From NCBI GenBank assembly GCA_033297075.1, contig MU858046.1, positions 868,001 to 932,000 on the forward strand: a DNA stretch of 64,000 nucleotides, read 5' to 3'. The position numbers and the translations under genes are program-made. How positions within the stretch are numbered: position 1 is the stretch's first letter; the number at the start of each line of letters is the position of its first letter. Below are positions 1-64,000 of the stretch, in pieces. The stretch is from Rhypophila decipiens (lineage: Eukaryota > Ascomycota > Sordariomycetes > Sordariales > Naviculisporaceae). The notes under the pieces are model-generated. The model was given only the letters and a program-made list of their open reading frames with translations, searched no databases and was not told the DNA's origin.

Positions 1-1188
1 TACCTTTCCCCATTCATGCCATGTGGACTGGTCTCGGCGCTCGAACCCCTGCGCGACCAAGGAGGCGCCCTGTGTCGTGATTGGTTTATTTCCTCAACCT
101 TGAGCTCTCCTTGGCGAGATTGCTTGCCATGAAACAACGCACATGCCACTGGCTGGATAAATCCAACACCGAGAAACTTGAAACAAGGAGCGCCTCTGTG
201 TGAGTGTCTCTCTCTTGCAGAAAAGGAGGAGGATAACGGGAAGAATTGCGACAGAGGCAAAACTTTAAGCGGCGAGCAAACAACTGGAAATCAAAATCGT
301 TCTGAGGCATCTTCGCCGCAGCGTCGCCCAAGTCAACGGAGTCGCACATCTTCTTAGAGGCAGTTTGCTTAGCCTTGGTAAGAACTCGAGAAGCAATTCC
401 ATGTTCGACCAGGTTCACACAAGACCGGCGGAATTAAGCCCTCCCGGCGTAAGCACGAGGTGGGCATAATGAAATAAACTTCCATCTCACTTTTAAGCTT
501 CAATTTTCCAACGATGACATTTCCCAAATTGGCAGGTCTGGGATCGGACATTAACATGACATGCAGCTCAACTTTCGGCAGGAGGTAGTGAAAACTGATA
601 GCATATCAGCTCGAGAATCGAGGACTCTCACGAAGTCGTCACGAACTAAGGAGAGCATTCGGAAAAAAACTCAGGGCATCGAGGTTCGTTGGTGTCACTT
701 GGTGATGATACAAGCGCGAATGTTGTGGCTTGCCGCGCGCTTCTTTCGGATATGTGGGTGCCCGACTTTTGAGGTACGTACAGCCTGTACCAGATTCCGT
801 ACCACGCAAATATCTTTTACCGGTTCCCAAGTCGACATGTCCAGGTAAAATGATAGGTCATAAGTTGTTTAAGCTTCTTTGTAGTCTATGAGCTCTTAAC
901 GTCAATCTTTCATCCGATGTCTAGCATGATCTTCAACTCCCGTCTTAGTCTAGCACCCAGTCGCACGGCCTGGGAGCAGCCTCTCCGCCTGGCCTGTCCT
1001 GTTTGTCGGTCTCCCGTCCGGTCTTGAGGGCTTGTCGTCCGGCCCGCCTTGGCCGGACCATCAACCGGTGAACATCTTGACAGATTCCCAAATCAAACCC
1101 AGGAGCAAACAAAAAAAGCAAGCATTCTATCAGTTTATCCAGCCCTCTTCACCCCAACACTCCTGAGCCCTTTCGTGTAATCCCTTCC
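1..1188. other. Intergenic, no supported gene
   Basis: Short open frames occur on both strands (for example 86-418 and 369-557 on the minus strand), but none shows a recognisable domain, a convincing splice pattern or a fungal-type start context. The part next to 1188 is the 3' flank of the histidine-phosphatase gene. An unseen gene could end off the left edge. Confidence 0.5.
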
Positions 1189-1998
1189 TCACTGCTCCGG
1201 AATATCAGGCACCCGTCCCCCCCTAAATTCCTCCTCAATCTTGTTCTGCACCACACTCCTCAACTCATACTGCTCCGTCTCCGTAAGACCCGTCGCACTG
1301 CCCCTCCTCTTCCTCCAAGACACCCTCGTCTCCTTCAACCTCGCATCCTCCCCAGTAAAATCAACAAACTCATAACTCCTCCACTCAGTATTCTGCCACC
1401 CCGTACCAACATTAGCCTTCATGCCATCCCAATCCTGCGTCAGAAAGTGCAGAAACCCCCCGTGCGTGACAACAGCTATGTGAACCTCCTCCTCCTCCTT
1501 GTCCTTCCCATCAAGATACTCCAGCGCAAGGTCTCGAATCTGCCGTCTTGCACTCTTCGCTCTGGCCTCCAGCCCGGACATGGTCGGAAAATTAGGCCCC
1601 CCAAAGGACTTGTCATTCCACCCCTCCTTCAACCGTCCCAGATCCACATTCCCCTTGTCCCCAAACTCCTCCTTGAGCTTTTGGAGATCAGACCCGATAT
1701 CACACGGCAAATTCGAGACCTCTTGTAACTCGGAAATAGCCAGGACCTTTTTGCCAGCCGGGTTGGAGTCGGCGTCGTAAACAGAGGGTTTGAATGACAG
1801 CAGACAAGTGTACAACGTCCGGCGCATCGGCGACGCAACGAGGTGCGTAATCTTGTCGTGGAATGGGAAATTCTTGCAAAGCGTGGCGCATTGTTCCTCC
1901 CCCTTGGGGGTCAGATCGGGATCGGGGAGGGCGTGGTTTGCGTAGGAGAGGTTGTGGTACCCTTGGGCGTGGCGGACTAGGTGGACGTAGACTGGCAT
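1189..1998 (-). CDS. Histidine phosphatase superfamily (phosphoglycerate mutase-like) protein
   Basis: Single-exon gene of 269 residues, a usual length for fungal stand-alone PGAM-like proteins. The RHG signature is at the N terminus (L-V-R-H-A at residues 7-11, with His10 as the expected phospho-acceptor). A-S-P-M-R-R-T follows at 55-61, and the second catalytic histidine lies in V-T-H-G-G near residue 179. These are the family's phosphate-pocket elements, so a working phosphatase or mutase is likely. The true substrate cannot be told from sequence, because this fungal subgroup is broadly annotated and seldom characterised. No signal peptide or membrane segment is visible, so it is probably cytosolic. 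The ATG at 1998 lies directly upstream of the conserved first beta strand, which supports this start. Confidence 0.9.
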   Translation of the reverse strand: MPVYVHLVRHAQGYHNLSYANHALPDPDLTPKGEEQCATLCKNFPFHDKITHLVASPMRRTLYTCLLSFKPSVYDADSNPAGKKVLAISELQEVSNLPCDIGSDLQKLKEEFGDKGNVDLGRLKEGWNDKSFGGPNFPTMSGLEARAKSARRQIRDLALEYLDGKDKEEEEVHIAVVTHGGFLHFLTQDWDGMKANVGTGWQNTEWRSYEFVDFTGEDARLKETRVSWRKRRGSATGLTETEQYELRSVVQNKIEEEFRGGRVPDIPEQ

Positions 1999-2800
1999 CT
2001 TTTTTGGTTCTTGTCGTTGGTGGTCCTCTTGTTGGACTTGCTTGTTTTGTGTGATGCTTTGTGGCGGTGAAAGCCAATTTTGAAATGTGAAATACTAGGA
2101 TAAACCGTTCAAGAGAAGGCCTAACAATCGGATCAATTGTATGACAATTAGGTTCAATATATTCTCAAGTAAATCTCTGAGTGAAAGAATTAACTTGAAA
2201 ATAGGGGAAGAAAAAAAGAATAGTCAGAAATGCTATGAGTCAACCTTCATCGAGTCTGCCGTTACTAAAGGGGTCGTATCCGTACCTTCCCTTGGGTCTG
2301 GGCCCCGGATACGGATGTACGTCACTGACGCACCTGTGCGCACTATGATGCGGCATCCCGGGATAGGCTACCCCGGCTGCTGGAGCTCCACACTGGGTCC
2401 GATAAATCGGGGGGCTGCCTTTTGCTTACATGCAGTGAACGAGGCCATATTGTATGCCAAATCTCATAAATAGTTGATTCTCGAGATATGATAAGCCCGA
2501 GGAGATTCCCGGAGGGGCTGATCAAGAAAGAAATTGATGGCGACGCTTGTTTACACCACCGTGATTCTACCTGCAATGTCTTGGAAAAACAGCCATGGAG
2601 CCATTGATAATAACCGTTACAATTCACCCTCCTCCATTATGACCGCAAAGCTTACATAACGCCCTAGAACTCTTCATGAAGCGGGCACCTGAATTTCAGC
2701 TGTGACAACCTTCCACACTCCTCCAATCCAGAAAGAATGAATGCCTCACTGAGCCCAGCCGGTGCTCAAGACCCAATTCTTACTTTTGTTGATTGACACT
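1999..2800. other. Intergenic between histidine phosphatase and vps27
   Basis: It holds the upstream region of the histidine-phosphatase gene and the 3' flank of vps27, both on the minus strand. Short frames here have no recognisable content. No RNA gene or repeat was seen. Confidence 0.5.
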
Positions 2801-5214
2801 TCAGAGATCTATCAGGCTCTCCTCCACCACTGGCTGTTTGGGCGCGTGCTGCGGGGCCGATGGGAAGGCTTCCTGCGTATATCCTGTATAGGGGTCACTG
2901 GGAGGGGCAGCTGCTTGCCACACAGGCGGAAGAGGCGTCGCCTGAGCGGCGGTATGTTGCCAGTATGGCTGCTGCTGTTGCTGGTGCTGCTGCGGTGGCT
3001 GAGAAGGCTGGGCAGGGACAGACGCTGGGGTTTGGGGGAGGGAAGGCTGGTAAGAGTGGACAGACTGGGACAGATTGGGGTACGGTGACAGAGCTGGGTC
3101 CGCACCTGGACCCGAGGCTGGTTGCGCTTGCTGCGCCTGCTGGGGCTGCTGTTGTTGATTATTGAAATAAAAGGACGCATTGGGGTCGGTTGTAGGAGTG
3201 GTGCCCACGGATTCATTGACGGCCGGGGGAGCCAATGGTCCGTGGGATGTCACCTCACTAGGAGCATAGCCAGGTTGTTGTGGGTACTGAGGAGGTTGCT
3301 GGCCAGCCCAGCTGTCGGTTCTCTGCGGTAGTTGTTGCTGGGGGTATTGGCTGTTCGGGGCCCCAGGGAGAGCTGCCTGCTTGTCATAGGCTGCGTATGA
3401 CTGCGGAGTCGGCTGAGGAACATGGGCATACGCCTGATGGGCTCCTGGTTGCGCGTACTCCTGATGTTGCTCACCAGTGTAGAAATTTTCTGCTGGTCCA
3501 CTGGGGTTTGGAGCAGAGGACTGGAGCGAGGGGTACTGGCCCGAGGCTTGTCGTGGCGGGGGCAGGTTATATCCGCCAATGTTGTGCTGACTGTAGGCTT
3601 TTGACAGTCGCTCCTCGAGCATTCGGTCGTAGTAGCGGACTACGGTAGAAAGCTTCGCGTGTAGGTCAAGTAAGGTATCTGTCCGAGGTTAGCAGTATTC
3701 TTTCCTCCCGAAACCATCCACACATACCGTGCTTGCTCATTGTTTCACCGTAGGTACGCGCGAGCTTTGGCCGCAAAGCACCAATGCTGTCATAGAGCTC
3801 CTGGATTCGTGGCTCTCGGAGAATCGTCCCGGGTGGTTGGGTCTGGAGGCGGTCTACCAACGTAGAAAAGAGATTGATGTTCTCAGCTTCAACAGGAGTA
3901 AGCTCATAGTCGTTCTTGGGGAGCGCGAACGAGGCTGGGGCAGCGCTCTGCCCCGCACCGGACGCCTGCTCTTTTAACACAGCAGCATGCTTCTTCTTCT
4001 GCTCCTCCATATCTGCAAGCGACGCGGCAATGGCGGCTTTCAAGTCCGCATCCTCCTCCTCGACAGGTGCCTTCGTTGTTGGTGCGGCGGCATTATTTGT
4101 CTTGGGCGGGCCCGAGGAGAGACCGTTCGCTACGGGCGCAGAATAGCCCCTCGAGTGGGTTTTTACCTCCTCCAGGCTCATGGCGAGTGCCTTTTTTAGC
4201 TCCTCGTCGAAATCATCGTCAACCCGAGCGGCGCGCGGCTGCATATTCGAGCTCCGAGCCTTGGAGGGATGGCTGGGAGTAGGTTGTTTGGCGCCGCTGC
4301 CGCCTCGACCCGAAGACTTGTCCTGAAGCTTGGCGTAACAGCCATCATCAACGCGCACAGCTTGGAGAATCCCGAGGTGAGGGAGAGGGAGTGTCTTGCT
4401 CGAGCATTGTTGATCGAAGCAGTTTCCGCAATTGCGGCAGTGGTGTTTCCTGTTGGTAAAGGTGAAGGCCGTCCGACACCGCATGCAGACATCCGAATCA
4501 ACCCATTCGGGCGGCTGCAGAGAAAGAGTTAGAATGGCCGTCGGCCGTTGTTGGCCATGGGTCAAGCACTCACCGCGCTGCTGTCAATCATGCTGCTTGA
4601 GACAGTCGTCCGAGGTGGAAACTGGAAGCCCTCTCGTTGCAGAGTTCTGTAGACCTCGCCGATGTAGGATAGCTCGTATCGGCCCTCGGTAGCTGTCGCC
4701 CAGGACTGTATCAATTCGAGAATCTTTGCTTTGACTTCGGCGTTGATGGCGGCAGGACCGACTACTTTGAGCAGCGAAACGATGCTTTCCATAAACTCGC
4801 GGGACGCAATCTCGGCCAGGAAGTGGGAGCCACCGTTCTTGACACACGTGTCTGTGAGCTGCTCGAGTTAGCCTTTCAACCCCAAACAAGGTTCCGCCGC
4901 AGACAGGATGAACCCACATTCAAGGCGCTCAGCTGCGTATTTGGGTTCTTGTTGTTGATGCGCTTTTTGAGCGAGCGCATCGCCTCCTTTGGCTGAACTG
5001 TCTTGGATCTGATGATGTCGGATATCTCGAGATTGAGCGCAATGTCCTCCCTATCGAATACCCACGTTAGTTTACTCGTCTGGCACGACGAAGCCGGACA
5101 AGGCTGGGAATCTGGAATCTGGAATATGCGGGAGACATACAAGCTACTGCTTGTGGCTTTTTCTATCTGCTCATCCAGGGCAGTATTGGCCCCGGACGAC
5201 CACCAGCCCATCAT
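2801..5214 (-). CDS. vps27: Vacuolar protein sorting protein Vps27 (ESCRT-0 subunit, Hrs homologue)
   Basis: Five exons: 5214-5141, 5050-4918, 4858-4574, 4514-3728 and 3678-2801. All introns are 49-90 bp with GT..AG ends, and the joined frame encodes 718 aa. Domain order is a VHS domain (about 5-145), then a FYVE finger (about 168-226) with the [11 protein letters not shown]3P-binding signature. Two ubiquitin-interacting motifs follow, at about 265-284 (A-L-A-M-S-L) and 317-336 (A-I-A-A-S-L), then a GAT-like helical region (about 370-450). The tail is long and Pro/Gln-rich. Near the C terminus are P-S-A-P, the ESCRT-I (Vps23/TSG101) docking motif, and a terminal L-I-D-L resembling a clathrin box. 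In this family the protein binds ubiquitinated cargo on endosomes and recruits ESCRT-I. All expected elements are present. It is divergent from the rhodanese-USP gene. Confidence 0.95.
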
Positions 5215-6515
5215 TTTGCACAGAGGTAAACGGTGAACTATGGGAACCGGGAGACAAATCTATTCGCTGGCGGAAACGGCAATGACGATGCAATGAGCCG
5301 ATATGATGGTATCGGTGGGGGACCGTGGTCGAGGAACGTGGTCGAGGAACTGCGCGCCTTGTCACTCGCCAAGTGCTGGTGAGGGTATGGTGGAGAAATC
5401 GCTTCAAAACAAAGATTCCAACTAGAGCCTGTGTCGTTCGGGTGACGAGGATTGAGGGGCGTTGATGGCAAGGGAGTCGACAGTATGGGAGTTGGCTGTC
5501 GGTGTCGTTGGTTACGTATGTACGGGTTACTGCCGTCGCGAGTCAACTGAAGGCGCCCAGCCTCGCTTTGCTGATGAGGGGAGCTTGCGTTGCACGCTAA
5601 TTTCTAGGTAGCCAAATTCTGTCAACGGCTGCGGCGAACGCGCTGGCAGTCCGGGAGGGCTGGGACCAATTGGCAACCACGTGTGACGAGCTCATTCAGT
5701 GGCGACTGGGTTCCTTCATCTGAACTGTTCTGAAAAACGAACCGCAGATGTCAAGACCGTAATGATATTGATATAAAGGTACGCAAGCATCTGTCAATTT
5801 CTGTCTGTATATTTGGACGCCATGGCAGATATCCGGATTGTGTTTTTCTACTCGTATCATCGAGGTATTCAAGCTGAGGACTTCATCAGCGTCCTTTCCA
5901 TGTGGCGCTGCACAGGGTGCTGGTGACGACAGCCTTGCCCCACACCTTGCGTGAGCCACTGTGTCATCCCCTTCCATGTTTAACCCGTAGTGGTTCCCGA
6001 GCCTGCCCTGCTAAACTCGTCACCTCTGAACCGCTGTAACCTTTACGACCTGCGTGCTCAAGCGGCTTGTTGCGGGGAACTTCTGTACGCTAGAGCACAG
6101 GACATGGATCCCCTTTCCAATTCCAAACCACCTCCAGAACACCAGACATTGAACCTCTCTCACCCAAGGCGGTCCCAATGAGCACGAACACCTTGTCCGA
6201 GGTACGATAAGCTCTTCTTCAGAGAAGATCGACTGAATCAGCCAAGACCTCTCGTAATACGATAAGCGCATACATACCTCACGGGAGGCGACAAGGTCAG
6301 CCAAGTCTGCCGCTCCTGCGATCGCATCTTCAAATAACCCGACACACCGGACAGTCCTCCATTTCAAGAAGACTTAGCGACCCCTTTCACATTATATGGA
6401 CACAGCATCTCCGAGACATGCCTAACGTTCGCCTGCTCTTCTTGGGTCGGCCCGGCTGGTAGCAGAGACGTCAACGGTCAAATCACCAAGATTGCACAGC
6501 CAAGCGCATTGTACG
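5215..6515. promoter_or_regulatory. Divergent promoter/leader region between vps27 and the rhodanese-USP gene
   Basis: About 1.3 kb must serve both genes. It contains a palindromic CCAATTGG (5666-5673) followed five bases later by a CACGTG E-box (5678-5683). These are candidate binding sites for the CCAAT complex and a bHLH factor, but the assignment is by motif only. On the plus strand an upstream ATG at 6104 opens a 25-codon frame ending at 6181. A second ATG at 6178 reads to a GTACGA donor at 6202, so a leader intron, or a short upstream coding exon, is possible for the USP gene. Confidence 0.4.
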
Positions 6516-9500
6516 ATGAACGGCTCAACCACGGTACTAGGCCACCTAGGGCCCTCAGCTTCGACTGGATCCTCGAAGCCCATCCCCGTCACGATCAACT
6601 CGAAAACATTCCAGTTGGAAGAAAGTGCTGTTAGCGGAGGAGCTGGAGGGCCAGGAGGGCCAGGAGGACAAGGCGGGAAACGCCCCTTAGCGCACATTGA
6701 TGATATAACCTCTGTCACCACCGGACTAGATCTCAAAAACACGTCGATTGGTGCTCTTCTCCAGAAAGCCGAAGAAAATTTTCGACAAGCGTGCTCTTCT
6801 CGGTCCTTTGGCAGAATCGACCTCGCCTTGAAGGATTACATCAGAGCGAATGAGATAACTGTTGCAATTCCATACAGCGCAGAATGGCCATCGTTGAAAT
6901 CTGGATCCAACAGAGCCCAGCTGGAGAAATACAACACGCTAGTGCGTCAGCTCAGTGATGCCAATGGCGATTTTATGAGAATAAAGGCAGAGATCAAAGC
7001 TGATAATGCCAGAACCGGGATACAACCCTCGACCCAGAAGTCGAGTTCAAATGGGCAGGTCATGAAGCCGGCAGACTCGAGTACGTTGAAAAGTGGCACA
7101 ATAAATGGAGCAGCAGTGCCCAACGCAGTTCAGAATGGCTCTCCGCAGCGCCCAGCTCCGTCTCCGTCCAAAGTCAAACCCATCGTGCACCCAAAGCCAT
7201 CAAATCTTCATGGGAAGGCACTGGATCCCGGTGGTGCAGGAGGCGCTTCGAGTGAGGTGGATCAAGCTTTGCTCCAGCGCTTTGCCAACCTTAGGACCGG
7301 CACGGCAAATCGCGTACAGGATCCGCGTATCAGAACCCAGCCCTTCACTCTTCCGCCGCCAAATTCACCACCAGTTCAAGAGCCACCAAAGGTATCCTAC
7401 GAGGCCGTTCCTTCAGCAGCCCCGTTTGTCGACTTGCCTCGAGTCCCCGCCGCCATCTACAATCCAGCGAGGGGGACGCTGTCTAGCGAGGCAGCAGAAC
7501 TTCCTTCGAGTTCTCCACGGGCGATATTCACAAGGACGAATTCCATGACATCGTCTGCAAACCCGAACAGAAATACAAAAGCTCCAATATCAGGTTCCTC
7601 TAACCTAGCCCAAAGACATGTCACGGAATCGGGTACGACGGGTCAACGCGTCAGGCCAACCATACCAGCAGGCGATACCATCTCAGCTGGGGATTTGTTC
7701 AAGTATATAAATGCTGGGGCAAAGAACATATCGATTTTGTTGATGGATATTAGAACTCGAGAGGAGTTTGACGCGGGTCATATCATGTCACAAGCTACAA
7801 TATGCCTCGAAGCCGAGGTCTTGACTCGAGAGCATATTTCAGCAAATCAAATCTTGGACAGCATGGTTCTGGCGCCGAAATCAGAGCAGGTACTTTTCGA
7901 AAAGCGCCACGAGTTCGATTTGATGGTATTTTATGATCAAGACTCCAAAGTCATCCCCTCCACGCCTATAACGCCGGAACAAAAGGCTGTACTCGGCCTG
8001 TACGATGCTCTGAGCCAGTATGACTTTGCAGGAGCCGCGGGATCGACTGCTGGGCCCAAATTATTGGAAGGTGGCCTGGAAGCGTGGACAGACCTCGTTG
8101 GTCTGGGTAGTCTCCAGAGCTCGTCGACAGCCGGCTCCGGGGCCAAATCGTCAATGGCACAAGCGTTTCTTCGCCGGCGCCCGACATATGCAGCACGCCC
8201 CATTCAGGACCCCGACGAAGCCAAGAGATGGAAGGATATGATTGACGATTCTGCTATCTCGCATATCCGAACCACCGAAGACTTCCTACGCCGGTTTCCC
8301 GCCATTTCTCCGATACAGGAGTCTATGGTGTCACCTATCAGTCCAATCTCGAGTCGCCCGTCCAGTCCGGTTCGTCTTTCTCATGAAGAGAGCTACTACG
8401 CTTCGTTGCCATCGCCGCCTGCGCGTCCGCCCCCGGCAGTCCCACGTAGGAGTCACAGTGGCCTGGCCGAAACAGAAACTAGCATCACCTCGCTGACCAA
8501 GAGGGCGAGGTCTGGAGCAACCCACGTACGACCCAATCGAACGGGACTCGAAAACCCTCACAATCATTGCTTCGCAAATAGCGTGTTCCAGTCCTTGTTC
8601 GCAACGCCTGGATTTGCTCGCGAGCTCTGGTCTGAAGAGTGGAAAAGCACCTACCCAGTGCCCAGATCTCCAGATGAACGCATTGATAACCCACAGCTGC
8701 TCACAAAATTTATGGCGGGGTTATTCCGCGATTTGGATCAGGGTGCCATGAAATGGAAGTCCGCCAAAACGTTAATGGTATGTCTGCTTCTTATTGGCCA
8801 CCCACCCCATGCCCAAGCACCTCCCTGCTAACAGTTTCTTTCAACCCTATCCCAGAACTACATATACCACATCCACTCCAAGGATGCAAAAGGGAAGAAG
8901 AAGCCCGAAAACGAGATATTCGGAGGCCAAACACAGCAAGACGCCAACGAGTTTTATTATTTCCTAACCGACAACATCCACGACGAGACCAACAGACTCC
9001 GAAACAGGAAAGACACCAAGTCGGCCACCATCGAATACACCTCCAAAGATGGGTCCATAATCCAGCACGCCATGTCGTTCTGGAGGAACTACTCGCTCTA
9101 CAACTCGTCGATAATAGACAAGTACTTTCGCGGCGTTGAGGCCTTTATCTCGCGGTGCCAGAACCCAAGGTGCGGCCGGGCATTATACAACTTTGCAGTC
9201 AGGAACGAGCATGTCCTCAAGTTTGAAGACATCCCCCAAAACGTATCTAGGAATTCCGATGCCGTGCTCGAGCTGGAGCAGCTCCTCCAGTACAGCGAGA
9301 TGAACGAGTCCGTTCCCGAGGGTCTCTGCGAGGCATGTAATTGCCGCGGTCTCACGCGGAAATACACAATCGCGCGCATGCCTGACCGATTGATCTTCTC
9401 CATCGGGCGCTTCACGAACGAGTTTAATAAAGTGCAGACCAAAGTCCGCTTTCCCATCCGCGATTTGGACTTGACACGGTACATGGCCCAGCCAGACCCA

Positions 9501-9779
9501 GATATGAAGGAGACAAACGATATCCACTTCGCCGGGCCGCAGATCTACGACTGCTACGCTGTGACGGTGCACCAGGGCACGGAGCTTAGGAGCGGGCATT
9601 ATTATAGTTATGTGCAGGACGATCTGTCGAGGGACCCCACGGATTGGTTCAAGTGCAATGATACCCAGGTTGAGAGGGTCAGGATTGGGAGCACGAGTAG
9701 CCACGACGTGACGGAGCGGATGTACAAGGAGGGCACGGCCACGGCTTATCAGATATTTTATAAGAGGAGGGGGACTTGA
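6516..9779 (+). CDS. Ubiquitin-specific protease with MIT-like and rhodanese domains (Doa4/USP8 type)
   Basis: Exons 6516-8777 and 8856-9779, with a 78-bp intron (GTATGT..CAG), encode 1061 aa. An N-terminal helical MIT/USP8-dimerisation-like region (about 75-160) is followed by a long Ser/Pro-rich linker. A rhodanese-like domain (about 388-530, ending G-G-L-E-A-W) has no evident catalytic Cys, as in Doa4. The C-terminal USP domain follows. The catalytic residues are present: Cys685 in N-H-C-F-A-N, His1002 in S-G-H-Y-Y-S and Asp1023 in K-C-N-D. A C-x4-C/C-x2-C zinc ribbon is also visible. The cysteine box deviates from the usual G-N-T-C-Y. Yeast Doa4 removes ubiquitin from cargo before multivesicular-body sorting, and the vps27 neighbour fits that role. 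The ATG at 6516 is the first in this frame. An upstream exon from 6178-6201 spliced to 6468 would stay in frame and is an alternative. Confidence 0.88.
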
Positions 9780-10396
9780 CTTGATGTGTGATAGAACACG
9801 GGTATAGATGGGAACTGGGACGGCGGGAGCATGATGGCCATCTCACGAAATTTAGAAGGGAAAGGAAAGGTGCATCTGGATAGCGCATGGAACGAATGAA
9901 GCATGATAACATCTGTTTATATCTTTTTATCATTGAGTTTTGCCTTTGCATAGTTTGGTCTGGAGCGAGTCTGTTTGTTTGGAGTATTTAATAGGGCCCT
10001 CTGCTGCCTTGCTTCATGTCACTTACCTTATGAAAGCCGGACTTTAGCAGCTTTGCAAATGTCAACACCCGGCTTCTTTTATCTCATATCAGCGCACCTG
10101 TGCCTTGATCGCCGTGTCTTTCGTTCTTGCGTTCTATTCCCAAATGTTATCAATCTCGTCTTACTATTTGATTCTCGACAAATCTTGCAGGCTGGATAAA
10201 AGAAGCCATCGCTCAATAAGCCTCGAGGGTCCGGTTTACCACACATTGCACGATTTGCTAGAATTCAGAACTCAATTTTATTTACGCAAAGAATACACCA
10301 TGTAATACTGCAAGTATTCAAAGCAGATACCATGGTAGTAGATACGTAGGCAATAACTGCTACCATAGACCATTTTAGTTGCCCTCACCCCTCGTT
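9780..10396. other. Intergenic between convergent genes
   Basis: It holds the facing 3' flanks of the USP gene (+) and the acyl-CoA synthetase gene (-). It is rather AT-rich with short meaningless frames. No RNA gene or repeat was recognised. Confidence 0.5.
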
Positions 10397-12621
10397 TCAA
10401 TATCCAGCAAGACATTTCTTAATCTCGTCAAGGTACCTCTCGCGGATGGCCCGACGGTTGACCTTCTGAGTAGCAGTAACGAGCCCCTAAAAGCACCACA
10501 TTAGTCACAATGTCTAGAAACATAAAAGGAAAAAGGCAGATACTCACATTGGCAGGGGTCCACTCCTCCTCAAGAAGAACAACACCAACGACAGTCTCCA
10601 AGGAGGAGAGTTTGGGTTCGGAATTCCTCGCAACGTCCTGGAGGTCCTTTAGAACGGCCTGTCTGACCTTGGGATTCTTATGCATGCCATAGGTGCTAAC
10701 TCCCAACTGTTTAGCCTTCTGAGCGAGGACCTTCTCGTTGGGATGGATGATGGCAATCGGCCTGGAACTGGTTTCGTCGCCGTAGACGATCAAATTGTTG
10801 ACGACAAGAGCGCTTCGATAGGCAGTCTCGAGCTTTTCCAGCGCAATGTACTCTCCTCCCTGGAGCTTGATGAGGTTCTTGACGCGATCAATCACCTTGA
10901 GGTGGCCATTTTCGTCGAATTCACCAACATCACCAGTCTTGAACCAACCATCGGGTGTGAATGCTTTCTTTGTCTCTTCAGGGTTCTCGTAGTATTCTTT
11001 TACCACAGCCGGCCCACGAATCAGAATCTCTCCCTGCGGCGGGATAGAAGTGGCCGAGTAGTTGAGTTCAGGAACAGAGACCAGCTTGATCTCAACGGCA
11101 GCCGGCGGCGGCCCAATGGCTTTAGGAGTCCATTGGAGAGGTGCACCAAGGGCACCGTTGCCGCACGTTTCTGTGAGACCGTAACCGCTTATCATAGGGG
11201 CGACAACCAAGCTCAGGAAATTGAGCGTGTTCTGCGAGATACCACTGGCTCCGTTGACGATAAAGCGAAGTCTACCACCCGTATTGGTGCGGACTGCGGT
11301 GAAAACATTGTCACACAACTTTGCAGCAGCCAGCCAATTTTTCTCTACAAGATATCTTTTGGCCTTGACTGCCCCCGAAAAGATATTGCGTTTTATCCAG
11401 CCTGACTCGTTGACCTTTGTTTCGACGCCCTTCTTCACGGTCTCCCAGACTTGGGGAACTCCGACCATGACGGTGGGTTTGAACGCTCGCATGTCGCCTG
11501 TGCAGTTTCGCATACTCGTGTCAGAAAGCGTGCGCACGCTGCCATAGCCGAGAGTAGCACCAGCAAAGATGACGGCGTTCTCGAGGACGAGCTCAAAGAT
11601 GTGGGCCAGAGGAAGATAAGCAAGGATGTCGTCCTGGTGACTGACGGATTCTTGCACCACGGCGTAGATACCGGCCACGGCTGCGACGAAGTTGGCGTGA
11701 GTGACAGGAACGCCCTTGGGCACACCACTAGTGCCCGAGGTATACATGATGCAGTACGTCTCTGTGGTATTAGGCGGGACGGGGTCGACGGGGTTTTCCT
11801 CGCCAAGAGCGCGAAGTTGCTCGTAGGAGAGTACAGTGAGGTCTGGGTGCTCCGACCTGAACTTGTCAATCTGGGACTGTGGGACAGGCTGGTTGCTGAG
11901 ATCGTTATATACAACAGTTGTGACCGAGTATGCCTTCTTCAGGGGAGTTGAGACGGTGTTCAGGAGATGAGGATCGACGTATATGGCCTTGGGCTGGGTT
12001 TGGAGTAGGGAAACCTCGACACCCTGCTCGCCGAGGGTATCGTATGCCGTGACAATGGTCATGGCCTGCGAAGAGGCTGCATGGGACATGCCGAGCCATT
12101 GCTGACTGTTGGTCGTGTTAGCACTCGTGTTTGCTTCTTCACCATAAATGCGAAACGTACCTTGTTGAGGCAAACAGGTGAACTTTGTCCTTGGGTTCGA
12201 GACCGAGTTTTCTGAGACCGGAGCCTAGTTGCAGAACCTGGGTGAAGTATTCCAGATAGGTGAGATACTTGTAGTCTGAGAGCTCGAAGTAGGTCCACTC
12301 CTTTTCGACCTGAACCTCTTTGCCGTCGGCATCCTTCTTGGGGACCTTGGTTATCTCCTTGTGCTCCTTGATCAACGTTCTGCTACCGACGGCGGGTTCG
12401 TTGGAATATGTTTCGGCGCTCCTTCTGAGAATATCAAACGTGGTGTAGAGGTCGGGAGCAGGACGTTCCCAGAGGCCATGCCTGGCCTTGGGATGGCGAC
12501 GGGGTGCCGTCTCGCTCAAGTTGGTCTCGCCACGGACAACAGCGATATCTGGAACCTCGATGCTAAAGGGCGGCGCTTGAACCATGAACAAGGGCGTCTG
12601 GCCCGTGAGGTGAAACGCCAT
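10397..12621 (-). CDS. faa1: Long-chain fatty acid-CoA ligase (FAA1/FAA4 type)
   Basis: Three exons: 12621-12161, 12105-10548 and 10486-10397. Introns are 55 and 61 bp, and the joined frame encodes 702 aa, the usual fungal size. It belongs to the adenylate-forming enzyme family and should convert long-chain fatty acids, ATP and CoA to acyl-CoA for lipid synthesis or oxidation. The ATP-binding motif Y-T-S-G-T-S-G-V-P-K-G starts near residue 275. The acyl-CoA synthetase signature D-G-W-F-K-T-G-D-V-G-E-F begins the C-terminal region, followed by D-R-V-K-N-L-I-K and the G-G-E-Y-I adenylation-hinge segment. No peroxisomal SKL-type tail is present (it ends A-G-Y), so it is more like yeast Faa1/Faa4 than the peroxisomal enzyme. 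The start is the ATG just before the conserved F-H-L-T-G segment. An in-frame upstream ATG would add 34 residues that do not look conserved. Confidence 0.94.
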
Positions 12622-14063
12622 AGTTGCGTGATCCTCGCTTTCCGCCTCGAAGCCTTTGCTTTGCAATCGGGATGCCCAGGATGGAGCAAAAGAGAAGGAA
12701 AGAGGAGATGGGAAGGAGCACACCCGGAAACTTCAGATGTAGTTGTAATCAGACGAACAAGCCCGAGGTTGTCAGCCGCCGCAGGTTCCACTTGTAAAGC
12801 TTAAAGTGCAAAGTATGAAGAAGGTGGTCGGTCTGTTGTTTGGCGAAACCCAATTTCCGATGGGACGACCGGGAAAGCGTGGCTGCCTCGACCTTTTCCA
12901 CCATTTAGCTTGCCGACATCCAAAGTACTCAGAAAATGACGTCGTGCGAGATTGCCGGTGATGTTTTTTTATCTGTTATAACTTGGTTGAGATTAATGGC
13001 TAAGGGTTGAAGGGATCACAACACAATAATGGGGCCCATCCGAAGGGATAGAAGCTGTCTTTTATCCAGCATTGACCACTCCCTCATTTCTTTCACCAGC
13101 TATCATTTCTCGTCTCATCAACACCAGGGATTCTCAACAAAAAAGCCAACAAACTCAATGACGACTTACACATGCACTGAAATGGGGGCTTTAGCAAAGG
13201 AACTACCAGCTTACAACCGAGGTAGGATGACCATGAATTAAGCCACACCCACTGATTGTCGCAAATTATATTGTTGTCGTTGATAACTCAAGACCGAAGC
13301 AGGCTGAAAAATGCCACCTGACACATAGCTGGGCAATAGGCTGACATCGGAATGTCCTTGGACGGCAGGCCAGCTGCACCTTCTTTCACTTGGCATGGAA
13401 ATGCCGAGGTCCAAGCAAAAGCTGTTGAGAATGTTAATTCACACGCAATATCAATTCGCTCGCTGTTGCTCTGTCGCGTACTCTCACGGCAGAAGGGTGT
13501 AGATATGTGGAATTACGGTGAATCAAGTCAAGCACCAGTGACAGGCACTACGTAAGGTAATCGACAGCCCTACGACGGCCAAGATTATAGCGCTACCCCG
13601 GATTTAAAGCCTGACAGCTGAGTATTTACCCCGCTATATCTAGCCGTTTCAGCACTATTCTCGACGGAGGAGCAGGTCTGGGCCTAGGTCTAATTCAACC
13701 AGGGGCGCCTGTCAGAATCCGGATGAAAGTCAATCGCAGCAGTCCCTGGTATACATCATGATCATATTCTTTTCAGTGTCGGTCGACCGATTAGAGCAGA
13801 TGCCGTGATGGCGGGAAGTATGATCAAAGAAAATCTAAGGCCCAAGCAGAGGGATTCGTACCCATGCCGTCAACGAAGGCTGTCATTGGGCAGCATCATC
13901 GTTCTCGGCACAAAATCCGCCCGTGGGATTACTTCAGATGGTGGACGGTGACGACGACTTCAGCCTCAACTTCTCAACATCTTACCTAAAAAAGATCATA
14001 GGACGTATATCGGATTGATCCCACTTGGCAGTTCAATCCCAAGTACGGACCAAGAAGCCCGAG
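12622..14063. promoter_or_regulatory. Divergent upstream region of acyl-CoA synthetase and Zn2Cys6 genes, with CCGAGG sites
   Basis: Three copies of the hexamer CCGAGG lie at 12763-12768, 13217-13222 and 13404-13409, that is 142 to 790 bp upstream of the acyl-CoA synthetase ATG. This hexamer is the core recognised by the fungal fatty-acid-responsive Zn2Cys6 factors FarA/FarB (Aspergillus) and CTF1 (Nectria). Roughly 0.5 copies per kb on both strands would be expected by chance. Induction by fatty acids is therefore a reasonable inference. The rest of the interval shows no gene. Confidence 0.4.
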
Positions 14064-15559
14064 ATGGAGAAAGAATGGAACTTCGATTCTCCCCAGGAAC
14101 TGATGTCGAACTCGGCTTCATCGAGGAACAGCACGACGCCAGCGCCAGATTCAAACCAGCAGGCACCAGATTCACCAGCAACTGGACCTCAGTCAAGTAC
14201 CAGAGTGCGACGCAAGCCCATCCCACGCAAGGGCCATACCAAGTCCCGCCGTGGCTGCTACAACTGCAAAAGCAGAAAAGTCAAATGTCAAGAGAACCTC
14301 CCGACTTGCCTGAACTGTAACAGAATTGGTCTTGTCTGTGAATATCCCGAGCCGACCCAGGTCTTGATCAGGAGACCAGTGCCAGCATCGTTGCCAGCGC
14401 CGGAAAGCTCCCTTCAGCCAGTCCCAGCTCCAAACCTGTTCACAGTGGATGACTTGCGTTTCTTCCACCATTTTGTCGTCACAGCCTATCCTCCTCTGCC
14501 CATAAAACGTGATGACATATGGAGAGAGGTAGCCCAGATATCATATGGTGTTTGTCTCCCCTTCCACCTATTACTTGGACGAGTAGCACCGTAGATGACT
14601 AACCCGCTCTCTCTCTCGCTGTAGTATGACTACCTGGTGCATGCCATGCTCGGATTGGCGGCTTCACATCTCAGTCTATACGGCCAGGACTACACATCAC
14701 AGGCCTTGTCACACCGCGTTCAAGCCATACAGTCTCTCAACAAATCCTTGAACAAGCCATGTTCGTCCCGGGCCGAGGGAGATGCCCGGTTTGGTGCCAT
14801 CATGGCCCTGACCTTCCAAGCGTCGTGTATGCCCGAGGGCATGGTTGAGTTTCTCTCCATGGTCAGAGGCTGCCACATAGTTGCTGCCCACTCCATGCCG
14901 AGCTTCGAGGCATCGGCCTTCGAGTCATTTACTGCCAACGGCTACACCAGCAGTATCAGAAAGCTGATCGCACCAGGGGGCTTTGTCGAGACCTCGGACG
15001 TGGCCTTGTTTGATGGCTTCTCCCTCTCAGTCCGGGCTCTTGGTCCGCTCTGTAAAAGTCCATTAGAGATCAGGTTTCTGGCAAACACAGAACGTATCCT
15101 CAAGTTGACCAAGACGTCGGTTCTAGAATGTAAGTCCAACCTGATTGGTCTCGCATCATTTCTGTCCAAGAACTAGTCTAACAAGCCACAAACAATACAG
15201 CATTTGCCCTGTTCACATCCTTGTACGACATAATAAGCGAATCCAGCAACGACGAATTCGCCTCTTTCACGGAACCAACAAACTACGCTGCACAGCTGCT
15301 CTTGATCCATTTCATCTTGATCGAGTACCTGATCGGCGAAGCTGCCCTGGGAGATGTCGGCGTCCGCTTCGGGTTCCGCAGACGTGTGTGCATCAAGTGG
15401 TTGAACAACCTCGCCGATTCACTCCCCCCCGAGTACCAGCCATATCTGAAATGGCCCAAGAAGTACTGCGAGCTCTTGAGACACCAGAAGAACCCCTTGG
15501 TTCTGAGAGGAACTGCTGCTCTCTCCTCTCCTGCTCCCTCAACCTCGACCATATCTTGA
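14064..15559 (+). CDS. Zn2Cys6 fungal transcription factor
   Basis: Exons 14064-14549, 14625-15129 and 15201-15559 encode 449 aa. The zinc cluster C-x2-C-x6-C-x6-C-x2-C-x6-C uses Cys65, 68, 75, 82, 85 and 92. It is preceded by a basic stretch (R-V-R-R-K-P) and followed by a Pro-rich linker, then by a helical region such as these regulators use for dimerisation and effector control. It should be a nuclear DNA-binding regulator, with target unknown. The first intron's donor is GTTTGT, chosen because the nearer GTGTTT donor would create a stop. Branch site and acceptor (GCTGTAG) are ordinary. The start is the first in-frame ATG. An AG at the end of CTTGGCAG at 14028 leaves open a noncoding or short coding upstream exon. 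A 61-bp repeat begins 34 bp after the stop codon. Confidence 0.85.
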
Positions 15560-15593
15560 CCACAACTCTCCCAAATGCCAAGAGGAGCATCGT

Positions 15594-15654
15594 ACGGCCC
15601 ACAACAGAACGAGGCTCCTCACCTCGTCCTACAAACGAGTCTTGCGATGCCGTC
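15594..15654 (+). repeat. 61-bp direct repeat, left copy
   Basis: It matches 21852-21912 at 59 of 61 positions, and the two differences are adjacent. Read on the minus strand it encodes the last residues R-H-R-K-T-R of the RTA1-like protein, then a changed residue and a stop. No other part of an RTA1 gene continues past 15654. It therefore looks like a severed copy of that gene's 3' end, placed just after the Zn2Cys6 gene. Confidence 0.9.
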
Positions 15655-16187
15655 TTCCCCCTACGGGAGAGGGTTATATGTGTGCTCCGGGTGATCTGAA
15701 TCCAGGCCTGACTGCTCACTCTTTGTGTGTCTCACCCCCAATGATTGCCGGGGACGCAGCAGCGTGGTTGTCGGATGAGCCCTGAGCCCTTGTTTCGCTG
15801 CACAGAGATACGATAGTCGTGCACTTCATCACATGGTGGCTCAGCGTAGATGCCCTCGTGGCTTCGGTCTTTGTAAAACAAGATCTGAACTCGGCTTGGC
15901 GATGCCATAAATGCTTCCACTTCTGGTCAGGATGTGGTACGATGCTGTCACACGCTGACGTACCCTTGTCTTCCAATACAGAGTCTTTCTCGGTCCGATT
16001 GTGTTCGACGCCGCTGCTCATGAGAAAAGAGACCAGCGATGTGTTTTCAGGTGTGAATTCAACCTACACTCTCCCCCCAGATCTAAAAGACTTTTGTTTG
16101 TATGGATTTGATTCTTACTTGTCTTATCTATCATCTAACTCTCTCCCAACTTCATTCACAACCCAGAAGATTTCCTTTCTGCACTGC
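15655..16187. other. Intergenic, left end of the repeat-bounded block
   Basis: It holds the 3' flank of the DUF3176 gene. No gene, transposon end or terminal inverted repeat is visible at the junction with the 61-bp repeat. Confidence 0.45.
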
Positions 16188-18760
16188 TTATAGAGGCTGA
16201 CTCTCTTCCTGTCCCCTTTGACACTTCTTGTTCACCATTGGCATAGTATTCCGACGAGTTTCAATCCCTGGTCGTGCAGGTGGCTCCCCGATGGGCTGGG
16301 ACATCAGCACTATAACTCCACCTTCCATCCTGGCCATCATCTGCTTAGCCTCCTGCTTCATCGCTTTGATACTAGTATCCCGCCGAACTGGGCGCTGCGC
16401 TTCGAGTTGTCGTGCACCGTCGTCAGTGTCACTGGCATCACACGACTGACTCCGTGACTTCGAGTTGCTAGTCGTAGATACGGTTGACTCGTCGGATGAT
16501 CCCGACCCCAGCCCGGGCTTGTCATAACACCCGCACTTGTCATTCATCTGCCGTTTGAAACAATCGTCAAGATTTGTCCTGTCATGAGGAGCAGGACTGC
16601 CAACCTCATCCCCTCGGCGGTGTCTCATGTCTCCAGGCAAAGCAAACAGCGTAGCCAAGGCCGAGCTCTTGACCACTGGAACCCCCGGCATCCGTCTCGT
16701 CGCCAGGACAGTGCAAACGAACAGCACGATCGACGCGACCAGCTGGACGACTAGAAAGGCCAGCCAGCCCCACCGGACGTGGATATACGTCTCAGGGGAG
16801 AGGACAGTGCCGACGACGGGAAACGAGTTGGGTGTGGATCGGTAAGGCGGGATGGAGCGGAATCTGATAATAAATAGATCTGGGTTAGTACTGCAACGGT
16901 TGTACATGCATCCATGCGTGGATGTGGTATTAAGGTGGTCGGTATGAAAACGTACCCATTTGTGATACTCACTGCCACGTTGTTCGCCAAGTTGTGCAGC
17001 CTCTGCGACTGCAGACCAGCGTCACCATTCCCATCACTCAGCAGAGCAGAACCGCTGGAATTTCCAACCCTGTCCGTACCACCTTGGTCGTCCGCTGAGA
17101 CATACCCATAAACCGCATGAGCCAGGGTCGGCAGCCCGCTGTTCCCTGCAAGAACCATGTGATCCATCCCGTCCCAGGCCCAGATCCCCGTCGAGTCTTG
17201 CGTGATGTACTTGGCCAGGAGCGTCAGACTGCGAATATCAGCCGTATAGTTCTTGTGTTCGCCTGTTGAGTTATTAAGGCTACCCCGTAGTGTCAGTAAT
17301 CCAAGGTTGGGATTCCTCCCGTCCTGGACGCAGTCGGTGAACTGCGCGCCTCCGCTCACCACCTTGGGTGCCGTGCAGTTGATTTTTACCCCTGTGCTCT
17401 CGTCGTCGTCATCGTCATGGGCCACAACGTCATATGTCGATGAGAGGAGCTCTGTTTTGGCGGTTCCGTTGTCCACCCTGACAGAATAAGTATTAACGCA
17501 GACGTAATAGATCATCTCAAAGGCCTGCCAGCGCCACGGGTCGCTTCTGGCGGTGTTCCCACTGGTATAGGTGACGTTGCCCGCGTCGGCCCAGATAACT
17601 TTGTAGCCTGCTACTCGGGCCCTTGACAGGGCTGTACCATCAGGAAAGCTCTTGGTAGACGCGGAGGTAGAAGAGCTGTATACAGTGTAGGAAACAGGAG
17701 CGATAAAATACTCGTTTGAATCCGTATTATTATCGAGACCAGAAAAAGAAATATTGTAGGCCAACGTGCCGTTTAATCGTAGGCTATCCTCGTCGATATA
17801 ACTGTCCCACGCGGTCCAGTCGTCGGCTGTAGAAAAGGGGACTTGTTGGATGACGAGGTTATCAGTGATGTTAGTTACTTTGGAGCACAGGGCGAGACTC
17901 TCAATGGGCTCCCAGGTACAAGTACCGCTAGAGCAAGAAGGGCTCAGCTCTGGGATGAGTGAATCGGTAGGGTGGACGAGGCCCGAGGAGACGTAATTCG
18001 ACACGTCGAGCGACCATGACCCGATGAGTCCGACCCGGCTCTGGTAGTGCTCGACGGCTCTTGTCGTGGCACCGGGAAAGTCGGGGCTGCCGGGGGTGAC
18101 TTGGACCAAGCGGGAGGGATACTCAATTAGGAGCTGTGTGATGGGGGTTGTCGCGATGCTAGTCAGCGAGATGATAGCTCCGACGGCGGCAATGTGCCTG
18201 TATTTTAGCAGCCGGAGGAGCCCAATTGATCCGATGATGCCCCGGCTCGCATTGTCGAAAGTGTGAAAATCTGCGAGAGGCCGCTCGTCATTGGTTGCGA
18301 ACCAGTTCCATTTCCATTGAGAGATGCACTGGACGACTGGGTATATAAAAGCCGCTTTTGTGAAGGTGGTGAAGAAGGCGAGGAAAGTGTTGAGAGTCAT
18401 GTGTATGGGCAGTTTGGGGAGGGGCTGGTTGTCAAACGCATTGAGGACCGTGATGATGACGAGGAAGGTGCAGACACTGATCAGAATACAGGCAGTCTCG
18501 AGCATCCACAACTTGAGTAAGTGTTTCTTGCCACTGCCAGGTGTTGTTGGTCGGTCGTTGCCTTGTCTAGCACCTTCCCACTCCGCAGCTTTGCTATCAT
18601 GCTCGCTGGCAGTGGAGCAAGTGCTTGGGGCACGAGGCCAAGGGGTCACTTTAGTCGAAGAAGTGTATTTCTTGGTACGATCCTGGATGGCATGACTTGG
18701 AATAGTTGAAACTGGTGACGCTCGTTGACGATGAGCAGTAACGGGGTCATAGGGGGACAT
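16188..18760 (-). CDS. DUF3176 family membrane protein
   Basis: Two exons, 18760-16956 and 16863-16188 (intron 92 bp, GTACGT..CAG with CTAAC branch), encode 826 aa. A cytosolic Ser/Thr-rich N terminus leads into two membrane segments (about 84-106 and 121-146), then the family hallmark Q-W-K-W (148-151) and a third membrane segment (about 190-211). A large, probably extracytosolic domain with several N-x-S/T sites follows. After E-T-Y-I-H-V-R-W (626-633) comes the fourth membrane segment (about 633-656), then a long charged tail. This layout is diagnostic of DUF3176, a fungus-specific family of unknown function. An in-frame ATG at 18865 would add 35 residues. The ATG at 18760 is preferred because the extra segment is hydrophobic and unlike the family. 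The gene lies inside the block bounded by the 61-bp direct repeats. Confidence 0.88.
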
Positions 18761-19746
18761 GATAGGTAGCTTCGGGCCAATTAGATGTGCCGGTAAATGT
18801 ATGAACGAATAGATTGTTCTGAAGCGTGACAGCATAACAATTGTCGATTCTGGCAAGATCTGCATATCAAGGTCTGCTTCAGATCGACATGAAGTGATGG
18901 ATTTTATATAAAATGCTTCTTCATATGGTCGTTGGCGATATATTATTTAGCCCAAGCTGATACGGCTCATACATGACACCTGCAACTTCCTAGCCCCCAC
19001 AAGGCAAATTGTTATCTTCAAGGGCATTGCTAACTCAGCTATATATGAAAAAGTTGCGCTGCGCTAGATAGCGATAGGTCCTTTGGTCATTCAGTCTTCA
19101 GCGTGAATAACTTCATTGATCTCGCCGCCGGTAAGCATCAGCAGATTCCAGCAGCCTATCCAGTCGCACTCCCATCTTTGTGGTACCTACTATAAAATAT
19201 ATATGATAGAGACAGACTCAATATCACAGCCACGGGGATATGGATACCCGTTGCAGCTTGAACCGGGCCGAAGCTTGTTTGTGAGGCTGAATTTGTTCAT
19301 GGGGTGGTATCCTGTCTTTAACGGTGGAGGGTACCTCCTCAGTGCGTGTGGTCTGTTTATGATACTAATTGGCAAAACCATCCTGCAGGGCTGTCTTGAA
19401 CGGAGCGCTGTACGTACATAAGTACCTTATATTTGATACACAACCAAGACCACTCGGCAGTTCATTGTCCCAATATAATCGGATAATATCCCGAAATAGA
19501 CGATTGTACGTGACGCTGTTATCAATGTTCAAAGATGGGATCAAGTTCCCCGCTTCAAGAACCTGGAGTTGGAGATTCTGTTCTTAAATGTATTTCTAGA
19601 CCACTGGCATGATCTGAAATCATATCCATTCCCCATAGCATTTCAATTACTTTCATTCCTGACAGCCGTATCTGGCCCCAAACAGGAAATATTCACGGCT
19701 GCCCAAGCGAAAAGACAGCCCCCAATTCACCCCCAAGAGCTTAATC
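18761..19746. other. Intergenic, divergent upstream region
   Basis: AT-rich upstream sequence lies between the DUF3176 gene (-) and the secreted-protein gene (+). TATA-like stretches are present near 18900 and 19190, but none can be assigned to a start site. No gene was recognised. Confidence 0.45.
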
Positions 19747-20229
19747 ATGCTCGGTCTGCAACGATTACTTGCCATTCTCCCCCTCGTCAGCCTCACTACC
19801 TCCCTGGCTGTAGGACCCCGGCAGGCCGACGGCTCAGGCTCAGAGATCGGCCCAGTGTCCTTTCCATGCTACTGGCGCGACCACGACCACGCTACTTGCT
19901 ACGCCCGCGCCAGGTTGTTCAACCAGGAATATACCTGGTGGGTCTGCGACGTCCGAGTGGAGGGTGATTACTGGTATTACAGCTGCAGCAGACAGCAGAA
20001 CTGTATCAATGAGCCTGTTCGCGGGACGGTGTGTCATTTCCTCTGCGACAATATCGAGCTCGGAGTTGACCAAGGCTTGGTGGCTCGATCTTCAACACTG
20101 CCAGTGTTGGGTGCTTCGATACAACGCCGCAACGCAACACCGTTCGACAACAATCCTATAAATGTTATAAACGGTGGCAACCCGAATGATGTCTGCCGCT
20201 ACTACATGAACGGCCGTCCGTGTTGCTGA
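19747..20229 (+). CDS. Small secreted cysteine-rich protein (candidate effector)
   Basis: Intronless 160-residue protein. It has a clear N-terminal signal peptide (hydrophobic core L-L-A-I-L-P-L-V, cleavage probably after S-L-A at 21) and no further membrane segment. The mature chain has ten cysteines (41, 51, 67, 80, 86, 96, 100, 150, 159, 160), enough for five disulfides. Two adjacent cysteines end the protein. The middle is Trp/Tyr-rich, and a dibasic R-R at 127-128 is a possible Kex2 site separating a cysteine-poor region from the tail. No named domain was recognised. Secreted, small and cysteine-rich is the usual description of fungal effectors or antimicrobial proteins, but that role is inference. 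It sits inside the block bounded by 61-bp direct repeats. Confidence 0.75.
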   Translation: MLGLQRLLAILPLVSLTTSLAVGPRQADGSGSEIGPVSFPCYWRDHDHATCYARARLFNQEYTWWVCDVRVEGDYWYYSCSRQQNCINEPVRGTVCHFLCDNIELGVDQGLVARSSTLPVLGASIQRRNATPFDNNPINVINGGNPNDVCRYYMNGRPCC

Positions 20230-21851
20230 CTGGAAGTATTGGGTTCTTCGATAGGTATGATCTGGAATGGATAGCAAACACTTGGCAGGATTCTGGTTGA
20301 TACTTCATAATACATGTGAGCTAGGATGGACTGTTTTTATGGATTCTGGCTTTATGGTTGATTGTCAGTTTCCTGCCTGAAGCAACATGTTGTCAAGAAG
20401 GGTGGATGTCACACAGGTTCTGGCGGCAATTAGGCTTGCCTCTATTAGCAGGAAGGCGACAATAAGATACGCATATCCTGTTGAAGATTGCATAGGATCT
20501 CGTCTCCTACTTGCCTCTCTACCTTGACGTCTGATAAGTAATAGTGACTTGACTCTCCTTCAATCGGGTAATACTTATTCGGCAACTGGTGGGTAGGTAT
20601 TGGGAACCATGGCCACCAATACTGCACCAAATGCAAGTGTTGTTGGACTCACTTCCAATTTGTCGCGCTGGCCCATTTCTTCTGAGCGGTAAAGTTCATC
20701 GATTTCATCTGCGTAAACGTCAAAAATATCAACAGCGGGTTAGTTGGCAGGAAGATACCAGACTGTATTTCCAGCTTCTTTAAATCATCGGCATTACCTC
20801 CGAGGAAGGGGTGCGAGTCACGTCAGAATAAAGGGTCCGAGTGCGGAGAGACAAAATGATGTTTGTGTTTGTTGTTTATTGTGTTTTGAAGTGTGAACTC
20901 AACCCGTGGGATCATCAGCAGGATTCTTGGAGAGTAAGAAGATCGCTTTTAAAGTGATGGACTTGTTGGAAACACTAGTAATTACTAGATAAGTACGTGC
21001 ACGTAAAGAAAGGGGTTAGAAAAGGGGTATTTTGACTGTGGTTGCATTGGTTGTTGTGTGTTGTTCAGGGGTTCGAGGAAGCCGTTAGTCAGGGGCTAGA
21101 AGTAAGGGGGGAGAGCCCCACTTATTCAGCGTGGCTGACTAAGCTGCAACGTGACCACATTGTTAAAAATTCAGCCTGATATACCAGGTTATTAAATTTC
21201 ATTTCCCGTATTGAATAACGTTAAGAAAAAAGACGAAAAGATCGTTCCGTCCAAGACACAGAATTGTCGAATCGGTCCATCGACATAACCATTCTCGCAT
21301 CGACTTCGGGACCGCACGCAACGTCACGGCATGGCAGCCTGAGCCCAATGGCCGAGGCACCCACGGCCTTTTGTCATCCTACATCCTACATCACCACCAT
21401 GATCTTGTGCGTCTGGACGGCGGTCCATCTCAACGTCCCGGAGCATGAGAGCTTTACAAAGGGGCCCGCCGGCCGGCATGTCCCGTGGTACAAAGGCCCG
21501 ACACAGATGCACAGAAAGCTGGGATAGGTCCTGATAGGTATTTTTGTACCCGAGCTGGTCGCATGGACTGCGTTCGAACAGTGCAGCGATGCCAGGATGC
21601 TGTCTAGAAGGATGAGAGCTTTTTTATCTGAGCCTTCCTACCCGAGGTTGGGAGGAGCCGCAACATCACTCTTCCGGCGAGAACGGAGAAGCGCCAGGGA
21701 ACCTAGAGTCTGGGGTTGACGAGATGATCCATACAGCTTCCCCCATAACAAGCTAAAGCGCCGGCAGACTCAAGAGGGGTCTCATCGACGCGGGCCGGGC
21801 GGCGGGCAATATATTACCTGTTTCTGTGCTCATTTTGGGCTCTCCACTGCA
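20230..21851. other. Gene-poor right part of the repeat-bounded block
   Basis: No supported gene. Open frames (for example 21264-21527) lack any recognisable content. The stretch 20.8-21.25 kb has an irregular composition with G-runs and AT-rich pieces, which could be an old transposon remnant, but no terminal repeats or coding relics could be established. Confidence 0.4.
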
Positions 21852-21912
21852 ACGGCCCACAACAGAACGAGGCTCCTCACCTCGTCCTATGAACGAGTCT
21901 TGCGATGCCGTC
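21852..21912 (+). repeat. 61-bp direct repeat, right copy
   Basis: It is the partner of 15594-15654, in the same orientation. Here the repeat covers the true 3' end of the RTA1-like gene on the minus strand (stop codon at 21889-21887) and about 35 bp beyond it. It includes a short inverted repeat ACGAGG...CCTCGT that could form a small hairpin just downstream of the stop. Confidence 0.9.
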
Positions 21913-22938
21913 GTCGGCGAGCTTCGAGTTCCTCGCCCTCCTCCTCGTCACTCGAAGTGCGCTTCCCGCCTCCATCACGACCGAGAACTGCGCTTGGGTG
22001 ATGGACACAGAATACCGAGATGGCCACCAACATGGGCACGGCTTCGAAGACCCAAAAGAGCCACTCATGCCTGAACGAGTACCCGTCGACGCCTTCGCCA
22101 AACTCGGCCGCCCTGAATATGCAGCGGATCTATTTCCCTCCCATATCAGTCAGTATCTTGGCCAAACCAGCACTTTTGCAAGGAATAACCCACCAAGATC
22201 ATCGCAGAAGAGATATAAACCGCCCTCAGCAGTTTTCGCCAATCCCGCGGAGCATCCGCCATAGCTTCCCTCCTCGCCAGGTAATGAAACCGTCCCAAAA
22301 GACTCATAAACAAGACGAAACTGACAGCCTGGAGCCCAAGCCCGCCAATGAGGATATTAATCCCCACCTTGAGGTTCGGACCAGTCCAGTTGTCCGAGCT
22401 GGCGACGCCCGACCCGCTAGATTGGACCATACCACTGAGGATATCTGAGATGACAAAGATTCGGGTGATCCGGTGGGCTGGGAGTCCCGGGGCTATCTTG
22501 TAGTGCTCTCGGAGCAGGATTGACCTGATCATGCGGCCTAGCAGGAGGTAATTGCCCGCTGAGATCAAGATTGGGGCGAGGACTATCAGGGAGAGGGTCG
22601 TTGCGAATGGGGCCTAATAAATAAGCATTGGTACATGTTATTAGAGCTTTCGGTTTGGGAGGAACATGTGGGATATGAAAGATGATGCAAGTCAGTGTAC
22701 ATACAACTTGGCTCGGGTTCCTGATGGAATGACAACGCAAAGCGTATCCGGCCACTTCAACGCCTGCACCCACCACCACGCAGGTGAAGTACCAGGATCG
22801 GTACTTGATAAATGTCTGGTAGAAGATGACGAGGAATATGATGCCGTAGAGGATGCTGGCGAGGATGGCGAGGGCTAGAGAGGGGTTGTACTGCCATACT
22901 GACTGGTCCTCGGGCGGTGGAGTAGTTGGGCCTGCCAT
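21887..22938 (-). CDS. RTA1-like seven-helix membrane protein (lipid-translocating exporter family)
   Basis: Three exons: 22938-22705, 22613-22194 and 22129-21887. Introns are 91 and 64 bp and all junctions are phase 0, giving 298 aa, the normal family length. The N terminus W-Q-Y-N-P-S-L opens the first helix, as in other RTA1 proteins. About seven hydrophobic segments follow. Exon 3 begins with I-R-C-I-F-R and A-E-F, then H-E-W, which matches the conserved last loop and helix. Yeast relatives (Rta1, Rsb1, Pug1) are plasma-membrane or vacuolar proteins linked to sterol-toxin resistance and lipid or porphyrin movement. The substrate here is unknown. A basic, acidic-flanked tail (R-R-R-R-H-R-K-T-R-S) ends the protein. 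An in-frame ATG at 23031 is possible but would add a charged, unconserved segment. The last codons lie in the 61-bp repeat. Confidence 0.88.
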
Positions 22939-23759
22939 TGTTGCTGTTTCTCTTTCTTTTGTTTTTCTCTTGTCAAGGAGGAGACGGCGGCTGTTCGGGA
23001 ATTTCTGATGCTTTTCTGTCGAGGCAGACATTGGGATCGTTTGTCGACGGCATGATGTTCGTGCTTGATATATATGTTCTTCTTTTCACGGTAGAATTCT
23101 TCTTCAGACAGGCAATGGCCGGAGTAAGACGACGTGGGTATTCGCACGACCTTCTGGGAAAGAAAACATCATCAGTCGGATTCCTCTCGAGAGCTGGCGC
23201 GTCCCCGGAGTAAATGTTTCTTAGCCTATGCCTCAAAGGAAAGACAAAGTCAAAGACTAATATCATTAAAAAGTAATCAACCCAAATCTCGCCCTGCCCT
23301 GGTTTTACGCTGTAATTCGTCGTATATTTCATGGTGTAATGTGATTGGTTCGACTGGCTCTTGTTTGGTTGTGGAAAGGGGCATTGTGGCTGTGAATCCG
23401 AGCAATCCGACCATGACGACGTGTCAGCCCGGGATGCTTCTCGGATTGGGTGTTTACTGACGACGACAACAATAATTCTTTGAATCGCAATCAAAGTATA
23501 AAATAGAATTTTAAAGAGATCTCATTTCTTTTTTCTCGAGAGAGAAAAAGCATTTGGCGGGGACCCGTGTGACTATGTCCGGTAACTTTCACGCATCGCG
23601 GGTCACGTCATGATGTCTCTTCGATACGTCTTGGTAGTTTTGAAGCAACTCGGAAACGAAAATAAGATCCTTGCTTCTCAGTCAGTTGTTGTAGTCATCA
23701 GCCCTCTGAAATCTCTATAAGCTGTTGCCGAACATATCCAAAGGATTGTTGACGATTTG
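22939..23759. other. Intergenic between RTA1-like gene and 5S rRNA gene
   Basis: It holds the upstream region of the RTA1-like gene on the minus strand, with a pyrimidine-rich leader near 22940-22980. Short frames on both strands are not supported as genes. Confidence 0.45.
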
Positions 23760-23770
23760 AAAAAAAAAAA
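23760..23770 (-). terminator. RNA polymerase III T-run terminator of the 5S gene
   Basis: Eleven consecutive A on the plus strand (T on the transcribed minus strand) begin six bases after the 3' end of the 5S rRNA. This is a strong Pol III termination signal. Confidence 0.85.
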
Positions 23771-23776
23771 GACAAA

Positions 23777-23895
23777 ACATACAGCACCAGGGATTCCCCA
23801 GTGGTCACCCACCTGAGTACTAGTCTGGCGATTAGTGGCTTATCTATGGGGGAGCGGACGGGACCCCGAGTTTTCCACTATCTATGGCCGTATGT
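23777..23895 (-). rRNA. 5S ribosomal RNA gene (dispersed copy)
   Basis: 119 nt, the standard size. The 5' end ACATACGGC pairs with the 3' end GCTGTATGT to close helix I. The internal control region is intact in form, with AAGCCACTAATCG as the A-box region and GGTGGGTGACCAC as the C-box. The invariant GGAAAAC and GTCCGCTC segments, which follow the fungal 5S consensus, are also present. A TATA-like element lies about 25-31 bp upstream (GATAAT on the minus strand, 23920-23926). Such an element is needed by dispersed 5S genes in Neurospora. A T-run terminator follows. A single gene amid unrelated sequence fits the scattered 5S organisation of many Pezizomycotina. Loss of function cannot be excluded, because the central loop sequence departs somewhat from the Neurospora form. 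Confidence 0.9.
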
Positions 23896-26800
23896 GCTTG
23901 TTCATTGAGTTCCGGGGCATTATCAGACAACTCCCTTCCGCCGTCTATGAGTGAGATCGGCTTGTCCAACGTCTGTTTGCTCGTCAACGGAGATCGGGAC
24001 AAGGTCCACAAAGTCTCAAAGATAGTGAATGTATCATCCTGTCACGACACCTGCGGTGCCAGTACCACGACTATAAGAGCTCTGGTGGTCTCTACTGACG
24101 ACGATACGGGACATTGAAGCAGTTTGAAGAAAGTAGATAATCTGTTACCGTCCCGTTGCTTGATGATGGGTGAGATTCATGTGAAACCATATATCGACAA
24201 TGGGGGCGGAGCTGTAGTCATGGGCCAGCGTCGATGGGAAATACTTCACTCAGTCACTGAGAGCAATAAGATATTCTTTGTAAGAGCCCCTTTCTGGACA
24301 TCTGTTACGGTATGCTGATCCGGCCCGTCAGCATACATACGAGATTACCAGCGTCCACCTTCAAAGTCTCCAGTATCCTGACTCAGGCTGGTGTTTGGGG
24401 AAAAGGGAAGTGCCGTTCCGTGTTTTACTTCCCACTTCGGTCTGAAGTCGAACGCTCTGTCAGGGACCTATGTTATCGGGTCCATGTACTCGTCATGGAA
24501 GTACCTGGCTGAGAGCATCAAAAGACAAGCTTTGCCTCCAGAATCGCGGAGACAATAACCACCATATATATGGCTTTCACATGTTGAACCAAAGCGTGAT
24601 GCTGGCTGGGAGGTTGGGAACGCACATGTAATGTACAATGTGCATGTATGAGTACCTACACTGAGCACCCGGGGAGCCAGCAACGCTAGCTATGTATGAC
24701 ACACCTTCTCCGTGCTCAAAGCCTCAAAGCATCTGGATGCTTTGGCAGAAACTACTCATGCCTCCAATTCTTTCCAGGGCTTTCCGGGCCATTGACCTTT
24801 ACCGCAGCATTATCCCGTGGGGAGGCACTCGAAATATCTCATGCCATACGAACGGCTTTCATATGAAAGTGACTCGACTGTTCCCACGTTTTGATGTCAC
24901 GGCTGCTGCTGCTTGGAGTAAGAATCTAAAAAAGGAACAAGAGTCCAGGTCTCCAAGTGATATGGTATAAGCTTTTCTCCTCATGCGGCACTACGGTACC
25001 TGCCCGTGCAAAAGCCCGTCAAAAATAAGGTTCAAGGTTTGAAACAAGTGGAGGAGGAGTAACTCATTATCTCCGCACCAACACGTGGTGTAAGAAAGCC
25101 ACAATGAATGAAAACGGTGCCTTAGTCGTAGTTACGTTTCACATGAAGGCAGCTCCGGTCCCGTGATAAGGTTCCCGAAGTGTGTTTGTTGCAGATCGGT
25201 GGGATTGTTGTCGTACCTCTCCGGAAATCTAAAGGCGACGCAGGTACAAACAGAAGGCTACGTACTGCTGTTTCCCTAGATTTTTCCATTGATCTTCATG
25301 AAAACAGAGTCAGTCACATGTCAACCCAATCTAAGCAGTCTTACTCCCTATTCTTGACGACACTCGATCTGCCCAAAGATCCAGACCCCTCTTGGGGGGA
25401 TCATATGGACGCAGACAAGAAGTACGTACTTCAAGCTACCTCCCACGATTCTTTTGCTGATCCCTTTCCCCGATCCCGAGGTCGTTAGCGGAAGCCCGTC
25501 CTCTTCTTGGAATCGACCAAGTGGGTTACCGGCAAGCCATCTCACATGGTGCTAGTACTCAGTGGTGATGATCTGCCCGGCACTTTCTTGAGAAGGACCG
25601 CCGTCTGTGTTGTCCCTGGACGGACTCAGGGGCAAGATGAAGTCACCGAGCAGGCACGTGCCCAGATTTATACCACACAGACGTTGGTCAAGGAGCACCG
25701 TTTTCTTAGCTCACAGCCCAAGGTTTATTAAAGTGTGTTTATTCAATATCATTTTATCGATCAATTCCTCGTGGCTCAAAAAGAGTTCTTCATTACGTCC
25801 GAGTCTACACTAATATATGGCATTTGTGGACAGGGCGGCAGGGCATGCTGCCAGACGACACTGGGCTCACACGCGAATATATCGACATATCGTGACCCGA
25901 TATCACACTTATAAGTGAGATGCCAAAGTCAGTTAAATATCAGATAGCAGCTGGAGAGACGGGTATAATTTTAGACTCCTTTTGTCAAATACACAGAAAA
26001 ACTCTTGCCAGCAGCATATGATCCGAGATCGACTTGAGATCTTGAAGCTCGATAGACTGCTCTCAAATAATGCTCGATGCCCCTGGAACCATTAACAAAA
26101 GACCATGGCAGATATGATCTTGCAAAAGGGAAAGACGTTCCTCTCATTTGCCATGCACATCAACTGGGTCCCGGGTCCCGGGTTTGGGGATGGATGGACT
26201 TTGAAAGGCATGTGAAAACGAATGCTGAATAAGACTTGGAAAGGACAAACCGATCAAATAAGATCAAATCAAATAAAATGAGTAGAACTCCAAAACGGTC
26301 CCTCATGAGGAGTCAAAACAATGGAGAAAGGGGGGTCGGAGAACATCGGATGAAGACAACTGGTGACGACTGTCTGAATCAGTTACACACATCGAATCCT
26401 TCTAGAAGCCTTCCATCGTTGCATGAACTCTTTTCACATGTTTAATATTCTCAAGCAAATTCTTTGGTGACGCTTGTAAACCAGACCCCAGACTGAGGGT
26501 AAAACCGCTACATCAGGAGGTCGTTTGTATCGGGTAGGTCATGCAACAAATACGGTAATCCCTATCGGCTGAAGCGAGGTTGAAGCATTGACAGTTGACA
26601 TCCGAACATGGTTGACATCTGTCAAGGTCAGATAATGCTATTGTCAATATCCGAATGATACTTGTTATTCCCAAGAAAGGAGGGGTCTACATCTTGCCGA
26701 CTTGGTAACCGAGGCCGACGTTGACCGATAAAGGCCCGATGCCTCGGAGCCTCCCTCGGGTTCTTTGGCTATGGGATTGACCTCATCACTGTTTATCACC

Positions 26801-29800
26801 AAAATAGGAGAACTGCTCCTGTGATTGAACCCCGAATTGGAGGAGGAGGGGTTAGGAGGCTCGAAAGCCGAACAGCCTTAATGGAGTCCCTGTTTATTCG
26901 CCTCACCGGGGTTGGTTGTTGTCAGCTCCAGAGTGACCCTCTGCAGACTACATCACAGACCGGATGAAAAGAAAGGGGTGACGACGCCATGCCGTTTGCT
27001 GTTGTTTATTTGTACAGTAAGAATTCCATTGTCAAGAAAGACAGATAAAGGAAGGAAGTCTTCTGGACGACGGACAACTGAGTGTGAATTAGTAAGCTTC
27101 TATGACCGTATCCCCAAGGAAACGGTGATAGATCGGATCGAGATGGCCAAAGACCTCGGTTTCTCCGACGATCTTAAACCCCCCAATATGTCGGGAGATA
27201 TTGACAGCTTATGGCTTCTTGGTAACAAAGAAACGTTTTGTGGCGATTAGTACCTGAAGCAGCCGACCCTGCTTTGCCCGGCCCTATATACTCTTGTCGA
27301 AGCGAAGATGTCCAACTGACCAATGAGGTGTTATAGATTGCTTAGGGCTTGGGATTTTCACCAACACAACCACCAAAATACGAGTTCTGGATAGCAATGG
27401 CCTATCACCTTGCTGAGAATACCTTGAGACTTCTCGGTGAGTATATCCTCTAGACGTATTAGATTGTGCCCTGCAGAGAATTACTGAAAATACTATCGCC
27501 ATTAATATATAAAAAACTCGCTTTGTTTGAGAGGTGCAGTTGATGTGGATTTTATATGCATGCCTCTCTCATCGACCCCTGGACGAGATGAGTGAGATTA
27601 TTAGAAACCCCGTGAAAAGTATGAGGTTAGTATTTGCAAATAGAAAGACCAAGAACAGGGTTAATTGATGAATTCTTCTCTTTTTTTTGTATTCGCCCGA
27701 TCACAAGCCGTGACATGTGTCGGTTCATGAGGCCATGTACCAGAGACTTTGTCCAAGTACCCGGAATTGTGGAGCACGAGGGCATCCAAAATCCCAGGGC
27801 AGACAGTTTGGTGACAAGATCCAGCCCAATTTCTGCCATGTCAGGGATCATTCAAGTTCATCAATGTCGAGCAAGGACGGGGTCTTGATTAAGGATGATG
27901 CTGGGACAGTCTGTCAACCGACCACCTTGACAGAGTCATCCCGATCCCACGGGAGCTTCCCTCTTGGCGGGAAGGCAATGATATCGCCCCCGAGTTTCGA
28001 CTCGTCGACAGTGAACAGTTCAATCTTGAGGTCCTACGCATGGTCGGTGATCTATGGGATTTGTTGCCTACGTATCGGGGCGCTGTCCGCCAACCAAGTA
28101 AAAGGGACTGAGCGAATTTCAGGTAAAGTGTCGGATAGCGGAGGCATCCGATCTTTGATCAAGATGAAATGAAGGCCTGAACCTCGAGGCTCCCGGATCA
28201 TGTGCTTTACCTATCCGGCCGCTCCCTACCTATCTTCTTTGGCCCAACACAAGGGTAAGGTATCTGTGAACCTCCCACCCAGCGGTGGATAGACGTCCAG
28301 CTGCTAATACTAGGATATGGCCGAGATGGTGAGAGAATAGTTGGCCCGGTGGGATCCATGACAAATGGCTTCTGTGGCTTCCCCCACGTCCATGGAAGAG
28401 GAGGGAGAAGGTTGATACCTAAGCCAATCGATACATTGGACTCAAGAGCTTCGCCATGTCTGCTCGAGCAGGTCGTGAAGAAGAAGATGTAAACCGTATA
28501 ACCTGAAGAAGTTGAGAGATAGGAAGGTGTGGCTACCGCGGCCCGGGCAAAGGTCTGTCGTCCAGTCATTAAAGTCTAAGCTGCCAGTTGAGTAGCAACC
28601 ACCGGCGAGGAGGCGGGGGAATTTGCAGAGCTTCCCGTCCACGTGAAAATGAAAAGTCGGTGAGCAGGAATCCGGAGAATATGATTTGCACACGACAACC
28701 GCCAGAGGTCAGAAAGAAGGGACGGTGAAAGAGGCTGCTCCTTCCCGCGACCGACCGACAGACGGGCGGGGAATAGCTCATGTTATAATATCCATCAAAG
28801 TTTGAGATTTAGGTGAGAGGGGGTATGATGAGCAAGATAAGGGAAGCTAGCCAGGCTTATCGTGACGCGCTGTAACTCTGGCATCCTGCAGCTAACAACG
28901 CGCCCTGTGACGCGGACGAGGGAGCTCCCAAGCTGCCCCTCCATTACGAACGCGGGGCTTGGTTTTTCGAGAGAAAGACTGGGCAGGGCTAATTGCTGGC
29001 GCATGCCAGCTGCAACCGCAACCGATGCTTGTTGTCGCAAACGGTGGGCTTTTCTTATGTGATAGGTTTGTTGAGAAAATAATAAAAGAAGTAAAAGAAA
29101 TACATCAATTAAATTCTTAAGTAAATCTTGTTTAACGTCCGTAGTGACATAAGCTGGAGGTCTCGCAAGCCGGCAAGCCACATCATCAAACCCCTAACCG
29201 GTTACACTCTCCTTACCTTTCCCACTGTATTCCTTACAGTATATATACCGTATTTTACGGGTAACCCATCACGAGATCTCTTAGACAGTTACACACTCAT
29301 AACCGATCAAATCTTTTCACCAGTTCAGCTGAGATCTGTAGTTACATCCGAAGGGTTTCAAGGTTTGCTGTACACACATATACAGCAACAATCTGAGTTG
29401 TGACAAAACAAGGTGGCGTCTCTCCGTCTTGAACAAGTACTGTATTACGATCGACAGGGCCGCGAATTGTTAACTAAACGCGCCTCATAAGAGCGGAGTG
29501 GAAAGACTTGTCGACCCTTTTGACCAGCCTACGCCGGATGTCAAACCCGTTATGATGATATCATTCCCTTCATTGCAAGAATGTCACTGTGTGACGCCGG
29601 GCTTTATTGTCTTTACGTGTATTATCAACAGCTCTCCGTCTCCGAGGCTGAACGGACAGAGACAGAAACCAGTGCCTGACCGCCTGGGTGACCACACCAC
29701 TGACGTGTCCGTCGAATTTCCAAGATTTTTCTCGCCAACGAGGTCTACTTACTTCTGCGTTTCTCTCGGACCTCCACCAAGCCGGCGGAACAGTCTTGGG

Positions 29801-32800
29801 ACTGGGGAAGTGGATAAAGCCCCAAGTTGCGAGACAGTTTTCTGTGCTCGCCCCCATAGAGATGGATACTTGTACCATTGTTTCGAAGCGAGCGAGCAAG
29901 CAAGAAAAGTGAGGCCAAAGATGGATGAAAAAAGGCGGTGACAACGACTCAGCTTCACCGACTTTGACTCTTGTTGCATCGTCCTGGTAAAGATGGGTTC
30001 TTGCTTGCTGCTAAGCTGCTTCCCTTGCCCTTGTTGCCGATCGATATTCATGCGTTGTATGCGTCCTTGTAGTCGGTAAGTCGGTACAGTACCAACCCAC
30101 TATGCTGCTTAGTCCTGAACCAACATCGAAAGGTATCCTCTATAATGGTCAGTAATAAAGCCCAGCTATCATGCGTGTCTTGGATCCAGGGCTTAGACCT
30201 GTCCCGGTCCTCTCTGCCGCTCCCCGCACAATAGGGAAAGTGTGAGTGACAGGCAGGCATCGTGGAGATCCCATCCAGAATATCCATCCAATTCATGATG
30301 GCGGCTTGGTAGCCGTGTCAATCGACGGGTTCATATTCTGGTGACGCCGTATACCCCACCTACCTCCGTTTCTCGACTAGCAGCCAACCTTTAAACGAAG
30401 AGAAAACGATGAACAATAACGGAGCAAAGATCTTGAATCTGTCATGTTACACACGCCAGGAAGCACACAGACGGACCCCGTATTTGCGGCTCCGAAATCG
30501 AGGTTCGTCTTGTCAGGGGGCTGGGGAGGACAGGGCAGAGCAAGCCACGATAAGGCACTTTCCGATTTTGTTCATTTTTTTCAACCCCTATACAGTATGC
30601 TTTTCCCATGATCTCACCAGTCAGGTAGTGCCCACATAAAAAGAAAAAATTGGAATGTGTGACTGAAAGGACCCTGAAATGAGAGATACATCCACCCTAT
30701 GGATTAGTTTGGTGTGATATTGGGCCAGTAGCAGAGCACATCACAATACAAACCTGTCACCTGTTCTCCCGCAACCTCGTCTCGTGACACAAACGTGTTA
30801 GGCTATGAAATAATAATTGTCCTTTCCCGGTGGGATATAATCAAAAGGGAAGAAAGAATATTAATAAGCGGGCAGATACCGGCCAGTGTACGGATAGCTC
30901 CGAGGACAAATTTACACACACCCCTGACCCCTTTCATATTGCAAAAGTCTCGCCGATGACGTGCTTGGCTTTTTATGGGACCCTTCTTGCGGCATGCATC
31001 TGAGTTTCTCGCACTTGTTGATTTTGGGAACCGAGACGCCCCTGTCTCGCGTCCGGAGCGAAAAGACCGGGGGCGCTGCGGGCGGGGTTCGGGACGGGAC
31101 GGGTCTTCCCCCGCCCGGGGCACCACACGGCCAAGCTTCTCTGCTCATCGTTAAATCCCTTGGTTTGTCTGCGCCTAACGGCTAGATGGACCGAATTCCA
31201 TCATCAGATGCATTCTTATTAATTCTCCTACCCTACTCCGTACGCTTGCTTCTCCCTCGCTGTCCATAAAGAGAAATCCACGTCGCTGGTTATATGTACG
31301 TAATACCAGTTTCACGGGGATCCCTCAGCCACATCTCCCTCCAATCGCGAGCTGCGGCCTGTTGGGGGATTTTATTTTTTGCACACATGCAAGTGCGTTT
31401 AAACTCCATTGACAGCTCAGCAGAATCATGAGTGGGGGTTTGGTGTGTGATGGTAATACCCATTCTCCATCCCACCTTCGATTTGGCATACTTGTCCACG
31501 AAGAAGCCCAGCGAGGAGGGTAAGAAAATACAAACTCTCGGCATTGTCACCAGCCAAATGTACCGTATGTACTGATCCACAGCTACAGTTACATAGGCTT
31601 ACCACCATCTTGGTCTTGGTACATTTACTGGACGCGAGAAAAAGACCATCAAACATGGATGGTGATGATGTTCTGCATGGATTGTCAGATTGTCAGATTG
31701 TCAGATGTGGACCGAGGGCCGGATGTCGATCCGTCGAGATCCGGGATGACATTCTCTCTCTCTCGGTGGGAAATCCGACAATTCTTGTGTTGCACTCCCT
31801 CACGGACTTGAACTTGTTCAAAAGGGAAATCTCACGAGAGATATCGCGAACAAGTCCGCACTTGTCCTCGTCGGCCTTTTTGAGGACAACTCCGACCTGG
31901 GACCCCCACGAACCACCAAGTAGGGGGAATCCCGATGGGTTTAGGCCGTACGTACACCACACCACTCCAACCACGCCCATACTCAATGAAATGAGTATTT
32001 GTGATGCATGTACGGTGCCTACATATTTACCTGCCCCGAAAGTTGTAAGGGAGAATACAGATAGACAGACAATCTACTCAGCTACCTCCAGCTCTTGTCA
32101 GCAAACACGCCTCATTACCACACCTACGGGGTGGGTGTTACACGGGTCCCGGATTCCAGTTCCCCGGACTTTGGTGGCGGGTTGCAATCGGGGTGCCAGT
32201 CCCATCCGGAATAGGCATTCAGTCAAAATTCGGCAGGCTTTCCTTGATCTGATCGAATTGATTATTCACTCGACGCATTGCGCGCGCTATGTATGGGAGA
32301 GGCACAACCACAACAGTCCACTAAAGAACTGGATACCAAAGTACAATACATGCCTGTGATTCCAAACCGTCACGTCCGTTTCATGCTGGGACGGGAGTCA
32401 ACACGGATAGGGCTGTCATAAATGATAAACACAGCACACAGCGGGTATTTGTATGCGGTTTCGAGATCTTCTGTCCGTGTAAGCCGGGCCGCCCCTAGTG
32501 TACGGCACTGTAATCTAACTTTGTGTGTACAGATTACGAAGGTACCATCTGCTATGGAAGATTATCACATTTTTATCATATTCCCATGTTGAAATATGTA
32601 CAAGAGCAGCATGTTTTAGACAGACCAGATCATTGTTGGTGATTGACACCACCAAACGTACTGTACAGAGAGACAGTACTCACGGATTCTCGGCTCATTC
32701 ACCCCAGAAAACCAGGGGTGGATATAAGAACTGTCATGTCATCCTGCTCATCGGATTCAGGGGCGACGAGATGATGTCGCGGCGGCACGGGAAACGAAGC

Positions 32801-34696
32801 AAGTACTTTTGGATTCAAGTCCATACTCCGTACTATGGGTCTGGGTGACGACTCTATAAATGTATCCAGACGGAGTGCCTACCAACACCTATATCAAGTT
32901 CCCGCGTTATGAGACAACCGGAGAGCTGGATCCTTAGAAATCAAATGTGACGATAAAAAAAAGGACCTTGCCGGTCCGAGTCCGAGAGGTTACTTTCCCC
33001 TGGAATCAAATCAACCACCGCCAACTTGGCTCGAGTCACACAACATGAGAATATCGAGCCCCGTACCAACAACGACGCGCAGCCAGCCAGCCAGCCAGAC
33101 CCTCGCAGCTGTTGGTTCGCGTTCTTGACACGCCCGCGCGCGTCTTCGTTGGAGTGAGAAAGACAGCAGCATGCAAATGAAATGATAGTACTCCAGCCTT
33201 ACGGATACTGCACTGACCCCTTATTAGACCCGAGTGTGTAAGGCACATAATTACAGAGTATTACATTGTAATCAAGAGACGCACGGCGGGAGAAGCACCA
33301 CCACATAACTGCTCAATAATTCATCTGCCTGAAAAATTAGAACCATATATTACAGAGAGAAATGAAACAAGAAGGCGTAGAAACCATGGTGGATTGGTAA
33401 TATTTCAAGAAGCCTGTCTGTTCTGTTCCACAGGATTGGGGGATATGATGTGATACCGTACACCCGACCGGGAGCGGACCGGGCCCGCCACCCCGAACGC
33501 CATCCCGTTCATCAAAAACCCACCAACCACACCGTCCATGACGCGGACAAGAATTGCCGCCTGCAAGAAAGAGGACATCACCAATGCGAGGCACATCATC
33601 TCCTACTGCAGAGATCGCCCAAGCTACTCCATACACTAACAACAAAATCCACTGTTGCTCTAATTAGACTTCACAGTAAACAATGGGATATCCGTCTATG
33701 GAAAGGAGTGATCTTCACATGTTGCTTTGGGAAACAAACGGCTCAGGTATCACGACAAGATAATGATCATAACAACAGATTGTGTAACACTGCTTTTGAA
33801 TTGTTTTTAAAGGGATAAAGAGCCTTATCAACAAGGCACTCTATCTCGATGAATCTGGTCAAGTTTTTGACGTCCCTTTTGCTCGCTCTCATCTCCCAAG
33901 ACACGCACAATTGACTCCAGATCAGCCCTTTTCATCCTTGGCCTTCTCTGCGCCCAAATAATAGACCAAGACAAGTTGCTTTTCCCGGCAAACACCTCAC
34001 ACTTGGTTTGGACCATGTTCCGGTGATTGGTGTAATCGCTCTTCTTGTCTTGGGCAAAGGAAATATGTTTCGTATTCCGCTCTTTTTTCTCTTTCCCCCC
34101 TCGACATAGGAAGACAGGAGATTATTAACTCGAGAAGACGAGTACAATTGCCAAAGCACCTCCCAAAGCCATGGAATACAGATCTGTGCGACACAGACAC
34201 CATCAAACCCCATTATTCCACCGAAACACACAAGAATGCATATGAAGAAATCGTGGTATCATTGTGATAAATAAAAAAAAGCAAACGCCGCTTTCATGTA
34301 AAACGACCACACCTCGCAAATGATAAAGAAATCAGAAACCGCCGGTCCCAAATAATAAGGGCAGTGATGCCGCCATTGTAAACATCGGTCCCCCGATGAA
34401 AGCCGTGGAAACCACCCAACCTAATACCGAGGTCGGGTTGATGCATGCAATGTTCGCGACAAGAGTCCATCACAAGTGTTGATATTTTTCCCTGTGATGT
34501 GAAACCGGAATGTAAAATGATAAACGCCAGCCATGATGCGTCATGTCGTTAGATAATAGTTCGCTCTCGATGCTGAATCAAGTATACAGGGCAGCTATGC
34601 TGGCTGCCTGATGCATTGGGCGAAAGACCCCTGGGTATCTTGGTAGTTGAAAACGATGTTATGTGCAGAGGTGATGAAATAGTGGTTATTAGGTAT
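23896..34696. other. 10.8-kb gene-poor region
   Basis: No coding region could be supported. The longest frame, 31655-32359 (+, 234 codons from its first ATG), has no recognisable domain or compositional bias of a gene. Small sequence features include an 8-bp unit (ATTGTCAG) repeated three times at 31681-31704, overlapping GGGTCCC copies near 26170, CAGC tetranucleotides near 33080, and TACTCCGTA at 31234 and 32824. The sequence is not strongly AT-rich, so wholesale RIP decay is not obvious. It may hold long noncoding transcripts or distal regulatory DNA. Confidence 0.4.
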
Positions 34697-36536
34697 TTAC
34701 CAGCCTTGGGCGTGGTAGCCGGTGAATGGGTTCTTATTAAAGTACTGGTCCCAGCTGCTGGCATTAGCGTCGCCGTCCTTCATGCAGGGCTTCTCGGGAT
34801 ACTGCTTCAGGTTGGCAACATCGTGCGAGGTGTGGCGCCGCTTGAGGACAGCGTTTGCAGTCGAGCTCTTTTGAGACCGTTCCCAAAGGAGTTGTCGTCG
34901 TAGGGACTCGGTAAGCTCCGTGGCAAGCATGTTCCGTCGCGTCGTCCGAGGCGAGAGAGCAGCCTGGTGATGGTAGCCGGTGCCGATGGCATTGATAGGT
35001 TGAGCAGAGGAGCGAGGGATCTCATTGATGGGTCGCATGGGGGGAGCACGGCTGCCCCGCTTCATCATCAAGGGCGCCTCGTCCGAGTCGTTGGGTGACG
35101 CAACCAGCGAGGGCCCGTTGAGTGTAGCACGGGCGCGAGGGATCGCAGAGGTTGACTGAGAAGCATGGTTGCCAAGTTTCTGAGCGCGGCCACCCTGTGC
35201 AAGCATGAGGGTGATCAAGGACCGACGAGATGTCAGGTTGGCCTTCGAATCGACGCGTTGGAAATGGAACTTCTCGTCAACGCTGTTCTTCCCACTGTCC
35301 TCCACGGAATCCTCCCAGTCTGAAGAATCATCGTCATCATCGATCGCGCTCTCGTCGACGTCGGTCTCGGACTGTTCGCTGATTGCCGAAGAGGCGATAT
35401 GAGTGACGAGTTGTTTGTTAAAAGAGGCAGTCTTCTTCTGGGGGTTGAGGAGTGAGCCAGGTCGTGGCACATGGAGTGCGCTCTTGAGCGAATCGTCTTC
35501 AGATGATCCCCCAACCTCGAACATTTTCTTCTTCTGCTGGAGAACAGGAACGGGAACCTTGCGAGTGTCAAGGCTCTGCTCGCGGTCAGTGTAGGAATCA
35601 TCACCAGACGAGCCTCCGAGGGCAAATTTCGCTTGCTGCTTCTTTGGCTGGACCAGCTTGGGGGCGGGGGCAGCTGTAGGTTCGGGAATTGCACTGGGGG
35701 AAGGTGCCATGGTCGATTGGAAGGTGCCCCGACTGGCAGGTATCTGGGAAGGCGAGAAGCCACAGACGACAATTGTCCGTGATGCAGGCTCCGGAGCTGG
35801 CGTCTGTTGCTGCAGGGACTCCATCGAAGTGTGCTCAGAGCCGCTTGACTGCGATTCAGACGTTGTTGAGCCCGATCGCTCGGTTGCGGGTGGGCTGATT
35901 GGTTTTTGCTCTGCGAGTGGAGTGCTGGGAGGCGAGATGGTTGGAAGCGGGGCTGTCAGTGGTACCTTGGCCTCGATGATGGAGACCACCATCTTCTCCA
36001 GGTCGTCGGATGTAATGTGTCTCTCGCGTCCCCGGCTCCGACTGCTCGCGCACGAATCTTGGCGCAGGATTCTGGGCCGTAGGATGTCGACTGGGGCTGA
36101 GTCTGATGTGAAGTCGACAGCTTCTTCGTCGAGGGAATCGACGCTTCCCGAGAGCTGAGGTAGCTCCTCGGCGGATCCGGGTGACGCCCTCCGTTGAATA
36201 TCCTTGGGTTTGCTAGTAGCCGAGGTTGCAACAAGGTTCTCCGCGCTGTCACAGCAAAAAGTCTCACGGTTCCAGAGCCTCCAAGATAAGTTTTCAAGGC
36301 GTCTGCCCTGGGCAACTGAGTCCCGGCACCTTGCAAAGACTGGACCAGTTGGTCAGCAAGGAATCTTGTAGAGATTTAAGGAGAAAAAGACGTTGTGCAA
36401 GGCAAAAAAAATTCAAGCCACGGAGGAATGACTAACCTGTCCACATGCTAAAAAGGTTCTCAGGGTTGGTTGTGTCAACCTTGTGGATGACATTGGCGTC
36501 CACTTGCAGGACTGGTGAGTCTAATGTGAGAGGCAT
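34697..36536 (-). CDS. Mks1-like / DUF1752 (GATA_AreA-type) and DUF3295 regulatory protein
   Basis: Two exons, 36536-36437 and 36339-34697 (intron 97 bp, GTTAGT..CCAG), encode 580 aa. The N-terminal DUF1752 motif spans the splice junction at about 28-60: L-F-S-M-W, then C-R-D-S-V, then R-R-L-E-N-L-S-W-R-L-W-N-R. The long Ser/Pro-rich middle has two copies of a G-G-S-S-x-D-D-S motif (about 274-282 and 310-317), an acidic patch and the F-H-F-Q-R-V-D element (about 392-398) typical of DUF3295. The protein ends with the conserved Y-H-A-Q-G-W. From memory, the family includes yeast Mks1, a negative regulator in nutrient and retrograde signalling. Direct function in moulds is little known. No DNA-binding finger is present despite the family's AreA-related name. 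It is probably a nuclear or cytosolic regulator with disordered regions. Confidence 0.85.
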
Positions 36537-39500
36537 GATGACGAGGTGGCTGCTCGAGAATTCGAGCAAATACTGAGGTTGCGGTCAGGGCGAATGGTTA
36601 CTAGGATATCCTCAACACGATCTCGAATCTTGCCCTTGCTTCAGACTGTTGGCAAGGTTTTTTGGTTTGCGTTCAAGAGAGAAGCGACCCGTGACACGAG
36701 TCTGCTCTGCACCGAAAGTGGCCGTGAGATGGTATGAGGCCGGTTTCTGTGGAGGCGTAAACGTTTGCAGGCGCCTGTCGGGTGGGTTTCGCTCGAAAGT
36801 AGCCTTTTTGGTCGTCGTGGGTCGGGGGAAAGTATGTTTGATATACGCTTCGACTCGGCGCGGTGGCGGTCAGGTTACGGAGTCGTAGGCGCACGTCGAT
36901 GCAGTTCGAAGATGCTGGAAGTAAGAGGCGATGCTGGATGCGATCGAAATCCGAGTCAGTGTAAATGCCTTTTGGAATACTCGGCTGCAGACGGAATCGC
37001 CGTTGTTGTTAAGTATTAAGGTGGTAAAGTCGGACAGCAGTTGTTTGCAGGTCGAAGTTGTGGGAGGGAAGGGAGGTGTGGTGGGGAGGGAATGTTGATG
37101 TATAATTGTAGGAGACGACAAGATGGGGTGTGCTGCTGTGTGTGCTTGGTGTGTGTTGTGCCGGGGTGTGCTTTGGTGGCCCTGCCCTGCGCGGGATAGT
37201 ACTAGTGTGGGCTTCGAAGGCGCGGTGAATAAAATCAATTACCTTGGTACCCACGAAAGCGAACACCCTGGTCGGTCGTGGTTCCGGTACAAGCCTGTGA
37301 AGTTCCTGGAGTACCTAGACAGGGGGGCCCCGTAGTGGAGGTGGCGGTGGGATTGTGTCTCGAGGGAGAGAAAAGACAAGAGGAGGTACAAGGGTCGAAA
37401 AAGGTACCAGCCGGCAAAATCCTCTCTCCTCGCCGTTTCCCACTCGCTTCTTGCTGTCGAGTTTCTTCTCTCACGCAAACGCGAAAACGTTTCTAGAGGT
37501 GACTGTGGTTGATGTCGAAAATGTTTCTCTGTAGAATGGAAAGGGAAGAAGTCGCAAGAGACAGGAATTCAATTGAAAAGTAGCCCAAGTTTGCCAGTGC
37601 GTGGTGCTGATGCCCCATGCGAGAAATAACAAACGTCTTGTGAGAAGCAACCAAGAGAGCTCAGGCGGAAGTTTCAGGCAACGCTGACGTTGGCTACGCT
37701 CAAAACGGCAGTATATCTCCGCTGTCTTGCCTCAAGAAGCATAGACGAAAGCGGCACGTTAAACCTTTTTGGGCAGCTGACTAGCTGTGGGGTTCGGATA
37801 CATTCTCGGCACCATGAATCAGGTGGGCAAGTCGCAAACGGTGCAGCCCACCACACAGCGCCTCAGGGGGACAAAAAGTGAATTACCCAGAAGGTTTAGC
37901 AGGGAACATTAAGTGCCTGAATTGGAATGACGATCACGTTGGCCTCACGCTAAGTTCCAAATGGGGAACTAATCCCACCAAACAGGTTAAGCTGATTTTT
38001 GCAGCTGGGCTTCCGGGGAAATGTCCCGGAAAGGCGCGCCAACCTTAATAAAGCCAGCCAGGTGCCTGGGCTAGCAGAACGAGGAAGCTGCGACTTCCAG
38101 GGCGGCAGCGTTTTGATCGTTGCTTTTCAGGTTCCGTTCCCTGCTCGCCCCGTTCGAAAATGTTGAAAACGGCGCTACTCCGTTCACGCACCTGGTTCCG
38201 AGAAATCTCGAAATTCTCGGAAGCCAGGAGGAAGCCTTGCCGCTTCTCAGGCAAGTCAGGTGCTCTACCCCGACTGGAGAATCCCTGGGCCTGCTTCCCC
38301 GCAAATCGCCACCAGGCCTCTGTCCACACTTTGGACCTGCTGATTTGAGAGGCCTTTCATCTCATTACGGATCGCTGGGCCGTCTCATCAATTCGACCGT
38401 CGGCAACAACCTTCGAGGTCTCGTCAGTCCGGCCCGTGATCACACTGCCATGATGAACTCAATCCAATCTTGACATCTGGCCGCAATTGGCTTTTGGTTA
38501 ACCTTGGGTCTTGAGTTGTGGCTCGTTTGTCCACTTTTCGATCGTTACCCAGTTCTCTGATTGCGCTGTCACTCACCAATTGCATGGCTTGCGATAGTGC
38601 TGGAACTCGCTAGCAACGATTCCTTCGGGCAGCCGAAGGTCAATTCGTCGGTCAACGGCGACTGTGGTCGAATCGTCGACGGCCAGCCTGTGTTGTGCTG
38701 ACACGGTCACCATTCTCGCCTTTGACTGGTCTGTTTGCTCGCTGTCCCGCCCATTGGGGGCTATTCGGGGAGGTTTGCCCCTTGTTGGTCTTGGGCCCCC
38801 TCTTCCCCGGCGTCTCAGCTGACCTCGTGATTGACGACTCAATCACAGGGCGGTTGTGTTCGTTTGCCGCGGCCCCTACGAAAACCATTGATTCGCAGCT
38901 CTTGAAAACCTGATATCACGTTCGTCACGTTGTGACTCTGTGACGCAGCTACGGATACCAAATACTGATAACTGCCTGACTGCCAAACAAAAAGCAAGAA
39001 TGCCAGGGCAATGACCTGAGTGAGCACTCTCAGGCCTCGACCAAAAGCGATGGTCACTTGCCTTCAGCCCTCTCTCCTCACTGGTTGGAGTGAGGTTCGA
39101 ACTTGGGGCCAGATTCACGGCACTGCGAGAATGAGCCACAGAGAACTGCCGTGTCCCTCTGTGTTGGCCAATTTTGGGGGGATGACCCAGCTCAGCCTCC
39201 CAGCCTCAGCGTTTGAAACGTTGCAGTGAGATATGGGCCCAATCCCCAATGACGTCTTTCGCGAGAACAAACGTGTTGATTCTCGTTTTCAGGTCCGACC
39301 ATACAGCCTCTGAACTCGGGCCACACTTGTGTCATCGACCTTTCTTTTCACATTTGCACTCGTCTCCTGGTTTCTTTCTCGTTGCTTAATTCTCAAATGG
39401 TTTTATTTTATTTTTCGCGTGATTCCTTTGGCCTCTCTCACCTCCTCCGAAGGAGAATTACTAGCCAATCATATCTCAACAAATGTAGTTATTTGCGAAT

Positions 39501-40611
39501 CACCCCACGCCGAGGTGCACTCGTGATGACTGACAGGGTTCACTTGCGGTTTGGACCTTGTCGCGACTCCTTCTCTTCCCCGGCAGCGCTAGGGGAAGCT
39601 CAACCGCCCGCCGCGGGAGGTAACGGATGCTGACTTGTTTCTCTGAATCCTTCGCGCTCTCGCGGCACGGTCAACGGGAGGAGCCTCACCTCACTGGTGG
39701 CGTAATAACGGATATCATGGGCAGGCGGACCTCCTCCGTGTCACGTCTGATCGAACGGTCGACAGAATCCATTGCACTCGTGAGCATAACGAAGCTGTTC
39801 AACGAGTACAACGTGTTCCATCGTGATGGTCGATGCGACAATGCTGATATGATCTCTAGGAGTAGTACTGGGAACATGAGAAATCATTTCTTGCCTCTTT
39901 GAGGGATTATAGACCTCGGCATGTCGAAGCCCTGGATGGTTTGGGCGAAATGCTTGCTACAGTGGCATGGTGTATTCATTCCCGGCCAAGATTCTCGCTC
40001 GAGCCAAGATTCTCACGAGTGAGGCAATTCGGACCTCGGGCTCGCTGCTCGCTGCTCGCTGGACAAACAATAATTCAGGATGGGCCCAACAAGGTACCAA
40101 CTCGAACGGTGAAATGCTCTTTGCAATTTCTGTTGAAATGTGATTGTCATGACAGAGTTGGCAACTTGGAAAACATCCAATACTCCGTATTGCAAATGAT
40201 ATCACAACACCAGAAGGCCTCTCCGACCCGACAATGTGGTCAGGCCGTGCCCAGGTTCACAACACCTTTGCGGGTACCCCGTAAATGCTGTGTGGTTTTC
40301 CGGATCCCCAGGCACGACGCTACCCCCTGAGATGGAAATCGTCTTGCGCAAAAAAAAATTACCTATCAAACTACCGACCCAATTATGCAAAGTGGTCCGC
40401 TTTCTGGTCGCTCGCTTCCGGCAGAAAGGAACTCATTTTGAGAAGTCGTCTGAGAATTGGCCAAGGCCTCCAAAATGATGCAAAAACAGGCGTTTTGGGG
40501 AGCCCAGCCCACCTGATTTCCTGGACATGGGGGGCGCTCGGGGAACCTGGGGAAGCTACCCGGGAGATGGGTCAAGAAAGAAAGATCTAGGCGGCAACTA
40601 GGCCGGAACCA
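36537..40611. other. Upstream region of the Mks1-like gene and gene-poor DNA
   Basis: On the minus strand, about 36.9-37.2 kb is pyrimidine/CA-rich, like the transcript leaders of housekeeping fungal genes. The Mks1-like mRNA may therefore begin near 37.1-37.2 kb and carry a leader of several hundred bases. Beyond that, short frames on both strands have no recognisable content. TACTCCGTA occurs at 40181. Confidence 0.4.
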
Positions 40612-40613
40612 TA

Positions 40614-40857
40614 CAGTCAACCCCCTGTTTGATTGTTAGCGCAGTTCTCCGGGCTAGGCCCACATCCAAATATCAAACTTCAACAGAAAAACAAGAAGAA
40701 AAGGTCTTTTAAACGGAAAAATAGGGTATTAAGATAGAAAGAGCAAAAGGAACTCTATAAGACTGTCTTTTTTCTATAAAAATTGGCTATTTGGCCGAAA
40801 AGTTGTGATCTAAACTGGGTAGAGTACCACGCTAACAATCAAACAGGAGGTTGACTG
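40614..40857. mobile_element. 244-bp MITE with 28-bp terminal inverted repeats
   Basis: The two ends are inverted repeats of 28 bp that match at 27 positions. They start CAGTCAACC on the left (40614-40641), with the reverse complement at 40830-40857. Both ends are flanked by TA (40612-40613 and 40858-40859), the target duplication made by Tc1/mariner-pogo (Fot1-like) transposases. The interior is AT-rich, has no coding capacity and is too short for a transposase, so this is a nonautonomous element moved by a related enzyme elsewhere. The near-perfect ends suggest it is not very old. Confidence 0.9.
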
Positions 40858-40859
40858 TA

Positions 40860-43800
40860 ACTAAATTGATAAGAGAGGATTTCACATCGTTTTTAAGGAA
40901 GTGCGCGAAATGCGATAATTGCTGGGCAAGGGGTCTGGAGCTTCGAGCTGCAAGCCCACAGAACCACAGCATGGGGAACACTTTGAAGTGTGCTGCTCGT
41001 TGGGCAATTTGATTGGTGGTCGTAATTCGAATCCCAAGGAGCTGGGACGCTAGCTGAGCTTGATTAAGCCAGCATGTCGCCCTCCTGCATTCAATATCCA
41101 GCTTGTCAAGAGTAAATTAACATTGATCAATGATTGCTCCATGGTCAACATGAAAGAATAGACAAACTTTCAAATTCTATCAGTTCTCAGTTGCTGTTGA
41201 TATTGCCAAACGTAATGAGAAAAGCTTGCCGTTTCTCAAACGGACGAGTTTGCCTCTGCGCTATCTTGTACATTCCCAGCCTCCTTTTCCGATTATAACA
41301 AAAAGGAATAAAATATTATAATAGACATTTCTTTTTTATATTTCTTTGTCTCCCGGCGATCTCCAATACGAGCATCCCAAACGCAGAATCTCAGCTGCTC
41401 ACAAGAGAACAAAGAACAAGAAAAGAAGGAGGCAAACAATAACCCGCAGAGTCTGGAAACCTTTGTAAAAATGCCATTGTTGCTTCACGAAATAGGAAAA
41501 GCTGGCTTGCTCATGTGTTTTATTGTGCAACCAAACTGGCAGGTGACCATCCACATCACCTCATTTTTAAACATTGGGGTGCTGAACTCGATGAGGAAGG
41601 GAGGGAGTTATTACGATCGAGGGACACAAGGCCCGCCCCCGCACCTCACCTCGCACCACTCACACACAACGAGAACACAACCAAGCACACCAAAAAAGAT
41701 GCGATTGCCCCCCACGTTCATGTTTGACAAACACCCTTGTCGATCGCCAATCTTCTGTAACCACACCAGTTTGCTGAACGAGATGGGAAGCTCTCCGGAG
41801 CTCTGGATTGATGAATATCACGTTGGCATCGACCAGTATCTCGAGTTTTTGGTGACTGAAGGTCCGGTTTGGAGTCCGGATTTCCGGACGACAGCAGAAC
41901 GATATCGGACTGCATTGATATATCCCTTTCTTTGGGCGACAAGTGTCCCGTTCCTACGACTATACACACTAACATGTTTCGTTTTGAGCACGGTTTCCTT
42001 TCACTTGGTTCCTTGTGTCGAATATGTAACGGCGCTTAATCGTTAGGCTTCGGTCTCTCCTTTATTCTAATCTTGTAACTTTGCAAGCGAGTCGGTTCCA
42101 TATCCGTTCCCCAAGCTAAATGTTGGGCACATGACACACAAAGTCAATGCGGCGAGGCAAGGCTGATGGGAGCATTATTTGCGTGTTGAGGGGTAAAATT
42201 GGAAAAAGGGGACAAGCGAGAGGCTGAGAACTGTCAGGGATAAGTTGCGAGGTGTGTGTGTGTGACCTGAAAAAGGAATGTGAAGGGAGAAAATATATAC
42301 GAAAAAGGCAATTTAATCCCACGTGCGGCTGTTGTTAATGTTACCCCACCTTTTACCCCAAATTGACATTTTAACCCCTTTCCACCCCCGCGTTTTAATA
42401 GTCGCTGTTAGCGAGAATGTTTCATGACTGTATTGTACACGCCCATTACGTATTTTGCTAGCATCATTCAGGTTACGGAGTACTCCGTACAATACACATT
42501 AACATCGTTCGCGGATATCTCCTTTTAACGGCGTGTTGCGGATTTTATTTGCTTCAACCTAACAATTCATCGCCGATGACCCTAATCACTGCACACACTC
42601 TTGGATTTAGTTTGTTCAACAAGAACTGCGTGAGGAAAGTTTGTCGCAAACGGCATCCGTCAGATTTATGAGCTGTCCAGCAAACCAAGATCACCAATCA
42701 AGGGATCGCATTCCTGCCTCCTGTGTTTCTGGAGTGCCAACAAAACGGAAATCCGTGGATCTATTAGGTCATATATCAAACCGACGTCCGGAAGCACTTC
42801 CCCGGCCCGGGAGAAGAAAGGGCCGTGTCTGGTCATTAGGAAATACCGGAGGTCGATTGGGCAATTTGAGAATCCGACATGTCAAATCCGACAAATGAAA
42901 CTTGATTCTATTCACGAAAAGTGACCAGCTTCGTGAGACACCGGCAAGAGAACCAAGTCCTTTGAGTTGATTGCTTGCCCACTTGGAATGGGGGACCGCA
43001 GGTACAGCAACAAGAGGTAACGTTATTCGACATCATAAATATAATGACTTGGGAGATTGACAGGAAGCGGGATCGGGGGCGGTACCTGAACACCAAAGCG
43101 GGCCATTATTCCTTTGCGTGTAACAAGATCACCAGTATTACCTAGAGTCGAAGAGTGTGATTTCATCATGTTGTGGCAGTTTATCTGTTTGCTGAAGGAA
43201 AGAGATGACAGCGCATTTTTTTTTACTGAGAAAAGTAAAATCTAGATCAACGACTTGGTCTAATCGTTGCCAGCGACAATGTCAATTCCTGGATGACGTA
43301 CATGGCAGCGAATCCGTGCTGCTGGGTTTCATTCTTGGCGTTTCTGCTTCTAATTCCAGATATTCTCCATCTCTGGAACCAAATACTTGATCTTCCCCGG
43401 AGAGTCAGGCGTGCTCCAAACGTTTGACAGAAAATCCTCCTTTTCTCCTCGTTGAAACAAATCCATAGTTAACCGAGCGGTTTTGAACCATGCCTGAGCG
43501 CTCACCGTCACAGTCGACATCAACGTTTTATTCCCAGCCGTGAGGAGGCCATCATCGTTCCATATCAAGATACATATGTGCCGGCGCGGAAGGGTCGCCC
43601 TATCAAAGTTATCGGATCGTCGATATTTCATATGATCCGCGGCTGACAGAAGCTTGTTTTATGCACCCGACTCTGCGATTTCTAGAGTAATATCCATCCA
43701 CTTGAATCAACATCTACGAGTCGCTGACGACGGGAGGCCTTAACCGATCAGAGAAACATGTCTGCGCGGTTCTATTTTCGTGAACGTGAAAATTAGCAGA

Positions 43801-46800
43801 TCTTTGGGAATTTTACGCACGTAAAAAGACATTTCAATGTTCCAATAAGAAAATTCTTGAGGTCAGGCGGTTGAACAGTCGAAAGCCATGTCTCTCTCTT
43901 TCTGGGTTGATGCATGGATATTTCCTCTCTGCCGCGATGCTGTCAGCGGCGCCCATTCCCCCCAGAAAAAGTCCCTAGAAGAAAAGGCTGGTAATGATCT
44001 GGTCCCTTTCCCCCACTGGTTTCACTGCACCGCATTGCACACTGCCGACCAGTTGATTGGGTTCAAGTGGCGTACAGCACTGAGCGGGGAAAACGTTGAA
44101 GCTGTTCGGACCGACTTGCTATTATTTTTGATATGGTATTTTCAAAAGTTGATGCTGTTCCTGATGGTAGGGTCGAAGCCCCGTCATCAGCCTTGCCCAA
44201 AATCCAAAACCCATATTTGGTATGGATTATAGCTCAGTCCCTCGAACTCACGATAAAATGTCAAAACTTATGAGAACTACTACTCACTCCACGCTGCTGT
44301 ATTCTTTTTTTTTATTGTGGATAGGGCAGTGGAATTGGAAAAAAATACCTACGGCGCTACGCAGTGTCGGGCCGAGAAGTTCTTTCCAAGACCCCATCCT
44401 ACCGTCAAGGAAATCCTCCCCCGAGAACTCCACCCGACTACGCTAGGAAACGCGACGTCGCGACGACTCCGGGCTTGGTCGCGCCGAGTCACCACCCTGG
44501 AGATGCACCGTCAACAGCCCGGTCTGTCTACAAATCTGAGTAGTACCCAGATACCCGTTCAAACGGTTATACAATTGCACTACTCTGTCGACCAACACGA
44601 ATCAACATATATGTAATAAGCAACAAATTGGGCCACGATGACAGAGCGATCTGCCCTGGCCGGGGTTTTTGGGTCCACATTCTATGCCAAGTGCCGAAAC
44701 ATGGGGTCTCCGTGAACCCGGGCCCTCCGGTAATGTAATGTGCGGACGGGACGGACGTTTCTCAACGGCGGCTTACGCAGTACGTGACATGACATGCGTC
44801 CGTAGCGCATAACGGGTAGATTTCGTGCTGCCTACTAGTAGTGAACAAAGTGCACGAAATATGATTTCCTGCAGATGTCCTCACGATAGCCGTCTCGCAC
44901 GAAAAACTGGATGCTACCGTCATGTGGGCAGGTTGAGGCGAGTGGGTTTTCTTTCGCTCACCTCGGTGGATTTCTTCACCTTGCCCGGACAACCGACCGC
45001 CTCCGCTAGGCTCTGGCGGAGTCCAGTCGGTCTTTCGGTCCTTTTTTACCACCATGGCACCAAAACCTCAAACACCTAAACTTGCCAGCATCTGTAGTGA
45101 CCCATGCTTTTGGGAACGACATGCCAGATCGGGGCAAGGCCGGGTGGATTGGAAAAGATGCAGAGGAACATCGATCGGTGAATATTTTGTTCTAGTGCTC
45201 TGTTTTTTTTTCTTCTCTCTCCTCTTCTCGTTGTGCTTACCCCGGCGGATCGGAGATTCACCATGGCATTGGCTGCTAGCTGTCGTTACCTAGGTCGACG
45301 GTGACACCGCGTCCGGGTTCAAGGTTTCAGGTTCGGACAATATCAGGAAGGTCACGGCGCTTGAGGATGGGGCAAGGATGGGTCTGGGTCCTTGGGAAAG
45401 AAAGACCAATGACCACGGTGACGGTGAGGACGAAATACCTAGCTAGCGGATATCAATGGCAGGCTGCTCGGTTAGGTTGTTGACATGGTGGTGTTGACGG
45501 TCCTTGGCACCTCCGGCTGTGGTGGTGCATTGCCGGTAAACGTTTTTGGGGGTAATGGAACGGTCAACGGCGCTCGCTTCGAGTTAAATCCGTAAGAGGA
45601 ACAGGTGCTAAAATAATATAATAAAAAATTCATCCTTTTTGACACTTCTCCCGCCAGCCGGTTCCATTTGGTGTCTTCCGTTTTCTTGGGTAACTAACGG
45701 CAGCTGTCCCGACGGTTAAAAGAGGAAGTTTTGCTCTTTCTATCCAGCGGAAATGGAACGTCCCTACCAGTTTAACCGCTGGCAGCTGTCAACCTTTCTA
45801 CCGACCGGATCTTTCAACGCCCACGTGGGCATCCCAGATCACAAATTGAGAGCCTGGTTTCTGGAAACAGGGGTATTTGTTGCACCCACGCAGAAATGCG
45901 TGTCCCTGAATGTGGGGGCCGGCCGGCTTTGTTCTTGTTCTCGGCATCTTCACATTGCAGATCTGGGGTTCTCACAAAGGCATTGAACCTGTGATCAGGA
46001 ATTCGGATTTGGAAACTCCATTCTCATATCGAACTCGATACCCATAGATCCGAAATGCTTCATCTCTGGGAACAAATTGTTCGTCCGTTCCACCGCCTTG
46101 GCAATATCTTGTTGTTACTGAAAGCGGCCCTGACCAAGACTCTTATGAACCGAGGGAAAACGATACAAAATGACGTTCCGTTTCCCCCAAGGCAAGCGAC
46201 TTGCTTCATAGGAATCCACATGACAAGTTATTGAACCCCCGGGATATGTGAACATGTTTGCACATGTTTATTCTACGGTTACGTTTTTGTTAGAATTTTC
46301 TAACAACCCCTCAATCACATGAATCGTCCCTTGCTCAGGAGCCCCCCTTTTCGCAAAGCACGTGAGAACCTCTTTGTCCTGCGTCAGCCCAACCTTCTTC
46401 TTTTGTTCTCCTCAAACATCACTCCCCACACGTGGACACTGCGGAGACAATGTGTATTCAAAGGTTACGGCTTCATCCACGGCATGGCCCGGCTTGGTAT
46501 TTCATGTTCTTTCGGTCTCGTGCCTGTGCAGGCCGAGTCAGTTCCGTGAAGGCTTAACGTTGATATCGATTCAGCCCTGTCCGCCGGTCACCTGTGCTCC
46601 ACGACGTGTCCTGGAGTATCCAGGATCTCACGGGTATTATCGTCTTTATTCCGGGTGTGATGCGGGCTGAGGTTCTGAATCTCTCCTCCACACCTTGCCG
46701 GGCCATCCTGCCCCGAGAGAAAGCCTCTCGGAGCGGGAGACGGGATTCTCCGCGCTAGCCCACCTCCAAAAATCGGTCGCGTTCGCCCCAGACCCTGAAG

Positions 46801-49800
46801 ACCCTGAGGACCCTGAAAGCCAATCCGCCACGAACAAACATCACGTAAAATCACTAGGCCGGCTACTGGTAAATGGCTTGCACTCGTGGGTGTAGTCACG
46901 CATCCACCACTTATCACCACCCATTACGGATTCCCCTCCATCTCCACGCATCATGAACTAAACGGTCTTGTTGACCGCTTGTTGCCGACTCCGGCCCTCT
47001 CCTCATCCATGTCGCTTGGGAGACGATTAAAACCCCTTCGGTCAGGCTTCAATCGTAGCGGGTCCCGGTCTGGTAAATGGAGGGGTCGTTTACAGTTCAA
47101 AATATGAGGAGAGTCAGGCGCACTACGAACCCCTCACTTTACCTCCACTGACGAACCCCGCGATCTGAGATTTCATCACGCGCCCGGGAGGGGCAGTGAG
47201 AAGTCACTGACTTCTTGATAGCCCAATGGACCAATCTTTTGGGGTCTTTACCTAAGCACAATGTCTGCTATTTCTCATTGTGATGGAGACTCCGGGGGGG
47301 TCATCAAGAAAATAAATAAAATAAACAGAAACGAATAAATCCAACTGATAAAATAAAGGATTATCTCGCCGGTTTATTTTCTCTACTAGAATAAAATAAG
47401 AATCCGCAATGAGGAAGGATCCATCTTTTCTCGGAACGGCTCGTTTTCCTTTCCGGTTACCCATTACCTCAGCTCGGACTATTCCTCGTACAAATCGACA
47501 TGCTGTTACCAACAAACAAGAGTAAGGCTGATGATAAATACGAAGCGCGGTGAATGAGTGGTGCAAGACAGTTCTAAAAGGATGTGAGTATGTCATACAA
47601 TGGCATTACATACACACCTCACATTATGCCTCAGGAGAAGGACTCGCCTTGCTTGCTTACTACTATATCAGTTCAGGTAGTTCCTGACTGCCTTCTTGTT
47701 ATGGAATATATGGAGATATCTACCACTCATATTTGAAGCCCTGCGTTATCTGTCAAATGTGGCTGTATCGCACCCCTCCCCAATGGAAGTGAAGCCATTA
47801 TTCACCTGCCGGACTCGAGTAGATATATCGGGACTCGTTCTATGGTCTTGTCTCTGATCATGGACTTGTTCAAGTGAGACGACGCTGACGGCCAGGTCGG
47901 ACGATATTGGACCTGTCCTTCACGCATCACACCCCTTATCCAGCTGGTCTAGGGGAGGAAGAATGACTTGGACTCGGAAGTGATGACTGGGCCTTGCATC
48001 CACCTGAACTATCACTCGTTCAGCCATTAGCCCTATATTTTCCAGGCAAGCAGTTCAGGCTGCCTCCCATCGACCGCCACGATCGATCCTAACGGCTCCT
48101 GGGTTTCTCTTATCTGGGGCTGGTTTGGTGTAAGAGGAATCCGGGGAAATTCAATCTCGTGATCAATATCAATGCAAGCACGGAAAGCGAAGCGAAACGA
48201 AGCCCCCATTGTCCTTTGGAATATTCTGAGCCAATGGTTTCTGTATAAGCCACACCCGGAAGCTCCTCCTGTAAGGTCAGCTTTGCAGCAACGTCACGAT
48301 ATGTCCTATCAAGGTCGGTAGGTAGTTGATCTCATGGGCACCAGCCAGGCAGACATATCGGGGCTGAGCCACGGGGTGGTCGAACAAATATACACTTGTA
48401 CCAGAATACGGAGTAGGACGAATTACGTTATAAATCCTCACCACGCTCGGCTGAACACAGGAAGCTGCTGCTATAATAAGCCAGCCCTGCCGCCACCGCC
48501 GTTACCGTTACCGCCAACGATCTAATCTGATAGGGGCGGTAGCGCGGTAGTAGCTGTCCAGCGTGTGGTTCAAAACGGTCAGCTCGGCAATGCATACATA
48601 CATACATATCAGAATCGACTTCGATACCATCAAGTAGGAACAGTATGTACCGTGGGTAGGTACCGCGTTATTTTAAACGAACCGTTACGTTTTCCTCGCT
48701 TGTGGCCTCTTGTTCGGCAATTAGGAATGAGCAGCCGATTAGGGGCTGGGCTTGCTTGGGGTATAATGTTCAGCCCTGTTTCGAAGGTATACCAACGCCG
48801 CCGTTGGTGAGGTATATTTTCGGCCCCGAGGCGCCCAGGAGGTACATACTTCTCTCCAGGCGGCTGTATGTACCATATCTGATTTAGGATGAAGCAAAGA
48901 TGGCACATGGTATTTTTGCTCATTCAAGTCTGCCTGGGTATCGATATGTGCCTCTTGTCGATTCTGCAAGGCCATGGCAGAATGATATTTGGTTAGGTAA
49001 TGTGAATATCGTATTTTATATCCATTTTAATTCTTTTTTATTTTATTTTATTCATTTTCTTCAGTATTTTATCATGTCTCACTTTGCGCTTCCCATCTGG
49101 TGGGTGTCGATGCGTTGTTCTTGTTCACCGTCACCTCACACGACAACCCCCCTAATTCCCGGGTTTGCGGTGAAGGGTTCGAGACATCATGAACCCACCC
49201 ATAGAGCGTTGTATTGGTGTGATCCCAATGTCTCTTCTATTCTCGTCCTTTTATTCTTTTCCCTACGGCCGGATCCTGTGACGCAGAACTTTTAAGGAAA
49301 TGGAAAAAAGACATGAGATCATAGTAAAATGCCAATTGGATTTGGGGGGTCTCTACACCATGAGGGAGGCGTGATGTTGCAGTTGGGTTCGGCATGGTCG
49401 GTCGGGCGAGACAAGGCCATCGCCAAAGGTGCAAGATGACCCTGAGAGATGCGATATGTTCGGGGTCTAGAACTGGCGTCCTGCTGAATCGTGTATATGA
49501 GGGTGTGCTCATGAGACAGCAAAGACCCTGAATTGCCCCAACAAATGCTGCCGCGTGTTAAACGGTGAATGTGCTGGCGAGCGAGATATCCCAAGTTGGC
49601 AGCTCATGAAGAAGTCAGTCGGTCAGTCGGCTCGGTAGCTGAGTGCTCACAGCAGAGGATGAAGATTGCCCAGCCTCGTCTGCGGCTTGTCTCCCCCACA
49701 GTCACAGAATACATTATCCCGCAAAAAATAAAATGCCAAACCCCAACCGTGACCTTGGGATCACAGGTTCATCTACCCCAGATTTACTATCGGCTCAGGC

Positions 49801-52800
49801 GATCATGTCTGGGGTAAGTGGGTACGTGTGCATCCCAGCCGTAAATTAAATTTAACACGGATCAAGGGAAACCGTTGAGGAAACAGAATATTCCGTCAAG
49901 AGTTCAAGCGACGGCGAGTTGCTTGGTCTTCCCGTCGCCGCCTGTTCTGATGATCTACCGTTCCTCCTTGGGCGGTTTGGCCTGGCCTGGCCTGGCCCGC
50001 GAGGTGGCCACGCAAAAAACAGTCATGTGGTCCACGATGCATTGATTTGAACGATTTCTCAGCACTCGGGACTTGGTGCCTGATGAGGAAGGACTGACTC
50101 TACACGGCCCGGAGGATACTTTTCGGGATTTTGACAGCTACAGACGGACGGCTGGTTGGGGGATCGTCGCTTCACCGATAGAGCAATGCTCAAGTGACTG
50201 TATGGCAATTTCCTTTCTCATACGCCGCCTCCGTCTTCTCTGTCGTACAAGTGATGCAATGTCGCTCGCTCTCGTGGGTAACGAATATATCCTTGAGACG
50301 ACGACTGGGTGAGCTGGCAGGTAAGCCTGGTATACACCTCTGCTCACCAGCTGCACCTGAAGTACACCATGGGAGCTCGCGATATCAGAATGTATAGTAA
50401 CTTACAAGCTGTATATGGGCACTCGCGATCCAGAGTCTTGCGCGGCTTACAGTGAGCCAAGATATGAGTCAGCTGTGCGGACGGCAACAACTCATCCGCT
50501 TCCGCGGGATGACATTTGCTGACGGACGGTAACCACACGATTCGCCCTGAAGGGTGGAATATATATCGCGTACAACCACCGGCGGAGCTGAGCGCCATGA
50601 TGGAGAGAGAGTGGCCGGTTTACTCCTGATCCCATGAAACCCAACGAGTGAGATGAAGTGTCAGACGGGCTGGCCAGCGATCACCGCTAGAAACATAGAG
50701 GAGCCACGGCGGCAATGGCGGGATGGTTGCCTATAAGGGTGTGATCGGAGGGTGGTAAGTTGGAAACTATTTTATCGAATATGACGGTTCTTGTTGATAT
50801 CGTCGTTGTCGTTGTCATTGCTGTCTAAACGGACTCCAAGTACAGCGGTACTGTACCGGTACATATTCGAGTGTAGCGGTGTAAAGATCAACGTCACTGT
50901 CCTTCCGTACCTAATCCCACGGTGTTGGTTGTTGGACTTCTTCCGCTGCGAGACTGGCGGACTGAACAATGGACGGCACGGCACGGGACTTTTGATTGAG
51001 GTACAGATTAAATGGGCGCCATGAGTGGCAGAGAAGAAGAGAGTCTTCGACGGCCCGATTTCCACGCACTCGTGACATTTGTCGAGGTGGACGAGCTGCG
51101 CGCCCAGAAAGGAAGCACGGGACTCGATATTGGACCATATTCCGCTGCTGTTCGGTTGCGCTTGATTATGGTAGTGGTGAAATGCCAGTTTGCCACGAAT
51201 CCGGGGAAGGCCATGTCCGTCATTCCAGATGGAGTTCAGGATGATTCACGAGGAGGTATCGATATGTAAATACGACCAATACAGGTAATAGTCTGGGGAA
51301 AACGTGGGGTTCTGTACGCACTACATAATTCCCGTCAAGCTACTCCGCAACCCCGTTAAAACGGCCTGAAAAGCCCCGTGGAGAAAAAACCCATCCACTG
51401 AAGTTACCTTGATGGAACAAACAATCACAGCACTTCATCCACGACCTCAAGCTGAAGACTGAGTGGCTCTTTTGTCGCTGAAGCTCATCTCTTGTCTATA
51501 CCCTTATTTCTAACGAATTTTGCGAGAGTTAGAGATGTACTCCGGAAGTCAATTTCCGTCGAGACTAGAAGCAGGCGGCAGGTGCTCACCAAAGTCCGGC
51601 TCCTTCCCCAATGAGTAGAAATATCCCGTCTCTCGGGTTGGCCTCTCTCTACCCGAACCAATATCATTCCACTGTACAATGAATTCTTTTTCTTCAATTT
51701 TTTGTCCACTCTTTTCCTATTCCATTTTCTTTACGCCGCACCCACGGGCCATTGATCGTCTTGCACTGTCACTACGAACATTCATCAACAGCCTGCGCGG
51801 TTGAGTGGGCGAGGGGCATGGAATCATTATTTCCATACGGCGGTGGTATGCAAGTCATCATTTGGGCCACGCGAGGGCCGTTCCACTGGGAGAAGCTGGC
51901 TTCTGCCCCTACTTCCTATGACTTGGCAGAATCGACGTGCGATCACAGACTCTGTTGAACCTGTCTGCGTACTTTGTCCTCCCCAAGAATGGCAAAGCAC
52001 TGCGGCGTTCGACGCGATATCAGGCCGTGGACAAATCCTACGAAGTCTTTGGCCCCGCGGAGATACATCTGAGCCCGAGGATTCTGCTTTTCGACCTCGA
52101 ACCCATTATCTCCTAGACGATATCCTCTCAGGGAACCTTGGCCAGTGATTGGTCCCAGCTGTCGTTCTGGAAGATATTACCTGTGCATGCTCGATGCAGT
52201 CACCCGGACTGGATCGATAAGTGAACTGCCATCAGTGGCCCAAACTCTCGTCAAACACAAAGTGGTGATCGATATTAAATTCATACACATTTGTGTGTGG
52301 TTAATTCAGTGCCAGGCCCCCATACGGGTTCAGCCCGGCATCTCATCTCTGATCAAGGGACTTCGCGTTACCCGCAGCGCGACTCAGGACCACAGGCGAT
52401 CGAGGGCCAGCACCATGGTCAAGCTAGATTTCATCGGTTTCAAAGCCGCTGGGTTGAGTGGACCAGACAGCAGTCGAGAAACGTTCCTACCGGTAAAACA
52501 TTCGAGGTCATGTGGACGTCCTCGTGCTCTGTCTCAACGCCACGGAAGCACAAACTCTATCCAGACGTGGACCGGTCTAAGGAACGACGCAAGACAATAT
52601 ATTCAGGGACTACTGCCTCGGCCTCTCGTCGCTGTTGCGGCTGGGCTGGGCTTGCCTTCCTCGCCAGGCTAGCTGTCTTCGTTCTCATGTCTCGGAACTC
52701 GTTATATCGCGTCCTCTGATTGCTTCATCTTGCTGTCAGCAAAGAATGGTGAATGGCCTCGGTTATGAAATCATGCCCTTTGCGTGTCAGGGTGGCACAA

Positions 52801-55800
52801 CGTGATATCAATTTCGGTGACACGCGTGTGATGGGCCTCGACCAGGGAGAAGACTCAAGTCAACTGGACTTTGGGGGAGCACATAGCCCTCGGCCACTTT
52901 TACTTGCATCTCGTGAGATCTTTGGAAGTTCCTGCTTTGAGCAAACACCAATGATTTCAACGCTTGCCCTCGTGAAGATGTGTCGCACATTGCTCACCCG
53001 AGCCCGTGACGGTCCTCGCCGACTCGCCCAAGATTCTCGCCGGCGACCTCGAGTATGGCCGGCGTGGGGGATCATTACTGTCTGCTTCTCCACCCAGGCA
53101 TGGCGGAGGCTTTCCCCGGATCTCGACGCTGCGTCTGACAAAGAAGTACTTGGTTGATTCCGAGAGGTATGTAGGACGATGGCGATGCCAATATCATCTT
53201 ACCTGCAGACGACTTGGGACGGCGGCGGTCAACATGCCTCTCATCACCAATTTGTCCGAGAATAGCGACTGGCACGACGTACAGCCTGCGGTTGTGCAGC
53301 CCTTCCTCCTTTCTCAACAAGGATCGGTAAGTAGTGTCTCTGTACGGGGAATCGCGCTCCCCTTCAGTGACTTTCGAGAAGTATACTCCCAGGATCGCAC
53401 CAAATTGTTTCTCATGCCGCCACGAATATATTTGCATGTGTAGTGAGCCGACCCCTGAAAGCCACCCCGGATGCTCGGAGACTGTAGTGACGTGCTGTCA
53501 AGACCATCATGCACCTGAACTATTCTAGACTACTTTTACACGTGCGGGATGAAGAGCCCACGCCAAGATCGGTTGGCTAGAACTTGCTGTTCGCCACATC
53601 GCCGGGGAACCAGGGTCTCGATAGCCTCGGACCGTTCCTTGATTGCCTTGCCTTAGCTGATTGTCTCGTTCTCTTTTTGGACCTGTCATTTGACTTTTAT
53701 CGGCGTGTTTGGGGCAACGATGAGAGGATGCGCGGTGGTGCGGGTTGGTCAGACTTACGCACTCAAGTGGCACAGTGAGGAGGGCCGGACGGGTTTTGGT
53801 CCAAAAGGGGTGAGATTGGAGACTCGGTGAGATTCGACAACCTCAACTGACGATACCTGCCCAAATAAATTTGAGGCCACCCTCTTGTACTGATACAGAC
53901 TGATATGGCTCTACATTGTAGGAGGCTATCGTGAGTACCGCAGGACTTTGCGGCCCACTCCATTCTTCGCCGTCGAGAGATCACCACTGAATAGGGGCTC
54001 ACCTATCCGCGCGCGGTATCGACTGGACAATGTTACAGCGTGGGCGGTATAACCAGAGGCACGGGTTTCACGATAAAGGACCCTCTACCTCCATGAGAGA
54101 ACAAAGAGACCGAGGCAAGGCTGGCTGCCTGACTCTATGGCATGGAGTTTCGAAAGTCACATCTAAAGTCCGATATCAACGGCGTCTTACATACGTTGAT
54201 AACAGACATAAAACCAGAATGCACACAAAAGAACAGACAAGAAAAAAAGACGTTGAAGATGCAAGCCCGGCAAACTTCTGAGCAAAGCAGCCACCATGTC
54301 ATATCGGAAGAGCGGCATCTGAACAAGAACTGCTGCCAGCGGGTATAGAGTTCTGAGTCAGAAGTTCCATATAAAGGCGAGCAAATCGTGCGAGCGCAGG
54401 TCTTGGAAGGTAAGATACATGTAGGTAGGTAGGTTCGGTATTTATGGTATCATGTCGTTAACTGAGCTGTTGGATGGTGATGATAATAAATGGGATTGTC
54501 ATTCCCTGGTAGGTATGTCTCTGGTGCGTACGTAGCATCCAGCGTATACAGCTTCTATTTCCAGTTGTACCGGTGTATCTCTTTCTTGGGCCCTTTCTTT
54601 TGTGTCTTCTTTTTCTTCTTCTTATTTACTTTTTTTTATAAAAAAAAATATTTCTTCTTGTCAGCACGACCGTTGGACGAACAGATGGACCATCGAACGG
54701 TCCGAGTCCCTCCCCAGAGTAGCAGAGGTAGCTATCCCACTCACTGCCAAGCGCCTCAGCAAGATGGAAAATATTTCCCAACTGCCGAATGGTAACGCAT
54801 AGAATCTATGTAAAGCACAACTCCTTTCTGCAGTGAGAAAACGCCACCAGAAGCTGTTCTACCGAGAGCGTGGTTTTGAAGGCTTGACATACTGCACGCT
54901 ACACTACCTCGCTTGTCTCGGTTAATACGCTTGTATCTCGCGTACATGTCTGTCTGCAGGACTGACCACCTCTTGTTCAATTTGTCCTGTCCTCTACGAA
55001 TACGTAGGTAGCAACTCCACTCCCCGCTTGATGATGATGATGCCTCCTCGCCGATGGACCACGAGCAACGGATATATATATGTGTATTATATGTCACGTA
55101 TGTATATATATACTCGAGTAGTATAACCTTATTAGCTGCCCGGTCTGATCTGACCTGGTTCTAGACAGTTGAGGCGCATAGGTAGGTAGGTAGGTTACCC
55201 ATCACTCATCAGTTGACTAGCAGAGTTCTATTTACCCTTTTCCCAGCGTCGTTTTTCCAGGTTCATGTTCAGACAACGTTGGGAGCGGCATTCTTTGGCT
55301 AAATTGTCCGGGTAAACTGATCGCTTTCCCTAGTCCCCTTGGATCTGGAAGCGAAGCCGATTTGTCGGAACCCGTTTCCTCTGGCGTCTGGGCAAGGCTG
55401 TTGGTACGTTGAAACGGGGGGCTGCTTGGGTCTCGTGGGGAACTTTAACCTGCCTATTTAACCGGCCGTGAGGGATGATGATATCTGAGGTGTTATATAC
55501 AGTAGGTGCAGCTGAACTGAGCCCTAGCTGATGCCTCGCCAGCTAGCGGGTTTTCTGCCTATCTAGTGTACCGTTGGCTACTTGGGGACTTGGCTTTTGC
55601 TTGTCTAGTAGGTCAGATGTAATGATGTCGTTTATTAGGGGGTCTTGGGTCGAACTTCATATCATGCCAGTGCATCATCACTGGTGACTCTTTCTTCACC
55701 GCCAGCAGCAGCGTTTAATTTCTTCATCGAACAACCAGCAGTGGAAAGCAGTTGGAAGGATAACAGACAAGCGAGAAGGGGTCCGTTTCCAACGTCAGGC

Positions 55801-58800
55801 AAAAAGATGGGCCCCTCGCGTGCATGTTCTAGGTAGAGTGGACGGATTTCGCGGGGTGTAGGCATGGAAACCCTGGGTGATGGCTGGGGGCGATGATGTT
55901 TGGGATCTCGACAGGTGACCGTCACAGAAACAAATAGGGGGCTCGGTCAATACGCTACAGCACGGCACGCATATTCTTTCACACCGACCTTGTTCCCGTC
56001 CCATGGTTCTTCTGATCCGGGGTGTTGGGAAGAATAAAATATTTCCGGAAAAGCTGGGGAAGTTATTTTGGGCCCCTCCTGGGCTGGTGGGCGTGCTACA
56101 TATGGAGCAAAACGGACCGGGGATTATAGACCCATTTGCCCTGGATAGAGACGTCAACGGATGGAACGTAGTGGTTCTTCTTGCCGCATACTGCATATCT
56201 TTCACAGCGTCGTGGATGGCATTCGAGCGGCTCACGAGCAAGGTCCGAGTCTTGTGTGAAGCTGTATTCCTCAACTCATGCCGTGTCATGACGAATATGC
56301 AACTTCCTCTTTTGTATGTCTCCATCGTGGGCCATATTCCAGGAAAGTGTGCTTGAGAGTACGGTGTTCACGGCTTGGGTTCAGCTCGGTGTAGAAGTGG
56401 CCTGACGATACAGTAATTGGTCAAGACGTCGAATCCTTTGCGACTCTGACAACTGTTGATAGTCACCGTCGTGGGCGACTTATTGGACAGGAAAGGACGG
56501 GCAAAGCTTCACCAAGCCCGAGTAAGCTGTTTCCTGCACCCAGATCTTCCAGTTTGGTTCATAAGCGGGAGTGTACGGTAGTCTGACAGCTTGTAGGCCA
56601 AAATAGGCTGCTACCCGTATGCCGGTATGCACAAGTCAGGCCTGCACGGCACTTTACTTGCACCCTTCTCTATCGGACCGGGTTTATAGTACCGTGGGAA
56701 CGGGGGTGTAATTCGAAACTCGGCAGAGTACTGTATTTCTGACATTTATACGGAGTATGCAATCTCAGGATCAGCACTGAACGATTTTGAGTCCTTAAAT
56801 TAGTAAGCCATAGACAGAGCATGTTGGGGATATTTCCAGTCTTCTTCTCCCGATTGTTCTCGTTTTACAAGTCCTTGACCCAATATCTGGGGCTCTCTAG
56901 TGACGAGATTTACTTGAGAATACCAAGAACCGAAAGGAGAGACCTCGCAAGTTCCAATTCTTCAGAGAACACATGCAGCTAGGCCTTTGTCTGACACCTG
57001 CAAGAGAGCATCCCCCAGGAACTTTGCAGTGTAATTCAGCACCAGGTGAGGTCGCTTTGGGGGCTCCTGGTGAGGGTGGCGAGAGTTTCTTACAAGGACT
57101 CCAGGGGAAGGTTCCCGTACCAATAAACATATGTACATACAACGATATTCTCGCAGATAGAGGCGCACCACTTGATTATCCCCATGAAACCCTTTGCTGA
57201 CCACCATGCATCCGAAATACCCACCTGTTCATGTACATGTGCTGAGGTTAATTGTGTAGTAGTATTACCTGACGAGCCAGGCACCCACGATTTCCATTCA
57301 GTTTACGGCTGCATCCGTATGGGTAATAATCACTTACCTACTGGTACCCTCCCTCAATCCCGCCCTGAGCAAGTGACCACACCACAACCGTACACACAGA
57401 CACCATCCCACAGTTTTATCAAATCACAATAGCAACAGCCCACACCATTCATCACCGCCACACCCTCCCGCCCACAGAACTCAATCTCGGCGCTGATTTG
57501 TCTGAAAACCAAGTCAGCAGAAATGGACCCTTCCGACTGGTCCAGCCACCCCCCTCCCCGTCCCAGCGGCACCGGCTCGGGGACCCGCGCCCGGGAACCC
57601 GGAGAATCATGTATGTCAGCACGGCACACACCACATGTCCATGACAGATACTTTTGGTTTCCGCTTTTGTCCAGAATCTTATCGGCTTGGCTCAGGTTGG
57701 AAAGTTACGTAGTTACTAGTAGGTAAGCTTTTATGTTTGCTGTTTTCGATAGATCTTGCTTCACCAAGAGTTTGTCCAGCAAGTACTCTATACGGAGATG
57801 CAATACCGGCCATACCCAGAGAAGACCCACCACATCTTGGGGTGATCTAGAACCAGACATACGAAGCAAGTCTAGATCTAGTGGCGCCAGCCGATCAGGT
57901 AGGGACATGAAGATGTGATACGTAACTCCTTTTGATCTTGAACCGTTTTAGGGCATCAATACCAATCGAGCCGTTTCGGTAGTCGTAAAAAAGAGGCAAA
58001 ATAAATGCAAAACACAAGATAAATGCAGGGTCAGTATACGCATACTTCTCGCTCCTCCTGCAAGGGTCCAATGTTTGGGAACGTTTGGTGTGATGATAAG
58101 TACAAGGAGAATGGGACAGAGAAGCAGGAAAGAACCCCAGCCCCAGGGTCCATCGAGTCTACTACACCACATGCGCACGTTATTAATGACATACATATCC
58201 ATTCCGCCACAAAATGTTGCTGGCTTGGCTTGAGTATCTTTATTCGGTATACCCGTAAAGATACAGGCAGGCAGGCAAGCAGGTGGATAGAACGTGTACA
58301 CCACCTGAACTACGCCACGGTAATCTCGGCCGCCCAATACCGACTCGCAAAAAGGTTCATCAAACTTTACCATGACATGATGGAATCCGAGATGAAGAAC
58401 CTTTTCTTTTTGTCCCAGTATGTAGCCGGTTGCCTGCCTGATGTGGTCAATCTCGCAAGTTGAAAGGCAGTTGGGACTTGGCAGAACAATAACTGCATAA
58501 CTAGAACCCCCAATGGAAACAAAGGGTCGTGGTGTTGGCTCCAAGAAAGAAAACAACAAGATTTACTTAATAATGTATGTTTTGTTAGCCTTGGGAACAA
58601 TACGTCTCAGCGTTTGTTGTCCGTTTCACTCCACCATAACTGAAATGAATATATCGTTTTTATTTTCTATTGACTCAAAAAGTCCTTCCGGTCTCGCAGT
58701 TGATGTCAACCCATTGACAAACTAGATCAAACCCAACCAAACAAGCTTCAGTCACGCAATACAAGCGGCAGATGTGCGGATGTACATTGCATATCCTCCC

Positions 58801-59643
58801 CCCCCCCGCGGGGAAACATCATCTCCAATATCACATCTCTCAACTACTTCAAACTAGACTAGCTTGAGTTTGATATTGACAGAAGCGGGAGAGACAGAGT
58901 CTGGACCTCGGAGAAAAGGAAAACGGAATAAAAAAGCTTAAAAGACATAAGACAAGATAAATAACCGAATAACCGAAAAAGAAAAACGAAAAATGAGTCA
59001 GAATTATAAGTAAATATATCCAAGTTGTTATTACGTTATTGAAATCTCAATTTAACCCATCTCAGAGAAACCATTAACAAGACGTACCTTTTATCATCAC
59101 TTGGTTTCGGTGATTATTCATCCATCTTTGCTCAACTCGCTACCAGATACTATCCCAGTGTATTGTATAGTCATGTGAGACCTGTAGACTGAAAGTGGAA
59201 GAAAAAAGGCATGTTTGTTCTACAAAGAGTAATGATATGCCATTATCCTTGGGTGGTGGTTGTCTCGATTGAGCCTATGAGATAGCATAGCATTGCACCC
59301 CCTTTTGTGAAATGTTAGTCAGCAAACAAACAAAGCAAGCAAGCAAGCCACTCATCATCTTTGCTGCGAGTTGTTGTACAACATCGGTGCGTTCTCCTTG
59401 CTGATACACTCGTAGGTAGGTAGATAATTTTTGTCGGCTAGATATGTCAAGTGAGTGTATTACCCATCCAAGGGTAATCATACGAAAACACAAGGCAGAA
59501 GAACCATACGACCGACCGACCAGAAAGAAACGCCAGCTCACCCAACACACTCCAACTCCAACTCCCTTCTCCCAGGAATCGATAGATGGTACATGTAAAA
59601 CAAGGTAGGTAGTGTACATTCATCCAACGTAGATCGGTACCAT
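40860..59643. other. 18.8-kb gene-poor region
   Basis: No gene could be supported with confidence. Notable parts are listed here. A possible small gene lies at 41.5-42.0 kb. A 16-bp palindrome of TACGGAGTA units lies at 42474-42489, with further TACGGAGTA copies at 48408 and 56749. AT-rich low-complexity tracts lie at 47.3 kb and 49.0 kb. A block with several overlapping long frames lies at 51.8-53.5 kb. GTAG tetranucleotide runs lie at 48.3, 54.4, 55.2, 59.4 and 59.6 kb. A TATATA-rich stretch lies at 55.07-55.12 kb, a CA/CT-rich leader-like segment at 57.37-57.52 kb, and a run of ten C at 58798-58807. No tRNA genes were recognised. Confidence 0.4.
41471..42046 (+). CDS. Tentative hypothetical protein
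   Basis: An open frame of 191 codons starts at an ATG preceded by A-rich sequence and a long, leader-like stretch (41.3-41.47 kb). A second in-frame ATG at 41700 has an even better context (AAAAAAG before it) and would give about 115 residues. No domain, signal peptide or homologue is recognised, and the C-terminal part has one hydrophobic segment. It is listed because the upstream sequence resembles a fungal mRNA leader. Chance remains the likelier explanation. Confidence 0.18.
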   Translation: MPLLLHEIGKAGLLMCFIVQPNWQVTIHITSFLNIGVLNSMRKGGSYYDRGTQGPPPHLTSHHSHTTRTQPSTPKKMRLPPTFMFDKHPCRSPIFCNHTSLLNEMGSSPELWIDEYHVGIDQYLEFLVTEGPVWSPDFRTTAERYRTALIYPFLWATSVPFLRLYTLTCFVLSTVSFHLVPCVEYVTALNR

Positions 59644-59703
59644 AAAAACACACTAATTCACCAGCTGCACAACAAAAACACACTAATTCACCAGCTGCAC
59701 AAC
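59644..59703. repeat. Perfect 30-bp tandem duplication across the TLC-like gene stop codon
   Basis: Two identical 30-bp units (59644-59673 and 59674-59703). The right unit contains the last six codons and stop (59685-59683, minus strand) of the TLC-like gene. The left unit is a second copy in the 3' flank, complete with the same stop codon. Confidence 0.95.
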
Positions 59704-61791
59704 AACAACAGGCAAGACAGCCACCCCAAGCGTAGAAACAGCAAACTGCCACGACGAAAAGACTTGAAGAACAAAATGTAGCCGACTGGCATCATCAAGA
59801 CCACCTCCAATACTACTAGTCTTGTTCCCCATGTGAGACCCAACAACTCCCCGTGCTTGCGCTTCCTCAACCGAGGTGATAACCTTGGGCATGCCATCAG
59901 AATAAACAGCCAGCATGACAAGTCCAACCAAAGCCAGTCCCGCAGCCGAGGCCATGAACTTGGGCTGGAGGATCCTTCGCGTTGTTGTGCTGGTTGCCCT
60001 CTTCCTCGAGGAGGTCCCACGTTGTCTTGAGCTTCTTCTGGGCCGTGGGCGGGAGAGGGCATCAACTGCTACTTTGAATAATACATCAATCAAATAAACA
60101 AGCAACGGCCACTTGAGGAGGCGCTTGAATGGGTGGTTGGCGTGGAAAAGAATGCGGCGCAGTATGCTGCTGGAAGTGGGATTGCTGCTATGGGCCGCTG
60201 ACATGTCGATCCAGAAGAGGGCAATGCCGCCAAGATGGATTGCTGCTAGAGAGTAGATCCTGAAGAGTTCCACTGGCTCGTCGCGTACTACAAGAGGGAG
60301 GTTGGCGGTTGTGAGGCTGATGTCTTTACGCCTGGGGTTTATGAAGCGGCCGACGCTGGTTCGCAGAGCAAAGGCGAGGATGGCGGCCTTGTATCGGTTG
60401 TCGATCAGTCCAAAGAGGACTGCGCTCAGAATCCAAGAGTACATGGTCAGACTGAGCAGGGCGCCGATGAGCTGGAGTGGGAGGAGGCCTGGTCGTTGCG
60501 ACTGCTGCTGTTCTTGGGACTGGTGAGGCGCAATGGGCTCTGCCTTTTCTTCAAAATGGAGGAGAGGCTGATACTCAGCTCCCCGTGTCTCCACCGTCGG
60601 TTTGCCAGACCCGACTCCCTCGAACAAGGAGGCCACATAGCCCATGGCATCGAGCAGTGGCCAGCTAATGACCACACATGCCAACAGGGCATGCTTGTCG
60701 ACATTCCCGTGAAGAGTAGGAGTGACCAGGAGCATCGCAGCGGCAAATAGGAAGCCAACTAGCATGTTGCCTCTATTCACCCGGTTGCCCTTCACCCTCT
60801 CGTAGAGAATAAAACACGGCAGGCCGATGGGCACAATGTATCCCCCAAGCAGACCGACCAGCACGGCCTGAAGTGTGGCCCAGGCAATGCTATGCAGCTC
60901 ATCCACCGAGCTCAACGGCTTGACTCTAACCTCGTATATGAACAGAGCCGAGAGCTCGGTGCAGACCAAGGCAAGGCCCATGATGATACCGTAAAAGCTG
61001 ATGTTGAACCTTTCAGCGATGGTGATTGTTGCGGGTTGTTTCAGATCTACAGAAACCAGTTTGAGTCGCTTTGCTTCCCAGAAGGATACTTGTAACACGT
61101 ATACCAAGTAGATGGTCCAACAGCCAATATCAATGACAAGCGGCGTACCCCTAGTTCCACCCTGTAGCGTCCATACGATGGCGACAAAGCAGCCAGTAAC
61201 GCGGAACGCAACGATGAGCAAGACGTTGGCCGTCCCAAGCCACCACGACAGCCGTTGACTGAGCTTCCCATGCATCTTGAGCAGACGACGAGCGTTGCTG
61301 ACAAACTCGCTCCAGAGACCAGCCCATGCCACGTACATCTGGCGACGGGGGATGTTGAAGGCCAAGATGGAGATCATGGCCCCGATGCTCAGGATGTGGT
61401 GGATGACGAGCTCGGGGATGGAGGCGATATGAGGCAGCTCCTGGATGTAGATGATGGCGCGGCAGCCCCAGCACCATTGTTCGGCTGTACTTAGGGGTCT
61501 GACCAAGCCGGCTATGTCGGTCTCGGTTGGTACTGTGAAGAGCGATACCGTGCATGCCATCATGGAGACGACCTTGAACATGGTCCCGAGCCAGGTGCCA
61601 AAGTAGACATTATAGCGGCGTCGGACGTCGGTCTTGAGGTGGTCAAAGAACTCTGGGTTCACCCTCTGGACCACGAACTCGAGGGAGACTTGGAGAAGAA
61701 CCCATGCTGTGAGGCCTGCTAGGAAAGGGACGAAGGGGACTTCTGGGAGCAGGGCTGTGGTGCTACAGGTTTTCTGTGCCTGCGAGTCCAT
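59683..61791 (-). CDS. TLC-domain-like polytopic membrane protein
   Basis: Intronless gene of 702 residues with a dozen or so hydrophobic segments along its whole length. The N-terminal half resembles TLC (TRAM-LAG1-CLN8) proteins. A His-His pair at 131-132 starts a membrane segment, followed by a W-A-G-L-W-S-E-F helix and a further helix with conserved polar residues, the usual TLC layout. The second half (about 330-702) has extra membrane segments and a basic loop (R-P-R-P-R-R-S-S-R) that no TLC protein of known function has. Ceramide synthase activity is not implied, because the Lag1 motif is not evident. ER or other endomembrane location is inferred. The final codons sit in a 30-bp tandem duplication. 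The start is the only sensible ATG, and the MFS transporter is divergent on the other side. Confidence 0.7.
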   Translation of the reverse strand: MDSQAQKTCSTTALLPEVPFVPFLAGLTAWVLLQVSLEFVVQRVNPEFFDHLKTDVRRRYNVYFGTWLGTMFKVVSMMACTVSLFTVPTETDIAGLVRPLSTAEQWCWGCRAIIYIQELPHIASIPELVIHHILSIGAMISILAFNIPRRQMYVAWAGLWSEFVSNARRLLKMHGKLSQRLSWWLGTANVLLIVAFRVTGCFVAIVWTLQGGTRGTPLVIDIGCWTIYLVYVLQVSFWEAKRLKLVSVDLKQPATITIAERFNISFYGIIMGLALVCTELSALFIYEVRVKPLSSVDELHSIAWATLQAVLVGLLGGYIVPIGLPCFILYERVKGNRVNRGNMLVGFLFAAAMLLVTPTLHGNVDKHALLACVVISWPLLDAMGYVASLFEGVGSGKPTVETRGAEYQPLLHFEEKAEPIAPHQSQEQQQSQRPGLLPLQLIGALLSLTMYSWILSAVLFGLIDNRYKAAILAFALRTSVGRFINPRRKDISLTTANLPLVVRDEPVELFRIYSLAAIHLGGIALFWIDMSAAHSSNPTSSSILRRILFHANHPFKRLLKWPLLVYLIDVLFKVAVDALSRPRPRRSSRQRGTSSRKRATSTTTRRILQPKFMASAAGLALVGLVMLAVYSDGMPKVITSVEEAQARGVVGSHMGNKTSSIGGGLDDASRLHFVLQVFSSWQFAVSTLGVAVLPVVVVQLVN

Positions 61792-62634
61792 TATGAAGCT
61801 TTTGATGGCTCATGGGCTCTCGTCCAATGTTGATGATGGACAGGAAGACCGGGTGAACGACAACGATGACGGTCTGGTCTATCAGAAGGGGAGTGTTGAA
61901 TGCATGGAGGGTATACCGAGAACAGGACAGTTCGAGAAGGGTTTGGTGATACTGTCTCGGCTCTCGAATCTGCATGTGTCAGAATGTTCATGGAAGTTGC
62001 CGTCTCTCCAGAGGAGGCACCTCTTTGCTTTATTCATGTCTCATTCCCCAAGCCCACGCAAGACGACGCCAGACGCCCAGATTAAGTCGTGCTTCACGTA
62101 TATCCACATTACATCTATCAATCCTTGAGGAATTTGATGCAAGGTTCCGTGTGAATGATGCCCAGAACAAACAGCCGGGAGCTGAAAAGGCCCAAGTCAA
62201 ATGCGTACGAGGACGCAGTCTTCCCGGCGCCACTTGCTCCATGATGGACCGAAGACCCTGCAATCTTCGGCTGTGTCCCCATCATCAGTTGAGAGATATC
62301 CGAGCTTATTGCCGCAGAAGATCTATTTGGCGTCCAATTTTGCTTCTTGACCAAAAGAGAAGAACTAACCTTGGACCACTACTCTCGGATCCATATGGCG
62401 ACCCCTCAAAACAGCCCGCGATAGGCTTTTTTTGTTACCTGAAGTAGGAATCCCCGGCACGAGCATTGTCTTTCGGCTTCTGATATACCGGTAGGGGTCC
62501 ATCAACGCCGCTCAGATAAGCGCTAAAAACGTTGTTTTCGTGGGGCATAAGAACCAGATGACAGCCCACCTCACTTGGACCCTGGGCTGCCCAAGTCTTG
62601 GAATGGACAGACGACATTTTGGCAATGTGAGAAA
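61792..62634. promoter_or_regulatory. Divergent upstream region of the TLC-like and MFS genes
   Basis: 843 bp separate the two starts and are likely shared as promoter. Open frames inside (for example 61974-62447, +) have no recognisable content. No specific regulatory motif can be assigned. Confidence 0.4.
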
Positions 62635-64000
62635 ATGCATCGCCATATTGAAAAGACGAGAAGCAGGGATGCCTGGTCAATCGACCGCGATGACAAGCCA
62701 ATACTCGCCCGAGTGAGCTCTAGGCCGCCTCCAGTTCGAGCCAGGCATCCCGTATCGCGTCGTCGAGCAAGATGGATATACGCATTCATGCTGCTGATAC
62801 ATTTCATGCTAGCTGTCGACACTACCTCGGTGGTAGTTGCTCTTCCGGTAAGATAACCTGCATCTATCTGATCAATGAAAGCCGACTGCTGACATGGCAG
62901 AGTCACCGACTTAGACTATTGCGAAAGAGATGAAGGCCAGCAAGACGGCAGTCTTCAGCCTGGGAACCGTCTTCTCACTCAGCGCAACAGTCTTTCAGCA
63001 ACCTGTCGCAGAACTGTCCCACGTGCTGGGGAGGAAGCCGGCATTCCTCTTCGTGCTTGCCATGTTCTTTGCTGGCTCTGTGGTGGCAGCAATGGCAAAG
63101 GATATGATAACACTCCTCGTCGGGCGAGCAATGCAGGGATTTGCCTGTGGCGGTTCAGTCCTGGCAGCCATCATATTGACAGACCTGATCGAGCTCAAAG
63201 ATCGGGCTACATGGCTGGCGTACCAGAACGGCATCCAGGCTCTGGGGCTCGTCACTGGCCCTCTGATAGGGGCCTCTCTTTTGCGGATAAGCTGGGTTCG
63301 TACCAATACCCGTCTCGCAACCAAAGATTACTGTGACAACAGGCTGACCACGTGAACAGACTTGGCTATTTTGGATCAATTTACCAGCAATTGTGGTATC
63401 CGCTGTCGGTCTCGGTCTTCTCCTGGGCTTCGACCGGCCAAATGAGACCTACTGGGAAAGCATGGCCAAGGTGGACTGGATAGGAATGCTGATTTTCATT
63501 CCCTCAGCCGTAGCTGTCCTAGTCCCCTTCGCGATGGCGGGCATCATCTTTCAGTGGGCTTCGCTATCCGCATTTGTGCCGCTTGTGCTGGGAATCTTTG
63601 GCCTCACCTGCTTAGGTGTCCACCAGAAATATATTGCTAAGCGTCCCATGTTTCGGGCCAGGCTCTTCACCAAACCGGTGACCGTATACAGTTTCATTGG
63701 CCAGGCAGTCTTTGGGATCTGCTTGAACATGATCTTCTACTATCTCGTTGTCTACTGGTCTGGAGTCCGCGGATACGACGAGATTATCACAGGACTATGC
63801 CTCCTTCCCGAGACCATCACGATACCGCTGGCTGCCGTTGTATGTGGCTTGGTGATGCGGCGGACTGATCGAATTCGAGTAGCCATGCTCGTGGGGTGGC
63901 CACTGACCACCTTGTCGATAGGACTGCTCTGGTATATGGATGCTCAAACGCCTCTTGGTGTTTTATTGCTGATCAATGGCCTCGTCGGCCTGGGTGCCGG
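62635..64000 (+). CDS. Major facilitator superfamily transporter, drug:H+ antiporter type (partial, runs off right edge)
   Basis: Exons 62635-62847, 62915-63295 and 63360 to beyond 64000. Introns are 67 and 64 bp, and at least 411 residues are visible. A basic cytosolic N terminus leads to the first helix, M-L-L-I-H-F-M-L-A-V-D-T-T-S-V, which ends V-A-L-P and splices into T-I-A-K-E-M. Motif A reads L-S-H-V-L-G-R-K (105-112). Motif C, the antiporter motif, reads G-L-V-T-G-P-L-I-G-A in the fifth helix. The arrangement fits the 14-helix DHA2 group, which exports toxins, drugs or secondary metabolites at the plasma membrane. The substrate is unknown. Splice sites were fixed by family continuity (S-W then T-W-L-F-W-I-N). 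The first in-frame ATG with a plausible N terminus was chosen. The 3' end is missing. Confidence 0.88.

What the first reader, a model, noticed from the sequence alone, without database searches (positions are those of the whole stretch)
15594..21912. 61-bp direct repeats bound a 6.2-kb block that looks inserted between two convergent genes
Copies at 15594-15654 and 21852-21912 are 59/61 identical and in the same orientation. The right copy is the genuine 3' end of the RTA1-like gene. The left copy holds that gene's last few codons and downstream DNA but nothing further, directly after the Zn2Cys6 gene. The simplest reading is that the Zn2Cys6 and RTA1-like genes were once convergent neighbours. 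A block carrying a DUF3176 membrane protein and a cysteine-rich secreted protein then entered with duplication of about 61 bp of target. A target duplication this long is not typical of known fungal transposons and suggests staggered-break repair or an undescribed mobile cassette. No terminal inverted repeats were seen.
Basis: partly seen in the sequence, partly recalled or inferred. Interest (0 to 1): 0.78.

Follow-up and report, generated by a model that had tools for sequence, protein, structure and literature searches.

The report
Captured gene block with repair scar
In a dung fungus, a 6.2-kb stretch carrying two genes sits between two genes that are often neighbours in related fungi, and the short copied pieces at its edges look like scars of a broken chromosome mended with extra DNA rather than of a new jumping element.

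Summary
The two 61-mers (15594-15654, 21852-21912) are 59/61 identical, direct, and the only two places found in the 45.7-Mb genome. The fungus is Rhypophila decipiens (Sordariales). The right copy is the original: the RTA1-like C-terminal tail is partly shared with the closest relative. DUF3176 homologues share that contig in 0 of 11 (3 of them close). A second scar was missed: 21729-21778, 73 bp left of the right 61-mer, is an inverted copy (48/50) of exon 1 of an NMNAT gene 30.6 kb away. In 219 kb of contig these are the only two isolated short pairs of this kind. The block shows no element gene, terminal inverted repeats or second copy. Best reading: staggered-break repair that duplicated 61 bp, copied an NMNAT filler and captured the block. 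A new mobile cassette is not supported. No relative's DNA could be read; the empty site is predicted, not seen.

The parts
14064..15559 (+). Zn2Cys6 transcription-factor gene (PF00172 + PF11951), left flank of the insertion
   Evidence: sequence; splice sites by eye; P0093, 100% over 97%; Pfam
15594..15654 (+). left 61-bp copy: duplicate of the 3' end of the RTA1-like gene, starting 34 nt after the Zn2Cys6 stop
15655..21851 (.). 6197-bp intervening block, one full copy found in the genome
16188..18760 (-). DUF3176 membrane-protein gene with one intron (start codon chosen by eye); closest paralogue C232:48472-49866 (67%)
19747..20229 (+). 160-aa cysteine-rich protein (10 Cys), judged secreted by eye from its hydrophobic N-terminus; no Pfam or PDB match; next best match in the genome E 0.05
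20964..21162 (.). noncoding stretch 78% identical to C3:447158-447349, which lies beside a reverse-transcriptase ORF; perhaps an old repeat relic
21729..21778 (+). 50-bp patch (48/50) of NMNAT exon 1, inverted relative to its source at C2:859032-859081
21852..21912 (+). right 61-bp copy: native 3' end of the RTA1-like gene (stop codon 21887-21889)
21887..22938 (-). RTA1-like gene (PF04479), right flank of the insertion

Best explanation
Zn2Cys6 and the RTA1-like gene were neighbours, with about 69 bp between their stops in the predicted ancestor. A break with about 61-nt staggered ends formed at the RTA1-like 3' end. Both overhangs were filled in, leaving one 61-bp copy on each side. Instead of being simply rejoined, the ends took up a 6.2-kb genomic piece carrying the DUF3176 gene and a cysteine-rich protein gene, plus a 50-bp filler copied from the NMNAT gene on the same contig. 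Shown here: the two copies, which copy is original, the NMNAT origin of the patch, one full copy of the block in this genome and, from contig lengths and locus tags only, linkage of the flanking genes in relatives. Inferred: that it was one event, the staggered break, the fill-in, and the source of the block.
For: Only two places for the 61-mer in 45.7 Mb. The copies sit where a target duplication between the two facing genes would lie, in direct orientation. Linkage of the flanking genes: 16 of 21 species, three of them with consecutive locus tags; DUF3176 on that contig in 0 of 11. Second patch from intact NMNAT exon 1, 73 bp inside the right end, with similar divergence (2/50 against 2/61). 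These are the only two isolated pairs of this type in 219 kb; two randomly placed pairs come this close with p about 0.004, a figure worked out after the fact. The DUF3176 gene keeps its intron, so capture was of DNA, not of a spliced message. In print, staggered breaks with 46-nt and 49-nt overhangs yield direct duplications (PMC5730883 and PMC8355091, passages), and induced breaks in the Sordariomycete Magnaporthe yield duplications of neighbouring sequence and insertion of genes from another locus (PMC9684475, passages).
Against: No empty allele was seen; no relative's genome is held. Linkage rests on equal contig lengths and locus tags, not on DNA. 5 of 21 species do not show it; in two Dactylonectria species the linked Zn2Cys6 protein (39%) is not the best hit (50-51%, on other contigs), and several linked hits are only 37-41% identical. 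The closest relative (PSN 640) has no DUF3176 hit and no Zn2Cys6 hit among the 120 of 208 listed. No intact donor copy of the block was found in the genome, so it must have moved, been lost at the source, or come from outside. The DUF3176 gene is old. The 73 bp between the patch and the right 61-mer has no traced source.
Confidence: 0.58

Rival explanations
1. Two small repair-mediated duplications only. The block was already between the two genes. Breaks at two gene ends were later patched with short copies from nearby genes: 61 bp of the RTA1-like 3' end beside Zn2Cys6, and 50 bp of NMNAT beside RTA1. The repeats then say nothing about how the block arrived.
For: The NMNAT patch is such a copy and needs no block insertion. 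Human repair-mediated duplications of at least 50 bp come more often from close donors, and those within 5 kb average 162 bp (PMC2671141, abstract and passages). The DUF3176 gene is old (68% to its paralogue, unresolved among Sordariales homologues), so the block itself need not be young.
Against: A patch of random origin would have to pick exactly the facing 3' end of the linked neighbour gene, in the one orientation a target duplication predicts. Both patches have nearly the same divergence and lie at the ends of the same block.
Confidence: 0.25
2. A mobile cassette or transposon with an unusually long (about 61-bp) target duplication carried the two genes in.
For: Direct repeats flank a discrete block that interrupts a gene pair linked in other species.
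Against: No element domain in Pfam in 20 of the 22 ORFs of 80 aa or more that overlap the block (the other two only touch its left edge); no terminal inverted repeats above shuffles (180 of 200 shuffles reach the score); no second copy of the block; no paralogue of the cysteine-rich protein better than E 0.05; composition ordinary (49th percentile of 201 windows). The retained intron argues against mRNA retroposition.
Confidence: 0.07
3. Other rearrangement: remnant of a tandem duplication or inversion, or an assembly error.
For: The NMNAT pair is inverted and 30.6 kb apart, as at staggered inversion ends.
Against: The NMNAT reading frame is whole across the 50 bp, so no inversion boundary passes through it. 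The left 61-mer has no further RTA1 sequence on either side. The two copies differ by two bases and lie inside a 987-kb contig, which argues against misassembly; reads were not available.
Confidence: 0.1

Closest known systems
Direct duplications at staggered breaks by fill-in and end-joining (PMC5730883, PMC8355091, passages seen; Vaughn and Bennetzen 2014 seen only as a reference title, content recalled)
   Same: Direct repeat of tens of bp, about the size of an overhang, at a break; no element needed
   Different: Those are tandem in the passages seen; here 6.2 kb of gene-bearing DNA lies between the copies
[quoted passage not shown]
   Same: Short single patches copied from nearby loci into a break, including exons; the NMNAT patch fits
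   Different: Described in vertebrates; the authors' set was limited to donors within 5 kb (up to 619 bp long), here 6.2 and 30.6 kb away
Large insertions after induced breaks in Magnaporthe oryzae (PMC9684475, passages)
   Same: Same class of fungi; duplications of neighbouring sequence and, in one strain, three genes from another locus
   Different: Induced and selected in the laboratory; the gene insertion was read from two joined contigs; junctions show 2-3 bp microhomology, not a 61-bp duplication
Starship and other fungal transposons (recalled; only a paper listing seen)
   Same: Carry host genes into new sites
   Different: Have a recombinase or transposase and short target duplications (recalled); no such domain found here

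Membership tests
Insertion with staggered-break duplication | Direct repeat of the original site flanking the insert, unique in the genome | tested here: met
   right copy original
Insertion with staggered-break duplication | Empty allele with one repeat copy in relatives | not testable with these tools
   no relative's DNA held (message); protein-level linkage only
Repair-mediated duplication (templated patch) | Short copy of an identifiable intact donor nearby, at a junction | tested here: met
   NMNAT patch, 73 bp from the right junction:
Repair-mediated duplication (templated patch) | Microhomology or small deletion at the patch junctions | not testable with these tools
   needs the pre-insertion sequence
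DNA transposon or mobile cassette | Transposase or recombinase gene in the element | tested here: not met
   DUF3176 is the only Pfam match (E up to 0.01) in 20 of the 22 ORFs of 80 aa or more that overlap the block
DNA transposon or mobile cassette | Terminal inverted repeats | tested here: not met
   first against last 150 bp, score 6.5, reached by 180 of 200 shuffles
DNA transposon or mobile cassette | More than one copy or site | tested here: not met
   one full copy in this genome; other strains not tested
LINE-type retroposition | Poly(A) tail and loss of introns | tested here: not met
   intron kept; no poly(A/T) run at either block end

The most novel reading that the evidence does not exclude
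The block is a non-autonomous gene cassette that enters the short spacer between facing genes with target duplications of about 60 bp by an undescribed enzyme, or was brought in from another species through the same break, so that accessory secreted-protein genes are repeatedly added at gene ends in these fungi.
Probability: 0.07. Interest if true: 0.8.

Novelty: new member of a known kind. Interest (0 to 1): 0.42.

Why it matters
If the empty allele is found, this would be a well-marked natural case in a filamentous fungus of two genes added between linked neighbours by break repair, with both the duplicated break ends and a traceable filler still readable. It offers a signature (paired short patches from nearby genes at the ends of accessory blocks) that can be scanned for in the genomes of the 20 new Naviculisporaceae strains reported in PMC12734299, to ask how often accessory genes arrive without a transposon.

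Tried and rejected
Transposon or cassette: no element domain in 20 of 22 ORFs, no terminal inverted repeats, no second copy. LINE-type origin: intron kept, no poly(A). Recent copy from the C232 paralogue: rejected, 67-68% identity and an unresolved place in the tree. Inversion at the NMNAT pair: rejected, the NMNAT frame is whole there. Foreign composition: not seen. RNA family in the 1.6-kb right spacer: none up to E 5. tRNA genes in the window: none; tandem repeats in 15000-23000: none. Further short patches at the block ends within the 219 kb: none better than E 0.1 (nine control stretches gave 0-3 chance hits each, besides the 5S pair, one 23-bp hit at E 0.001 and one 18-bp hit at E 0.005). 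Control DNA against the whole genome at E up to 1e-6: four queries were scored, 55.5 kb in all. Apart from the NMNAT donor itself they gave one repeat family and a 119-bp 78% match, a 273-bp 71% match and two tRNA genes. Two further control queries came back unscored, so the control is partial.
Full report
What was checked. The 61-bp direct repeat is real: 15594-15654 and 21852-21912, 59/61 identical, 6258 bp apart start to start. A search of the whole genome (45,738,638 bases, 408 contigs; the window is C2:868001-932000) with the left copy finds these two places and no other. The two mismatches are adjacent, CA on the left and TG on the right; both would arise from one CG by a single transition in each copy. 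That is an inference.

Organism. The RTA1-like protein is identical over 298 aa to an NCBI protein of Rhypophila decipiens on a contig of 987139 bases, which is the length of C2. R. decipiens belongs to the Sordariales family Naviculisporaceae. The sequenced strain named in PMC12734299 is PSN293, from donkey dung (passages); that the genome held is this strain is presumed. The closest other protein, 80% identical, is from Naviculisporaceae sp. PSN 640; that paper calls PSN640 Pseudorhypophila sp.

Which copy is original. The RTA1-like protein ends ...SSDEEEGEELEARRRRHRKTRS; the PSN 640 protein has ...SSDEEGEELGSRRRHRRGKGHGTR. The acidic and arginine-rich tail is therefore older than the split of the two, and the right 61-mer, which holds the last seven codons and the stop, is the native one. 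The left copy begins 34 nt after the Zn2Cys6 stop and keeps a stop in the same place; if the block is taken out in thought, 69 bp would separate the two stops.

Were the flanking genes neighbours? DNA of relatives is not held. I compared by eye the contig lengths and locus tags that the protein search prints: all 64 RTA1-like hits against the 120 listed of 208 Zn2Cys6 hits. Apart from R. decipiens, 21 named species occur in both. In 15 the two proteins lie on contigs of equal length: Apodospora peruviana, Lasiosphaeria hispida, Podospora australis, Podospora conica, Apiosordaria backusii, Cercophora sp. LCS_1, Cercophora newfieldiana, Dactylonectria macrodidyma, Dactylonectria estremocensis, Eremomyces bilateralis, Pleurostoma richardsiae, Cladobotryum mycophilum, Ilyonectria destructans, Conoideocrella luteorostrata and Lentithecium fluviatile. 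A sixteenth, Akanthomyces muscarius, has consecutive locus tags (LMH87_010963 and 010964) though the longest contigs listed differ. Two of the fifteen also have consecutive tags: LCS_1 (OQA88_9598 and 9599) and Conoideocrella (QQS21_008235 and 008236). Five species do not share a contig: Chaetomium olivicolor, Parathielavia appendiculata, Parathielavia hyrcaniae, Thelonectria olida and Clonostachys rosea. The linked Zn2Cys6 hits are 54-67% identical to ours in the seven species of Apodospora, Lasiosphaeria, Podospora, Apiosordaria and Cercophora, 46-49% in Eremomyces and Pleurostoma, but only 37-41% in the other seven; in the two Dactylonectria species better hits (50-51%) lie elsewhere. The linked RTA1-like hit of Apiosordaria is 44%. 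Gene orientation in relatives was not seen.

Is DUF3176 foreign to this place? Its 28 hits (only the 7994 candidates sharing most words were scored) include 11 species that also have a Zn2Cys6 or RTA1-like hit: L. hispida, P. fimiseda, Cladorrhinum sp. PSN259, Madurella fahalii, Echria macrotheca, Thozetella sp., P. appendiculata, A. peruviana, Colletotrichum truncatum, C. chlorophyti and C. siamense. In none is a DUF3176 hit on the same contig. Only the first three are close homologues (55-58%), and only L. hispida of these also shows the Zn2Cys6-RTA1 linkage. PSN 640 has no DUF3176 hit and no Zn2Cys6 hit among those listed; I cannot say whether the genes are missing or unannotated.

The second scar. 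The block searched against the genome gives, besides itself, a 70% match to the C232 paralogue, a 78% match on C3, and a 50-bp match at 96% to C2:859032-859081 in inverted orientation, at 21729-21778, 73 bp left of the right 61-mer. The other copy lies in the first exon of a gene on the minus strand whose product matches nicotinamide-nucleotide adenylyltransferase (NMNAT) of known structure across that stretch (9iw1, E 2.4e-133). The conserved coding copy is taken as the source; the block holds the patch (48/50). A self-BLAST of C2:768001-987139 gives 21 rows. I left out the tandem and near-tandem rows (copies within 0.3 kb of each other, among them two tRNA-Gln genes, and a 30-bp inverted pair that forms the ends of one element), the two 5S rRNA genes, and a 79% pair 1.5 kb apart; only the 61-bp and the 50-bp pairs remain. 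Two randomly placed pairs have members within 123 bp in 0.4% of draws, a test chosen after seeing the data.

The block itself. Of the 22 ORFs of 80 aa or more that overlap it, 20 were run against Pfam; DUF3176 is the only match. The other gene recognised is a 160-aa protein with a hydrophobic N-terminus and ten cysteines; secretion is judged by eye. It has no Pfam or PDB match and no match in the genome better than E 0.05. I did not search it against the large protein database, so its spread is unknown. DUF3176 has a 67% paralogue on C232 and 15 weaker matches. In a 13-protein tree the block copy, the C232 copy, two metagenome proteins and the Lasiosphaeria-Podospora group form an unresolved fork, so the gene is old and not a recent copy of C232. 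A 199-bp noncoding stretch matches C3 at 78% beside a reverse-transcriptase ORF. Tetranucleotide composition is at the 49th percentile of 201 windows and GC at the 35th.

Mechanism. Fill-in at staggered breaks followed by end-joining gives direct duplications about the size of the overhang: 46-nt overhangs in PMC5730883 and 49-nt in PMC8355091, both in mammalian cells (passages only). Captured nearby DNA as filler is documented in vertebrates (PMC2671141, abstract and passages). In Magnaporthe oryzae, induced breaks gave duplications of neighbouring sequence, DNA from other chromosomes and, in one strain, three genes from another locus (PMC9684475, passages). Put together these explain the anatomy without a new enzyme; that they acted together here is inference. 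The chief rival is that only the small patches are repair products and the block is older; an empty allele would settle it. If the divergence of the patches dates the event, it is young compared with the split from PSN 640, and the prediction is an empty site in other Rhypophila species.

Limits. No empty allele was seen. The source of the block is unknown. Control searches against the whole genome were scored for four of six stretches (scored; not scored). Nine paper searches listed no paper that I recognised as describing this locus; only the listings and the passages named above were read, and most subscription papers are not held.

Noticed in passing
window 23776-23895 (-): A 5S rRNA gene stands upstream of the RTA1-like gene, the only Rfam match in the window; an 87.5% relative lies at C2:793075-793194, so 5S genes look dispersed.
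   Followed up: partly
window 40612-40859: A 248-bp repeat with about 30-bp terminal inverted repeats, matched at 67-92% at 11 other places; looks like a miniature transposon.
   Followed up: partly
window 20964-21162: Noncoding stretch 78% identical to C3:447158-447349 with long exact runs (one of 37 bp) beside a reverse-transcriptase ORF; the pattern of exact runs and gaps is unexplained.
   Followed up: partly
Zn2Cys6 14064-15559 and RTA1-like 21887-22938: Some homologues of the first are named sterol uptake control protein 2 and some of the second 7-aminocholesterol resistance protein; their frequent linkage suggests a regulator-target pair.
   Followed up: partly
Naviculisporaceae sp. PSN 640, P0002: The closest relative has the RTA1-like protein (80%) but no DUF3176 hit and no Zn2Cys6 hit among those listed.
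   Followed up: no
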